A DNA stretch of 47,722 bases from an uncultured Bacteroidia bacterium (GTDB lineage Bacteria; Bacteroidota; Bacteroidia; J057; CALAJH01), in assembly GCA_937922655.1 (NCBI GenBank), contig CALAJH010000044.1:1-47722 (forward strand), in the 5' to 3' direction. The notes under the pieces are model-generated. The model was not told the origin of the DNA and did no database searches. It saw only the letters and a list, made by a program, of their open reading frames with translations. Positions 1 through 47,722 of the stretch are shown piece after piece (position 1 is the first letter of the stretch; every line of letters begins with the position of its first letter). The position numbers and the translations under genes were made by a program.

Positions 1-677
1 CGTCGTCGAGGGCAAACGTCAAGCATCCGTTTTTTGCTTACCAAAGCCTTGAATTTTCGCATTCCTCGGAAAAAACCGGCGTTTTTTTTTCCGCCTTCAC
101 GTATTTAAGCTCCGCGACAAAACCTTTCCATGCGCGTCGGGGATTCGCAGCCCTGCCAAAAAATTTTAAAAAAAATTTGGAGGAAATCGAAAGCCGACGT
201 AAATTTGCAGTACCTATTGAAATTTATTCACAATAAGGACCCTATGGGTCCGCAAAGAAAAACCAAGGAAACGCGAGGGCGAGGGGGAGACTCATGAGCC
301 CTCGCGCTCTTTTAAACGGCCGGCGACGAACGTCGTCGAGGGATAAGCGTAACGATGCTTTGTTTGGTTGCAAAAGCTTGCTTTGTAGAAAATCCCCCCC
401 CTTTAATTTCTTTGGCTTCCGCGAATTTCTTTGCCGCTCGCCTTAAAACTTTTCCATACGTACCCACGAATCGTCGAAGGCAAAAACGTTTCTAACGCTT
501 TTTTCATCGATGGGTTTCCGACAAACTTTTAATTTGCCTCAGAATATAACTAATTATATTTTCAAACCGTAAATCCTGCGTTACTCAACCCCTAACTTTT
601 ATTTAGGGTACATATTTAGGTTACAATTGCGCGGCGGTAAACAACCCAACGAAAAAATCAATAACTTTTAAAAAAAT
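1..677. other. Long non-coding AT-rich region
   Basis: No convincing reading frame is present in these 677 bases, and composition is clearly more AT-rich than the surrounding genes. Visible structure: a 6-bp perfect palindrome with a TAT loop at 237-251 (GGACCC/GGGTCC); a 9-bp stem at 272-280/298-306 around GCGAGGGC; a perfect 7-bp inverted repeat at 543-560 (AATATAA/TTATATT); and CCCTAA/TTAGGG at 590-608. Loosely similar blocks starting CGTCG(T/A)CGA(G/A)GGcaaa occur near 1, 332 and 474. I do not recognise a known RNA family here; tmRNA, RNase P, SRP RNA and tRNA signatures were looked for and not seen. Confidence 0.6.
272..306 (+). terminator. Possible hairpin terminator or RNA stem
   Basis: A 9-bp perfect stem (272-280 with 298-306) encloses a 17-base loop and is followed by CTCTTTTAAA. 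It could terminate a transcript entering from the left edge or be part of a small RNA. The T run is short, so termination is a weak call. Confidence 0.3.
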
Positions 678-1445
678 ATGGCCGCAAAAACAATAATCAA
701 ACAAAGCGTTGCACGGAGTAAAGCCACGGAGGAAATCGCCGACCAACAGAAAGCGTACCCATTCCTCGAAGAACTCCTTGTCATCAGAGACGGGAATAAA
801 AAAACGTCTTCGAACGACTCGAAGCGCTTGGTTACCGAGGCGCTGATTACGGGCCGGACGCGCATGAACGAAAACGTACGTTGCATTGGCGGCTTGGATT
901 TAATCAACAAGGTTTCGTTCCGCCTGCTCAACCCCGACGGTACGAACTACAACATCGTCCACGACCCGGAATTTCAAAAGGCTCCCTTCGAGGTGGGCAA
1001 AGTTTTCCGCATCGAATACGCGCCGGCCACAAAAATCATCCCTCCCCACACGGAAGATATCCGCGTTTTTTTCGCCAAAGAACTGCGAGACGAACCCGAT
1101 GTTCGCGCCGTCATCGAACGTACGGGCGTGCGCGTTTACTCGGGCGTGAACATACGCGAACTTTTCGACGGCAAACTCAAATTCAACCGAAACAAAGCCT
1201 ACATTTCGGCCGAAGACCCGTCGAGTTTTTCGACTTGTTTTTGGGTCGCCGGCGACCGCATCCTCCCCCACGAGGAGTACGGTAAAACACGGATGTTGTG
1301 CGACGGACTGAGCGTCGGTTACGTTGGCGAGGCGCCGGCGCGCGAATTGCCGGCCGGGACGTTGATACGTTTTTCGCTCTCGCGCGAATACAAGCCCGAC
1401 ACCGCCCCCGCAGGCTGTTATTTGCAACTTTCGGGCTGGTTTTGA
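678..1445 (+). CDS. Probable dual-OB-fold (DuOB-type) protein
   Basis: The product is 255 residues, soluble, with no signal peptide or membrane segment, starting at ATG 678 after an A/T-rich leader. Conserved-looking blocks are ENVRCIGGLD near residue 65, PPHTEDIRV near 122, FSTCFWVAGD near 183 and the C-terminal CYLQLSGWF. From memory these resemble a bacterial family with two OB-like beta barrels, sometimes found beside DUF488 genes, as here. OB folds usually bind nucleic acid, but no catalytic residues are apparent and I do not assign a reaction. The DUF488 gene follows 141 bases downstream on the same strand but has its own promoter-like sequence, so the two need not be one transcript. 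The family call is from motif recall and is moderate at best; the reading frame itself is secure. Confidence 0.6.
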   Translation: MAAKTIIKQSVARSKATEEIADQQKAYPFLEELLVIRDGNKKTSSNDSKRLVTEALITGRTRMNENVRCIGGLDLINKVSFRLLNPDGTNYNIVHDPEFQKAPFEVGKVFRIEYAPATKIIPPHTEDIRVFFAKELRDEPDVRAVIERTGVRVYSGVNIRELFDGKLKFNRNKAYISAEDPSSFSTCFWVAGDRILPHEEYGKTRMLCDGLSVGYVGEAPARELPAGTLIRFSLSREYKPDTAPAGCYLQLSGWF

Positions 1446-1549
1446 ACCCGTTCCCTCGCACAAAGGTTAAAGTCCAAGAACCGGCGCGGCCGAACGTTTT
1501 TTCGACGCCCGCAATCGACCGCCAAGCGACCAAATTTTTCATACCGGCT

Positions 1550-1580
1550 TTTGATTTTCGCAAACGCAAACTTATTTTTG
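1550..1580 (+). promoter_or_regulatory. Bacteroidota-type promoter for the DUF488 gene
   Basis: TTTG at 1550-1553 and TATTTTTG at 1573-1580 are separated by 19 bases, a full match to the Bacteroidota vegetative consensus (TTTG, 19-23 bases, TAnnTTTG). The predicted start of transcription falls at about 1586, directly at the ATG at 1587, so the message would be leaderless or nearly so. Confidence 0.6.
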
Positions 1581-1586
1581 TAGACG

Positions 1587-2144
1587 ATGAACGCACCCTT
1601 CGGACCCGGCGACGGCATCTACACCCTCGGCCACGGCAACCGCTCCATAGACGAATTTACCGAACTTTTGCGCCAATACCGCATCACATGTTTGGTGGAC
1701 GTGCGTTCGACGCCGTATTCGAAGATGTTTCCCAACTTCAACCGCGAAGCGCTTGCGGCTTTCCTCGAAAACGAAGGCGTGTGTCGGTACGTGTGGCTCG
1801 GCGACAAACTCGGCGGACGCCCCCAAGACCCGGGATGTTATTTGCCCGACGGACGGGTCGATTACAACGCCGTCGCCCAATCCGACTTTTTCAACGAAGG
1901 CATTTACGAACTGAGCCGACTGATGGAAGAAGGCGGGTTGGTGGCGGTGGCGTGTTCGGAGTTGCGGCCCGAAGAGTGCCACCGCAGCAAACTCATCGCG
2001 CCCGCTTTGGGAAAAAAACACGTTCCCGTCTTGCACATCGACGACAAGGGCCGGCTCAAAACCCAAGCGCAAGTCCTGCCGCCGCAACAAGGCAGTCTTT
2101 TGGGAGACGACGTCGGCTATACGTCCCGAAAATCGTACCGATAA
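1587..2144 (+). CDS. DUF488 family protein
   Basis: The product is 185 residues, a usual DUF488 length. Family hallmarks are visible in order: YTLGHGNRSIDEF near residue 12, CLVDVRSTPYSKMFPNFN near 35, YVWLGDKLGGRPQDPG near 68, and a late cysteine/histidine motif CSELRPEECHRSKLIAPAL near 130. DUF488 proteins are widespread small cytoplasmic proteins of unsettled biochemistry; the conserved Cys and His residues suggest an active or metal site, but this is inference. The start ATG sits just after a strong promoter match. The gene converges on the PASTA gene with only 4 bases between stop codons. It may work with the DuOB-like gene upstream. Confidence 0.85.
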   Translation: MNAPFGPGDGIYTLGHGNRSIDEFTELLRQYRITCLVDVRSTPYSKMFPNFNREALAAFLENEGVCRYVWLGDKLGGRPQDPGCYLPDGRVDYNAVAQSDFFNEGIYELSRLMEEGGLVAVACSELRPEECHRSKLIAPALGKKHVPVLHIDDKGRLKTQAQVLPPQQGSLLGDDVGYTSRKSYR

Positions 2145-2148
2145 AAGT

Positions 2149-2988
2149 TTATTCCTCGCCGTCTTCGACGCCTTCCTGTACGTCGCCGATTTCACCCGAA
2201 ATAAAGAGTATGACGGTGGTATTGACGTTTACGGAGTCGCGTTTGGGACCGGGACGAGGGTTCTGTTCGACAACGATTCCGGGTTCTTTGAACTTGGGGT
2301 CGGATTTGGGTCTGGCGCCGCCGTAAATCAAGCCCGCTTGGGTGATAATGGAAACGGCTTCCTCCAAAGGTTTGCCCACAACGTTCGGCAGTTCAACGCG
2401 ATAGACCCCTTGGCCGCGCGACATATACAAATCGATTTGGGCGCCGCGCGGAACCTCGTCGCCCACCGAAATTTTTTGGCCGTTGTAACGCACTTCGACC
2501 ACCTCGTCGGGCGCGTCTCCCGGAACGTAATAAATTTTTCCGATTTTCAAACCCCAATTTTCCAACTGATACCTCGCCTGTTCGCGATTGGTGTTTTCGA
2601 TGGCGGGCAGCTTGACGCTCGGAGGAGACTTTCGACTTACGACCAAATACACCCGTCGGCCGGGTTTAACGTCCGTCAAGGCGAGCGGCTGTTGACTGAT
2701 GACCACGCGCGGCGGTAGTTCGGGCGAATACTGCGAATCCTGAACGACGGGCGTCAAGCCCCGCTCTTTGAGAATACGGACGGCGTCTTCGAGTTTGGTC
2801 AGCTTACGGTTTTCGCCCGGCGCCACGTTCGGCACTTCCACCCATACGTTGTGCCGGGTAACCCACGGCAAAAAAACGTTGAACAACAATAAAACAAACA
2901 ACACTCCGCCCAACACCAAGCTCCCAAAAGTGTAAAAAAACTCTTTCGACCGCAGATATTCCCACAAACTTGCCTTCGTTTCGTTCAT
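2149..2988 (-). CDS. Membrane-anchored three-PASTA-domain protein
   Basis: The product is 279 residues: a short cytoplasmic N-terminus, one membrane helix at about residues 18-42 (FFYTFGSLVLGGVLFVLLLF), then three PASTA modules at roughly 47-117, 118-190 and 194-267, and an acidic tail. PASTA modules bind peptidoglycan fragments or act as spacers in division and cell-wall proteins. Here there is no kinase or transpeptidase domain, which is the usual Bacteroidota form. It should be anchored in the inner membrane with the PASTA part in the periplasm. A TAnnTTTG match on the minus strand (3007-3014) lies about 20 bases upstream of the start, between this gene and the secreted SBBP gene that ends 31 bases upstream. 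Confidence 0.88.
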   Translation of the reverse strand: MNETKASLWEYLRSKEFFYTFGSLVLGGVLFVLLLFNVFLPWVTRHNVWVEVPNVAPGENRKLTKLEDAVRILKERGLTPVVQDSQYSPELPPRVVISQQPLALTDVKPGRRVYLVVSRKSPPSVKLPAIENTNREQARYQLENWGLKIGKIYYVPGDAPDEVVEVRYNGQKISVGDEVPRGAQIDLYMSRGQGVYRVELPNVVGKPLEEAVSIITQAGLIYGGARPKSDPKFKEPGIVVEQNPRPGPKRDSVNVNTTVILFISGEIGDVQEGVEDGEE

Positions 2989-3006
2989 GCCTCCGAATTA
3001 TCGTCG

Positions 3007-3014
3007 CAAAAATA
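3007..3014 (-). promoter_or_regulatory. -7 promoter element of the PASTA gene
   Basis: On the minus strand this reads TATTTTTG, a full match to TAnnTTTG, and predicts transcription starting near 3001, about 12 bases before the PASTA start codon. No good TTTG partner was found at the usual distance. Confidence 0.4.
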
Positions 3015-3019
3015 GACAA

Positions 3020-3280
3020 TTAACGGGACAAGCCGCGATGGACGACGGTAACGGCGACGTCGAGCAGGTTGATGGCGCCGTCGCCGTTGGCGTCGAGGTA
3101 GAGGTTGTTGACGGCCTGCCCCTGAAACGACGATTGCGAAAGCCACCCCGGACCCGCCCGATAGGCTTGCCAAAGCGTGCCTTGTTGCGGACGCGCGGGA
3201 CCGGCGAAACCGTAAGCGCCGGCGGTGAAAAAATAATCGGCCAAATTGACGAGGCCGTCGTTGTTGGCGTCGCCGGGCCA
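3020..3280 (-). repeat. 86-residue dockerin-like terminal domain, copy 1 (SBBP protein)
   Basis: This encodes the terminal 86 residues plus stop. Domain numbering: W1-P-G, calcium loop 1 at 4-15, GPAR at 27-30, GTLWQAY at 34-40, calcium loop 2 at 63-74, RGLSR at 82-86. It aligns without gaps to copies at 15361, 28270 and 36482. Confidence 0.8.
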
Positions 3281-4687
3281 AACGGGGGCAAAGGCGCAGG
3301 CTTGGGCCACAAAGGCGTTGATTTGCGAACCGGGGGCCGTCAGCGTTTGCGATCCGAACGTCGCCGTGGCCGAAAAATATCCCGCCGCGTACACCTCGCC
3401 GTAACCATTGACGGTAACGGCGTTAATCGATTCGCCGCCCGTACCGCCGACGCGCACCGCGCTCAACAACGGCCCGCTGTTGTCGTATTTGACGATAAAA
3501 CCGTCGTATCCGCCCGCGGAAGCAAGCAGAAAACTTCCGAAAGCGGCGGACGCAAAAAACTGACCGACCACGTGAACGTTGTTTTGAGGGTCGATTGCGA
3601 TGCCGTAGGCTTCGTCCCAATCGGCGGCGCCGCCCCCTTTGGCCGCCCAACGCACGTTACCCGAACTCGAGTACGAGGCAACGAAAACGTCCCTGTCGAA
3701 CAAACCGCCCACCGCCGTCAATACCGGTTGGGTGGGAAAGGTTATCGAACCGAAAAAATTGCCCGCCAAAAAGATGCGCCCGTTGGGGTCGGTGGCGACG
3801 CAGGTGGCGATGTCGATGTCGCTTCCGCCCGCGGTTTGCGACCAAATTTCCGCGCCGTTGGTCGACGAAAACTTGGCGACGAAAACGTCGAAATTAAGGC
3901 CCTGCGGCGTGGCGGTACGTACGTTCGTGCCAAAATTGACCGCGCCCGTAAACGAACCGACGGCGACAAGATTGCCCTGAGGGTCGACGGACAAGCCCGT
4001 GATAAAGGCCGAGTTGTCGGAACCGGTCGAAGTGGTGGTTTTGACCCAAGTCAAATTGCCGGCGGCGTTGTAAGCGGCGACGAAAGCCTGCCAATTGGCG
4101 CCGACCTCGACAACGGTTTCGGCAAAAGCGGCGCTGCCGGTAACCTCCCCGCCAACGAACACGGTTGCCGAGGCGTCGAGGGCGAGAGCGTAAGCGCCGT
4201 CGCGGCCGATTCCACCGGCACGCCGCGCCCATTCAAAGCCGGCGCCGGGGTTGATTTTGGCAACGAAAACGTCGTCGTCGTCGGGACCGCCGACGGCGTT
4301 GAGGGTCGTGGTTCCGAAGCTTGCCGTGCCTTTAAAGGTTCCGCAAAGATAGATGTTGCCCGAAGCGTCGACGGCGAGGCCCCCCGGGGTTTCGTCCTTG
4401 CCCGCGCCGCCGGCGCTCCACGCGTGCGTAACGCTTCCGTCGTCGCTCATGCGCAAAACGAACAAGTCCACGCCCGTACCCGAGGCCGTCAAGCTAAAAC
4501 TTCCGAACGTCGCCGTTCCCGTAAACACCCCGTAAACGTAAAGGTTGCCCGAAGCGTCGCGGGTGATTTTCGAGCCCTCGTCGCGACCCGTCGAACCGTA
4601 GTTGCGCGTCCATTCCCACCCGCACGGTTGGCTCCAAGCGCCCGCCGCCGTCGTCATTGCCATTGCCAAAATCAACGCCTTTTTCAT
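3020..4687 (-). CDS. Secreted SBBP seven-repeat propeller protein with dockerin-like C-terminus
   Basis: The product is 555 residues from ATG 4687; the frame stays open further upstream but runs into nuoA and lacks a signal sequence, so this start is preferred. Residues 1-20 are a signal peptide ending AWS|Q. Seven SBBP-type repeats follow (each with a core like LAVDASGNIYLCGTFKGTASFG and a W-A-GG connector), a number that would close a seven-bladed beta-propeller. The last 86 residues are the dockerin-like domain shared with three other proteins in this window: first calcium loop DANNDGLVNLAD, second DANGDGAINLLD, ending RGLSR. No T9SS sorting domain is present. Predicted to be exported and displayed or released; binding partner or ligand unknown. 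A TATCTTTG promoter element lies 20-27 bases upstream. Confidence 0.85.
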   Translation of the reverse strand: MKKALILAMAMTTAAGAWSQPCGWEWTRNYGSTGRDEGSKITRDASGNLYVYGVFTGTATFGSFSLTASGTGVDLFVLRMSDDGSVTHAWSAGGAGKDETPGGLAVDASGNIYLCGTFKGTASFGTTTLNAVGGPDDDDVFVAKINPGAGFEWARRAGGIGRDGAYALALDASATVFVGGEVTGSAAFAETVVEVGANWQAFVAAYNAAGNLTWVKTTTSTGSDNSAFITGLSVDPQGNLVAVGSFTGAVNFGTNVRTATPQGLNFDVFVAKFSSTNGAEIWSQTAGGSDIDIATCVATDPNGRIFLAGNFFGSITFPTQPVLTAVGGLFDRDVFVASYSSSGNVRWAAKGGGAADWDEAYGIAIDPQNNVHVVGQFFASAAFGSFLLASAGGYDGFIVKYDNSGPLLSAVRVGGTGGESINAVTVNGYGEVYAAGYFSATATFGSQTLTAPGSQINAFVAQACAFAPVWPGDANNDGLVNLADYFFTAGAYGFAGPARPQQGTLWQAYRAGPGWLSQSSFQGQAVNNLYLDANGDGAINLLDVAVTVVHRGLSR

Positions 4688-4706
4688 TGTTTCTCGTCTT
4701 TGGACG

Positions 4707-4714
4707 CAAAGATA
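4707..4714 (-). promoter_or_regulatory. -7 promoter element of the SBBP gene
   Basis: The minus strand reads TATCTTTG, a full TAnnTTTG match, placing the transcription start near 4701 and giving a leader of about 14 bases. The -33 element is not clear. Confidence 0.45.
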
Positions 4715-4963
4715 AGCATTCGCGGCAAATTTTGTTCGACTTGCCGCGAGTGCAAACCATCGAAAGCCCATCCAAAACTTTCTCCGCCGACAACCGACCG
4801 AACGGCTTTGCAAAAAAACTTGCGGCCCCAAACCGGCAAAAAAAATTTTTTTAACAAAAACCAATCGTTTCCCAATCGAACGACGTATTCGGCGCCTTGA
4901 AAAAAATAAAATCAATTGATTTGGGGCATAGTCGGGATATCGTCGTTGTCGCGCCGACGGGCG

Positions 4964-4995
4964 TTTGGCGAACTTTGGCAATTTATATAATTTTG
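4964..4995 (+). promoter_or_regulatory. Bacteroidota-type promoter upstream of nuoA
   Basis: TTTG (4964-4967), a 20-base spacer and TAATTTTG (4988-4995) match the consensus fully. Predicted transcription start is near 5001, leaving a leader of about 77 bases to ATG 5078, or about 8 bases to an in-frame GTG at 5009. Confidence 0.55.
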
Positions 4996-5077
4996 CGGAA
5001 TCGGGTTTGTGTCTTTCGATGCACGGGGCGTTGGGCGGAAAACGGCAAGCGGTCCGAACATCGTTATTCAAAAAAAC

Positions 5078-5557
5078 ATGGAAAACGTCGAGGAGATGGG
5101 CAAATGGGCGGCGTATCTTTTGGGTGCGGCGTTGTTTGCGTTGGGTGGCATGGCGGCGGCGCGGATTCTTTCGCCCCGGCGCGCGGGGGGAATGAAAGGC
5201 GAAGCCTACGAGTGCGGCGAAAGCGCCGTCGGCGACGCATGGGCGCAAATCAACGTCCGGTTTTACGTCATGGGACTGATATTTTTGATATTCGACGTCG
5301 AACTGTTGCTTTTGTACCCGTGGGCCGCCGCCCTGACGCTCAAGGAGCTTTTGACCGCCGAACCCTATTGGGGTTGGGCGGCGCTGGCCGAGGGCGCGGT
5401 CTTTATTTTGGTGTTGGCCGCGGGCTTGGCGTACATCTGGGGACGCGGGGACGTCGATTGGTCGTTTCCCGCGCCGCGCCGTCCGCAAACGCCGTCCGCC
5501 GTGCCCAACGAACTTTACGCCCGGCTCAACGACAAATACGCGCCGCAAGATTCGTAA
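5078..5557 (+). CDS. nuoA: NADH-quinone oxidoreductase subunit A
   Basis: The product is 159 residues from ATG 5078, close to normal NuoA length plus a polar tail. Three membrane helices are visible at about 9-29, 63-86 and 96-116. Family signatures are YECGESAVGDAW near residue 44 and VRFYVMGLIFLIFDVELLLLYPW near 60-82, including the FDVE motif. NuoA is a membrane-arm subunit of respiratory complex I. The frame is open back to GTG 5009, giving a 23-residue extension that looks non-native; the promoter position does not exclude it. Unusually, nuoB and the rest of the nuo cluster do not follow: the next gene is a TamB-like protein, 9 bases downstream. Confidence 0.9.
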   Translation: MENVEEMGKWAAYLLGAALFALGGMAAARILSPRRAGGMKGEAYECGESAVGDAWAQINVRFYVMGLIFLIFDVELLLLYPWAAALTLKELLTAEPYWGWAALAEGAVFILVLAAGLAYIWGRGDVDWSFPAPRRPQTPSAVPNELYARLNDKYAPQDS

Positions 5558-5566
5558 ATTCGCACC

Positions 5567-8500
5567 GTGCGCGTACTGCGAAAAATAAGACGACAAATGC
5601 ATTTGCGCCGTATTCGCCGCAAACGCAAGGCCGGTGTAAGCGTGGGGGGGTGGGCCAAGCTTCGCCGTCGCTTGGCTTTGCGAAGGCAGGCCCGACGCAA
5701 CGCGCGTTTTCGTGTTTTAACGCTTTTCGCACGCGTCGTCGGCGTGCTTGCCGGTCTTTATTTGCTTGTCTTTTCCCTCGCTTTCGTCGTCCTCGAACAC
5801 GAGGGCGTACAACGGCGCCTTACTCCCCGCGTCGCAAGACTGCTTTCCGACGCGCTCAAGCTCGAAATCGAAGTTCGGCGCATCGGCATCCGACTTTTCG
5901 ACAAAATCGAACTCGAAGGGGTCGTGCTTTACGACAAACGTTGCGGGCGCATGATTGTCGCGGAAAAGGTGCGCGTTTCCAACTTTGCCGTCCCCGTTTT
6001 CGAGTGGCTGTACAACCCGAAAATGCGCAAGGACGTACCGATTCGCGCCGTCGAGCTTTACCGTGCCGAACTCAACCTTTACCGTCCGTTGAACGAACGG
6101 GTCATGAACATCGACGAGGCTTTCAAGTCCGAAGAGCCCGATACGACCGACGACGGCCCGCCCGTACTGCCGCGCTTGAGCGTCAAACATTTGACCGTTC
6201 GACAAATGAGCTTCAGCTTGCGCGATTCGGCCGACGGAATCGAAGGTCTCGCCCCCCGAGCCATGAACCTCAATTACCAAAACCTGCATTTTTTCCCCAT
6301 CGACCTCGACGCCGAAGCACGTTTGTGGGAAACGGGAGAACTCGAAGTGGAAATCCAACGGCTGACGGGTCAAGAAATCCATTCGGGTATCGTCTTGGAG
6401 CGTTTTTCAACGGATTTTTCGGCGTTGCTGACGCTTACGCCTCGCCCGGCCCCCCGCGTTGCGGGGACCCTGCCCGTCCCCGAAGAGTACATCCATCCTT
6501 TCGACGAAACGTATTATCCCCGCCCCCACGTAGAAACGGCCCTTGAACCCGCCGCCTTGCACCCGCCGGCGTTCAGCCTTTACGGTTACGACACCGTCCG
6601 CACCATTTATTTGCGCAACACCTGTTTCGACGCGGGCCGGGCGCGTTTGGACTTCGACCTCCGACTCGACAACCTCGGCCTAAGCCAACTTTTCGCCCCC
6701 CACCAAAACCGTAAATACGTCGTCGATTTTCGGCGTTCGGCCGTGGATTTCGCCGTCATCAACTATTTTACCCCCTCGCCTTTACCTTTGGAAGGCGTGC
6801 CGATTATCGAAAGCGGGCGCGTGCGCGGCGATTATCGCGCTTTGCGCGGGCGCGAACTGCTCATCCGCTACGGCGAACAAACCCTGCTCGACGCCGACGT
6901 TCGACTCGACGATTTCACCGACGACGAAAAACTTTTCTTGGACGTGCGCCTCAAACCGGGAAAAACCGCCTTGCGCGACCTCGACGCCCTCTTACAAGGC
7001 GTCAAATTGCCCGACGTCGTCAGACGCATCGATTCCTTGACGGTCGTCGGAAAGTTTCAAGGCTTTGTGCGCGATTTCGTCGTGGACGCACAAGTCCAAA
7101 CGCCGCGCGGTTTCGCCGACGCCAACCTCCGCTTTGTTTTCGACCGAACGGGCAACGTCGGCTACCAAGGAGAAATCGCCGCCCGCGACCTCAACCTCGA
7201 CCGGCTCATTAACTTGGACGGCATCTGCGACCAACTCAACGTTTCGGGACGCGTCGAAGGCAAAAACTTCGAGCCCGAAACCGCCGAAGGCAACTACGTC
7301 TTGACGGCGTGGCGTTCAAAGGCCGTCGGCTTCGAATTCGACACCCTCCGCGCCGACTTCGCCCTCTTTCGCGGACGCATCACCGGCCATGCCAACCTTT
7401 CCGACAACGAGGGCAATTTCGACGGCACGGTCGACGTCAATTTTCTCGAATCGCCCATGTCTTACGAATTTGACGGCGACTTGGAAAAAGTCGATTTGAG
7501 CCATTATTTGAACCTTCCGGGCAAATATTTTTTAACGACGGCCTTTTCGGGGCGGCTAACGGCCGATTCGTTGGAAAATTTGCGGGGCGGGGTGAAATTT
7601 CAACGTCTTGGGCTCGGCGATTCGCTTCACGGACGCCGTTTGTCGGTCGAACATTTGGCGGCCGCCGCCTATCGCGATTCTTTGGGTGAAAAGCACGTGC
7701 GTATCGCCGGTTCCCCGTTCGATTTGCGCGTCAACGGAAATTTCGGTTATCGGCAAATCTATCGGCATTTCGAGCGTTACGCCCAAGAGCTTTGGGCCTA
7801 TATGCGCGAGGACGAGTCGGAAATCGCAAAACTTGCCGTCGAGGCCGACGACGCTCCCACCGACGGCGATGTTTCGCTTCGTTTGTCGGACGTCGGGCCT
7901 TGGGTTCGTTTTTTTGAGCCGCGTCTGACGCTGGGAAACGGTTCGCGTTTCACCGCGCGTTGGAACACGGATTCGGTGGTCGTCAAGGCGTTCGTCGATA
8001 CGGCGGCGTTCAAAACCCTACGGGTCAAGGCGTGGGAAACGGAAGTGGAAGTGGCGCGTTCGGATACGGGCTTTGCCGCCACCGGCTTCGCTTACGCCCA
8101 AAAACTCAAGCTCACGCCCAAAATCGGTTTTGTTTCCGTACAGTTTACTCCCGTTTGGCGGCAACGAACGCTCAAATTTGTCGCCGGCGCCATTCAGGAT
8201 ACGCTCGACGCCTATTTCATGCTCAAAGGCCGGGCGTATTTTCCCCACGCCGCCGCCGTCCACGCCGAAATCGACCCCGCGGGCTCGATGTTTTTTCTCC
8301 TCAACCGAACATGGAACTTCAGCCCCGGCGTCGGTTTCGAATACGACTTCGACCGCAGACTCAAAATCGACAATTTCGCCGTTTTTTCCGACAGCCAACA
8401 GGTCGTCGTCGAGGCCGACGTGGATTCGTCGGGTTCCGACCTGTTTATCGTCAGGTTTGAAAAGTTCGGTATTTCGGCGTTCAATCCCTTTTTGGGAACG

Positions 8501-10498
8501 GCCGGGCGTTTGGCCGGCACGATGAACGCCGTCATCGACGTAAACGATTTGTTCGGTTCGCCGATAGCGGAGGTCAACGGCAAAATACGTCGCTTTTCCT
8601 ACGACAAACATCCCTACGGCGACGTGCTTTTGGCCACGCTCTTCCACCCCGAATCCAAGTCGTTGGATTTGAACTTAAAACTTATCGCGCAGGCGGACGC
8701 CACGCCAACGAAAACAGGGACGACGCGGCCGTCGGGCGCGGTCTTCGGCAAACCCTCGGTTTCGACGCGACACGACACCATCCTTCGCATCGACGGCTTC
8801 TACGATTTGGCCGACACCCTCGCGCCGATGCACTTTCGCGTCCAAGCCTATCGCACGCCCTTGGCTCTGGTACATCCTTTTGTCAAGGACGTGTTTTCAC
8901 GGCTTGAAGGCTTTGTCGGTTCGGACAATTTGGTGGTCAAGGGCAGTCCGAAGGCCCCGCAAATCGAAGGCAACCTCCGCGTCAAAGCGCTTCTCGAGGT
9001 CGCGTACCTCAAAGCGCCCACGAGCTTCGACGGCGTCGTCAAGTGCAAAAACGATAAAATCGTTTTCAAGGACGTGATGCTCGAAAACGTCGACCCCGAA
9101 ACCGGCCGTCCCCTCCCCAACCGCTACGCCGTCGCCGACGGACAAATCGACCTCAAAAATTTTGAAGACCTAAGCTACGAAATCGTTTTCAAGGAGCTGA
9201 AAAGATTTCGTATCGTCGGCACGAACCGGCGCGACAACGAAATTTTTTACGGCAACGTGTATTTAAGCGAAGGGACGGCGAAAATCACGGGGGATTTGGG
9301 ACGCTTGGCCGTCGAAGCACGGGCAACGACGGGCGCCGGCACCAACGTCAGCATTCCCATCGCCGACTATACCGAAAGTTCGCGGCCCGAATACGTTAGC
9401 TTCATCGCGCCCAAGTCGAAGGTCAAAAGCAAAATCGAACTGCCGAAAAAAACCTCTACCTTTGCCTTGGATTTGAGTTTGGACGTGGCGGCCACGCCCG
9501 ACGCCACCGTCAATTTGGTCTTCGACGAGGCGGCGGGCGACAAAATCACCGCCAACGGTTCGGGCAACCTGCACATCGGCCTCAACCCCGAAGGCGACTT
9601 TCGCATCGACGGTTTTTATGAAATATCGTCGGGAAAATACAACTTCAATTTTCGCAACCTGATCAACAAACGCTTTTCGATAGACCCCGGAAGTACGTTG
9701 AGTTGGGCGGGGGACGCGCTCGACGCCCGCATGGACATCCGGGCCGTTTACCGCGCCCAGCAAGCGTCGGTCAAAGCATGGGACACGACCCAAACCTCGG
9801 GCGTAACCATAGACGTGGTCATGAACATCAAAGGCTCGCTTGCCGCCCCGGAAATCACTTACGGCCTCCAAATGCCGGCCATCGCCCGCCAACAGGCCGG
9901 CGGAAGCATCGGCTCCAACGTTTTGGCCGCCAACCTCCGACTCATCGAAGCCGACCCCCAAGAACTCAACCGTCAAGTGTTTTCGGTGATTATGTTCGAC
10001 GCCGTCGCGCCCATCGGAAGTTTTTTCGGACAGGGCAGTGCGGGCGGCGGCGTATCCACCGGCCTTTCCGACTTCGTTTCCGCCCAACTCAACAACTGGA
10101 TTGCCGGCACGCTCGACCAAAAAATCGGCGTCAATTTCGGTTACGCCCAAGACCAAGTCATTATGAACCTGCGGGCCGGCTTTTTCAACGACCGCGTCGT
10201 CGTCGAACGCAACGGCGCCATCACCTCCAACCGCCAACGCGACGTCTCGCTGGGCAACATCAATATACAGGTACGACTCCTGCCCACGGGCAACGACTAC
10301 GTTCCCGGACGCGGACAGTTGGCGCTCGAAGTCTTCAACCGTGAAAACGTCCTCTCCAACGCCATCACCACCACCAATCGGGGAGCGGGATTTATCTATC
10401 GCAAAGACTTCGATACGTTCAAAGAACTCATCACGCCCGCCCAAAAACGCATCGAAAAAAACCCAAGCGAAAGCCTGAAAAAACGCGCCAAAAAATAA
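5567..10498 (+). CDS. TamB-like translocation/assembly module protein (DUF490)
   Basis: The product is 1643 residues from GTG 5567; ATG 5597 is an alternative start. A very basic N-terminus (about residues 1-50) is followed by one membrane helix at roughly 50-73, then about 1500 residues of beta-rich repeats without enzyme motifs. The C-terminal TamB domain is clear from about 1340: GFYEISSGKYNFNFRNLINK, FSIDPGSTLSWAGD, and the last segment with NRQVFSVIMFD and LDQKIGVNFGY. TamB-like proteins span the periplasm and are linked to outer-membrane protein assembly or phospholipid transport between membranes. The gene begins 9 bases after nuoA, and an MlaF-type ATPase follows after 218 bases, which suits an envelope lipid or assembly role. 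No BamA/TamA partner gene lies nearby. Confidence 0.88.
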   Translation: MRVLRKIRRQMHLRRIRRKRKAGVSVGGWAKLRRRLALRRQARRNARFRVLTLFARVVGVLAGLYLLVFSLAFVVLEHEGVQRRLTPRVARLLSDALKLEIEVRRIGIRLFDKIELEGVVLYDKRCGRMIVAEKVRVSNFAVPVFEWLYNPKMRKDVPIRAVELYRAELNLYRPLNERVMNIDEAFKSEEPDTTDDGPPVLPRLSVKHLTVRQMSFSLRDSADGIEGLAPRAMNLNYQNLHFFPIDLDAEARLWETGELEVEIQRLTGQEIHSGIVLERFSTDFSALLTLTPRPAPRVAGTLPVPEEYIHPFDETYYPRPHVETALEPAALHPPAFSLYGYDTVRTIYLRNTCFDAGRARLDFDLRLDNLGLSQLFAPHQNRKYVVDFRRSAVDFAVINYFTPSPLPLEGVPIIESGRVRGDYRALRGRELLIRYGEQTLLDADVRLDDFTDDEKLFLDVRLKPGKTALRDLDALLQGVKLPDVVRRIDSLTVVGKFQGFVRDFVVDAQVQTPRGFADANLRFVFDRTGNVGYQGEIAARDLNLDRLINLDGICDQLNVSGRVEGKNFEPETAEGNYVLTAWRSKAVGFEFDTLRADFALFRGRITGHANLSDNEGNFDGTVDVNFLESPMSYEFDGDLEKVDLSHYLNLPGKYFLTTAFSGRLTADSLENLRGGVKFQRLGLGDSLHGRRLSVEHLAAAAYRDSLGEKHVRIAGSPFDLRVNGNFGYRQIYRHFERYAQELWAYMREDESEIAKLAVEADDAPTDGDVSLRLSDVGPWVRFFEPRLTLGNGSRFTARWNTDSVVVKAFVDTAAFKTLRVKAWETEVEVARSDTGFAATGFAYAQKLKLTPKIGFVSVQFTPVWRQRTLKFVAGAIQDTLDAYFMLKGRAYFPHAAAVHAEIDPAGSMFFLLNRTWNFSPGVGFEYDFDRRLKIDNFAVFSDSQQVVVEADVDSSGSDLFIVRFEKFGISAFNPFLGTAGRLAGTMNAVIDVNDLFGSPIAEVNGKIRRFSYDKHPYGDVLLATLFHPESKSLDLNLKLIAQADATPTKTGTTRPSGAVFGKPSVSTRHDTILRIDGFYDLADTLAPMHFRVQAYRTPLALVHPFVKDVFSRLEGFVGSDNLVVKGSPKAPQIEGNLRVKALLEVAYLKAPTSFDGVVKCKNDKIVFKDVMLENVDPETGRPLPNRYAVADGQIDLKNFEDLSYEIVFKELKRFRIVGTNRRDNEIFYGNVYLSEGTAKITGDLGRLAVEARATTGAGTNVSIPIADYTESSRPEYVSFIAPKSKVKSKIELPKKTSTFALDLSLDVAATPDATVNLVFDEAAGDKITANGSGNLHIGLNPEGDFRIDGFYEISSGKYNFNFRNLINKRFSIDPGSTLSWAGDALDARMDIRAVYRAQQASVKAWDTTQTSGVTIDVVMNIKGSLAAPEITYGLQMPAIARQQAGGSIGSNVLAANLRLIEADPQELNRQVFSVIMFDAVAPIGSFFGQGSAGGGVSTGLSDFVSAQLNNWIAGTLDQKIGVNFGYAQDQVIMNLRAGFFNDRVVVERNGAITSNRQRDVSLGNINIQVRLLPTGNDYVPGRGQLALEVFNRENVLSNAITTTNRGAGFIYRKDFDTFKELITPAQKRIEKNPSESLKKRAKK

Positions 10499-10544
10499 CG
10501 TTCGCCGGCCGTCCGTTGCCCGAAAATTGCCGACGCCCCCGCTT

Positions 10545-10579
10545 GAACGCCGCAAAAAGATTTTGCGGCGCCGGCGTTC
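10545..10579 (+). other. Mutually exclusive hairpins between tamB-like gene and mlaF
   Basis: CGCCGCAAAA (10548-10557) pairs perfectly with TTTTGCGGCG (10561-10570) around an AGA loop. The overlapping GAACGCCG (10545-10552) can instead pair with CGGCGTTC (10572-10579). There is no T run after either stem, so this is not a standard terminator. Confidence 0.4.
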
Positions 10580-10729
10580 GTCCCCCCAAAAAACTCCGAC
10601 CGCGGGCAATACCTCGTCGACGGAGCCGGACGTGAAAAGCCGGAGGCGCGAACGGTCGCGGGCAAAGGCTTGCGGCCCGATTCAAATCCGTGCGAAAACC
10701 AACGTCCGCGTCCTAAATGTCCGCCAAAG

Positions 10730-10760
10730 TTTGCATTTCCGGCGGCGTTGTGTTAGTTTG
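10730..10760 (+). promoter_or_regulatory. Promoter upstream of the MlaF-type ATPase gene
   Basis: TTTG (10730-10733), a 19-base spacer and TTAGTTTG (10753-10760, one mismatch to TAnnTTTG). Predicted transcription start is near 10766, which lies after the ATG at 10717 and so supports the GTG at 10786 as the real start codon. Confidence 0.5.
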
Positions 10761-10785
10761 CGACTTGTTTCAAGGGAAAAACCGA

Positions 10786-11523
10786 GTGGGCATAGAAATC
10801 ATAGACCTTCACAAATCGTTCGGCGAAAAAAAGGTGCTGCAAGGCATAGATTACGTTTTCGAGGACCGGAAGGTCAATATGATTATCGGGGGAAGCGGGA
10901 GCGGCAAAACGGTGCTTTTGCGTTGCATGGTGGGCCTGCTCAAACCCGAAAAGGGCGCCGTCGTTTACGACGGCCAAAATTTGGCCCACATTTCCTATCG
11001 TGAAAAACGCGAGCTTCATCAAAAAATCGGCATGCTTTTTCAATCGTCGGCGCTTTTCGACTCGATGACCGTCGGTGAAAACGTCGCTTTTCCGATGCGC
11101 ATGTTTTCGGGCCTAAGGGGCAAGACGTTGAAGGAACGGGTCGAATATTGTTTGGAGCGGGTCAATATGCCGGGCACGGCGCATTTGTACCCGTCGGAAA
11201 TTTCGGGGGGGATGAAAAAACGCGTGGGCATCGCCCGGGCTATCGCCCTCAACCCCAAATATCTTTTTTGCGACGAACCCAATTCGGGCCTTGACCCCAA
11301 AACGGCCGAAGTCATCGACCACCTGATTGTCGACATCACCCAAGAATTCGGCACGACCACCGTCGTCGTCACCCACGACATGAAAAGCGTACTCAGCACC
11401 GCCGACCGCGTAATGTTCATTTACAAAGGCAAAAAAGAATGGGAGGGAGAACGAGCGGACATCATGCACGCCCAAAGCGCGATCTTGCTGGACTTTATCA
11501 AAACCTCGGGCTTGTTGGACTGA
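10786..11523 (+). CDS. mlaF: ABC transporter ATPase, MlaF type
   Basis: The product is 245 residues from GTG 10786, chosen because the promoter match ends at 10760; an in-frame ATG at 10717 would add 23 residues that do not look like the family. Walker A GGSGSGKT is at about 35-42, the ABC signature reads SEISGGMKKR, Walker B is YLFCDEPNSGLD, and the switch histidine is in VVTHD. MlaF powers retrograde phospholipid transport from the outer to the inner membrane together with a permease (MlaE) and an MCE-domain protein (MlaD); neither is adjacent here, so the partners must be elsewhere. The downstream histidine kinase frame overlaps the 3' end. The family match is strong, the exact substrate less so. 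Confidence 0.85.
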   Translation: MGIEIIDLHKSFGEKKVLQGIDYVFEDRKVNMIIGGSGSGKTVLLRCMVGLLKPEKGAVVYDGQNLAHISYREKRELHQKIGMLFQSSALFDSMTVGENVAFPMRMFSGLRGKTLKERVEYCLERVNMPGTAHLYPSEISGGMKKRVGIARAIALNPKYLFCDEPNSGLDPKTAEVIDHLIVDITQEFGTTTVVVTHDMKSVLSTADRVMFIYKGKKEWEGERADIMHAQSAILLDFIKTSGLLD

Positions 11524-13706
11524 CGGCGTGGGCGTTGGCGGCGGCGTGGGGGGCGTGGCGAACGCTCTCGCAAACGGCCCGCTTCCTGCCCGACGACGGC
11601 AAACGCACCGCCCCCGCCTTCGACCGCCTCGTTTGGCACGACGAACTGCCCGTCGTCGTCGATGCTTTGCCCAACAAAACGGGCCTTGAAATCGGCGACA
11701 CCCTCCGGTCTTTGGACTACCGCCCCCTACTGACGAGCCGGGCCTTGCGGCGCGTGTTGTCGTTTTGTCCCCCCGGAACGGTGCTCATGTACGGCGTCGG
11801 ACGGCCCGTAGCCGTCGAATTGGAATATCGGCCCGCGCTCTTATGGACGCATCGCTCGTGGCTGTGGGCCTTGTACCCGTTTTTGGCGGCGGCGTTGGCC
11901 ACGGCGGCGGCCGTTGTGTTTTTTATTATCCGGCCGTTTTTACGGCGCGACGTACCGGGCGGACGAGCGTTGGGGCGGTGGTTGCCGTTGTGGACGGGAT
12001 TTTGGCTCGTCATGGGCTTGCGGGCGGTGTTGCATTACGCCGAAACCTCGCCCGCCGCGCTTCGCGCCGACCTTTATCTTTTGACGGCGGCGACGGCGTT
12101 GTGGGCCGGCTGGGGAACGGCGTTCGGGCCGCGCGGGTTGTTTTTCGGTTTGGCGGGGGCGTTTGCGGTTTACGTTTGGTGGTGGCATCCGGCGCCGGGG
12201 GTGGTCGAGCGTTGGGTCGTTACGCTCATGGGTTTGGCGATGTGCGCCTCGACGACGCGAGTCCGGCGTTGGCCGGCGGCGCTCTTCGCACTTGTATTGA
12301 CGGCACGCTTGTGGGACGCGCCGCCGACGTGGCTCTATTCCCCCGATTGGGACGCGGTCTTGTGGTTGTTGCCGGCGTGGGAAATGGGCGCCGGAGCGCG
12401 AACGGTGGTGGCCGTCGGCAAAACGGGGCGCGTGCTGCGACGAGCGATGACGGTAATGGCGGCGGCGGCCATGGCCGCCGTGGGATTTGTGGTTTTGTTG
12501 CCGTGGGCGCGGTCGGTGTTGCCCGGCCCGGCGCCGTCGGGATTGTTGGCTTTGTTCGTCCTAGCGGCGGCGTTTGTGGCTTTGTGGGCGTTGTGGTCGC
12601 GCTACCAAACGCGCATACAATCGGCGTTCACGCCCGCATCGGCCAAACGCTTGCAGACGCTGGCCGAATTTACGGCGGGCGCGTCGCGATTTGTCCATTC
12701 GCCCGAATTGGTTCGCGCCGCCGAAAGTCATATTTCGCGTGCCCTACTTTGTCCCGACACACGCATTCTGTTTCCTACGGGGGACGAGGGCGCGTTTCGC
12801 CCCGCCTTTGCCGACGGCGACGAGGTGCGTTTGCCCGCGGGCGCGGCCGAAGCGATGTTCCGCGCCCAAACGTTTTGGGCCCGTCAAAAGATATTTTCCA
12901 ATTTCAAACTCGAGCCCGAACCCGACGCCGAACTAATATTCCCTTTGCGCTTGGCGCCGGAAACCTACGGAATTTTGTGGGTGGGACCCAAAACCCGAGG
13001 CGGCTTCAACCTCGAAGAAATAGAGGCGGTACGCTCGGCGGCACAAGCCGTCGCCCTCACCCTCGAAGTGCTCACCCTCCTCGAACGCGAAAAAGCCCTC
13101 GTCGAACAAACAATGGAAGCCAACCTCGCCGCCCTGCGCGCCCAAATCAACCCCCATTTCCTTTTCAACACCTTCAATTCCATTTCCGAACTCATCCACT
13201 ACGCCCCCGAACGCGCCGAAAAAGCCCTCGAAAAACTCGCCTTCATCTTCCGTTACACCCTCAAATTTTCCAAAGACAACCACGTCTCCCTTCGCCACGA
13301 ACTGAGTTTGGTCGAAAGCTATCTGGAAATCGAAAAAATACGTTTCGGGGAAAGGGTACAAATTTTGGTGGACGTCGAGCAAAAAGCGTTGGACATGGAA
13401 ACGCCCGCCTTCGTACTGCAAACCATCGTCGAAAACTGTTTTAAACACGGGGTGTCGAAGGTGGTGCGCGACGGGCGGGTGGAAGTCAAGGCGAGAATCG
13501 ACGGCACGCGGCTGGTCGTCGAGGTCTACGACAACGGACCCGGAGTCGATTTGAGCCGCCTGCGTTCGGGAACGGGGGTCAAAAACGTCTACAACCGCCT
13601 CGAAACCCTTTACGGACGCGGAGCCGAATTGACTTACCACAACCTTTCCCCCGGTACACGGGTCGTTTTGTCCTTGCCCGCCGTCCAATATCAGGACGGC
13701 AACTAA
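11439..13706 (+). CDS. LytS/YehU-type sensor histidine kinase
   Basis: The product is 755 residues from ATG 11439, the only in-frame ATG before the first membrane helix; this makes it overlap mlaF by 85 bases, so the start is uncertain. Order of parts: helix at about 25-42, extracytoplasmic segment about 45-135, a block of about seven membrane helices (about 140-390), a GAF-like region about 410-545, then the His_kinase domain with QINPHFLFNTFNS (His573) and an HATPase part with VENCFKH and DNGPGVDLSRLRSGTG. Kinases of this type usually signal to a LytTR response regulator; none is adjacent. The input signal is unknown. The mix of a 7TM-like sensor and a GAF region resembles 7TMR-type receptors, which is inference. 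Confidence 0.85.
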   Translation: MGGRTSGHHARPKRDLAGLYQNLGLVGLTAWALAAAWGAWRTLSQTARFLPDDGKRTAPAFDRLVWHDELPVVVDALPNKTGLEIGDTLRSLDYRPLLTSRALRRVLSFCPPGTVLMYGVGRPVAVELEYRPALLWTHRSWLWALYPFLAAALATAAAVVFFIIRPFLRRDVPGGRALGRWLPLWTGFWLVMGLRAVLHYAETSPAALRADLYLLTAATALWAGWGTAFGPRGLFFGLAGAFAVYVWWWHPAPGVVERWVVTLMGLAMCASTTRVRRWPAALFALVLTARLWDAPPTWLYSPDWDAVLWLLPAWEMGAGARTVVAVGKTGRVLRRAMTVMAAAAMAAVGFVVLLPWARSVLPGPAPSGLLALFVLAAAFVALWALWSRYQTRIQSAFTPASAKRLQTLAEFTAGASRFVHSPELVRAAESHISRALLCPDTRILFPTGDEGAFRPAFADGDEVRLPAGAAEAMFRAQTFWARQKIFSNFKLEPEPDAELIFPLRLAPETYGILWVGPKTRGGFNLEEIEAVRSAAQAVALTLEVLTLLEREKALVEQTMEANLAALRAQINPHFLFNTFNSISELIHYAPERAEKALEKLAFIFRYTLKFSKDNHVSLRHELSLVESYLEIEKIRFGERVQILVDVEQKALDMETPAFVLQTIVENCFKHGVSKVVRDGRVEVKARIDGTRLVVEVYDNGPGVDLSRLRSGTGVKNVYNRLETLYGRGAELTYHNLSPGTRVVLSLPAVQYQDGN

Positions 13707-13860
13707 CGCGGACGCGTCATCCCTTCCCAAAGAGTTTTTTGCCCAAAACAAGCGTTTTTAAGAACGACGGCGCGAAAAGCGGTTTTTAGCGTACAAAAAA
13801 TCCAGGGTGCGCCTTCGGCTTTCACGCGGGGGGCCGTACAATCTTGCCGACAAATTTTGG

Positions 13861-13875
13861 CGACGCCGTGCGTCG
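13861..13875 (-). terminator. Possible hairpin in convergent gap
   Basis: CGACGC, a CGT loop and GCGTCG form a 6-bp stem between the convergent kinase and lipoprotein genes. On the minus strand it is followed by CCAAAATTTGTC, a poor T tract. It is offered only as the likeliest end point for the lipoprotein transcript. Confidence 0.25.
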
Positions 13876-13899
13876 GCGCCCCAAACGAGCGCCGCGGAT

Positions 13900-15162
13900 T
13901 TAGGGTTGGGCGGCGGAATCGGGTTTGGACGCGGCGGGAACGGGACGCGGGGCCTTTCTTCGCGCCGTCAAAAAGTTGGTCAGCGTCGGATTGCCGTAGC
14001 CGAGGCCGAAGTCCACGTTTTTGCGCGTCGTATCGCGTTGGTAGGCTTGGACTAGGTCGGGTTGGTAATAGTTGCGGAAAATGGGAATGGGCGTAACGTA
14101 GTTGCCGTAAAGGCGAACGTCGAAAGTGTTTTTGTCAATCATTCGCCACGGTAGGCCCGTGTCGTCCTGCATGAGAAAATCGGAATTTTCCAGAACGATG
14201 TCCCGGACGATGGAAAAGCCGGCGTTGTGCATGAGGTAAGAGGCGGATTTGACGTAGGTCGTCGTCGGAGAAAGGGCAAGCAAATATTCGGTCAAATTTT
14301 TTGAGCGGCTTAGAGCGGGGTCTTCGGCGTTGAACGAAAAATATTGCAAGGTTTGTATCGGTTTGCCCTTGTGCTTGCGGAACTGAATCTCGACGCCGGT
14401 GACGGAGGTGTCTTTGGGGTTTTGCATGATTTTCGAGGAGTCGGTGAGATAGACGATTCGGCGTTCGGAATTGAGGTGAAAACGCTTGACGTCGAGCACC
14501 TCGTTTTCGCGCAAAGCCATGAGCAGCATGAGTATGGGCGTAACGCCCGAAAGTTCGGCGCGGTGAAGTTCGACGCTCATGTCGAGGGTCATGAAAAAGT
14601 TGAGGCGCATGATGTCGTCGAGGGCCGTTTGGATGTTGCGCAGATTGTAGTCGTAACGGGCGCGGGAAAGTTTGAAAACGTCGGGGGGCGTGCCTTCTTG
14701 TTCCAAGCCGAACATGACGTACTTTTTCGCGCGGGGGAAAAGGGTGTGGATGGTGATGAAATCGGGGCCGCTGAAGGGGTAAAAGACGGTGCGGTCGAGC
14801 TTGCGCACGTCGCCGAATTCGCTTTCGGCGAAGGCCTCCAACTTGGCCAAGTGTTGTTTTTTGACGTTCCATTCGGCTTGCAGCACCCGGCGGTGGCGTT
14901 CGGTTTCGGGCAGTTTTTCCAACGAATCCAAAACACTTCCGGGCAAGGGGTCCAAGCCCGCCAAAAGCCGGGCCAAATCGTTCCAATAGCGGTCGAAAAC
15001 GGGTTCGGGTGGAGGAGGAGGCGATGTTTCGACCGTCTGCTTTTTCGATTCTTGTTTGCCGCCGCACGCCGCCGCCCCCAGCGCCGCCAACATCGTCAAC
15101 GTCAATAGTCCGAACTTTAATCTTTTCACGTCGTCGAAAAAATAGGACGCAATTTTACGCAT
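13900..15162 (-). CDS. Conserved lipoprotein of unknown function
   Basis: The product is 420 residues from ATG 15162 (MRKIASYFF...). A hydrophobic stretch at about 18-33 ends GAAAC|GGKQ, a lipobox-like site, followed by a low-complexity linker with a run of prolines. The body is a single globular region; a recognisable block is FYPFSGPDFITIHTLFPRA near residues 104-122, with KYVMFGLEQEG just after. I recall similar YPFSGPDF proteins as unnamed conserved hypotheticals but cannot assign a function. The frame extends upstream to 15315, but that part is arginine-rich, lacks signal features and is unlikely to be translated. It lies downstream of the subtilase gene on the same strand, separated by 198 bases. 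Confidence 0.75.
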   Translation of the reverse strand: MRKIASYFFDDVKRLKFGLLTLTMLAALGAAACGGKQESKKQTVETSPPPPPEPVFDRYWNDLARLLAGLDPLPGSVLDSLEKLPETERHRRVLQAEWNVKKQHLAKLEAFAESEFGDVRKLDRTVFYPFSGPDFITIHTLFPRAKKYVMFGLEQEGTPPDVFKLSRARYDYNLRNIQTALDDIMRLNFFMTLDMSVELHRAELSGVTPILMLLMALRENEVLDVKRFHLNSERRIVYLTDSSKIMQNPKDTSVTGVEIQFRKHKGKPIQTLQYFSFNAEDPALSRSKNLTEYLLALSPTTTYVKSASYLMHNAGFSIVRDIVLENSDFLMQDDTGLPWRMIDKNTFDVRLYGNYVTPIPIFRNYYQPDLVQAYQRDTTRKNVDFGLGYGNPTLTNFLTARRKAPRPVPAASKPDSAAQP

Positions 15163-15360
15163 TTCATCCCCGATTTTGAAGCGTGTGTACATTTTGTGGT
15201 CAAAAAACGGATACCATTGGATGATGCGAAAAACGGCGGGCTTCCCGCTTAAACCGAAGGGCCTTGACCGTCTCGAAAATCGCCTCGGCTGTGGAAGGCG
15301 CGGGCGGCGGCCCAAAAATTTTGGCGGAAGAAGCGCGTCGTCGTGTTTTCGGCGCTTGTT

Positions 15361-15621
15361 TTAGCGCGTAAAGCCGCGTGCGGCGACGGTAAGCGCGACG
15401 TCGAAAAGATTGACGATTCCGTCGCCGTTGGCGTCGGCGTAACGGTCGTTGACGACCCGTCCGTTGACGTGGGAAAGGGTGTTCCATGGCAAAGGGGCGG
15501 CATAGGCTTGCCACAGGGTTCCGGCGACGCTTCTTGCCGGCCCCGTGCGTCCATAGGCGGCGGCGGTAAGGTAAAAGTCGGCGACGTCGACGGCCCCGTC
15601 GGCGTCGCCGTCGCCGGGCCA
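15361..15621 (-). repeat. 86-residue dockerin-like terminal domain, copy 2 (subtilase)
   Basis: Gap-free alignment to the other three copies. This is the most diverged first loop (DGDADGAVDVAD), but all calcium-ligand positions remain acidic or Asn-like. GPAR, GTLWQAY, VND and the final RG(L/F)(S/T)R are kept. Confidence 0.8.
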
Positions 15622-16992
15622 AACGAATTCGGGATTAAGGCCCGAAACCCAACGCAAAGCCGCAAAACCGTCGGGAATGCCGTAGCCGTAAAGACTGTCG
15701 GGGTTGGCGAAGCGGTCCGACGAACGAACGATGGCCTCGTGGGTGGCGTAACCCGCCGCATAAGGCGCGGCCTGCAACAAACACGCCGCCAATCCGCTTA
15801 TCAACGGCGCCGAAAACGACGTTCCCGACGCCGTCCCGATAGCCCCCGTGTACGACTGAAACGTCGCGGACTGCCCCATGGCCATGACGTCGGGTTTGAT
15901 GCGCCCGTCGAAGGTCGGGCCGCGACTGCTAAAACCGCTGCGCACCCGCAAAGCATTGACCGAACCGCAAGCCAAAACGCTGTCGCCGTCGGCGGGCGCG
16001 ATGACGTACCCCCACGAATTGTTGCCCTCGTTGCCCGCGCTATTGACGACAACCATGCCGCGCGACGCCGCCAAATCCGCCGCCACCGTAATGACCGTCG
16101 TATTGCCGTCCATATCGACGTAGGTATGGTCGCCGATGCCGCCGTCGAAGGTCAGGTAACCGAGCGAGGTTTGGCAAATGTCCGCGCCCAGTTGGTCGGC
16201 GCGTTCGGCGGCGGCCACCCAGTTGTACTCTTCGGAAAGCGTTTCGCTTGCGCCGTCTTCGGTACGGAAAAGATAGAACGACGCGCCGTAAGCCGGACCT
16301 ATCAACGTGCCGGGCAAATACCCCGCCAATACCGACAGGACCGCCGTACCGTGACCGCCGACGTCGAACACCGTCGAATCGTCGTCCACGTAATCGTACC
16401 AACCCAAAATCCGTCCCTCGTCGCGCATGGCCGCAAAAGCCGAAAGCGCATCGACGTTCAAAAAACCGTCGTCGAAAACGGCGACGACCACCCCGCGCCC
16501 CGAATATCCCAAGGCATGCAAGGTGTCCGTGCGAATCATGCGGTTTTGGTTCAAAGAATTGCCGTAAGTCAAACTATGGGATTGTTGGACTTCGGCGACG
16601 GCTTCAACGGACAAATCGCGCACGGCCTGCAAACGGGCGCAAGGACGCACCTCTTTGACGAAGTCGAACGCGCGTATCGTTTCGTATTGTTCGGTGGAAA
16701 GGCGACAGGCGGCGGCGTTGAGCCAACGCGAGGCGTATTTGACCGTCGCCCCCGTTGCCGCGACGGCGTTAAGGTAGGCTCCGGCGACGGGCGCGTCGTG
16801 AACGTCCCACGGCGCCCCCGCCCTTTGCCGACGCAACCGGGCCCGCACATCGAAAAACTCCGCGATTTCTCGTTCCGAAACCGCCGGTTTGTCCCTAAAA
16901 AAAACCCAATAGTCGTTTTGGGCGCTCAACGGCGACGTTGACAAGACAATCAATACCCAAATTTGACTCCATGCTTTTAACGGTTTTATCAT
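15361..16992 (-). CDS. Secreted S8 (subtilisin-like) serine peptidase with dockerin-like C-terminus
   Basis: The product is 543 residues. A signal peptide ends LSA|Q at about residue 24. An N-terminal region (about 25-150) resembles a propeptide or inhibitor-like part. The catalytic domain has the full S8 triad: Asp174 in AVFDDGF, His214 in GGHGTAVLS and Ser392 in GTSFSAP, with the oxyanion Asn321 in SAGNEG. The last 86 residues (458-543) are the shared dockerin-like domain, with loops DGDADGAVDVAD and DANGDGIVNLFD, ending RGFTR. Predicted to act outside the inner membrane, probably on the cell surface. There is no T9SS sorting domain, so the terminal domain is the only visible tether or tag. 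A promoter match lies 30-70 bases upstream. Confidence 0.92.
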   Translation of the reverse strand: MIKPLKAWSQIWVLIVLSTSPLSAQNDYWVFFRDKPAVSEREIAEFFDVRARLRRQRAGAPWDVHDAPVAGAYLNAVAATGATVKYASRWLNAAACRLSTEQYETIRAFDFVKEVRPCARLQAVRDLSVEAVAEVQQSHSLTYGNSLNQNRMIRTDTLHALGYSGRGVVVAVFDDGFLNVDALSAFAAMRDEGRILGWYDYVDDDSTVFDVGGHGTAVLSVLAGYLPGTLIGPAYGASFYLFRTEDGASETLSEEYNWVAAAERADQLGADICQTSLGYLTFDGGIGDHTYVDMDGNTTVITVAADLAASRGMVVVNSAGNEGNNSWGYVIAPADGDSVLACGSVNALRVRSGFSSRGPTFDGRIKPDVMAMGQSATFQSYTGAIGTASGTSFSAPLISGLAACLLQAAPYAAGYATHEAIVRSSDRFANPDSLYGYGIPDGFAALRWVSGLNPEFVWPGDGDADGAVDVADFYLTAAAYGRTGPARSVAGTLWQAYAAPLPWNTLSHVNGRVVNDRYADANGDGIVNLFDVALTVAARGFTR

Positions 16993-17023
16993 ATGTTTGA
17001 AGCGGGGCCGGCGGCTTTCACCA

Positions 17024-17058
17024 CAAATATAAATTGTTTTTTCGTAAACGCCGACAAG
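17024..17058 (-). promoter_or_regulatory. Promoter of the subtilase gene
   Basis: On the minus strand CTTG (17055-17058), a 23-base spacer and TATATTTG (17024-17031) fit the Bacteroidota consensus with one mismatch in the upstream element. Transcription would start near 17018, giving a leader of about 25 bases. Confidence 0.45.
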
Positions 17059-17151
17059 TAAAAAAGATAAAACGGCGGCACAAAAAAGCCGGACGTTTGC
17101 TTCGTCGAACAGGGCCGTACGAACGGGTTTGTCGGTTTCAAAAAGGGTGGC

Positions 17152-17814
17152 TTAGGTTCTTGGGCCGAAAAGCGCCGTGCCGATGCGGACGTGGGTGGCG
17201 CCTTCGGCGATGGCGATTTCGTAGTCGTCGGACATACCCATGCTCAGTACGTCCCAGCCCTCGGGAAGCGCAAGCCGAAGCCGGGAAAATTGTCGGCGCA
17301 AGGCCCGTTCGTCGTCGGTGTGTTCGGCCATGCCCATCAGACCGCGCAGGCGTACGAAGCGCATCGTCTCCGCCGCCGCTTTGAGGGTTTGCAAGCCCGC
17401 CTCGTCGGTACCGTTTTTTTGTCTTTCGTCGGAAATATTGATTTGTACGAGTGCGTCCACGGGACGATTGTGGATTTGGGCGCGTTTTTCGATTTCGTAC
17501 AAAAGGGCCGTTGAATCGAGGCCGTGAATCAAATGTACGAAAGGCACGATAAACTTGGCCTTGTTGGTTTGCAAACGACCGATGAAATGCCAGCGAATGT
17601 CGGGAAATTCGTTTTTGAGGGCGTCGTGCTTGGCAAGGAGTTCTTGGACGTAGTTTTCGCCGAAGTCTCGGAGGCCCAAACGGGCCGCGGCGCGAATTTC
17701 GTCCGTCGAACGGGTTTTGGAAACGGCGACAAGACGAACGGATTCGGGGTCGCGGCCCGCTTTGACCGCCGCCGCCCGTAAATTTTCCATCAACGAACGG
17801 AGCCGTTCTTCCAT
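17152..17814 (-). CDS. yggS: YggS/PLPBP family pyridoxal 5'-phosphate homeostasis protein
   Basis: The product is 220 residues from ATG 17814, the usual length; a TTG one codon upstream is also in frame. The PLP-binding lysine is Lys33 in VAVSKT. Other family blocks are FGENYVQE near residue 52, WHFIGRLQTNKAK near 75, VQINIS near 122, and the C-terminal SMGMSDDYEIAIAEGATHVRIGTALFG. YggS is a cytosolic one-domain PLP-binding protein that buffers free PLP and affects amino-acid metabolism; it has no firm enzymatic reaction. The start codon overlaps the stop of the VWA gene (TGATG), so translation is probably coupled. Confidence 0.95.
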   Translation of the reverse strand: MEERLRSLMENLRAAAVKAGRDPESVRLVAVSKTRSTDEIRAAARLGLRDFGENYVQELLAKHDALKNEFPDIRWHFIGRLQTNKAKFIVPFVHLIHGLDSTALLYEIEKRAQIHNRPVDALVQINISDERQKNGTDEAGLQTLKAAAETMRFVRLRGLMGMAEHTDDERALRRQFSRLRLALPEGWDVLSMGMSDDYEIAIAEGATHVRIGTALFGPRT

Positions 17815-18908
17815 CAACGTACGGTTTTTCTTCGGTTTCTTACAAAATCCTCAAACAAAAACTCACCCAAGCCTTCGAGTTTGCTGTAATAAGCCCTTCC
17901 GCCGTTGATTTCGGTGAATTCGTGAACGAACTTTTGCAAATACGGGTCGCGGGCAATCATAAAGGTCGTGATGGGAATGCGCAAACGTTTGCATTGGGCG
18001 GCCAAATTCAGGGTGCGATTGACGATTTTGGGGTCGAGGCCGAAGGTGTTGCGGTAATAGCCCGCGCCTTGTTTGAGGCACGTGGGTTTGCCGTCGGTAA
18101 TCATAAAAATTTGTTTGTTCGAGGTTTTTCGACGGCGCAACAGGGCCATGGCCAATTCGAGCGCGGCGACGGTGTTCGTATGAAAAGGGCCGACTTGCAA
18201 AAAAGGCAGTTCCTTGATGGAAACGGGAAAGGCTTCGTCGCCGAAGGCCACGACGTCGAGTGCGTCTTTGGGGTAGCGGGTGGTGATGAGTTCGGCAAGG
18301 GCCATGGCGACTTTTTTGGCCGGGGTGATACGGTCTTCGCCGTATAAAATCATCGAATGGGAAACGTCGATGAGCAGGACGGTGGCGCACGAGGCTTTGT
18401 GTTCGCGTTCGGCGACGACGAGCGAATCTTCGGCCAAGGGCGGGCCGTCGAAACCGTGGCGGATTTGGGTGTTGATGAACGACTCGGTTACGCGCAGATC
18501 GTCTATCGAATCGCCGAAAACAAAGGGACGGTCGTCGGCGCCGGCTTCGTCGCCCGTGCCGACATAAGGGGTTTTGTGCCCGCCGGGAATGGTTTTTCTT
18601 AGCTTGCCGAATATTTCTTCGAGGGCCTGTTTGCGAATCGACTGTTCGCTTTTGGGAGTGATTTGCAGTCCCGTCCCGCCCGGCTCCTCGCGCAAATAAC
18701 CTTTTTCTTTAAGCTCGCGGATGAAGTCGCCCATGCCGTAATCGGGCCCCGTGAGGCCGTGCTGACGGTCGAGTTGGGTCATCCAACTTAGGGCCTCGGC
18801 CGCGTCGCCCGAGGTATATTGCAAAAGCTCCAAAAACAATTTGAGCAAGGTTTCGAAATCGGCGTGTTTTTGAGGCGCGGGCGCCGCCTCGAATCGAAAT
18901 CCCGTCAT
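17814..18908 (-). CDS. VWA domain protein (CoxE-like)
   Basis: The product is 364 residues from ATG 18908, overlapping the GNAT stop by four bases (ATGA). The N-terminal half (about 1-190) is helical with a GDFIRELKEKGYL block. The VWA fold occupies roughly 190-355, with a MIDAS motif DVSHS followed by an ITPAKKVAMALAEL helix and a second metal-site strand FMITDGKPT. No signal peptide or membrane helix is present, so it is cytoplasmic. Proteins of this shape usually partner with a MoxR-type AAA+ ATPase in complex assembly or metal insertion; none is adjacent here. The frame extends upstream to 19142 through basic sequence antisense to the GNAT gene and is not used. Confidence 0.85.
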   Translation of the reverse strand: MTGFRFEAAPAPQKHADFETLLKLFLELLQYTSGDAAEALSWMTQLDRQHGLTGPDYGMGDFIRELKEKGYLREEPGGTGLQITPKSEQSIRKQALEEIFGKLRKTIPGGHKTPYVGTGDEAGADDRPFVFGDSIDDLRVTESFINTQIRHGFDGPPLAEDSLVVAEREHKASCATVLLIDVSHSMILYGEDRITPAKKVAMALAELITTRYPKDALDVVAFGDEAFPVSIKELPFLQVGPFHTNTVAALELAMALLRRRKTSNKQIFMITDGKPTCLKQGAGYYRNTFGLDPKIVNRTLNLAAQCKRLRIPITTFMIARDPYLQKFVHEFTEINGGRAYYSKLEGLGEFLFEDFVRNRRKTVR

Positions 18909-19354
18909 AATATATGGTCGAACATAATGTATTCTCCTTGCTTCATGCCCAATTTTTGATAAACGGCTTGGGCGGCGCGATTGTCCTTTTCGGCGTAAAG
19001 CCGTACCGAATATACGTTTTCTTTTTGGGCAAGTTCGAGAACGTATTGATAAAGCGCGGCGTAAACGCCTTTTTTTCGGAACTCGGGACGGGTGAAAACG
19101 CTTTGAATCCACCACGAGATTCGGTTGTGCCAGTCGCGCCATTCGTAGGTAATCATCAGACTGCCGGCGATGCGTCCGTGGATTTCGGCGACAAAGTAAC
19201 GACCGATTTCGGGCCGGCGCAAAACGGCCTCGACGCCGGCAAGGGCGGTGGCCGGGTCGATGCGTAGGCCTTCGCTTTCTGCGGCGGCGGAAATATTGTG
19301 TTCGGCGAGGGCGGGCGCATCCGCAAACGTCGCCGGACGTAGGGTAACGGACAT
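18905..19354 (-). CDS. GNAT family N-acetyltransferase
   Basis: The product is 149 residues from ATG 19354 (an ATG one codon upstream is also possible). The acetyl-CoA loop is seen as TRPEFRKKGVYAALYQYVLE near residue 87, preceded by the IAGSLMITYEW strand and followed by the typical end ENVYSVRLYAEKDNRAAQAVYQKLGM. The substrate cannot be told from sequence. It sits 37 bases after the CBS/CorC gene and overlaps the VWA gene by four bases, forming part of a minus-strand cluster. Confidence 0.9.
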   Translation of the reverse strand: MSVTLRPATFADAPALAEHNISAAAESEGLRIDPATALAGVEAVLRRPEIGRYFVAEIHGRIAGSLMITYEWRDWHNRISWWIQSVFTRPEFRKKGVYAALYQYVLELAQKENVYSVRLYAEKDNRAAQAVYQKLGMKQGEYIMFDHIL

Positions 19355-19391
19355 CATTGTTTTTACCGTAAAATCGCGGCTTTGGTTCCCG

Positions 19392-20558
19392 CTATTCGAT
19401 TTTCTTAACGCGAACGGTCTCAATTTTGTGAAAATTGCCTTTGACGACGGTAATCAAATAGTTTTCGACGGTCAGCTGTTCGTGGGGTTGCAGTACGCGT
19501 TGGGCGTAGTGCATGACCAGCCCTCCCAACGAATCGTATTCGTCGCTTTGGGGCAAATCGAAGCCATAGTTTTGGTTGACGTCCTCGACTTCGAGCTTTG
19601 CGTCGAAAACGTACTCGTTCGGCCCGACTTTTTGGGCGTCGGTTTCGGTTTCGTCGTCGTATTCGTCGTTGACGTCTCCGATGACGGCTTCAATAACGTC
19701 TTCGACGGTCAAAAGTCCGGCGACGCCGCCGAACTCGTCGACGACCACGGCCACGCTTTTGTGTTTGCGGTTGAATTCGTCGAGCAGGGCGGGGGCGCTT
19801 GTGGCTTCGGCGACAAAAAGCGCGGGTTGGACGATGTCCGTGATGTTTTCGGGTCGTTGATACAGACCGAGAACGTGAACGAATCCTTTGACGTCGTCGA
19901 GGGTTTGACCGTAGACGACGATACGCGAAAGCCCCGTTTCACGAAAAACGCGGCGAAATTCGGCAACCGGGGCGGAAAGGGGCAAAGCGACGATTTCGGT
20001 GCGGGGGACGAGACAGTCGTCGGCACGCAGATTTTGAAATTCGGCCAAATTTTGGAGAATTTCGCCGGGGACGGCGTCGCTTTGCCGGGCTTCGCGTTCG
20101 AGGTTTTGCAAAATGGCGGGTTCGGGGTCGTATTTTCGGTGTTCGGGTTTGCGCGGGGAAAGCGCAAAGCCCAAGACGCGCGAGCCCGTGTCGTACAATG
20201 CGGCAAGCGGCCGCACGGCCGTCATCGGCACAACAAAAAACAGCGCCAAGCCCCGTCGCCACGACTCGCAACGGGGGCGTATCCAACGCAGTAGACCGTA
20301 TTTCGCCGCGGTAACCAACAACGCCGTCGGCAAGCTCGCGCATACGACCCAAAATCCCGAACCCGTCAGCCCACGAATCTGCACGCCCGCGACGACAAAA
20401 AACACCGCCGCCCCCAACGCACGCACCGAACGCAAAGCCGTGGATGCATAAGGAGCGGGTTCGTCCTCGCCCACGTGAAGGATGTAGTCGTACGCCGCCC
20501 CGAGCACGTACCACAACGCGCCCAAACCCGCCGCCAACCAAAGTATGCCGTCCATCAT
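19392..20558 (-). CDS. CNNM/CorC-HlyC family membrane protein with CBS pair
   Basis: The product is 388 residues. Four hydrophobic segments in the first 130 residues (about 5-27, 45-62, 68-92, 104-122) stand where the CNNM/DUF21 membrane domain belongs, though typical DUF21 motifs are weak. A CBS pair spans about 180-305 and includes KHKSVAVVVDEFGGVAGLLTVEDVIE. The C-terminal CorC_HlyC domain (about 315-385) includes DEYDSLGGLV. Relatives affect magnesium or cobalt transport and, in Bacteroidota, one (GldE) helps gliding; I cannot tell which applies. It is the first gene of the minus-strand cluster with GNAT, VWA and yggS. Confidence 0.82.
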   Translation of the reverse strand: MMDGILWLAAGLGALWYVLGAAYDYILHVGEDEPAPYASTALRSVRALGAAVFFVVAGVQIRGLTGSGFWVVCASLPTALLVTAAKYGLLRWIRPRCESWRRGLALFFVVPMTAVRPLAALYDTGSRVLGFALSPRKPEHRKYDPEPAILQNLEREARQSDAVPGEILQNLAEFQNLRADDCLVPRTEIVALPLSAPVAEFRRVFRETGLSRIVVYGQTLDDVKGFVHVLGLYQRPENITDIVQPALFVAEATSAPALLDEFNRKHKSVAVVVDEFGGVAGLLTVEDVIEAVIGDVNDEYDDETETDAQKVGPNEYVFDAKLEVEDVNQNYGFDLPQSDEYDSLGGLVMHYAQRVLQPHEQLTVENYLITVVKGNFHKIETVRVKKIE

Positions 20559-20742
20559 CGTCCCGCCTATCTTCCCGACCGTTTTTTACCCCCTCTTGGA
20601 TTCCCAAACCCCAACCGTTGCCTTGATGATTTCGAGTTGCGAGGGTTTTCGGTGCGATTGTATTGAAAACAAAGAAATGATGAAAAAAACGGCGCCGTCC
20701 CCAACGGAGCGAATGCGCCGAGGTTTTGTTTTTCGACCGCCG

Positions 20743-21894
20743 TCACAAACGAAAGCCGATAATGGTAACGTCGTCGATTTGAGGCTGTTCGCCGCGCCAT
20801 CGGTCGAATTCTTCATTCAAGGCGGCGGCCTGTTCGGCGATGGGCAGTTCGGCGATGCGTGCCAAAAGCGTCATGAAATTTTTGGCCATGTATTTTTTGC
20901 CGTCTTCGCCGCCGAATTGGTCGGCAAAACCGTCGGTGGCCAAGTAAAAGGTATCGCCCGGCTCGATGGGAAGGCTTGCGCCGGAAAAATGTTTTTCGCC
21001 GTACAACGCTCCGCCGATGGGCATTTTGTCGGCTTTGAACTCCGTCGTTTCGCCGTTGCGCACGCGGTAAAACGGACGCATGGCCGCCGAATAATAAAGC
21101 AGTTTGCGGGCGGGTTGAATGGCGACGGTTACCACGTCCATGCCGTCGTTGCCGCCTTCTTCGTCTTGATTGAGAAGTTTGCGCACGTCGGCGTCGAGTT
21201 CGTCGAGGATGGTGGCGGGGTCGAAAATATCGCGTTCTTCGACAATTTTGGAAAGCGAAGCCATACCGACGACGGACATCAACGCGCCCGGCACGCCGTG
21301 GCCCGTACTGTCGGCCAAAATTAATATTGCCCACGGGTCGCGGTCGAAAAAGCAGAAAAAGTCGCCGCTGACCACGCTTTTGGGCCGAAAAAGCACAAAC
21401 GATTCGGGCAAACGGGCTTGGATTTGTTCGACTTTGGGCAACATGGCGCGTTGAATGCGCCGGGCGTAGTTGATGCTGTCCATGACGGCCTCGCGTTCTT
21501 TGGCCAGTTCGCGCGTAAGGGTGTGGACTTTGACGTGGGTTTGAACGCGGGCGATGATTTCGGCGTGTTGAAAGGGCTTGACGACGTAGTCCACCCCGCC
21601 GGCCTCAAAACCTTCGACTTTGGCGCGAATGTCGTCTTGGGCCGTCAAAAAAATGACGGGGATGTCCGCCGCTTCGGGGTTGGCCTTGATGCGCCGGACG
21701 GTTTCGTAGCCGTCCATGCCGGGCATGTTCACGTCCATCAATATCAAGTCGGGGCGTACGCGGTTGAGAATGGCGAGCGCCCTTTCGCCCGAATTGGCCG
21801 AAAGGATGTTGGTCGTGACCTCGCTAAGGGCGGCCGAAGCAACTTTGACGTTTACGATGTTGTCGTCGACGATAAGAATTTGAGGATTGGCCAT
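20743..21894 (-). CDS. Response regulator with SpoIIE/PP2C-type phosphatase output
   Basis: The product is 383 residues from ATG 21894. The receiver domain (about 1-120) has acidic residues in IVDDN, phospho-acceptor Asp54 in LILMDVNMPGMDGYETV, and a conserved Lys in VKPFQH. A short coiled linker precedes the PP2C/SpoIIE domain (about 150-383), with VSGDFF, LADSTGHGVPGALMS and YLATDGFADQFGG supplying metal ligands. This RsbU/RssB-like layout usually dephosphorylates an anti-anti-sigma factor in partner-switching control; no such partner is adjacent. Start choice: the frame continues to 21945, but the promoter element at 21927-21934 lies within that extension. Confidence 0.92.
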   Translation of the reverse strand: MANPQILIVDDNIVNVKVASAALSEVTTNILSANSGERALAILNRVRPDLILMDVNMPGMDGYETVRRIKANPEAADIPVIFLTAQDDIRAKVEGFEAGGVDYVVKPFQHAEIIARVQTHVKVHTLTRELAKEREAVMDSINYARRIQRAMLPKVEQIQARLPESFVLFRPKSVVSGDFFCFFDRDPWAILILADSTGHGVPGALMSVVGMASLSKIVEERDIFDPATILDELDADVRKLLNQDEEGGNDGMDVVTVAIQPARKLLYYSAAMRPFYRVRNGETTEFKADKMPIGGALYGEKHFSGASLPIEPGDTFYLATDGFADQFGGEDGKKYMAKNFMTLLARIAELPIAEQAAALNEEFDRWRGEQPQIDDVTIIGFRL

Positions 21895-21926
21895 AGCGCA
21901 AGTGGAAAACAAGGCTTGCAAGTTTG

Positions 21927-21934
21927 CAAAAATA
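21927..21934 (-). promoter_or_regulatory. -7 promoter element of the receiver-phosphatase gene
   Basis: The minus strand reads TATTTTTG, a full TAnnTTTG match. Predicted start of transcription is near 21921, about 27 bases before ATG 21894, supporting that start codon. Confidence 0.45.
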
Positions 21935-21987
21935 ACAATATTCAACTTGTTTGACGACGGTTTGTCGAAAGTTTTGGGTTTTTATGT

Positions 21988-22659
21988 CTAAGCGTTTTTC
22001 CAAAAAGATACGCCGACGTTGAGGAAAAGATGGAGGCCGGTGAAATTGACGCCCTTGCCGAAAATGTCTTTGTCGGTGGAGGCGGCGCTCAGGACGTAAT
22101 ATTCGGCGCCCCACGCGAAAAACAAGGCGTTTTTTTTACCCGCCGGAAATCGGTGCCAAATACTCAAATGCACGCCGGGCTGAAGCATGGGCAGGAAACG
22201 GCGGCCGTCGTTGGAGAGGGCGAGGGTTTGGCCGTCGGCCGTCCGGGCAACGGTGAAGGTGCGCAAATTCAGGCGCGGGCCGACCAAATAGGCCGTTTCT
22301 TTGCGTTTGTGGTGTTTGTGCATGCGCAGTTTGTAGCACGCGCCAAAATCCAAATATCCGAAATGATATTGCGCTTTGTGGGGCGTTTCTTCGCTGATAA
22401 AGTTGGGGACGTAAAAATCTTTTTGTAGGATTGCGAAGGCTCGGTAGCCGACTTCGGCGTGCCAACCGTCGCGTTTGCCGCACCGGTAGTGGGAATAGAA
22501 CCCTGCGACGTTTACGGCGTAAAAAGGGGCAAGGTTTTCGTGCCAAATAGGCAGGTTTGTCCCCCCGCCGGCGCGAAGGCCAAGTTCGCTCAGGTGGTAT
22601 TGGGCCTTTGCGGGAACGCCCCATATCCACAACGCCCATAAAACGACGACAACACGCAT
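21988..22659 (-). CDS. Outer-membrane beta-barrel-like protein
   Basis: The product is 223 residues from ATG 22659. A signal peptide (MRVVVVLWALWIWGVPAKA) is followed by Q at the mature N-terminus. The rest alternates polar and aromatic residues, with many Tyr/Trp/Phe and short turns (for example GWHAEVGYRAF, ALFFAWGAEYYVLS), and ends LHLFLNVGVSFWKNA, a strand finishing close to an aromatic residue as in outer-membrane barrels. Roughly eight to ten strands are plausible. Function unknown. It starts 10 bases after the DUF4261-like gene and is probably co-transcribed with it. Confidence 0.65.
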   Translation of the reverse strand: MRVVVVLWALWIWGVPAKAQYHLSELGLRAGGGTNLPIWHENLAPFYAVNVAGFYSHYRCGKRDGWHAEVGYRAFAILQKDFYVPNFISEETPHKAQYHFGYLDFGACYKLRMHKHHKRKETAYLVGPRLNLRTFTVARTADGQTLALSNDGRRFLPMLQPGVHLSIWHRFPAGKKNALFFAWGAEYYVLSAASTDKDIFGKGVNFTGLHLFLNVGVSFWKNA

Positions 22660-22669
22660 ACTCGAAAAG

Positions 22670-23551
22670 TTATTGCACCCAACGTTCGGTGTCGAGGCCG
22701 CCGGCGTCGGCCCATTCCTCGGGTTCCATCGCCTCGACGACAAACAAGTCGCCCATACCCCGCAAATGCCCTGCGCTACCCTGCGGTTCGAGAAAAACAT
22801 AAAAGCTTCGTTCGTCGATATTGATTCCGTCGCCGTGTTCGGGCAGTTTTTGTTCGAAATAAAAATAATGAAAAAACTCGTGAAAAAGGTCGTGAATTTG
22901 GACGGGGTCTTGGTCGGTGCGGCGCATGGCGAAGTCGGGCAAGCCGAACAAATGATTTCCGCGCGTAACCATCCATTCTTCGCCGTGAATAACGACGCGG
23001 ACAAACCCCGTCCACAAGACCAGCGGCGGGGATTGCCGGGCGTGTCCCAGCCATTGAGGGTTCATGAGTTGGAGGGGAAAGTCGCCGGGAAAGCAAGTCC
23101 ACGCCGGCTCGTTGACCACGCCCAAGAGTTCGGGCGAATAAAGGCAGGCCGCCACCTTGCTCAACGCCAAATATTGTTCTATGGGGTCGGGGCTTCCCGC
23201 TTGATAACTCAATATCAGGGTGTTGAGGTGGGAGGCAAGCAGTTCCTTGAAACTCGGGTCCCACGGCGCGGTGTGAACGCACTGTTCGACCACGGACTCG
23301 GGCAAGGGCGAAGGCAAAGCGACCAAGCCGACGGCGTGGTCGTCAAAGCGAACCATACCCATGAGCGGTACGGAAGCGGACGTTTCGGCGTGAAAAGTCG
23401 GACGGCCGCGCAACGGCTCGTATTCGCCTATGGCCTTGACGCTTTCGGCCACGTCGAAATCGGGCAAGGCCGAATAGAGCAGGGTAAAAACGGGTTTTTC
23501 GCTTTCGGCGAGCGAGTCCTTGTTGAGAAATATACTTTTGAATAGGTCCAT
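22670..23551 (-). CDS. DUF4261-like protein
   Basis: The product is 293 residues from the ATG at about 23551 (MDLFKSIF); the open frame continues further upstream, but that part is rich in aromatic residues and unlikely to be native. No signal peptide or transmembrane helix. A block VLWTGFVRVVIHGEEWMVTR then NHLFGLPDFAM near residues 200-225, followed by a His/Phe-rich DLFHEFFHYFYFEQ stretch, resembles DUF4261, a family of unknown role also seen near SUFU-like and immunity-type proteins. The assignment is from motif recall. It is divergent from ftsY. Confidence 0.55.
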   Translation of the reverse strand: MDLFKSIFLNKDSLAESEKPVFTLLYSALPDFDVAESVKAIGEYEPLRGRPTFHAETSASVPLMGMVRFDDHAVGLVALPSPLPESVVEQCVHTAPWDPSFKELLASHLNTLILSYQAGSPDPIEQYLALSKVAACLYSPELLGVVNEPAWTCFPGDFPLQLMNPQWLGHARQSPPLVLWTGFVRVVIHGEEWMVTRGNHLFGLPDFAMRRTDQDPVQIHDLFHEFFHYFYFEQKLPEHGDGINIDERSFYVFLEPQGSAGHLRGMGDLFVVEAMEPEEWADAGGLDTERWVQ

Positions 23552-23647
23552 TTGCCCGAAATAGAACGCAAATTGCAAAAAAAAACAACGATACCCAAAC
23601 GCAAACCCCAAACGTTGGCCAAGAAAGCGCCAAAGCTTTTCCACAAA

Positions 23648-23679
23648 TTTTAACGATTGGCAAAAAGGCCGTATCTTTG
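23648..23679 (+). promoter_or_regulatory. Promoter of the ftsY operon
   Basis: TTTT (23648-23651), a 20-base spacer and TATCTTTG (23672-23679, full match) predict transcription from about 23685. This places the in-frame ATG at 23657 upstream of the start site and supports ATG 23702. Confidence 0.55.
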
Positions 23680-23701
23680 CATTACAACCACCGGCCCCAC
23701 A

Positions 23702-24685
23702 ATGAAACTGTTCGGCTTTCTCAAGCGCAACAAAAAAGAAGAGGAGGAAACGCTAGACAAAGGTCTGGAAAAAACCAAAACCGGCCTTTTCTCCCGGCTG
23801 ACCAAGCTCGTCATGGGCAAGTCGAAAATCGACGACGACGTGCTCGACGAGCTCGAAAGCATCCTCTTGACCGCGGACGTGGGCGTGGAAACGACGGTCA
23901 AAATCATCGACCGCATCCGCGAACGGACGGCCAAAGAAAAATATACAAACTCCGCCGAACTCGACCGGCTTTTGCGCGAAGAAATTGCGGCCTTGATGGA
24001 AAAAAGCTATGCGGGTTTCGACCCCGACGCCATCGCCGAAAAACGCAAGCCCGGTACGCCCTACGTCATTATGGTTGTGGGCGTGAACGGCGTAGGCAAA
24101 ACCACGACCATCGGCAAACTGGCGCACCGCTTCAAAGAAGCGGGCAACCGGGTGGTCGTCGGCGCGGCGGACACCTTCCGTGCCGCCGCCGTCGAACAAC
24201 TCAAAGTCTGGGGACAACGCGCCGGCGTACCCGTCATCGACAAAGGCATGGGCGCCGACCCCGCCTCCGTCGCCTTTGAAGCCGTCAACCAAGCCGTCAA
24301 AACCGGCGCCGACCTCGTCATCGTCGATACCGCCGGCCGGTTGCACAACAAAAAAAACCTTATGAACGAATTGGCCAAAATCAAACGTTCGATGGCCAAA
24401 GCCGTCGAGGACGCGCCCCACGAAGTGCTTCTCGTACTCGACGCCTCCACGGGACAAAACGCCATCCAACAAGCCGCCGAGTTTACGTCCTTTACCGACG
24501 TTACGGCCATCGCCCTGACCAAACTCGACGGCACGGCCAAAGGCGGCGTGGTCATCGGCATTTCCGACAAATTCAAAGTCCCCGTCAAATACATCGGCGT
24601 CGGCGAAAAAATGCACGACCTCCAACTCTTCGAACCCCGTGCCTTCGTCGAAGCCCTCTTTAAACAAACCGAACCCATCGCGTAA
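23702..24685 (+). CDS. ftsY: Signal recognition particle receptor FtsY
   Basis: The product is 327 residues from ATG 23702, with a short acidic/basic A region (1-25) as in compact FtsY proteins, the N helical domain (about 26-110) and the SRP GTPase domain. G1 is GVNGVGKTTT near residues 127-136, followed by the DTFRAAAVEQL motif, G3 DTAGR, and the TKLDGTAKGG motif. FtsY docks ribosome-SRP complexes at the inner membrane through GTP-dependent pairing with Ffh. It is the first gene of an apparent three-gene unit with two CheY-like regulators at spacings of 3 and 0 bases. Confidence 0.97.
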   Translation: MKLFGFLKRNKKEEEETLDKGLEKTKTGLFSRLTKLVMGKSKIDDDVLDELESILLTADVGVETTVKIIDRIRERTAKEKYTNSAELDRLLREEIAALMEKSYAGFDPDAIAEKRKPGTPYVIMVVGVNGVGKTTTIGKLAHRFKEAGNRVVVGAADTFRAAAVEQLKVWGQRAGVPVIDKGMGADPASVAFEAVNQAVKTGADLVIVDTAGRLHNKKNLMNELAKIKRSMAKAVEDAPHEVLLVLDASTGQNAIQQAAEFTSFTDVTAIALTKLDGTAKGGVVIGISDKFKVPVKYIGVGEKMHDLQLFEPRAFVEALFKQTEPIA

Positions 24686-24688
24686 GTT

Positions 24689-25087
24689 ATGGCGAAAAAA
24701 ATTATCATGTGCGTCGACGACGAAAAAGTCGTACTCACCAGTTTGGTCGGCCAACTCAACAACACCTTCGGCAACAAGTTCACTTACGAACAGTTCACCT
24801 CGCCCGAAGAAGCGTGGGAATTCATCGACGAGGTTTATTCCGAAGGTTTGAACGTCGATTTGATTATCTGCGACTGGCTCATGCCCCGTATGCGCGGCGA
24901 TGAATTTATGATTCGCGTCCACAAACGCTTCCCCGACGTACAACTCATCATGCTTTCCGGACAGGCCGACGCCGAATCCGTCGAACGCGCACGCACCGAA
25001 GCCAAAATGTTCAAGTTCATCGCCAAACCTTGGGACAAGGACGAACTTATGAACGAAGTGCGTTCCGCCCTCAACATCGCATCGTAA
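24689..25087 (+). CDS. CheY-like single-domain response regulator 1
   Basis: The product is 132 residues and consists only of a receiver domain. Acidic pocket in CVDDEK near residue 10, phospho-acceptor Asp in LIICDWLMPRMRGDEF near 58, the conserved Ser in MLSGQ, and the Lys in FIAKPWDKDEL. No output domain. It follows ftsY by three bases and abuts the next regulator, to which it is clearly related. The partner kinase is not adjacent. Confidence 0.93.
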   Translation: MAKKIIMCVDDEKVVLTSLVGQLNNTFGNKFTYEQFTSPEEAWEFIDEVYSEGLNVDLIICDWLMPRMRGDEFMIRVHKRFPDVQLIMLSGQADAESVERARTEAKMFKFIAKPWDKDELMNEVRSALNIAS

Positions 25088-25492
25088 ATGGGAGCGACAA
25101 AAAAACCCGTCATTTTGTGCGTCGACGACGACCGAAGCGTACACGAGGCCCTCGTCCCTCAACTCCGAAGCCGATTCGGTTCCGATTTCCTTTACGAAAC
25201 GTCCGAAAACACCGACGACGCATGGGAATTGGTCGAAGAACTTTTGGACGACGAATTCGAAATTCGCGTCGTGATTTCCGACTGGCTCATGCCTATGGAA
25301 AAAGGCGACAAATTTCTCATCGGCCTGCGTAAACGCCTTCCCGACGCCAAGCTCATTCTGCTTTCGGGCCATGTGGACGAGGAGTCGGTTGAACGCGCCC
25401 GAAAATTTGCGGGATTGCACGCCTTCCTGCGCAAACCGTGGGACAAAGAGCGCCTGCTTGCGGTGATTGAAGGGGATTCGGTCATCGAGTAA
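25088..25492 (+). CDS. CheY-like single-domain response regulator 2
   Basis: The product is 134 residues, a lone receiver domain starting at the base after the previous stop codon. Acidic pocket CVDDDR near residue 12, phospho-acceptor Asp in VVISDWLMPMEKGDKF near 62, Ser in LLSGH, Lys in LRKPWDKERL. The shared DWLMP and KPWDK blocks show it arose by tandem duplication with the gene at 24689. Regulators with this AKPWDK ending often act with multi-PAS hybrid kinases; the large kinase at 30490 is a possible but unproven partner. Confidence 0.92.
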   Translation: MGATKKPVILCVDDDRSVHEALVPQLRSRFGSDFLYETSENTDDAWELVEELLDDEFEIRVVISDWLMPMEKGDKFLIGLRKRLPDAKLILLSGHVDEESVERARKFAGLHAFLRKPWDKERLLAVIEGDSVIE

Positions 25493-25800
25493 CAAACGAC
25501 CGCTTGCGCGTCTTGCAAAAATTTTGCCACTCGGAAATACGGCCCCATCAAAAACCTTCACAAATTACGCCGCCGGCGCTTTGCACGGACGCAACGCGCC
25601 GGCGTACGCTCGAACGCCCAACGCACCCCGCGTTTCAAGCGTTGAAAACGCTTGACCCCGCCTTTTCCATACCAAAACGGCAGATACTCGCAAAAAAACC
25701 CAAAAATACTTCGCCGTTCGTTTTCGTTTTTGACAAACCATATTTAAATTGCGCATGGTTTCTTAGTAAAAACGAGGGCACCCTCCTAACTTAAAAAGGT
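25493..25800. other. Intergenic region with perfect hairpin
   Basis: This 308-base gap holds no gene I can support. A perfect 9-bp stem with a GAA loop lies at 25635-25655. The last 70 bases before the next gene are AT-rich, as expected of a promoter, but no full TAnnTTTG match was found. Confidence 0.55.
25635..25655 (+). terminator. Perfect 9-bp hairpin, possible terminator
   Basis: TCAAGCGTT, GAA loop, AACGCTTGA, followed by CCCCGCCTTTTCC. It lies 143 bases downstream of the second CheY-like gene. The T run is weak, so termination is likely but not certain; an operator is the alternative. Confidence 0.4.
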
Positions 25801-28530
25801 ATGAAAAGATTATCGTCATTTTTGGCGTTGGCGCTCTGGACTTGCGCGACGACGCTCCATGCCCAAGAAGGGACGTACATCGTCCACCCGGTACAAGGGC
25901 TGATTCCCATCGGCGGAGGGGCCAACATCCCCATTCCGAAAAACGTCAATAAAACCAACATCGGCCCCGACACGCTTCGTTTCGACGACCACTGGCTGGC
26001 CACCGACTTCGACTGCTTCGCTTATCTGCCCACAAAGCTGAGCATCGGTTATTTGGGTGGGCCGCTCTACAACATGCAACCCGTTTTCGGAATCAATTCT
26101 TACGTTGGCGAACAAGGCTTGGGAATACCCGTACCGCAACGTCCGTGCCATCAGGCCCAAATGTTGGGCATGTACGTTTGGTTCGTCGGCGACAACGAAG
26201 TCGTTGGCACGCCCGACGACTTCCAGCTCCGCGTCTACGATTATCCGGCTTATCCGAACGTCGGCGGCGCCATCGGCTTGGGTACGCTTCTGGGAACGAA
26301 AACCTTCCAACTCGACCCGTTCAGCTACGAACCCAACAACCCCTTCGGCGCCGGCAACTACATTGCCATGAACGCACCCGTCAATTTGACCGACAACGTT
26401 TTCATCGGCATTACCACTTCCGGCCCCGCCATCAACGACACCATCAATTTCGCATGGACCGCGCCCGACGACGAAGGCGTCGATTGCGGCGAGGACTATT
26501 GGTATTTTCGTTTGACGCGCGTTTCGGACGGCGCCGTCTTCGGTCCCTACCGCATGCAACAGGTTTTCCTTGCCGATATCGGCAACCCGATGTTTTTCCC
26601 CGTCATTCGCTATGTTTACAGCGGCGAAACGTCGGCGACGGTGGAAATAACTCCGGGCAACAGCGTCAATGTTTGTCGGGGCGAAAGCGCCAATTTAACC
26701 GCGAGCGTGGTCGGCGGCGGAAGCTATACGTACACGTGGTCGCCGGCAACGGGTTTGAACACGACGACGGGCGCGGAGGTCGTCGCCTCCCCGACGCAAA
26801 CCACGTTCTATACCGTCAATGTTTCGCAGGGCGAGGAAAACTGTTTGGGAACGGCGGTGGTGCGCGTCGAAGCGGTGGAAAAACCCGAGGCAACGGTTTT
26901 GACGACGCAAGCGACCAACGCGGCCAACATCGGTTCGATTAAAGCGACGGCGTACGGCGGCCTGCCCCCTTACACGTACGCTTTGAACGGCGGCGCGCCC
27001 CAAGCAGGCAATCTTTTCACGGGCCTGTCTTCGGGAAGCTACACCCTCACCGTTACCGACGCCAACGGTTGTTCGGTCAATAAAACCGTTGTGGTCGAAG
27101 AAACCCCGGACGCCGTCGTGCAAACGATTCTCGACCATTTGGTCAACGTCGAAGACGACTGCAACCTCTATCTTCCCACCCGCTTGAACGGCCCCAACGG
27201 TTTCATTGGTTATTTGGGCGGGCCGATATTCAACACGACGGACGTCTTGGGCGGTCCGCCGTCCTACGTGCGTTATCAGGGGATTGTCGTGCCGGTGCCC
27301 GAGCGCGAATGTTACGAGGCGAAATTCCGGGGGATGTACGTCTGGTTCGCCGAAGGCACCGAAGTCGTCGATACGCCCGACGATTTTGAACTCTCGGTTT
27401 TTCAATTCAACCAGCCTGCGGCGCCGGGCATTCCCGCCACGACGACCCTTCTCGGCTCTTCGACCTTCCAACTTCCTTCGACCATCGCTACGCCCGGGCC
27501 GTTCGCCGGCACGAACTTTATCCCCTTCGACGGCGACGTTACCGTGGCCGACAGCGTCGTTTTCGCCGTCAAAACCACGGGCGAGGTCAACGATACCCTG
27601 ACTTTTTATTGGTCGGCAATAGCCGAGGGGGAAAATTATAATTGCGGTCCCGACCAGTGGATGTTGCTGATACGTTACACGGACTTTCCCATGATTTCGC
27701 CGGCGTTGCCGTTGCAAAATTATCTTTTTGACGACGTGGGCAGTCCGATGATGTTTCCGGTCTTGGAATACGTACCGATATCGGCGGTGGAGGTAACGCC
27801 GTCGCAGTCGTTGGCGGTAACGTGTTCGGGAAGTACGGTGTCGTTGTCGGCGACGGCGGCGGGCGCGGGGCCCTATACGTATACTTGGGTGGCGCCCAAC
27901 GGTTCGGTCGTGGCCACGGGTCAATCCGTAACTTTTGTGCCTCAAACCACGGGCGTGTACTCGGTTTTTGCCGACGACGGGCTTGCGGCGTGCCCAAGCG
28001 CGGCGGAAGTGATTATTTCGGTGTTGCCCACGCCGTCGGTGGCGGACGTACAAGTGCAAAACGCCGTCTCGGGCAACAACGGCGCGATAACGATAACGGC
28101 GCTCGGCGGAAACGAACCCTACACTTACCTGCTCAACGACGCCGAACAACCCACCCCCGTCTTTACGGGCTTGGCGCCCGGTGTTTACGTCGCCGCCGTA
28201 CGCGACGTCAACGGATGTACCTCAGAGGGCGTAAACGTCGAGGTCTTTGCCGAAGCGGGTTACGAGGTTTGGCCCGGCGACGCCAACAACGACGGTACGG
28301 TTACCACCCTCGACTACTTCTTTACCGCCGGCTCGTATGGCAAAACCGGCCCCGCCCGTACCGAACAAGGCACGCTTTGGCAGGCGTATTTGGCGACCCA
28401 ACTCTGGGCCACCGATTCGAACTTCCAAGGCGTGATTGTGAACGACATGTACGTCGACGCCAACGGCGACGGGGTCGTCAATCTCTTTGACGTGGCCGTT
28501 ACCGTTGTCAATCGCGGTTTGAGCCGATAA
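25801..28530 (+). CDS. Secreted SprB-repeat protein with internal duplication and dockerin-like C-terminus
   Basis: The product is 909 residues. A signal peptide ends LHA|Q at residue 21. The body is one architecture used twice: an about 225-residue unit (from about 62 and again from about 444), an Ig/PKD-like segment with YTYTW, and a SprB-type repeat (about 367-435 and 748-815) with the typical GxxPYTYxLN...G.YxxxVxDxNGC pattern. Shared landmarks of the large unit are YLPT, YLGGP, GMYVWF, TPDDF and PMFFPV/PMMFPV. The final 86 residues (824-909) are the shared dockerin-like domain ending RGLSR. Probably a surface adhesin or display protein; SprB repeats are best known from the gliding adhesin SprB. 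A strong terminator follows. Confidence 0.88.
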   Translation: MKRLSSFLALALWTCATTLHAQEGTYIVHPVQGLIPIGGGANIPIPKNVNKTNIGPDTLRFDDHWLATDFDCFAYLPTKLSIGYLGGPLYNMQPVFGINSYVGEQGLGIPVPQRPCHQAQMLGMYVWFVGDNEVVGTPDDFQLRVYDYPAYPNVGGAIGLGTLLGTKTFQLDPFSYEPNNPFGAGNYIAMNAPVNLTDNVFIGITTSGPAINDTINFAWTAPDDEGVDCGEDYWYFRLTRVSDGAVFGPYRMQQVFLADIGNPMFFPVIRYVYSGETSATVEITPGNSVNVCRGESANLTASVVGGGSYTYTWSPATGLNTTTGAEVVASPTQTTFYTVNVSQGEENCLGTAVVRVEAVEKPEATVLTTQATNAANIGSIKATAYGGLPPYTYALNGGAPQAGNLFTGLSSGSYTLTVTDANGCSVNKTVVVEETPDAVVQTILDHLVNVEDDCNLYLPTRLNGPNGFIGYLGGPIFNTTDVLGGPPSYVRYQGIVVPVPERECYEAKFRGMYVWFAEGTEVVDTPDDFELSVFQFNQPAAPGIPATTTLLGSSTFQLPSTIATPGPFAGTNFIPFDGDVTVADSVVFAVKTTGEVNDTLTFYWSAIAEGENYNCGPDQWMLLIRYTDFPMISPALPLQNYLFDDVGSPMMFPVLEYVPISAVEVTPSQSLAVTCSGSTVSLSATAAGAGPYTYTWVAPNGSVVATGQSVTFVPQTTGVYSVFADDGLAACPSAAEVIISVLPTPSVADVQVQNAVSGNNGAITITALGGNEPYTYLLNDAEQPTPVFTGLAPGVYVAAVRDVNGCTSEGVNVEVFAEAGYEVWPGDANNDGTVTTLDYFFTAGSYGKTGPARTEQGTLWQAYLATQLWATDSNFQGVIVNDMYVDANGDGVVNLFDVAVTVVNRGLSR
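28270..28530 (+). repeat. 86-residue dockerin-like terminal domain, copy 3 (SprB-repeat protein)
   Basis: Loops DANNDGTVTTLD and DANGDGVVNLFD, with GPAR, GTLWQAY, FQG, VND and final RGLSR all in register with the other copies. Confidence 0.8.
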
Positions 28531-28560
28531 ACACAAGGGGTCGTTGACCCGGGTCTTGTG

Positions 28561-28603
28561 CGTCGCCGTCCCGCTTGCTTGCGGGACGGCGACGATTTTT
28601 TTC
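28561..28603 (+). terminator. Strong rho-independent terminator
   Basis: A perfect 14-bp GC-rich stem (28561-28574 with 28581-28594) around a TTGCTT loop is followed by ATTTTTTTC. It ends the transcript of the SprB-repeat protein gene 30 bases after its stop codon. Confidence 0.9.
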
Positions 28604-28728
28604 ATACCGTGGGCGCTTTGGAAAGGGCGGAATGGCGCCGCGTCGCCTCGGAACGGGGTCGGATGGACTTTTGCGAAGTTGGGTTGCGCGACGGAAGGGT
28701 TTTGTAAAACGTTCGCGAATGCAAACGA

Positions 28729-30183
28729 TTAGCGTTCGGCGGATGCGGGGCTGTTTTTGCGTTTGTCAATCAAATCAAAGGATTGTCCTTTGAGTACATA
28801 GCGTACTTTTCCGACCTTGATTCCCGATTTTTTGATTTTTTCGCGCGGAGCGGAAAAAACGACGTCGGCGTTGCGGTCGAAGATGCTTCCACCCGTTCTC
28901 CATGCGATGGTCATGAGGTCGGGGTGGTAGTATTCGGCGCCGCCGCAGGCGATGATGTGTATCGGTTCGCGGACTTTGTCGAGGAGGGAAATATCGCGCA
29001 CGGCCGGGGAGTTGTCGGCAATCATAACGATTTTGTTGTAGTCGCCGGGCCATTTTTCGATGGAACGCAGAATGGCTTCGATGTTGTTTTCGGGGAATTC
29101 GCCGCCGTCGCCGCCCATGGCGCAGGCTTCCATGGCTTTGAGGACGTCTTCGAGGTTTTGGGGGTCGGCGTGATAGATGCCGCCGGCGTTGCCGATGGGC
29201 TTGACGCGCGTTGGGTCGTTGACGATAAAGTCGTTGCCGTCGTTGAAAAGGGTAAGGTGTTTGAGCAGGCCTTTGTCGAGAAACTTTTTATGAAGATGGA
29301 TAAGTTGTGCGCCGTAAGGGTACATACTGCCCGTCCAGTCGCAGACGACGAGCAGTCCTTTCCATTCGGGATGTTTTTTGAAGGCTTCGAGGACGACGGG
29401 GTCGTGAATTTCGCCCGTGCCGTCAATAATTTCGCGCACGTCCTTCATGATTTGCGCGACGACGCGCTTGATTTTTTGCCAGCGTTGGTCTTCGTACTCG
29501 TACTGCCAATTGACGTTTCCGCCGCCGAATCCGTAGGCCTCGTCCACGTTTTTGGACTTTTTGACGGCGGAGTCGCGTTTTGCGGCGAGCCGTTTTTCTT
29601 CCTCGGCTTTGAGTCGGGCTTGTTCTTCGGCGAGCCGTTTTTCCTCCTCGGCTTTGAGTCGGGCTTGTTCTTCGGCGAGTCGTTTTTCTTCCTCGGCTTT
29701 GAGTCGGGCTTGGATTTTTTCGCTCTCGGGGTCTTTGTATTTGATGACAAAACCGTGAAAAAAACTTTTGGCCAACGTTGCGGTGGTACATTGGGTTTGA
29801 GCGACGAGGTTCCAATGGACGTCGGTTTTGTTTTTGAGGCTTGGGTCGAGGGCGAAAAGGGCGTTCATCCGCCGGCGCATGAGCGACTTGTAGGGCGTGA
29901 GCCAATCGCCGGTGTCGCGCGGATATTTTGTGTAGACGAGGTCGATTTCATAGACGCGGGCGCGACGTTGAAGTCCGGGAGGCCAATGATGGGGCGTAAG
30001 AATTTTGGATTTGGCATAGTCCATGCGGAGCAACGCCGTTTTTCCCCCGGGGGCCGAAGGTTCGTAGACCTCCACCTCGCGATATTCAAACGGCTTGTCG
30101 CTGAAGGCGGCGCCCAAGTTGTTCTGCGCCCGCACCCACGACGCCGTCGTAAAAAGCGCCAATATTGTCGCCGCTGTTTTCAT
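28729..30183 (-). CDS. Secreted VWA-like protein with coiled-coil repeat
   Basis: The product is 484 residues from ATG 30183. A signal peptide ends VRA|Q at about residue 19. After an N-terminal domain comes a charged helix made of three copies of a 15-residue unit (LKAEEEKRLAEEQAR), about residues 157-200, then a VWA-like domain (about 270-450) with VVCDWTGSM in the MIDAS position, a long helix, and IVMIADNSPAVRD where the second metal loop is expected. A tail with VLKGQSFDLIDKR closes the protein. It should be exported to the periplasm or beyond; no lipobox, T9SS or dockerin-like end is seen. The ligand is unknown. Alternative starts upstream lack signal features. Confidence 0.8.
   Translation of the reverse strand: MKTAATILALFTTASWVRAQNNLGAAFSDKPFEYREVEVYEPSAPGGKTALLRMDYAKSKILTPHHWPPGLQRRARVYEIDLVYTKYPRDTGDWLTPYKSLMRRRMNALFALDPSLKNKTDVHWNLVAQTQCTTATLAKSFFHGFVIKYKDPESEKIQARLKAEEEKRLAEEQARLKAEEEKRLAEEQARLKAEEEKRLAAKRDSAVKKSKNVDEAYGFGGGNVNWQYEYEDQRWQKIKRVVAQIMKDVREIIDGTGEIHDPVVLEAFKKHPEWKGLLVVCDWTGSMYPYGAQLIHLHKKFLDKGLLKHLTLFNDGNDFIVNDPTRVKPIGNAGGIYHADPQNLEDVLKAMEACAMGGDGGEFPENNIEAILRSIEKWPGDYNKIVMIADNSPAVRDISLLDKVREPIHIIACGGAEYYHPDLMTIAWRTGGSIFDRNADVVFSAPREKIKKSGIKVGKVRYVLKGQSFDLIDKRKNSPASAER
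29580..29716 (-). repeat. Three tandem 45-bp repeats in the VWA gene
   Basis: The unit encodes LKAEEEKRLAEEQAR three times; the last copy is interrupted after KRLA. Copies are near-identical at DNA level with a few silent differences, so the tract could change copy number by slippage in steps of 15 residues without frameshift. Confidence 0.75.
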
Positions 30184-30489
30184 GGTCGTGTTTCCAACAC
30201 AAAATTTATACCAAAAACCGGGCCGGATTCGTGGACGAACGAAAAAACGACCGCCGAAAAACTTGCGTAAGCGTTCCCCGAGCCGATACAAACAACGCCG
30301 ACATTCCCAGATGCGCGGCGAAATTGTCGCTTACTTTTTACGTCGTTTTGAAGTTTTTTTCAAAAAACGGCTTTTACCCTTGTGTCTCCCCCGGCAAAAC
30401 GGGCCGAAAAAACGCTTAAGCGAATAGTTGTTCTTGACGGTGAATGATTAAATAAAAACATGTAATTTGGCAAGAATTATAAAAAAGAT
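30184..30489. other. Divergent intergenic region
   Basis: A 306-base, AT-rich gap between divergent genes. A near-match to the -7 element (TAATTTGG) lies at 30463-30470 before the large kinase gene. Nothing else was recognised. Confidence 0.5.
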
Positions 30490-33400
30490 ATGAACAATGT
30501 CGATTGGCAAAAGATGGTGAACGAACTGACGGTGGCGCTGACGCTAAAATCCGCCGCCGACCGTCGCTATCTTGTGGTCAATGCGCAGGCGCTTCGGCTT
30601 TTGGGCGCGGACGCCGCCAAGCGTGTGGGCAAAACGGACGAGGAGTTGTCGTTGCCGTTTGCGGACGAGGTTCGCAAACGCGAGGACGAGGCCCTTGCCC
30701 AAAACGCCCCCGTCGCCTTCATCGACGACCTCGTTTCCCCCGAATCGGGCGAACTCATCGTGCGTCATACCATCACGCCGGTTTCCGACCGGGACGGCGC
30801 CGCCTCCTACCTTGTCGCCACAATCGAAAACCTTACCGAGGTCAAACACACCGAACGACTTTACTCCGCCATCGCCGAAACCACGCCGATACCGTTTGCC
30901 GTCGCAAGAACCGACAACGGCGAGGTCGTTTATTGCAACGCCCCTTTCGCCGCCCTGTTCAACACCACCCAAAAGGAAATGACGGGGCGCAAAACGCCCG
31001 ACCTCTACTACAATCCCGAAGACCGGCAAATGATTCTACAAAAATTGGCCGCCGACGGACGCATCGACAACTTCGAACTTCGGCTCAAGCGCCCCGACGG
31101 AAGCCCGTTTTGGGCGTTGATACACGAAAAACTCGAGGTCATCGGAGGGGTCGAATACATCATCGCCGGCATCATTGACATCTCGACAAGGAAAAACGCC
31201 GAAGCACGGGCCAAAGAATCGGAGTTTCGCGCCAAAGCATCGGAAACCCTCGCCCTCGAATCCGAACAACGATTGCGCGACCTGACCGCCGGCGTACCGG
31301 GCGTCATCTATCAGGCCGTCATCCCCGAACACGGCATGGCCGTGTTTTCTTTCATTTCCTCGGGTGTAAAAAAACTTTTCAACCTCGACCCCCAAGACGT
31401 CGAGCGCAACCCCGACTTTCTTTACTCGCGCATCAACGCCGAAGATTTCAAACTGCTTAACCGCGCCATTGCCGAGGGCGTGGCGGCCATGAAACCCATC
31501 GCCCTCGAAGCAAGATACAAAATGCCCAACGGCAGAACGGGATGGCTTTCGTTTATCGCCAACCCGTTTGAAAATTTGGCGGGCGAAAAAGTAATCAACG
31601 GTTTGATGCTCGACGTTACCGATAGAAAAAAAGCCGAATTCGAACTTCAAAAAAACCGTGCCGTTCTTTCCGAGGCCATGGAGGCCGCCAAACTCGCCGT
31701 TTGGGAACTCGACTTCGCCACCATGTCCCTCACCCTCGACGAACGTCACCTCGACCTTTTGGGCGCCTCAAAAGATTACACCGAGATTTCAATCGACGTT
31801 TACAACTCGTGGTTCGTCCACCCCGAGGACAGGGCGCTCTTTTTTAAGTCGATGACCGCCGTCATCGAAACCCGTGAAAGCGTTCATTTCGAGTACCGCG
31901 TCGAACCCAAAAACGGCGAAATACGCTACATTTTATTGGCGGGCCGGGCCGTCAAAGACCCCGACGGAAGCGTTAACCGCGTTATCGGTACGGTACAGGA
32001 CGTAACCGAGCGCAAACTCGTCGAACTCGAACGCCTCGAGCGACAAATGCGTATCGAACGCCAAGACGAGGCCATCAACACCCTGACCAAAAGCGACACG
32101 CTGGCCAACGGCTTCATCGTCATTGCCCTGAACGAGGTTACCGAAACCATTGCCGACACTTTGTTTTGCGAACGCGTCTCGGTTTGGCTCTTGAACGACG
32201 ACGCAACGGCCCTTGCCTGCACCAAGCTGTTCGAGCGCTCAAAGCACGCCCATACCGGCGGCACGGTTTGGAAAGCCGAAGACTTCCCTCAATTTTTTGC
32301 CCTTGTTCGCGAAGACGTTGCCGTCGCCTACGAAAACATCGCCGACGAGCCCCGACTGGCCGAATGCGCCGCCACGTGGTTCGGACCCAACAACGTGCCG
32401 TCGGTTATGATCGTTCCCGTCCATCGAGGCGGAAAATTGGCCGGGGTCATCCTGTGCGAAAACGTCGGCCAACCCCGCCCGTGGCACACCGACGAACGCA
32501 ATTTCGTTACCACGGTTTCCGACCTCGTTTCATTGGCGCTGGAGGCCAAAGAACGGCGCGACGCCATTTCCAAACTCAAAGCCAAAGAGGCCGAGCTCAA
32601 CCGCGCCATGCGCGACCTCAACACCAACCGCGCCCGGCTCGAAGACGCGCTCAACATCGCCCAACTCGCCACATGGGAGTTCGACCTCAAAACCCAAAAA
32701 CTCACCCTCGACGAACTTCATTTTAGATGGATGAACACGTCCAAAGAGGCGCTTGGCGGCTACACCCTTCCGTTTAAGGATTGGGCCGAAAAATACGTTT
32801 TGCCCGAAGATTTGCCCCGCGTTTTGGCCGAAAGCGAAAAAATCAAAACCGCCGAAGACGAAGACTACCGCGCCGCCTACGAATACCGTATGAAGCCCGT
32901 CATGGAGGAAATACGCTACCTGCAGGTAACGATTCGAGGCATCCGCGACGACAAAGGTAAAATGGTCAAGGCCGTCGGCACCACGCAGGACGTTACCGAA
33001 CGCAAAAAAGCCGAATTGGCCGAAAAAGCCTTGCGCGAACGCAAAGAGCGCCAACAAATCGCTTTAGCGACGCTCGCCAAGTCCGACGGGGTCATGCACG
33101 GCAAACTCGAAGTCGCCCTCCGAGACTTTTCGCTTAGCGTGGCCATGACCCTCGCAACCCACCGCGTCGGCGTCTGGATGATGGAGGAAAACCTTCTGGT
33201 TTGTTTCGACGTCTTTTCCGCCACCGACGACGACTTTGTCTATGCCCCCGACATCGAACTCGAAAACTATCCCAAGTTCGCCGAGGCCCTGAACGAAGGA
33301 CGGCCCATCGTCGCACAATTCGCCAAATTCGACCCCCGAACCCGCGAATTTACCGAAAAATATTACTCCGAATTGGGCGTGGCTTCCGTACTTATCGCAC

Positions 33401-34644
33401 CCGTCAATTATCAAGGGCGCGTGGTCGGCATGCTCAACATCGAACATATCGGCATTCCTCGTGCGTGGTTCGACGACGAACGGGCCTTCGCCGTTTCGGT
33501 TTCGGACTTGGTGTCGCTGGTCATCGAAGCGCAAAACCGGCGTTTGGCCATCGAACGCCTCGAAGCCAAAGAAGCCGAACTTTCCCGACTCAACGAAGAG
33601 TTGCAAAAGAACGTCGTCGAACGCACCCAAGCCATGGAAAGACTCCAAAGCGCCCAAAACCAACTCGTACAATCGGAAAAAATGGCCTCGCTTGGTTTGC
33701 TGATTGCGGGCGTGGCCCACGAGGTCAATACCCCCATCAGCGCCGTCAAAGCCTCCGCTCGAAACCTGATGCGCTCGCTCAATACGGTGCTCAAAGACGT
33801 ACCCGCACTGCTTCAAAAACTCGACGAAAAATCACGCGAAATCTTTTTTGAAATCGTCGAACAATCGATCCGGTCCTCCACCGATTTCACCTCTTCCGAA
33901 GAGCGCGCCTATCGAAAAACCGTCAAGGCCGTTCTCGACGAATACGATATTCCCGACAGCTTCGAACTCGCCAAAGAACTCGTCGAAATTCGCGTCGTCG
34001 AAAACATCGAAGACTTTATTCCCCTTTTTGAACACCCCGACAGTCGCGAGCTTTTGGACAAAGTATACACCCTCGGACAATTCAAAAAGAATCTGGACAA
34101 CATCGACGTCGCCGCCGAAAAAACCGCGCGCGTCGTTCGCGCCCTCAAAAACTACTCCCACTCCCAACGGCAAGACAAATTCGTTTTCGCCTCCCTCCCC
34201 GAAAACATCGAAACCATCCTTACCGTTTACGCCAACCAACTCAAATACGGCGTCAAGGTCGTCAAAAATTTTGACGACATACCCCAAATCCCCCTTTTCC
34301 CCGACGAAATTGGACAAGTTTGGACCAACATCATCAACAACGCCGTTTACGCCATGAAAGGCAAAGGCACGCTGACCATCGACGTCGGCGTTGAAAACGA
34401 CAGGGCCTTCGTCCGCATTACGGACTCCGGCCCCGGCATCCCGCCCGAAATGCAAAAACGTATCTTCGAACCGTTTTTTACGACCAAACCCCAAGGCGAA
34501 GGAACGGGATTGGGACTCGACATTTGCAAAAAAATCGTTGAAAAACACAACGGCGTTATCGAACTCGATTCCGTTCCGGGCAGAACGGCGTTCACCGTAC
34601 GTTTACCCCTCACCCAACCGATGGATATGATAGAATCCGTTTGA
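30490..34644 (+). CDS. Multi-PAS/GAF soluble sensor histidine kinase
   Basis: The product is 1384 residues with no membrane helix. Four PAS-like modules at about 1-115, 120-235, 260-380 and 390-510 are followed by a GAF module (530-695), a fifth PAS (715-845) and a second GAF (855-1010), joined by coiled coils. PAS ends are marked by DVTERK-type motifs. The kinase core has the phospho-acceptor His1077 in GVAHEVNTPIS, a long helical insert (about 1090-1200), and an HATPase domain with NNAVYAM, DSGPGIPPE and GEGTGLGLDI. No receiver domain is fused. It should sense cytoplasmic ligands or redox state; the signal is unknown. The CheY-like pair at 24689-25492 is a possible target. Confidence 0.92.
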   Translation: MNNVDWQKMVNELTVALTLKSAADRRYLVVNAQALRLLGADAAKRVGKTDEELSLPFADEVRKREDEALAQNAPVAFIDDLVSPESGELIVRHTITPVSDRDGAASYLVATIENLTEVKHTERLYSAIAETTPIPFAVARTDNGEVVYCNAPFAALFNTTQKEMTGRKTPDLYYNPEDRQMILQKLAADGRIDNFELRLKRPDGSPFWALIHEKLEVIGGVEYIIAGIIDISTRKNAEARAKESEFRAKASETLALESEQRLRDLTAGVPGVIYQAVIPEHGMAVFSFISSGVKKLFNLDPQDVERNPDFLYSRINAEDFKLLNRAIAEGVAAMKPIALEARYKMPNGRTGWLSFIANPFENLAGEKVINGLMLDVTDRKKAEFELQKNRAVLSEAMEAAKLAVWELDFATMSLTLDERHLDLLGASKDYTEISIDVYNSWFVHPEDRALFFKSMTAVIETRESVHFEYRVEPKNGEIRYILLAGRAVKDPDGSVNRVIGTVQDVTERKLVELERLERQMRIERQDEAINTLTKSDTLANGFIVIALNEVTETIADTLFCERVSVWLLNDDATALACTKLFERSKHAHTGGTVWKAEDFPQFFALVREDVAVAYENIADEPRLAECAATWFGPNNVPSVMIVPVHRGGKLAGVILCENVGQPRPWHTDERNFVTTVSDLVSLALEAKERRDAISKLKAKEAELNRAMRDLNTNRARLEDALNIAQLATWEFDLKTQKLTLDELHFRWMNTSKEALGGYTLPFKDWAEKYVLPEDLPRVLAESEKIKTAEDEDYRAAYEYRMKPVMEEIRYLQVTIRGIRDDKGKMVKAVGTTQDVTERKKAELAEKALRERKERQQIALATLAKSDGVMHGKLEVALRDFSLSVAMTLATHRVGVWMMEENLLVCFDVFSATDDDFVYAPDIELENYPKFAEALNEGRPIVAQFAKFDPRTREFTEKYYSELGVASVLIAPVNYQGRVVGMLNIEHIGIPRAWFDDERAFAVSVSDLVSLVIEAQNRRLAIERLEAKEAELSRLNEELQKNVVERTQAMERLQSAQNQLVQSEKMASLGLLIAGVAHEVNTPISAVKASARNLMRSLNTVLKDVPALLQKLDEKSREIFFEIVEQSIRSSTDFTSSEERAYRKTVKAVLDEYDIPDSFELAKELVEIRVVENIEDFIPLFEHPDSRELLDKVYTLGQFKKNLDNIDVAAEKTARVVRALKNYSHSQRQDKFVFASLPENIETILTVYANQLKYGVKVVKNFDDIPQIPLFPDEIGQVWTNIINNAVYAMKGKGTLTIDVGVENDRAFVRITDSGPGIPPEMQKRIFEPFFTTKPQGEGTGLGLDICKKIVEKHNGVIELDSVPGRTAFTVRLPLTQPMDMIESV

Positions 34645-34828
34645 ACGCCCGTATTCCCGACGCACGCCGGCGACAAGCCCTCGGTTTTAATGGCACGGGC
34701 GGGCGTCGAATCCAAAATTTTTACCCGCACGGGGCCGGTTGTATGCGGATTGCGGACGACGCACGTTTATCGCAACGTTTTTTTTTCACCGGGGAACTTT
34801 TTTGTTGCGCTCGTCGCCAAAAAACGTT

Positions 34829-34836
34829 TATTTTTG
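34829..34836 (+). promoter_or_regulatory. -7 promoter element of the Ig-like secreted protein gene
   Basis: TATTTTTG is a full TAnnTTTG match; TTTG at 34801-34804 stands 24 bases upstream, slightly beyond the usual spacing. Predicted transcription start is near 34842, 14 bases before ATG 34856. Confidence 0.5.
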
Positions 34837-34855
34837 CCGTCAAATGTTTGCGAAT

Positions 34856-36742
34856 ATGAAAAAAATCTTGGCGCTCGCCGTTTTCACCTATTACGGCACG
34901 TTGAAGGCACAACCGCCCGTCAATGCCACCATCGGTATTACGGATATGTTTCACAACTACGATTGCGGCAACGACAGCGGCATCGGCGACCCCGAACCCC
35001 GATGGCTTTTTTGGGTCGGTCTGGACGGTGCCAACTTTACCGGTCCCACCTGTTCCTACAACTGGGGCATCAACACCGTCTCTTGCGGAATCATTACCAA
35101 CAACCTGCCCCAAACCCTGCGGACGGTAAGCAACACCACGGCCTCCGAGTTCAGTCTCGACGCCGAAACGTGGGAGGAAGATTGCAACGGCAGTGAATGC
35201 ACTTATAATTCGTCGTGTTCGATAATACTGGCCGACGACCGCTCTTCGGGCAACCACTACACCCGCACGCGCACCCACAACATCGTTATTCGCGCCGCCG
35301 CCCCCTGCCAAATCAACCAGTACGGTTGGGCGTTTCCGTCGGACAACCGTTACGACCATCGTCCGCGCGTATCTTGGGAGCCGGTGGGTACGGCGGGCGC
35401 CGTTTCCAACGGCGGCGGTTCGGTTTTGTGCGTCGGAGAAACGGGTAATTTTTCGGTCTCGGGGGTAACGTGGGCGCACGGCCGTCAGGATTGGCGCGTC
35501 GTTCCCGTGACGGCCGTCGGCGGTACGACCCCCTCGGGCGCCGACCTTCAATCCGGACAGTTCGTCCCGACGTCGGCCTCGGCGCAATCCTTCAATATTT
35601 CACAAACCTTTTCCCAACCCGGATTTTACATGGTCGAAACCCGGGGCGTGAACACGTGTACGGGCGCGGCGTCTTCGAGCTTTGGACGGGTGTGGGTGGA
35701 AGTGCGTTCGTCGTCGGTGGGCGGCACGCTTTCGGCCGCGGGTACGGAAGTATGTTTTGGCGAATGGAATCCCGGGGCGTATTTTTCGCTTTCGGGCAAC
35801 GGCGGAAGCGTGGTGCGTTGGGAGCGCCAACGCACGGGGTTTGCGGCCGAAAGCGTAAATTCGGCGACGTTCCCGGCGGCGTGGACGGCGGCGAGTTTTG
35901 CGGCCGGTTCGTGGCGCGTACGGGCCTATTCGCAAAACGCGCCCTGCAACGAGGCCGCGTCCAACGACGTGTTTTTGACCGTTTCGGAACCGACGGTTGC
36001 GGGCACGTTGGTCGGCGGTCCGGGAGCGACGATTTGCGAAGGCCAAGCCGTGGGCGCCTTTTCGATTGCGGGGGCCGTGGGCGCCGTCGTTCAATGGGAA
36101 CGCAGCGTCAACGGCGGCCCGTTTGAGACCGTTGCCGGCGCGGCTTATCCCAATTGGAGCTTTGGCGTGGGCGCATGGGTCGTGCGCGCGCGCGTCCAAA
36201 ACGGTTCCTGTGCCCCGCAATACGCCTCGCGTTCGTTCACCGTATTGCAAAACCCGCAAATCAACGTCTCCGGAAACACGACCGTCGAAATCGACGAGGG
36301 CGCGACGCTCGTCGCCTCCGGCGCCATGAACTACGTCTGGCAACCCGGCAACGTACAATCCGCCACGCTTTCGGTCAACCTCCCCATCGGCCAATACACC
36401 TATACCGTTACCGGTACGGACGGCAACGGATGTTCGGCCTCGCAAACCGTAACTTTAACCGTTACGCCCACGCCTTTGACGTGGCCCGGCGACGCCAACA
36501 ACGACGGCGCGGTTACCGAATCCGACTTTTTCCTCATCAACGCCGGTTTGGGTAAAACGGGTCCCGCACGGACGGTCGGCGGCGTGCTGTGGCAGGGTTA
36601 TCCTTCCGCGCCGCTTTGGCCCACGTCCACCAACTTTCAAGGCGCTCCGATAAACGACCGCTTCCTCGACGCCAACGGCGACGGGGTTATTACGCTTTTC
36701 GACGCGGCGGTATCGGTCGTTCGTCGCGGACTTACGCATTAA
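34856..36742 (+). CDS. Secreted Ig-like repeat protein with dockerin-like C-terminus
   Basis: The product is 628 residues from ATG 34856, chosen because a signal peptide (MKKILALAVFTYYGTLKA|Q) starts there and the promoter element ends 20 bases upstream. A cysteine-containing N-terminal domain (about 20-195) is followed by beta-sandwich repeats rich in Ser/Thr/Gly/Val, including two similar units with GSVVRWERQ and GAVVQWERS, and a PKD/SprB-like segment with YTYTVTGTDGNGCSA near 520. The last 86 residues are the shared dockerin-like domain ending RGLTH. Probably an adhesin or structural surface protein. A terminator lies about 25 bases after the stop codon. Confidence 0.85.
   Translation: MKKILALAVFTYYGTLKAQPPVNATIGITDMFHNYDCGNDSGIGDPEPRWLFWVGLDGANFTGPTCSYNWGINTVSCGIITNNLPQTLRTVSNTTASEFSLDAETWEEDCNGSECTYNSSCSIILADDRSSGNHYTRTRTHNIVIRAAAPCQINQYGWAFPSDNRYDHRPRVSWEPVGTAGAVSNGGGSVLCVGETGNFSVSGVTWAHGRQDWRVVPVTAVGGTTPSGADLQSGQFVPTSASAQSFNISQTFSQPGFYMVETRGVNTCTGAASSSFGRVWVEVRSSSVGGTLSAAGTEVCFGEWNPGAYFSLSGNGGSVVRWERQRTGFAAESVNSATFPAAWTAASFAAGSWRVRAYSQNAPCNEAASNDVFLTVSEPTVAGTLVGGPGATICEGQAVGAFSIAGAVGAVVQWERSVNGGPFETVAGAAYPNWSFGVGAWVVRARVQNGSCAPQYASRSFTVLQNPQINVSGNTTVEIDEGATLVASGAMNYVWQPGNVQSATLSVNLPIGQYTYTVTGTDGNGCSASQTVTLTVTPTPLTWPGDANNDGAVTESDFFLINAGLGKTGPARTVGGVLWQGYPSAPLWPTSTNFQGAPINDRFLDANGDGVITLFDAAVSVVRRGLTH
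36482..36742 (+). repeat. 86-residue dockerin-like terminal domain, copy 4 (Ig-like protein)
   Basis: Loops DANNDGAVTESD and DANGDGVITLFD. This copy has the most substitutions in the insert (GVLWQGY for GTLWQAY, IND for VND) but keeps exact length and the RGLT end. Confidence 0.8.
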
Positions 36743-36766
36743 AAATTTAGACGTTGTTGATTTTCG

Positions 36767-36796
36767 GGGCCCGTGTAAACGCGGGCCCCTTTTTGT
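36767..36796 (+). terminator. Strong rho-independent terminator
   Basis: A 10-bp stem GGGGCCCGTG/CGCGGGCCCC with one T-G pair and a TAAA loop (36767-36790) is followed by TTTTTG. It ends the Ig-like protein transcript before rarA. Confidence 0.88.
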
Positions 36797-36843
36797 TGCC
36801 GGGGGGGGCGTTGTCCCCAAAAATCCGTAATTTTCGTCCGAAA

Positions 36844-38067
36844 ATGAATCGAGAATTGTTTGAGGCGGCGCCGCTGGCGGAAAAAATGCGCCCGCAAACT
36901 TGGGACGAGGTCGTGGGTCAAAAGCGGGTCGTCGAGGCGTTGCGTCGCCTCTCCAAACCCCATTCCATGATACTTTGGGGGCCGCCCGGAACGGGAAAAA
37001 CAACGTTGGCGTACCTCGCGGCCCAAAGCTCGGGCCGACCGTTCAAACGGCTTTCGGCCGTCGAGGCAGGGGTCAAAGAACTGCGTGCCGCCTTGGACGT
37101 TTCCGGCGCCCTGCTTTTCATTGACGAAATCCACCGCTTCAACAAATCCCAACAAGACGTTTTGTTGCACGCCGTCGAAACGGGAAAAACCGTTCTCATC
37201 GGAGCGACGACGGAAAATCCGTCGTTCGAACTCAATGCGGCCTTGCTTTCCCGCTGCAAGGTATACGTTTTGGAAGCCTTGGCGCGAGACGACGTCGCAC
37301 AACTCGTCGAACGGGCGAAAGCGTTCGTCGGAGCATTCGGTCTTACCGACGACGGCCTCGATGCAATCTACGCATTGAGCGGGGGCGACGGCAGAAAGGC
37401 GCTCAACCTTTTGGAATGGACTTTGGAACGGACGCGCCAAGTGGACGGCCCCGCGGTGCGTCAAGTGGCGGAAAAAAACGTGCGTTACGACAAAACCGGC
37501 GACATGCACTACGATTGCGTTTCGGCGTTTATCAAAAGCGTGCGCGGTTCCGACCCCAACGGCGCGATATATTGGTTGGCGCGAATGATAGAGGGCGGGG
37601 AGGAGGTTCGCTTCATCGCCCGCCGACTGATGATATTGGCCTCGGAGGACGTAGGCAACGCCAATCCCACGGCGTTGGCCTTGGCCGTGGCCTGCGCCCA
37701 AGCCTGCGACTACGTGGGTTTGCCCGAAGCAAGAATCGTTTTGGCGCAAACCACGGCCTATTTGGCGGCATCGCCCAAATCCAACGCCGCCTATTGCGCG
37801 ATAGAAGAGGCCTTGGCGGCGGTGCGGCGGGGCGACGACCCGCCCGTTCCCCTACATCTGCGCAACGCCCCCACCCGTCTTATGAAAGACTTGGGTTATG
37901 CCGCAGGGTACAAGTATTCCCACGACTTTTCGGGCGCAGAGGGCAATCAGGAGTTTTTGCCCGCGGGCTTGGAAAATACGACTTTTTACCGTCCCAAACC
38001 CATAGGCCGCGAAAAAGACCTGCTCGAATTTCTCCGCCGCCAATGGCCCGACAAATACGACTATTAA
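36844..38067 (+). CDS. rarA: Replication-associated recombination protein A (AAA+ ATPase)
   Basis: The product is 407 residues from ATG 36844; an in-frame start at 36754 would read through the terminator hairpin and is rejected. Conserved family opening LAEKMRPQTWDEVVGQ near residue 11, Walker A GPPGTGKT at 46-53, Walker B LLFIDEIHRFN near 98, sensor 1 GATTENPSFELNAALLSR, and the C-terminal tetramerisation part with RGSDPNGAIYWLARM. RarA acts at stalled replication forks with SSB and RecA. The downstream cohesin-like gene is convergent and overlaps by four bases (38064-38067). Confidence 0.96.
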   Translation: MNRELFEAAPLAEKMRPQTWDEVVGQKRVVEALRRLSKPHSMILWGPPGTGKTTLAYLAAQSSGRPFKRLSAVEAGVKELRAALDVSGALLFIDEIHRFNKSQQDVLLHAVETGKTVLIGATTENPSFELNAALLSRCKVYVLEALARDDVAQLVERAKAFVGAFGLTDDGLDAIYALSGGDGRKALNLLEWTLERTRQVDGPAVRQVAEKNVRYDKTGDMHYDCVSAFIKSVRGSDPNGAIYWLARMIEGGEEVRFIARRLMILASEDVGNANPTALALAVACAQACDYVGLPEARIVLAQTTAYLAASPKSNAAYCAIEEALAAVRRGDDPPVPLHLRNAPTRLMKDLGYAAGYKYSHDFSGAEGNQEFLPAGLENTTFYRPKPIGREKDLLEFLRRQWPDKYDY

Positions 38068-38846
38068 CGGGCGGACAAACGATAAGCAAACCGTTCCGTT
38101 TCGCCGTTGAGGGTCAGCAGATAAATGCCGGTTTGCGCGACGACAAACGGCAAACGAACGATTTGGGCGGGGGAATCGACGGGGTATTCGGCGATTTTTT
38201 TGCCTGCGGCGTCGGCGATTTCGACCGTTCCTTTGAACGGCGCGGCCAAAAGAATTTGGATTTCCGAACCGGTTTGCACGGGATTGGGAAACAAAACGGG
38301 GCGCGGCGCCTTGGACGTCGTCCTGTTTGTTTGTTCGACGATTTCCACATCGGCCACGTGTTCGGCCAAAGCGAAGGCGTAGATTTGGTTGTCGTAAAGC
38401 GTGGAGTTTTTCAGGCGTATTTCGGCGCGTTGGCCGACGGGCGCGTCGTTCTTGACGCGAAACTTGACAATGGCGGCCACGCCTTTGACGTTTTCGATGG
38501 ATTTTTCCGCGCCCAAAAACGGCAAATTGAGTTTAAGTATGCCTTCGGCGGCTTGGGAAACGTTGACGTCGGTGGCCGAAAAGTCGGAGCCTTCCACGCC
38601 CCAAAAGCCGTTGTTCCAATCGAAGCCGACAAATTCGAGCTTGGTCGCGTCGAAATGAATATCAAAGCCCAAACCGAAAACGACGGCGGCCTTGGCCTCG
38701 TCGCTACCCAAAATCACGGGCGTTTCAATAATTTGTTCGCGCACGGCCTGTGCCGGCGGAAAAACCGTTAAGGGGGGAAGCGTTTGCGCCATTAGACCGA
38801 CAAACGGCGCAAAAACGGCCGTTAATAAAGCTATCGGCTTTCTCAT
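38064..38846 (-). CDS. Secreted cohesin-like domain protein with T9SS type A sorting domain
   Basis: The product is 260 residues. Signal peptide ends LMA|Q at residue 20. Residues about 24-171 show the cohesin pattern: PVILGSDE at the first strand, VVFGLGFDIHFDATKLEFVGF (an A-x-x-F-x-L-x-Y-D-type core), EGILKLNLPFLG, GVAAIVKFRVKNDAPVGQRAEIRL and a closing ADVEIVE strand. Residues about 183-260 form a typical T9SS type A C-terminal domain: FPNPVQTGSEIQI, VEIADAAGKKIAEY, AQTGIYLLTL and a short basic end. It should be exported by Sec, moved across the outer membrane by T9SS and held at the surface. Cohesins bind dockerins; four dockerin-like proteins are encoded in this window. The cohesin call is by pattern, not by search. 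Confidence 0.75.
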   Translation of the reverse strand: MRKPIALLTAVFAPFVGLMAQTLPPLTVFPPAQAVREQIIETPVILGSDEAKAAVVFGLGFDIHFDATKLEFVGFDWNNGFWGVEGSDFSATDVNVSQAAEGILKLNLPFLGAEKSIENVKGVAAIVKFRVKNDAPVGQRAEIRLKNSTLYDNQIYAFALAEHVADVEIVEQTNRTTSKAPRPVLFPNPVQTGSEIQILLAAPFKGTVEIADAAGKKIAEYPVDSPAQIVRLPFVVAQTGIYLLTLNGETERFAYRLSAR

Positions 38847-38938
38847 GTTTTTTTATTTTATCGTGGAATAACCCTATTAACAATTTTTGTGTTGTTTAAG
38901 TTCCGGAATTGGACGATTTTTGGCATTACCCCTTTGTT

Positions 38939-40120
38939 TTACTTGGACTTGGGGCCGGGCGACGTTGTTTTTTCGTCGTTTTCGATTTTTCCACCGTTGA
39001 TAAAAACGACGTGGTCGTCGAAGTTCATTTTTTTGTTGGCGAGGCGCACGCCTTTCCACGTGTGTTTGCAGAGGTTGGTGAGCGTTCCGCCGTCGACGAC
39101 GAGTTTGGCGCCCGGGCGCAGGAGTATTTCGGCGCCTTGGGGCAAATGCAGGGTGCAACGGACGGTAAGCGTCGCGCCCGGAAGGATTTGCACGCCGCCG
39201 TGCAATTTTTTGTCGCCGTTCCATTCGACGTTTTCGGCAATGACGATGCGTTCGGCGGTGTTTTCGCACCAATCGGGAACGACGACCTTGTGAAAATCGC
39301 CTTGTTTGCCCGCGATGTGGTAATGGATGCGTCCGAGTTGACAGGCGGTGAGGGCGCGTTGGTCGGCGTTGTAGTCCATGAGGTTGTTGGAGCAGGAGTC
39401 GCCGTTCCAACAACCCGGATTTTGGGGATAGGTGGGGGTGTCGTCGCAATGGTCGTTGAGGGGCGTGCCTTTGCCGACGGTATGATAAAGGCCCATGCAA
39501 TGGCCGAACTCGTGCGCAAGGGTCATGGCCGGAAGCCAATGGTTGCGGCCGTTGAGGTAGTGTTGGTACCATGTGCAAACCGCCGCCCACGTTCCGCAAC
39601 CGATGCCGCAGGCAATGCCCGTGGCCATCAAGGCGCCGTTTTTGCCTTCGCCGACAAAAACATGGAGGACGTCCCTGCGGGCGTCGGGATTGTTCAAGAC
39701 GAACTTTTGGTAAAGGTTGCCGGCGCGTCGTGCGCGTTCGCCGGCCTTGTTTTCGGCAAACAAATCCCAATTTTCGTCGTCGTACTCGAAAACGACGCCT
39801 TCGCATACGGGCCGAACGCGGGCGTCGGCGATAAATTCGGACGCGGTGGGCAAACGCATAGGCACGTTTTCTTTGAAACGTTGCGCCGCCCCCGACACAA
39901 CGATTTGTAAAAATTCAAGGTGGGCCGCCGAATCGGGGGAAAACTGTCCTTGAAACCCGGCAACCGGGGTTTTCGGCGCAACGACGTGAAGCATGTAGCC
40001 AAACCTTACCGGCGGCGTATGCTCGGCCACGCGCGGAACGTAGTTCGCGGGGTCGTTGCACTGCCCCCACGCCGTCGACGCGCCCAACACAAACGTTATT
40101 GTCCCCAAAAGCCTCCTCAT
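38939..40120 (-). CDS. Secreted metzincin (M43/pappalysin-like) metalloprotease
   Basis: The product is 393 residues from ATG 40120. Signal peptide ends AWG|Q near residue 19. The zinc site HEFGHCMGLYH gives ligands His203, His207 and His213 with catalytic Glu204; the Met-turn is NNLMDY (Met248). Cysteines around the site (GIGCGTW, CDDTP, GCWNGDSC) fit the M43 pattern. The last about 100 residues resemble short beta-helix rungs (GATLTVRCTLHLPQGAEILL, GGTLTN) usually found before T9SS tails in larger proteins, but here the protein simply ends in a charged GPKSK tail with no T9SS and no dockerin-like domain. It starts 5 bases after yicC and the cohesin-like gene follows after 92 bases. Confidence 0.88.
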   Translation of the reverse strand: MRRLLGTITFVLGASTAWGQCNDPANYVPRVAEHTPPVRFGYMLHVVAPKTPVAGFQGQFSPDSAAHLEFLQIVVSGAAQRFKENVPMRLPTASEFIADARVRPVCEGVVFEYDDENWDLFAENKAGERARRAGNLYQKFVLNNPDARRDVLHVFVGEGKNGALMATGIACGIGCGTWAAVCTWYQHYLNGRNHWLPAMTLAHEFGHCMGLYHTVGKGTPLNDHCDDTPTYPQNPGCWNGDSCSNNLMDYNADQRALTACQLGRIHYHIAGKQGDFHKVVVPDWCENTAERIVIAENVEWNGDKKLHGGVQILPGATLTVRCTLHLPQGAEILLRPGAKLVVDGGTLTNLCKHTWKGVRLANKKMNFDDHVVFINGGKIENDEKTTSPGPKSK

Positions 40121-40125
40121 CCCCG

Positions 40126-41007
40126 TCAAAGTACGTTCATCAACTGTTCTTTGAGTTTTTCGAGTTCGTCTTTGATGACCACGACCGACTGCTGAATTTG
40201 CGCGTCGTAAGCCTTGACGCCGAGCGTGTTGGCCTCGCGCCACATCTCTTGAACGATAAAATTAAGTTTTTTGCCCTGTTGCTCCTCGTTTTCCAAGACT
40301 TGGGCGAAATGTTCGACGTGGGCGGAAAGACGCACTTTTTCCTCGTGAACGTCGTATTTTTCGAGATAGTAAAGAACCTCTTGGTTGTAGCGGTCTTCGT
40401 GAACGGCGACCTCGCCGCCGAGGTCTTTGAGGGCTTGGGCCAAACGGTTTTTGAGGGCGGCGATGCGCAGGGGGTCGAGCGTTTGAATTTTGGCGATTTC
40501 ACCGGCGACGATTTCGAGCCGAAGTTTGAAATCTTCTTCGAGCACTTTTCCTTCGCGTCGACGGTCTTGGACGAGTCTTTCGACGGCTTGGTGAAGGGCT
40601 TGGGAAACGGCGGCCCATTCTTGGGGGTCGGGTTCGCCCGCGGCCTCTTCGACCACGCCCGGAAGGCGCAAAAGCTCGGCCAAGGGCAAGCGACCCTCGA
40701 CCCCCAATCGTTGCGCTATGCGTTGAAGCTCGACGTAGTAAGAGATTATCGCCTCCTCGTCGATACGGATTTTCGATTTTTTAACCGCCGGATTCAGTAT
40801 TTCCACCGAAACGTTCAGAGTAATCTTACCGCGAACGAGTTTGGCCGCCAAAAGGTTTTTGATTTCCGCCTCCTGCTTGAAATATCCCGAAGGCAAACGG
40901 ACATGCACCTCCAACGAACGACTGTTGATGGACTTGAGTTCGACGGTGGCCTTGTAGTCGGCGTTTTGGGCGGAAGCGTGTCCGTAGCCCGTCATGGATT
41001 GTATCAT
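40126..41007 (-). CDS. yicC: YicC family protein
   Basis: The product is 293 residues, normal for the family. Hallmarks are the opening MIQSMTGYGHAS, ELKSINSRSLEVHVRLP near residue 22, and the C-terminal HVEHFAQVLENEEQQGKKLN and MWREANTLGVKA blocks. YicC proteins are cytosolic ring-forming factors reported to act as endoribonucleases affecting small RNAs. The gene is upstream of, and nearly abuts, the metalloprotease gene, although the two have no obvious shared role. The leader contains TAAATTTA, one base off the -7 consensus. Confidence 0.95.
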   Translation of the reverse strand: MIQSMTGYGHASAQNADYKATVELKSINSRSLEVHVRLPSGYFKQEAEIKNLLAAKLVRGKITLNVSVEILNPAVKKSKIRIDEEAIISYYVELQRIAQRLGVEGRLPLAELLRLPGVVEEAAGEPDPQEWAAVSQALHQAVERLVQDRRREGKVLEEDFKLRLEIVAGEIAKIQTLDPLRIAALKNRLAQALKDLGGEVAVHEDRYNQEVLYYLEKYDVHEEKVRLSAHVEHFAQVLENEEQQGKKLNFIVQEMWREANTLGVKAYDAQIQQSVVVIKDELEKLKEQLMNVL

Positions 41008-41193
41008 CGCGCCGTAAATTTAAACAACATTCGCCATTTGTCCGAAAATCCGATGAAAACGACGGGCTTGACGCGCCCGCCGTTTTCGTTGCCGATGCGC
41101 CCCGCAAAATCGTCGCGTAGTTACGTTGCCGTGGCGCGCCCGCAAGCCGAAGACCATTGCGTTAAGGGCCGGTCTTCGAACGACAAAAATGTT

Positions 41194-41201
41194 TAGATTT
41201 G
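41194..41201 (+). promoter_or_regulatory. -7 promoter element of cinA
   Basis: TAGATTTG is a full TAnnTTTG match; transcription would start near 41207, 11 bases before ATG 41218. No clear TTTG partner at the normal spacing. Confidence 0.45.
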
Positions 41202-41217
41202 CGACAAATTGGGGCGC

Positions 41218-42477
41218 ATGGCGAAAGTCGAATTGATTACCATAGGCGACGAAATATTGGTGGGCAAAACCCAAGACACGAACGCCCGCCACATTGCCGT
41301 CAAATTGGGGGAGGCGGGTTTGACGTTGGACAGAATCACGACCATTGCCGACGACGCCGAAACGCTCAAAAGCGAATTGGACGCGGCCCTCGAGCGTTCG
41401 GACGGCGTGATTAGCACGGGGGGTTTGGGCGCGACCTCCGACGACCTCACCCGCCCCACCCTTGCCGAATACTTTGGGGGAAAACTCGTCGTCCATCGCC
41501 CGACCTATGAACGAATTTCGGCGTTTTTGGCCCAACGCGGCCGCAAACCCGAAGGCGACATTCTCAAAATGGCCGAAATTCCCGACGTTTGCGAAGCGAT
41601 AAACAACGACGCGGGCGCCGCCCCGGGCATGATTTTTCGTCCTAAGCCGGGCAAAATTTTCATCGCCCTGCCGGGCTATCCGCCCGAAATGAAGTATTTG
41701 CTCGAAAAAGGCGCCATCCCCGCATTGGTTCGCACCTTGCAACCCGCCCGGGTGCGACACGTCGTTTTCCGCACCGCCGGCGTCCCCGAATCGTCGATGG
41801 CCGAGCGTTTGCGCGACTTTGAAAAAACATTGCCTAAAAACATCCGTTTGGCCTACAACCCGAGTTTGCGGTCGTTGGATTTGCGTTTGTGGGCGCGTTT
41901 TTCGGACGGCGAATCGGAGGCCGTGTTCGACGAGGCCTGCGAACGCATGCGCTCGGCTCTGGGCGACGACCTTTTCGGTTACGGCGAAGAAACGCTGGCT
42001 CAATCGGTGGGCAAAATGTTGTTGTCGCGCGGCTTGCGCTTGGCGACGGCCGAAAGTTGTACGGGCGGGGCGGTGGCGGCGGAAATCGTGTCCGTTGCCG
42101 GCGCGTCGGACTATTTTTTGGGCGGGATAACGGCGTATTCGAATGCGGCCAAGGTCGAATTTTTGGGCGTCAAACCCGAAACGCTCGAAGCGTGGGGCGC
42201 GGTCAGCGAGGAGACGGCGGTCGAAATGGCCCTTGGGGCCCAAAGCCGTTTCGGCGCCGAGGTGGCCGTGGCCACCTCGGGGGTCGTCGGCCCCGGCGGC
42301 GGCTCGGCCGCCAAACCCGTCGGAACGGTATGCATCGCCGTCGCAAGCCCCGTTCGTGTTTTTGCCAAAAGCTTCCGCTTCGAAAACGACCGGGGCCGAA
42401 ACATCGAACGCACCCTCACCGCCGCCCTCAACCTCGTCCGAAAAGAACTTTTGGCTTACGATGGAACTCGCGGTTAA
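41218..42477 (+). CDS. cinA: CinA family nicotinamide-nucleotide amidohydrolase
   Basis: The product is 419 residues from ATG 41218; a TTG three codons upstream is in frame but less likely. The N-terminal MoCF-like domain (about 1-170) opens with ELITIGDEILVGKTQDTNA and contains STGGLGATSDDLT. The C-terminal CinA/PncC domain (about 255-415) has TAESCTGGAVAAEI with the active Ser, and ATSGVVGPGGGSAAKPVG. PncC activity deamidates NMN in NAD recycling. The 3' end overlaps the gldA start by 17 bases, implying a two-gene transcript. Confidence 0.95.
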   Translation: MAKVELITIGDEILVGKTQDTNARHIAVKLGEAGLTLDRITTIADDAETLKSELDAALERSDGVISTGGLGATSDDLTRPTLAEYFGGKLVVHRPTYERISAFLAQRGRKPEGDILKMAEIPDVCEAINNDAGAAPGMIFRPKPGKIFIALPGYPPEMKYLLEKGAIPALVRTLQPARVRHVVFRTAGVPESSMAERLRDFEKTLPKNIRLAYNPSLRSLDLRLWARFSDGESEAVFDEACERMRSALGDDLFGYGEETLAQSVGKMLLSRGLRLATAESCTGGAVAAEIVSVAGASDYFLGGITAYSNAAKVEFLGVKPETLEAWGAVSEETAVEMALGAQSRFGAEVAVATSGVVGPGGGSAAKPVGTVCIAVASPVRVFAKSFRFENDRGRNIERTLTAALNLVRKELLAYDGTRG

Positions 42478-43366
42478 ACAACTGACAAAAATTTACGGCG
42501 AACAACGGGCCGTCGACGAACTCGATTTTACCCTTCGCCCCGGGGAAATCACGGGTTTTTTGGGGCCGAACGGCGCGGGCAAATCCACCACCCTCAAAAT
42601 GATTGCGGGCTTTTTGCGCCCCAGCTCCGGCGACGTGCTTCTCGACGGCTATTCGGTAACCCAAACCCCCCTCGAAATCAGCAAACGCATCGGTTACCTG
42701 CCCGAACACAACCCCCTTTATTTGGATATGTACGTCCACGAGTTTTTGACGTTCTGCGCCCGGCTTTTCGGACTTAAAGACGTCAAACGCCGCGTGACCG
42801 AAACCATCGAACTCGTCGGCCTGCAACTCGAACAACACAAAAAAATCGGGGCTTTGAGCAAAGGCTATCGACAAAGGGTGGGATTGGCGCATGCGATGAT
42901 TCATCGGCCCGCGGCCCTGTTGTTGGACGAACCGACCAGCCACCTCGACCCCAATCAACTTCACGAGGTGCGAAAAGTGATTCGCGAAGCGGGACGGGAC
43001 AAAATCATGCTTTTTTCGTCGCATATTTTGAGCGAGGTCGAGGCCGTGGCCGACCGCGTCGTCATCATCCACCGGGGCAAGCTCATTGCCGACACCCCCA
43101 TCGGCGAACTTGCCTCGCGCTTCGGCGTTGAAACGGTGGTTTTCTTTGAAACCCGTTTTTCGGGCTTCGACCCCTCCCCACTCGAACGCCTGCCCGACGT
43201 GCGCAAAATTGAAAAACTCTCCGAAACCACTTGGAACGTCTACGCACAATCCGACGTTCGCGAACACATCGGCCAAGAGGCCGTCCGTCAAAACAACCCC
43301 GTCATTCAACTTAGTCAAAAAACGGCCTCGCTCGAAGAAATTTTCCAACGGGCCACGGCCCATTAA
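42461..43366 (+). CDS. gldA: GldA-type ABC transporter ATPase
   Basis: The product is 301 residues from ATG 42461. Walker A GPNGAGKS at 35-42, signature LSKGYRQRVGLA, Walker B ALLLDEPTSHLD, switch His in FSSHIL, then about 85 residues of C-terminal extension typical of GldA. The stretch IGYLPEHNPLYLDMYVHEF is characteristic of the Bacteroidota gliding-associated GldA set. GldA works with GldF and GldG in a gliding-linked exporter; those genes are not adjacent, so the gliding link is inference. Overlaps cinA by 17 bases in another frame. Confidence 0.88.
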   Translation: MELAVKQLTKIYGEQRAVDELDFTLRPGEITGFLGPNGAGKSTTLKMIAGFLRPSSGDVLLDGYSVTQTPLEISKRIGYLPEHNPLYLDMYVHEFLTFCARLFGLKDVKRRVTETIELVGLQLEQHKKIGALSKGYRQRVGLAHAMIHRPAALLLDEPTSHLDPNQLHEVRKVIREAGRDKIMLFSSHILSEVEAVADRVVIIHRGKLIADTPIGELASRFGVETVVFFETRFSGFDPSPLERLPDVRKIEKLSETTWNVYAQSDVREHIGQEAVRQNNPVIQLSQKTASLEEIFQRATAH

Positions 43367-43562
43367 CAACGCCCGCATCGGGGCGGCAAATCGTTTCGTT
43401 CGTCGGCGATGTTTTCATTGCCCGTCAAAATCCGTACATTGAATTGTATCTTTTGATGTTTTTGTAAAAAAATTTATTCGATTTGGATGTACGGGACGCG
43501 TACAAAAAGGTTTTAAAAATTCATCGAAAGCGTAAGTCGTCGTTGCGCTTGGGGGTAAATGC

Positions 43563-43570
43563 GTATCTTT
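43563..43570 (+). promoter_or_regulatory. -7 promoter element at a leaderless kinase gene
   Basis: TATCTTTG is a full TAnnTTTG match only five bases before ATG 43576, predicting transcription starting at or next to the start codon. The upstream element is unclear, so an additional promoter further upstream is possible. Confidence 0.4.
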
Positions 43571-43575
43571 GGCTT

Positions 43576-44904
43576 ATGCGGGTAAGGCACAAACTGACGT
43601 TGATATTTTTGTTGCTGATGGTTTCGAGTATACTTGTGACCATCAGTTTTTCAATAATTTTTGTACGCAAACACTTGTCGGAACGCAGGGCGGAATCGCT
43701 GACGTTGGAGGCGGGGCGGATGGAAAATTATTTGTTGATGCGCGGAGGCGAGTTTTGGCTCGACGACCGGGAACGGGCGGCGTTTGGAAGTTTGTTTTCG
43801 TCGTCGCCGTCGCTTTACGACGACACGGGGGTCAGGATTTACGGTACGGGTCCAACGTGGGTTCCGGCGACGGGAAGCCGTATTGACAAAACGGGCGTCG
43901 AGGTCGTCAAACGCGTGGCGGCCGGCCCCGTGGCGTACGTCCGACTTTTCCACCCGCGCTCGGATTTGGACGCCGAACTGGCGCCCATACGCTGGATTAT
44001 ATATTACGCGATGTTTTTGAGTACGGTGTTGGTGTGTGTGTTCGGGGTGTTGTTTGCGTACTATGTAACCCGTCCGTTGGTTCGGGTGTCGCGGGCGGCG
44101 GCGAACATCGAGGCCGGCGAATCCTTCGCCGCTTTGGCCGACGTGCGCCGAAAAGACGAACTCGGAACCTTGGCCCGAGCCATCGAAACCCTTTCGTCCA
44201 AACTGCACGAAGAAAACCTGCGTCTCAAACGCCTGCACGACCAACAAACCCGCTTTTACGCCGACGTTACCCACGAAATCGCCAATCCCGTTCACAACCT
44301 GCTCACAACGGTCGAAGTCATGGAAATCGGCGGCGCGTCGCCAAAATATTTGGCGGCCCTGCGTTCCAACGCCGAACGCCTTATTCGTCTCTTCAACGAT
44401 ATGCTCACGCTCGTTCGCTACGATTCCGACCCCGGTTTTATTCAAAAAAGCCGTTTCGATTTGCAAAAACCCTTGAACGAGACTTATACGGCCTATCTGC
44501 CGTCGGCCGAAGCCAAAGGTTTGACGTTGAAATACACGCCGGCGACGACGTCGCCACTGTGGGTCTCGGCCGACGAACGACGCATCGCCCAAGTGCTCGA
44601 CAACCTCGTTTCCAACGCCGTCAAATACACCGCCGAAGGAACGGTGGAGCTTTTTGTTGCCGACGCGGGGGGGTGGTTGCGCGTGGGCGTGCGCGACACG
44701 GGGCCGGGCATCGAGGCCGAACACGTCGCCCGGCTTACCGACCGCTTTTATCGCACCGAGCCGTCGCGTTCGCGCCAAGGCGGCGGAACGGGACTGGGTC
44801 TGGCCGTCGTACATTCGATTCTTCGGGCGCACGGCGCCTCCTTGGACATCGACACCGCCCCCGGAAACGGCGCCACTTTCTCCTTTCTTTTGGCCAAAGC
44901 CTGA
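43576..44904 (+). CDS. Membrane-bound HAMP sensor histidine kinase
   Basis: The product is 442 residues from ATG 43576 (MRVRHKLTLIFLLLMVSS); the frame is open back to a TTG at 43483, but the membrane helix and promoter position favour the later start. Two membrane helices (about 5-30 and 140-165) bracket a periplasmic sensor of about 110 residues. A HAMP linker (about 160-215) precedes HisKA with His233 in DVTHEIANPVHNL and an HATPase domain with NAVKYTAEG, DTGPGIEAEH and GGGTGLGLAVV. The usual HELRTPL motif is changed to HEIANPVHNL, still expected to be active. No response regulator is adjacent. Confidence 0.92.
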   Translation: MRVRHKLTLIFLLLMVSSILVTISFSIIFVRKHLSERRAESLTLEAGRMENYLLMRGGEFWLDDRERAAFGSLFSSSPSLYDDTGVRIYGTGPTWVPATGSRIDKTGVEVVKRVAAGPVAYVRLFHPRSDLDAELAPIRWIIYYAMFLSTVLVCVFGVLFAYYVTRPLVRVSRAAANIEAGESFAALADVRRKDELGTLARAIETLSSKLHEENLRLKRLHDQQTRFYADVTHEIANPVHNLLTTVEVMEIGGASPKYLAALRSNAERLIRLFNDMLTLVRYDSDPGFIQKSRFDLQKPLNETYTAYLPSAEAKGLTLKYTPATTSPLWVSADERRIAQVLDNLVSNAVKYTAEGTVELFVADAGGWLRVGVRDTGPGIEAEHVARLTDRFYRTEPSRSRQGGGTGLGLAVVHSILRAHGASLDIDTAPGNGATFSFLLAKA

Positions 44905-45271
44905 TTGAGTTGGGTCGTCGTCAAATCACACCCGCCCATTCGCCCGCGAAAACGGCGCTTGCCGCGTTTTTCGAGCACGGACGTCGAATATAAAGAAATG
45001 GTTATAACATCGAAATTGGCAACCAATTTTGGCGCTCGTGCGTTTAGACGTTAAATGATTTTACAGGCCGCTCAACTCGCGACCGTACCCGGGGGGGTTT
45101 GGTTCGCGGCACAGTTGGCGGCTTTTTTTGTTGTTTAACGATAAAAACCGGCACGGCAATCGCTATCCGATACTGTTCTTTGGTTCGTCGCCAACCCCGC
45201 TTTTAATTTTTGTCGGTGGATATTTTTTGTCGTCGTCGGTTTAAGCCTGTCAATTTTGTAGTTTCGCGCCC
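44905..45271. other. Intergenic region before glyS
   Basis: A 367-base gap with alternating GC- and AT-rich patches and a T7 run at 45125-45131. A near -7 match (TAGTTTCG) lies at 45259-45266, just before glyS. No tRNA, riboswitch or T-box features were recognised. Confidence 0.5.
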
Positions 45272-46792
45272 ATGAACTATTCTGAAGTTTTCGGCAAGGT
45301 CGTTTCGCATTGCAAAGAATACGGATTCATCTTTCCTTCCGGGGAAATCTACGACGGTTTGAGCGCCGTTTACGACTACGGTCCGGCGGGCGTGCAATTG
45401 AAGCGCAATCTTTCGGACGCATGGTGGAAGGCCATGACCCAAAAATTCGACAACATCGTCGGCTTGGACGCGGCCATTCTCATGCCCCCGACGGTATGGA
45501 AAGCCTCGGGGCACGTCGACGCCTTCAACGACCCGCTCATCGACAACAAAGACTCCAAAAAACGTTACCGGGCCGACGTCCTCGTCGAGGATTACATCGA
45601 GAAACTGCTCGAAAAAGCACGCAAAGAAGAAGAAAAACTGATTAAAAAAGGCAAAACGCCCGAAGAAGCGGCCCGGATGCCGCAGGTCAAAAAGTCGGTC
45701 GAAAAAGCGGAGGCCGCCCGAATCCGTTTGGCCGAGGTCGTCAACGCCGGCGACATGCACGCCTTCAAACGGTTGATTGACGATTTGGAAATCGTTTGTC
45801 CGGAATCGGGCACGCGCAACTGGACCGACGTGCGCCAATTCAATTTGATGTTTAAAACGCGCTTGGGCGCCGTGGCCGACGAAGGGGCGGATTTGTATCT
45901 GCGTCCCGAAACGGCCCAAGGCATTTTCGTCAATTTTTTGAACGTGCAAAAGTCGTCGCGAATGAAGGTGCCCTTTGGCGTGGCGCAAATCGGCAAAGCC
46001 TTTCGTAACGAAATCGTGGCCCGCCAGTTCATATTCCGCATGCGCGAATTTGAACAAATGGAAATGCAGTATTTCGTTCGCCCCGGCACCCAAAGCGAAC
46101 ATTACCGTTTTTGGAAAGAGGAGCGTATGCGTTGGCATTTGAGCCTAGGCATCCCCGCCGAACGCCTGCGTTACAAAGACCACGACAAACTGGCCCACTA
46201 CGCCGACGCCGCCACCGACATCGAGTTTTATTACCCCTTCGGCTGGAAAGAAACCGAAGGCATACATTCGCGCACGGACTACGACTTGCGCCGGCACCAA
46301 GAGTTTTCGGGCAAAAAACAAACCTATTTCGACCCCGAAACCCAAGAAAGTTACATTCCCTACGTCGTGGAAACGTCCGTGGGCCTCGACCGAACGGTGC
46401 TCATGCACCTGTGCAACGCCTACGCCGAAGAAGAGGCGCCGACGGCCGAAGGCGGTACGGAAGTGCGAACGGTCTTGCGTTTTCATCCCGCGGTGGCGCC
46501 GACCTACGTGGCCGTACTGCCCTTGGTCAAAAAAGACGGTATGGCCGAAGCCGCCAAATCCATTCACGAACGCCTCAAAAACCGTTTTTTTTCCGCTTAC
46601 GACGAAAAAGACGCCGTCGGACGACGGTATCGTCGCCAAGACGCCAAAGGCACGCCCTTTTGCGTAACCATCGACACCGAAACCCTTTCCGACGGCACGG
46701 TTACCGTCCGCGAACGCGACTCCATGGCCCAAGAACGCGTCTCGACCGACGCGCTCGAAAGCTATCTTGCCGCAAAATCGACGGGCGTTTGA
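45272..46792 (+). CDS. glyS: Glycine--tRNA ligase (dimeric class II type)
   Basis: The product is 506 residues, starting at ATG 45272. It is the single-chain alpha2 form: opening CKEYGFIFPSGEIYDG and AVYDYGPAGVQLK, GHVDAFNDPL near residue 88, a basic helical insert (about 115-155), motif 2 FRNEIVARQFIFRMREFEQM near 250, TDYDLRRHQEFS near 330, motif 3 ETSVGLDRTVLMHL, and the anticodon-binding domain from about 405 with VAVLPLVKK. It charges tRNA-Gly in the cytosol. The next gene starts 39 bases downstream. Confidence 0.97.
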   Translation: MNYSEVFGKVVSHCKEYGFIFPSGEIYDGLSAVYDYGPAGVQLKRNLSDAWWKAMTQKFDNIVGLDAAILMPPTVWKASGHVDAFNDPLIDNKDSKKRYRADVLVEDYIEKLLEKARKEEEKLIKKGKTPEEAARMPQVKKSVEKAEAARIRLAEVVNAGDMHAFKRLIDDLEIVCPESGTRNWTDVRQFNLMFKTRLGAVADEGADLYLRPETAQGIFVNFLNVQKSSRMKVPFGVAQIGKAFRNEIVARQFIFRMREFEQMEMQYFVRPGTQSEHYRFWKEERMRWHLSLGIPAERLRYKDHDKLAHYADAATDIEFYYPFGWKETEGIHSRTDYDLRRHQEFSGKKQTYFDPETQESYIPYVVETSVGLDRTVLMHLCNAYAEEEAPTAEGGTEVRTVLRFHPAVAPTYVAVLPLVKKDGMAEAAKSIHERLKNRFFSAYDEKDAVGRRYRRQDAKGTPFCVTIDTETLSDGTVTVRERDSMAQERVSTDALESYLAAKSTGV

Positions 46793-46831
46793 GCCCCGGC
46801 TTGTCCACTCTTCAACGAAATTTCAACCTTT

Positions 46832-47722
46832 ATGATGTTATTCGATAAAGCAATGAACCTCCTGCTCAAATACGACGACGGGGCGCTCTTGGCCTATCTT
46901 GCCCGAGAGGATTGGGAAGTGGAGGAATGGCTCGACGCCAAAATGCCCGATTACAAAGGGCTGTATTGCGACGTATTGGGACGCGGACGGCGGCGCGTCG
47001 ACCAAAGCATCAAAATACTCCACGGCGAAGCCCAACGCAACAACGACCCCAAAATGGGAAAACGCACCCTGACCTACGGCGGCGCCGTCGTCAAGTACCA
47101 CGACGAGGTACCGATTCACGTCATCATTTATTTTGGTCCCGAACCTTGCACCATGCCCCGGGCATTCGAAGACGGTCAATACCTCATTCGTTACGCCTTG
47201 GTTTCGGCCCGCGACACCGACGCGGAAACCATTTTTGCCGTCGGAACGATTAGCGCCGTAATTTTTTCTTTTCTTTGCAACATTCGACAACGCGAAACGT
47301 ATATTGACAAGGCCTTGCGTCGAATGTTCGAACTGACCCCAACATTCTGGGGACGGCGCAAAGCCATTAATTTACTTTTCATTTTATTACAATTACGAGA
47401 CAAAGCTTTAAGGGATATGGTAAGACAAAAAATCATCGCCATGACCGCCGAAGAAAACCGAAAGGTACTCGAAGGCTCCATCGGCTGGGAACTCGGCTTC
47501 GACAAAGGTCAAAAAGAAGGCTTCGACAAAGGCCAAAAAGAAGGCTTCGACAAAGGCCAAAAAGAAGGCTTCGACAAAGGCCAAAAAGAAAAAGACGAAG
47601 CCTTGCGCCGCGAATTTATTCTCAACCTCAAAGCCGATACGGGATTCGACGACGAACGCATCGCTCGCATCGTCGGCGTTCCCATCGAAACCGTCAGGGC
47701 CGTGCTCGACAACAACGGTACG
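46832..47722 (+). CDS. Rpn-type PD-(D/E)XK nuclease family protein, cut by window end
   Basis: At least 297 codons from ATG 46832 with no stop before the window edge. The first about 130 residues resemble the Rpn/transposase-like nuclease family: YCDVLGRG, then KILHGEAQRNNDPKMGKRTL where the family has a catalytic Glu and Gln, then VPIHVIIYFGPEP. The middle is helical (NLLFILLQLRDKALRDMV). Four perfect or near-perfect copies of GFDKGQKE follow at residues 222-253, then a helical tail with ARIVGVPIETVRAVL, a degenerate helix-turn-helix-like end common in these proteins. Rpn proteins are DNA nucleases promoting RecA-independent recombination; many carry variable GxxKG repeats. Family confidence is moderate. 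Confidence 0.75.
   Translation, partial: MMLFDKAMNLLLKYDDGALLAYLAREDWEVEEWLDAKMPDYKGLYCDVLGRGRRRVDQSIKILHGEAQRNNDPKMGKRTLTYGGAVVKYHDEVPIHVIIYFGPEPCTMPRAFEDGQYLIRYALVSARDTDAETIFAVGTISAVIFSFLCNIRQRETYIDKALRRMFELTPTFWGRRKAINLLFILLQLRDKALRDMVRQKIIAMTAEENRKVLEGSIGWELGFDKGQKEGFDKGQKEGFDKGQKEGFDKGQKEKDEALRREFILNLKADTGFDDERIARIVGVPIETVRAVLDNNGT
47495..47590 (+). repeat. Four tandem 24-bp repeats in the Rpn-type gene
   Basis: The unit encodes GFDKGQKE: 47495-47518, 47519-47542, 47543-47566 and 47567-47590. The first copy differs by one silent base (GGT for GGC); the others are identical. Being a multiple of three, copy-number change would keep the frame. Confidence 0.9.

Follow-up and report, generated by a model that had tools for sequence, protein, structure and literature searches.

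Does a small cohesin protein with a sorting domain of the type IX secretion system (T9SS) serve, in a member of the Bacteroidia, as cell-surface receptor for secreted proteins that end in dockerin-like tags? The question is raised by a 47,722-nucleotide stretch of DNA from an uncultured bacterium, the whole of which is called the window here, and in which the gene for such a protein, P0001, occurs together with four tagged genes. Bacteroidetes genomes are usually reported to be without cohesins and dockerins (PMC5831590), and a search of the accessible literature for T9SS together with cohesin or dockerin in Bacteroidota yielded nothing beyond a case from the Cloacimonadota. A sequence-only reading of the window had proposed that one T9SS-anchored cohesin presents four dockerin-tagged proteins at the cell surface, as a cellulosome-like assembly with non-cellulase cargo. 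Judging from domain composition and gene content, we consider it fairly probable that P0001 is a minimal T9SS-delivered cohesin anchor which binds some of 22 tagged proteins in trans, beside an adaptor and a scaffoldin encoded in the same genome.

P0001 combines a cohesin domain with a T9SS sorting tail

The gene and its parts are located in the window as follows.

38064..38846, minus strand: P0001, 260 aa, signal peptide, cohesin and T9SS type A tail (profiles and predicted fold)
38787..38846, minus strand: signal peptide of P0001, residues 1-20, then Q (sequence)
38331..38783, minus strand: cohesin domain of P0001, residues 22-172 (PF00963, 25.4 bits; fold match to 6kgc_A, Z 15.7)
38088..38294, minus strand: T9SS type A sorting domain of P0001, residues 185-253 (TIGR04183, 30.5 bits; position confirmed by the genome scan)

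Stops interrupt the plus-strand reading of 38064-38846, and the open reading frame lies on the minus strand, where the translation holds all of the motifs PVILGSDE, FGLGFDIHFDATKLEF, GVAAIVKFRVKNDAPVG, FPNPVQTGSEIQI and GIYLLTL and where GC content by codon position (0.59, 0.40, 0.64) resembles that of real genes nearby. The translation starts with a signal peptide, judged by eye to be MRKPIALLTAVFAPFVGLMA followed by Q, in agreement with the Q-type signal peptide described earlier. Residues 40-152 matched Pfam Cohesin (PF00963) with 25.4 bits, a marginal pass at a cut-off of 24.1, and an independent cohesin profile gave the domain 20.7 bits, versus 7.0 for the best of 2000 shuffles. By sequence, the nearest PDB chains are the Acetivibrio cellulolyticus cohesins 5nrk/5nrm (E 0.003). 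The AlphaFold2 model of P0001 has two beta domains (pLDDT 77.8, pTM 0.58), and comparison of residues 22-172 with solved structures gave 6kgc_A as best match (Z 15.7, rmsd 2.3 over 141 residues), nearly all of the top rows being cohesins and the matches including 2w1n, 2jh2, 2o4e and 2vo8 from Clostridium perfringens. The fold search thus identifies a jelly-roll cohesin fold and bears out the cohesin domain that had been suggested from motifs.

The T9SS type A tail was recovered as well, residues 185-253 scoring 30.5 bits with NCBIfam TIGR04183 (cut-off 23); with Pfam Por_Secre_tail the score was 21.5 bits, below the cut-off of 27. The source genome, G000 (3.58 Mb in 84 contigs, the sole member of its family in the genome set examined), encodes SprA (2180 bits) and has 148 TIGR04183 matches, most of them above the cut-off, and P0001 accordingly shows sorting domain, signal peptide and genomic context of a T9SS type A substrate. 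On the same strand, the gene for P0015, a secreted HExxHxxGxxH metalloprotease without tag or T9SS tail (window 38939-40120, minus strand), ends 92 bases upstream of P0001, and an operon is possible.

Dockerin-like tags end 22 secreted proteins and an adaptor

In all four tagged proteins of the window, an 86-aa tag forms the exact C-terminal end.

36482..36739, plus strand: dockerin-like tag at the C-terminus of the Ig/PKD-like adhesin P0006, CDS 34856-36742 (PF00404, 26.4 bits, cut-off 22.9)
28270..28527, plus strand: dockerin-like tag at the C-terminus of the SprB/Ig-repeat adhesin P0007, CDS 25801-28530 (profile searches)
3023..3280, minus strand: dockerin-like tag at the C-terminus of an SBBP beta-propeller protein, CDS about 3020-4687 (profile searches)
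15364..15621, minus strand: dockerin-like tag at the C-terminus of an S8 subtilase, CDS 15361-16992 (profile searches)

If tags were spread evenly over the genome, 0.29 would be expected in the window instead of four (Poisson 2.4e-4, calculated post hoc). A profile made for the tag found 24 places in G000, which correspond to 23 intact tags and one broken copy, and the intact tags belong to 22 secreted cargo proteins and an adaptor; the four dockerin proteins noticed at first therefore stand for the window, and the genome-wide count is 22 secreted proteins. The broken copy, at L030 (G000:C55:41903-42079), stops matching after about 59 residues. All 23 intact tags end 0-4 residues before the stop, and most share a conserved end composed of RG and about three further residues. 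Profile searches confirmed that the four tagged proteins of the window are without a T9SS tail and found none on any of the 22 cargo proteins. Visual inspection showed a signal peptide on nearly all cargo proteins whose N-terminus is complete, one protein being cut by a contig end.

That the tags are dockerin-like, as had been read from the window, is upheld by profile match and by intact calcium loops. PF00404 scored above its cut-off for P0006 and several other G000 proteins and below it for the remaining tags, and both 12-residue calcium loops, defined as two F-hand loops with D/N at positions 1, 3, 5 and 12, were complete in 17 of 17 tags checked. With 86 residues, about 37 of which separate repeat 1 from loop 2, the tag is a variant of the dockerin form of about 60-70 residues with a short linker. 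Canonical dockerins have about 30 residues fewer between the calcium repeats.

According to a Pfam scan, the cargo includes peptidases (two M43, S8, C25 and trypsin-like) and no cellulase domain in any of the 22 proteins. Other cargo domains include SBBP propellers (three), six CUB domains, LRR, fn3 and SprB, and further proteins are a glucose/sorbosone dehydrogenase (GSDH), a PETase-like hydrolase, a copper monooxygenase-like protein and one with a weak heparinase-like match.

In relatives, tag, cohesin and sorting tail are mostly fused

Searching 22 genomes of the same order with the tag profile detected the tag in 12, and the cohesin type was present in exactly the same 12 genomes. The cohesin profile for this survey had been built from tag-following cohesins plus P0001; counts with PF00963 alone overlapped imperfectly with the tags and were set aside in favour of this clade-specific profile. 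Tag, cohesin and T9SS tail are located on a single polypeptide in most of the 12 genomes, and the co-occurrence, in genomes that are not phylogenetically independent, is largely due to this physical fusion. In 46 named loci, picked by a tag-only search in which cohesins played no part, 34 of 48 tag ORFs carry a cohesin C-terminal to the tag, most with a recognised T9SS tail, and none of the 48 ends at the tag. These loci come mainly from Saprospiraceae, Flavobacteriales and other Bacteroidota, and also from KSB1 and Marinimicrobia; no close relative of G000 was found in this named collection, from which records very near G000 may be left out. Homologs of the G000 propeller and LRR cargo likewise carry the tag plus further C-terminal domains.

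The internal position of the tag in relatives, followed by cohesin and T9SS tail, bears on an alternative in which a secretion or anchoring apparatus recognises the 86-residue tag as a C-terminal sorting signal and the cohesins bind other partners. Such a signal would fit the strictly C-terminal location of all 23 intact tags in G000, the conserved end of most of them and their presence on unrelated cargo without T9SS tail. The arrangement in relatives argues against it, as do the dockerin profile match and the intact calcium loops, and we regard the alternative as improbable.

For a natural fusion from Flavilitoribacter nigricans (L107), the predicted model had pLDDT 88.5 and pTM 0.80, versus pTM 0.58 for the two-domain P0001 and a value nearer 0.5 that we would estimate for three freely moving parts, which suggests that tag and cohesin are probably held together as a single unit and is silent on which face of the cohesin is used. 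Distances among the tags of fusions and among their cohesins showed a partial correlation of 0.52 and those of tags and tails one of 0.23, a weak signal.

P0001 belongs to a small cohesin subfamily

Five cohesins are encoded in G000, in three genes: P0001, a 275-aa adaptor with cohesin and dockerin and, adjoining the adaptor gene, a 1696-aa scaffoldin whose three cohesins are accompanied by Ig-like, fn3 and SprB repeats and by a T9SS tail. The earlier idea of one T9SS-anchored cohesin is contradicted by this count. A domain scan found no CBM on the scaffoldin. The adaptor dockerin is divergent, scoring 62 bits with the tag profile when cargo tags score 97-167, and the predicted layout of adaptor and scaffoldin is one resembling a two-tier cellulosome.

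In a tree of 62 cohesins, P0001, the adaptor cohesin and a cohesin from the genome G020 formed a clade (support 99/87), and the fused cohesins formed another one (97/93) that includes short stand-alone cohesin-tail proteins of four relatives. As P0001 is placed outside the fused clade, the possibility that it is a freshly detached fused cohesin was rejected, and the argument from fusions joins the families of tag and cohesin, not the exact pair of tag and P0001. Also rejected as orthologs of P0001 were the 246-255-aa proteins with signal peptide, cohesin and T9SS-like tail from G014, G011, G013 and G010 (L133, L134, L135 and L136, respectively), which branch with the fused cohesins; these ORFs represent a second stand-alone cohesin lineage, in genomes that also have fusions.

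All three subfamily members sat in the P0001-type cohesin model and for this reason leave-one-out profiles were employed, with which the left-out member scored 37-65 bits and the best outsider 27-35, backing the subfamily. Among 395 Bacteroidia genomes, the P0001-type cohesin was found in G000 and G020 and in no other (the next best match had 36 bits). In the same set, four genomes passed E 1e-18 for the tag, two of them with fusions, and the close protein-terminal tag type occurred only in G000 and G020. In a sample of two genomes, the P0001-type receptor subfamily and the terminal tags travel together. A subfamily recognisable across two families and only in the two terminal-tag genomes speaks against P0001 being an ordinary surface protein delivered by T9SS, with a cohesin-fold domain that has lost its ability to bind dockerin, a reading that could draw on its barely sufficient Pfam cohesin score (25.4 vs 24.1) and on the occurrence of cohesin-like folds in proteins unrelated to cellulosomes, and that seems to us very improbable indeed.

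Because P0001 and the adaptor cohesin belong to the same subfamily, they probably share a ligand type. This common ligand type and the location of P0001, which shares its contig with four tags and lies at a distance of 1.3 kb from one of the tagged genes, argue against scaffoldin and adaptor as the real tag receptors, with P0001 binding another partner or only the divergent dockerin of the adaptor. Such a division of labour would follow the classical two-tier plan of a three-cohesin T9SS scaffoldin with an adjacent cohesin-dockerin adaptor, and the divergence of the adaptor dockerin from the cargo tags looks as if it had another specificity. We rate this alternative, the main rival, as unlikely.

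Directly downstream of the gene for the tagged S8 protease, the window contains a lipoprotein-like gene (13900-15315, minus strand), a clear homolog of which, recognised by eye, occurs in L170 (G020:C155) from about 8510; this homolog is located immediately downstream of the one gene with a terminal tag that G020 has, and the tagged proteins of the two genomes differ.

A predicted surface assembly and its closest precedents

Reading P0001 as an anchor acting in trans, the protein would be exported by Sec and then by the type IX secretion system, and its C-terminal sorting domain would put it on, or release it at, the cell surface. From the sequences we infer that its cohesin would take up the dockerin tags at the C-termini of some of the 22 secreted proteins, and in the same way cohesin-tag specificity, calcium dependence, surface location and the route of cargo across the outer membrane. 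The adaptor of the same subfamily and the neighbouring three-cohesin T9SS scaffoldin may work beside P0001 and could be a second tier. A variant in which P0001 is a trans-acting T9SS export adaptor, so that cargo docks in the periplasm and crosses the translocon with it, would let one sorting domain serve many cargo proteins, where relatives have the module fused to each cargo in cis; we give this variant little credence, and in the accessible parts of the literature searched there was no direct precedent for piggyback export by T9SS.

For the anchor and the 22 tagged proteins as a whole, the best reading of the genome would be a cellulosome-like assembly with non-cellulase cargo. The encoded parts include a multi-cohesin scaffoldin, dockerin cargo and an anchoring module, and lack a scaffoldin CBM and plant cell wall enzymes as main cargo. 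The assembly proposed at the outset is thus retained for its domains, tags and non-cellulase cargo and loses its single receptor. As in clostridial and ruminococcal cellulosomes, there are cohesin and dockerin modules, adaptor and anchoring scaffoldins and single-cohesin anchors; those cellulosomes employ SLH or sortase anchoring whereas G000 has a T9SS tail, no cellulase domain in its 22 cargo proteins and a dockerin with a long insert. Cohesin modules of Clostridium perfringens glycoside hydrolases, as P0001, show a non-cellulosomal cohesin fold that joins secreted proteins, but sit on the enzymes themselves and without T9SS. The fusions of Saprospiraceae and other Bacteroidota have three module families in common with G000, and differ in having all three on one chain and their cohesins in a separate clade.

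The closest precedent is the complex of Candidatus Stygibacter (Cloacimonadota), for which dockerin-tagged peptidases and a scaffoldin with a C-terminal surface-attachment domain were inferred (PMC8542988). Both systems have proteins that carry a signal peptide and a C-terminal dockerin, among them S8 and C25 peptidases, and a cohesin scaffoldin, in Ca. Stygibacter with a conserved C-terminal surface-attachment domain; non-cellulosic substrates were proposed there too, and both are known from sequence only (PMC8542988). Ca. Stygibacter has one 3,755-aa scaffoldin with CBM2/CBM3 (PMC8542988), in contrast to the scaffoldin of G000, in which no CBM was found; G000 in addition has a 260-aa single-cohesin T9SS protein, an adaptor and its own tag type of about 86 residues, and belongs to the Bacteroidota. 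The idea of docking is therefore not new; what is new is its occurrence in Bacteroidota, together with the minimal anchor, the adaptor and the wide spread of the fused form. One genome would lay out a T9SS-based plug-and-socket system with 22 predicted non-cellulase cargo proteins, and a fused version of tag, cohesin and tail modules is widespread among Saprospiraceae and other Bacteroidota, which raises the question whether a protein that lacks a T9SS signal reaches the surface by docking to a partner carrying one. The system also offers new candidate cohesin-dockerin pairs for protein display.

Further trans pairs are possible at L095 (Salinivenus lutea), L100 and L113 (both Marinimicrobia) and L112, where one or three cohesins are encoded by a gene of their own behind a tagged gene. 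In a Chloroflexi MAG (L089), a hydrophobic stretch and a basic tail come after the tag, similar to a membrane anchor.
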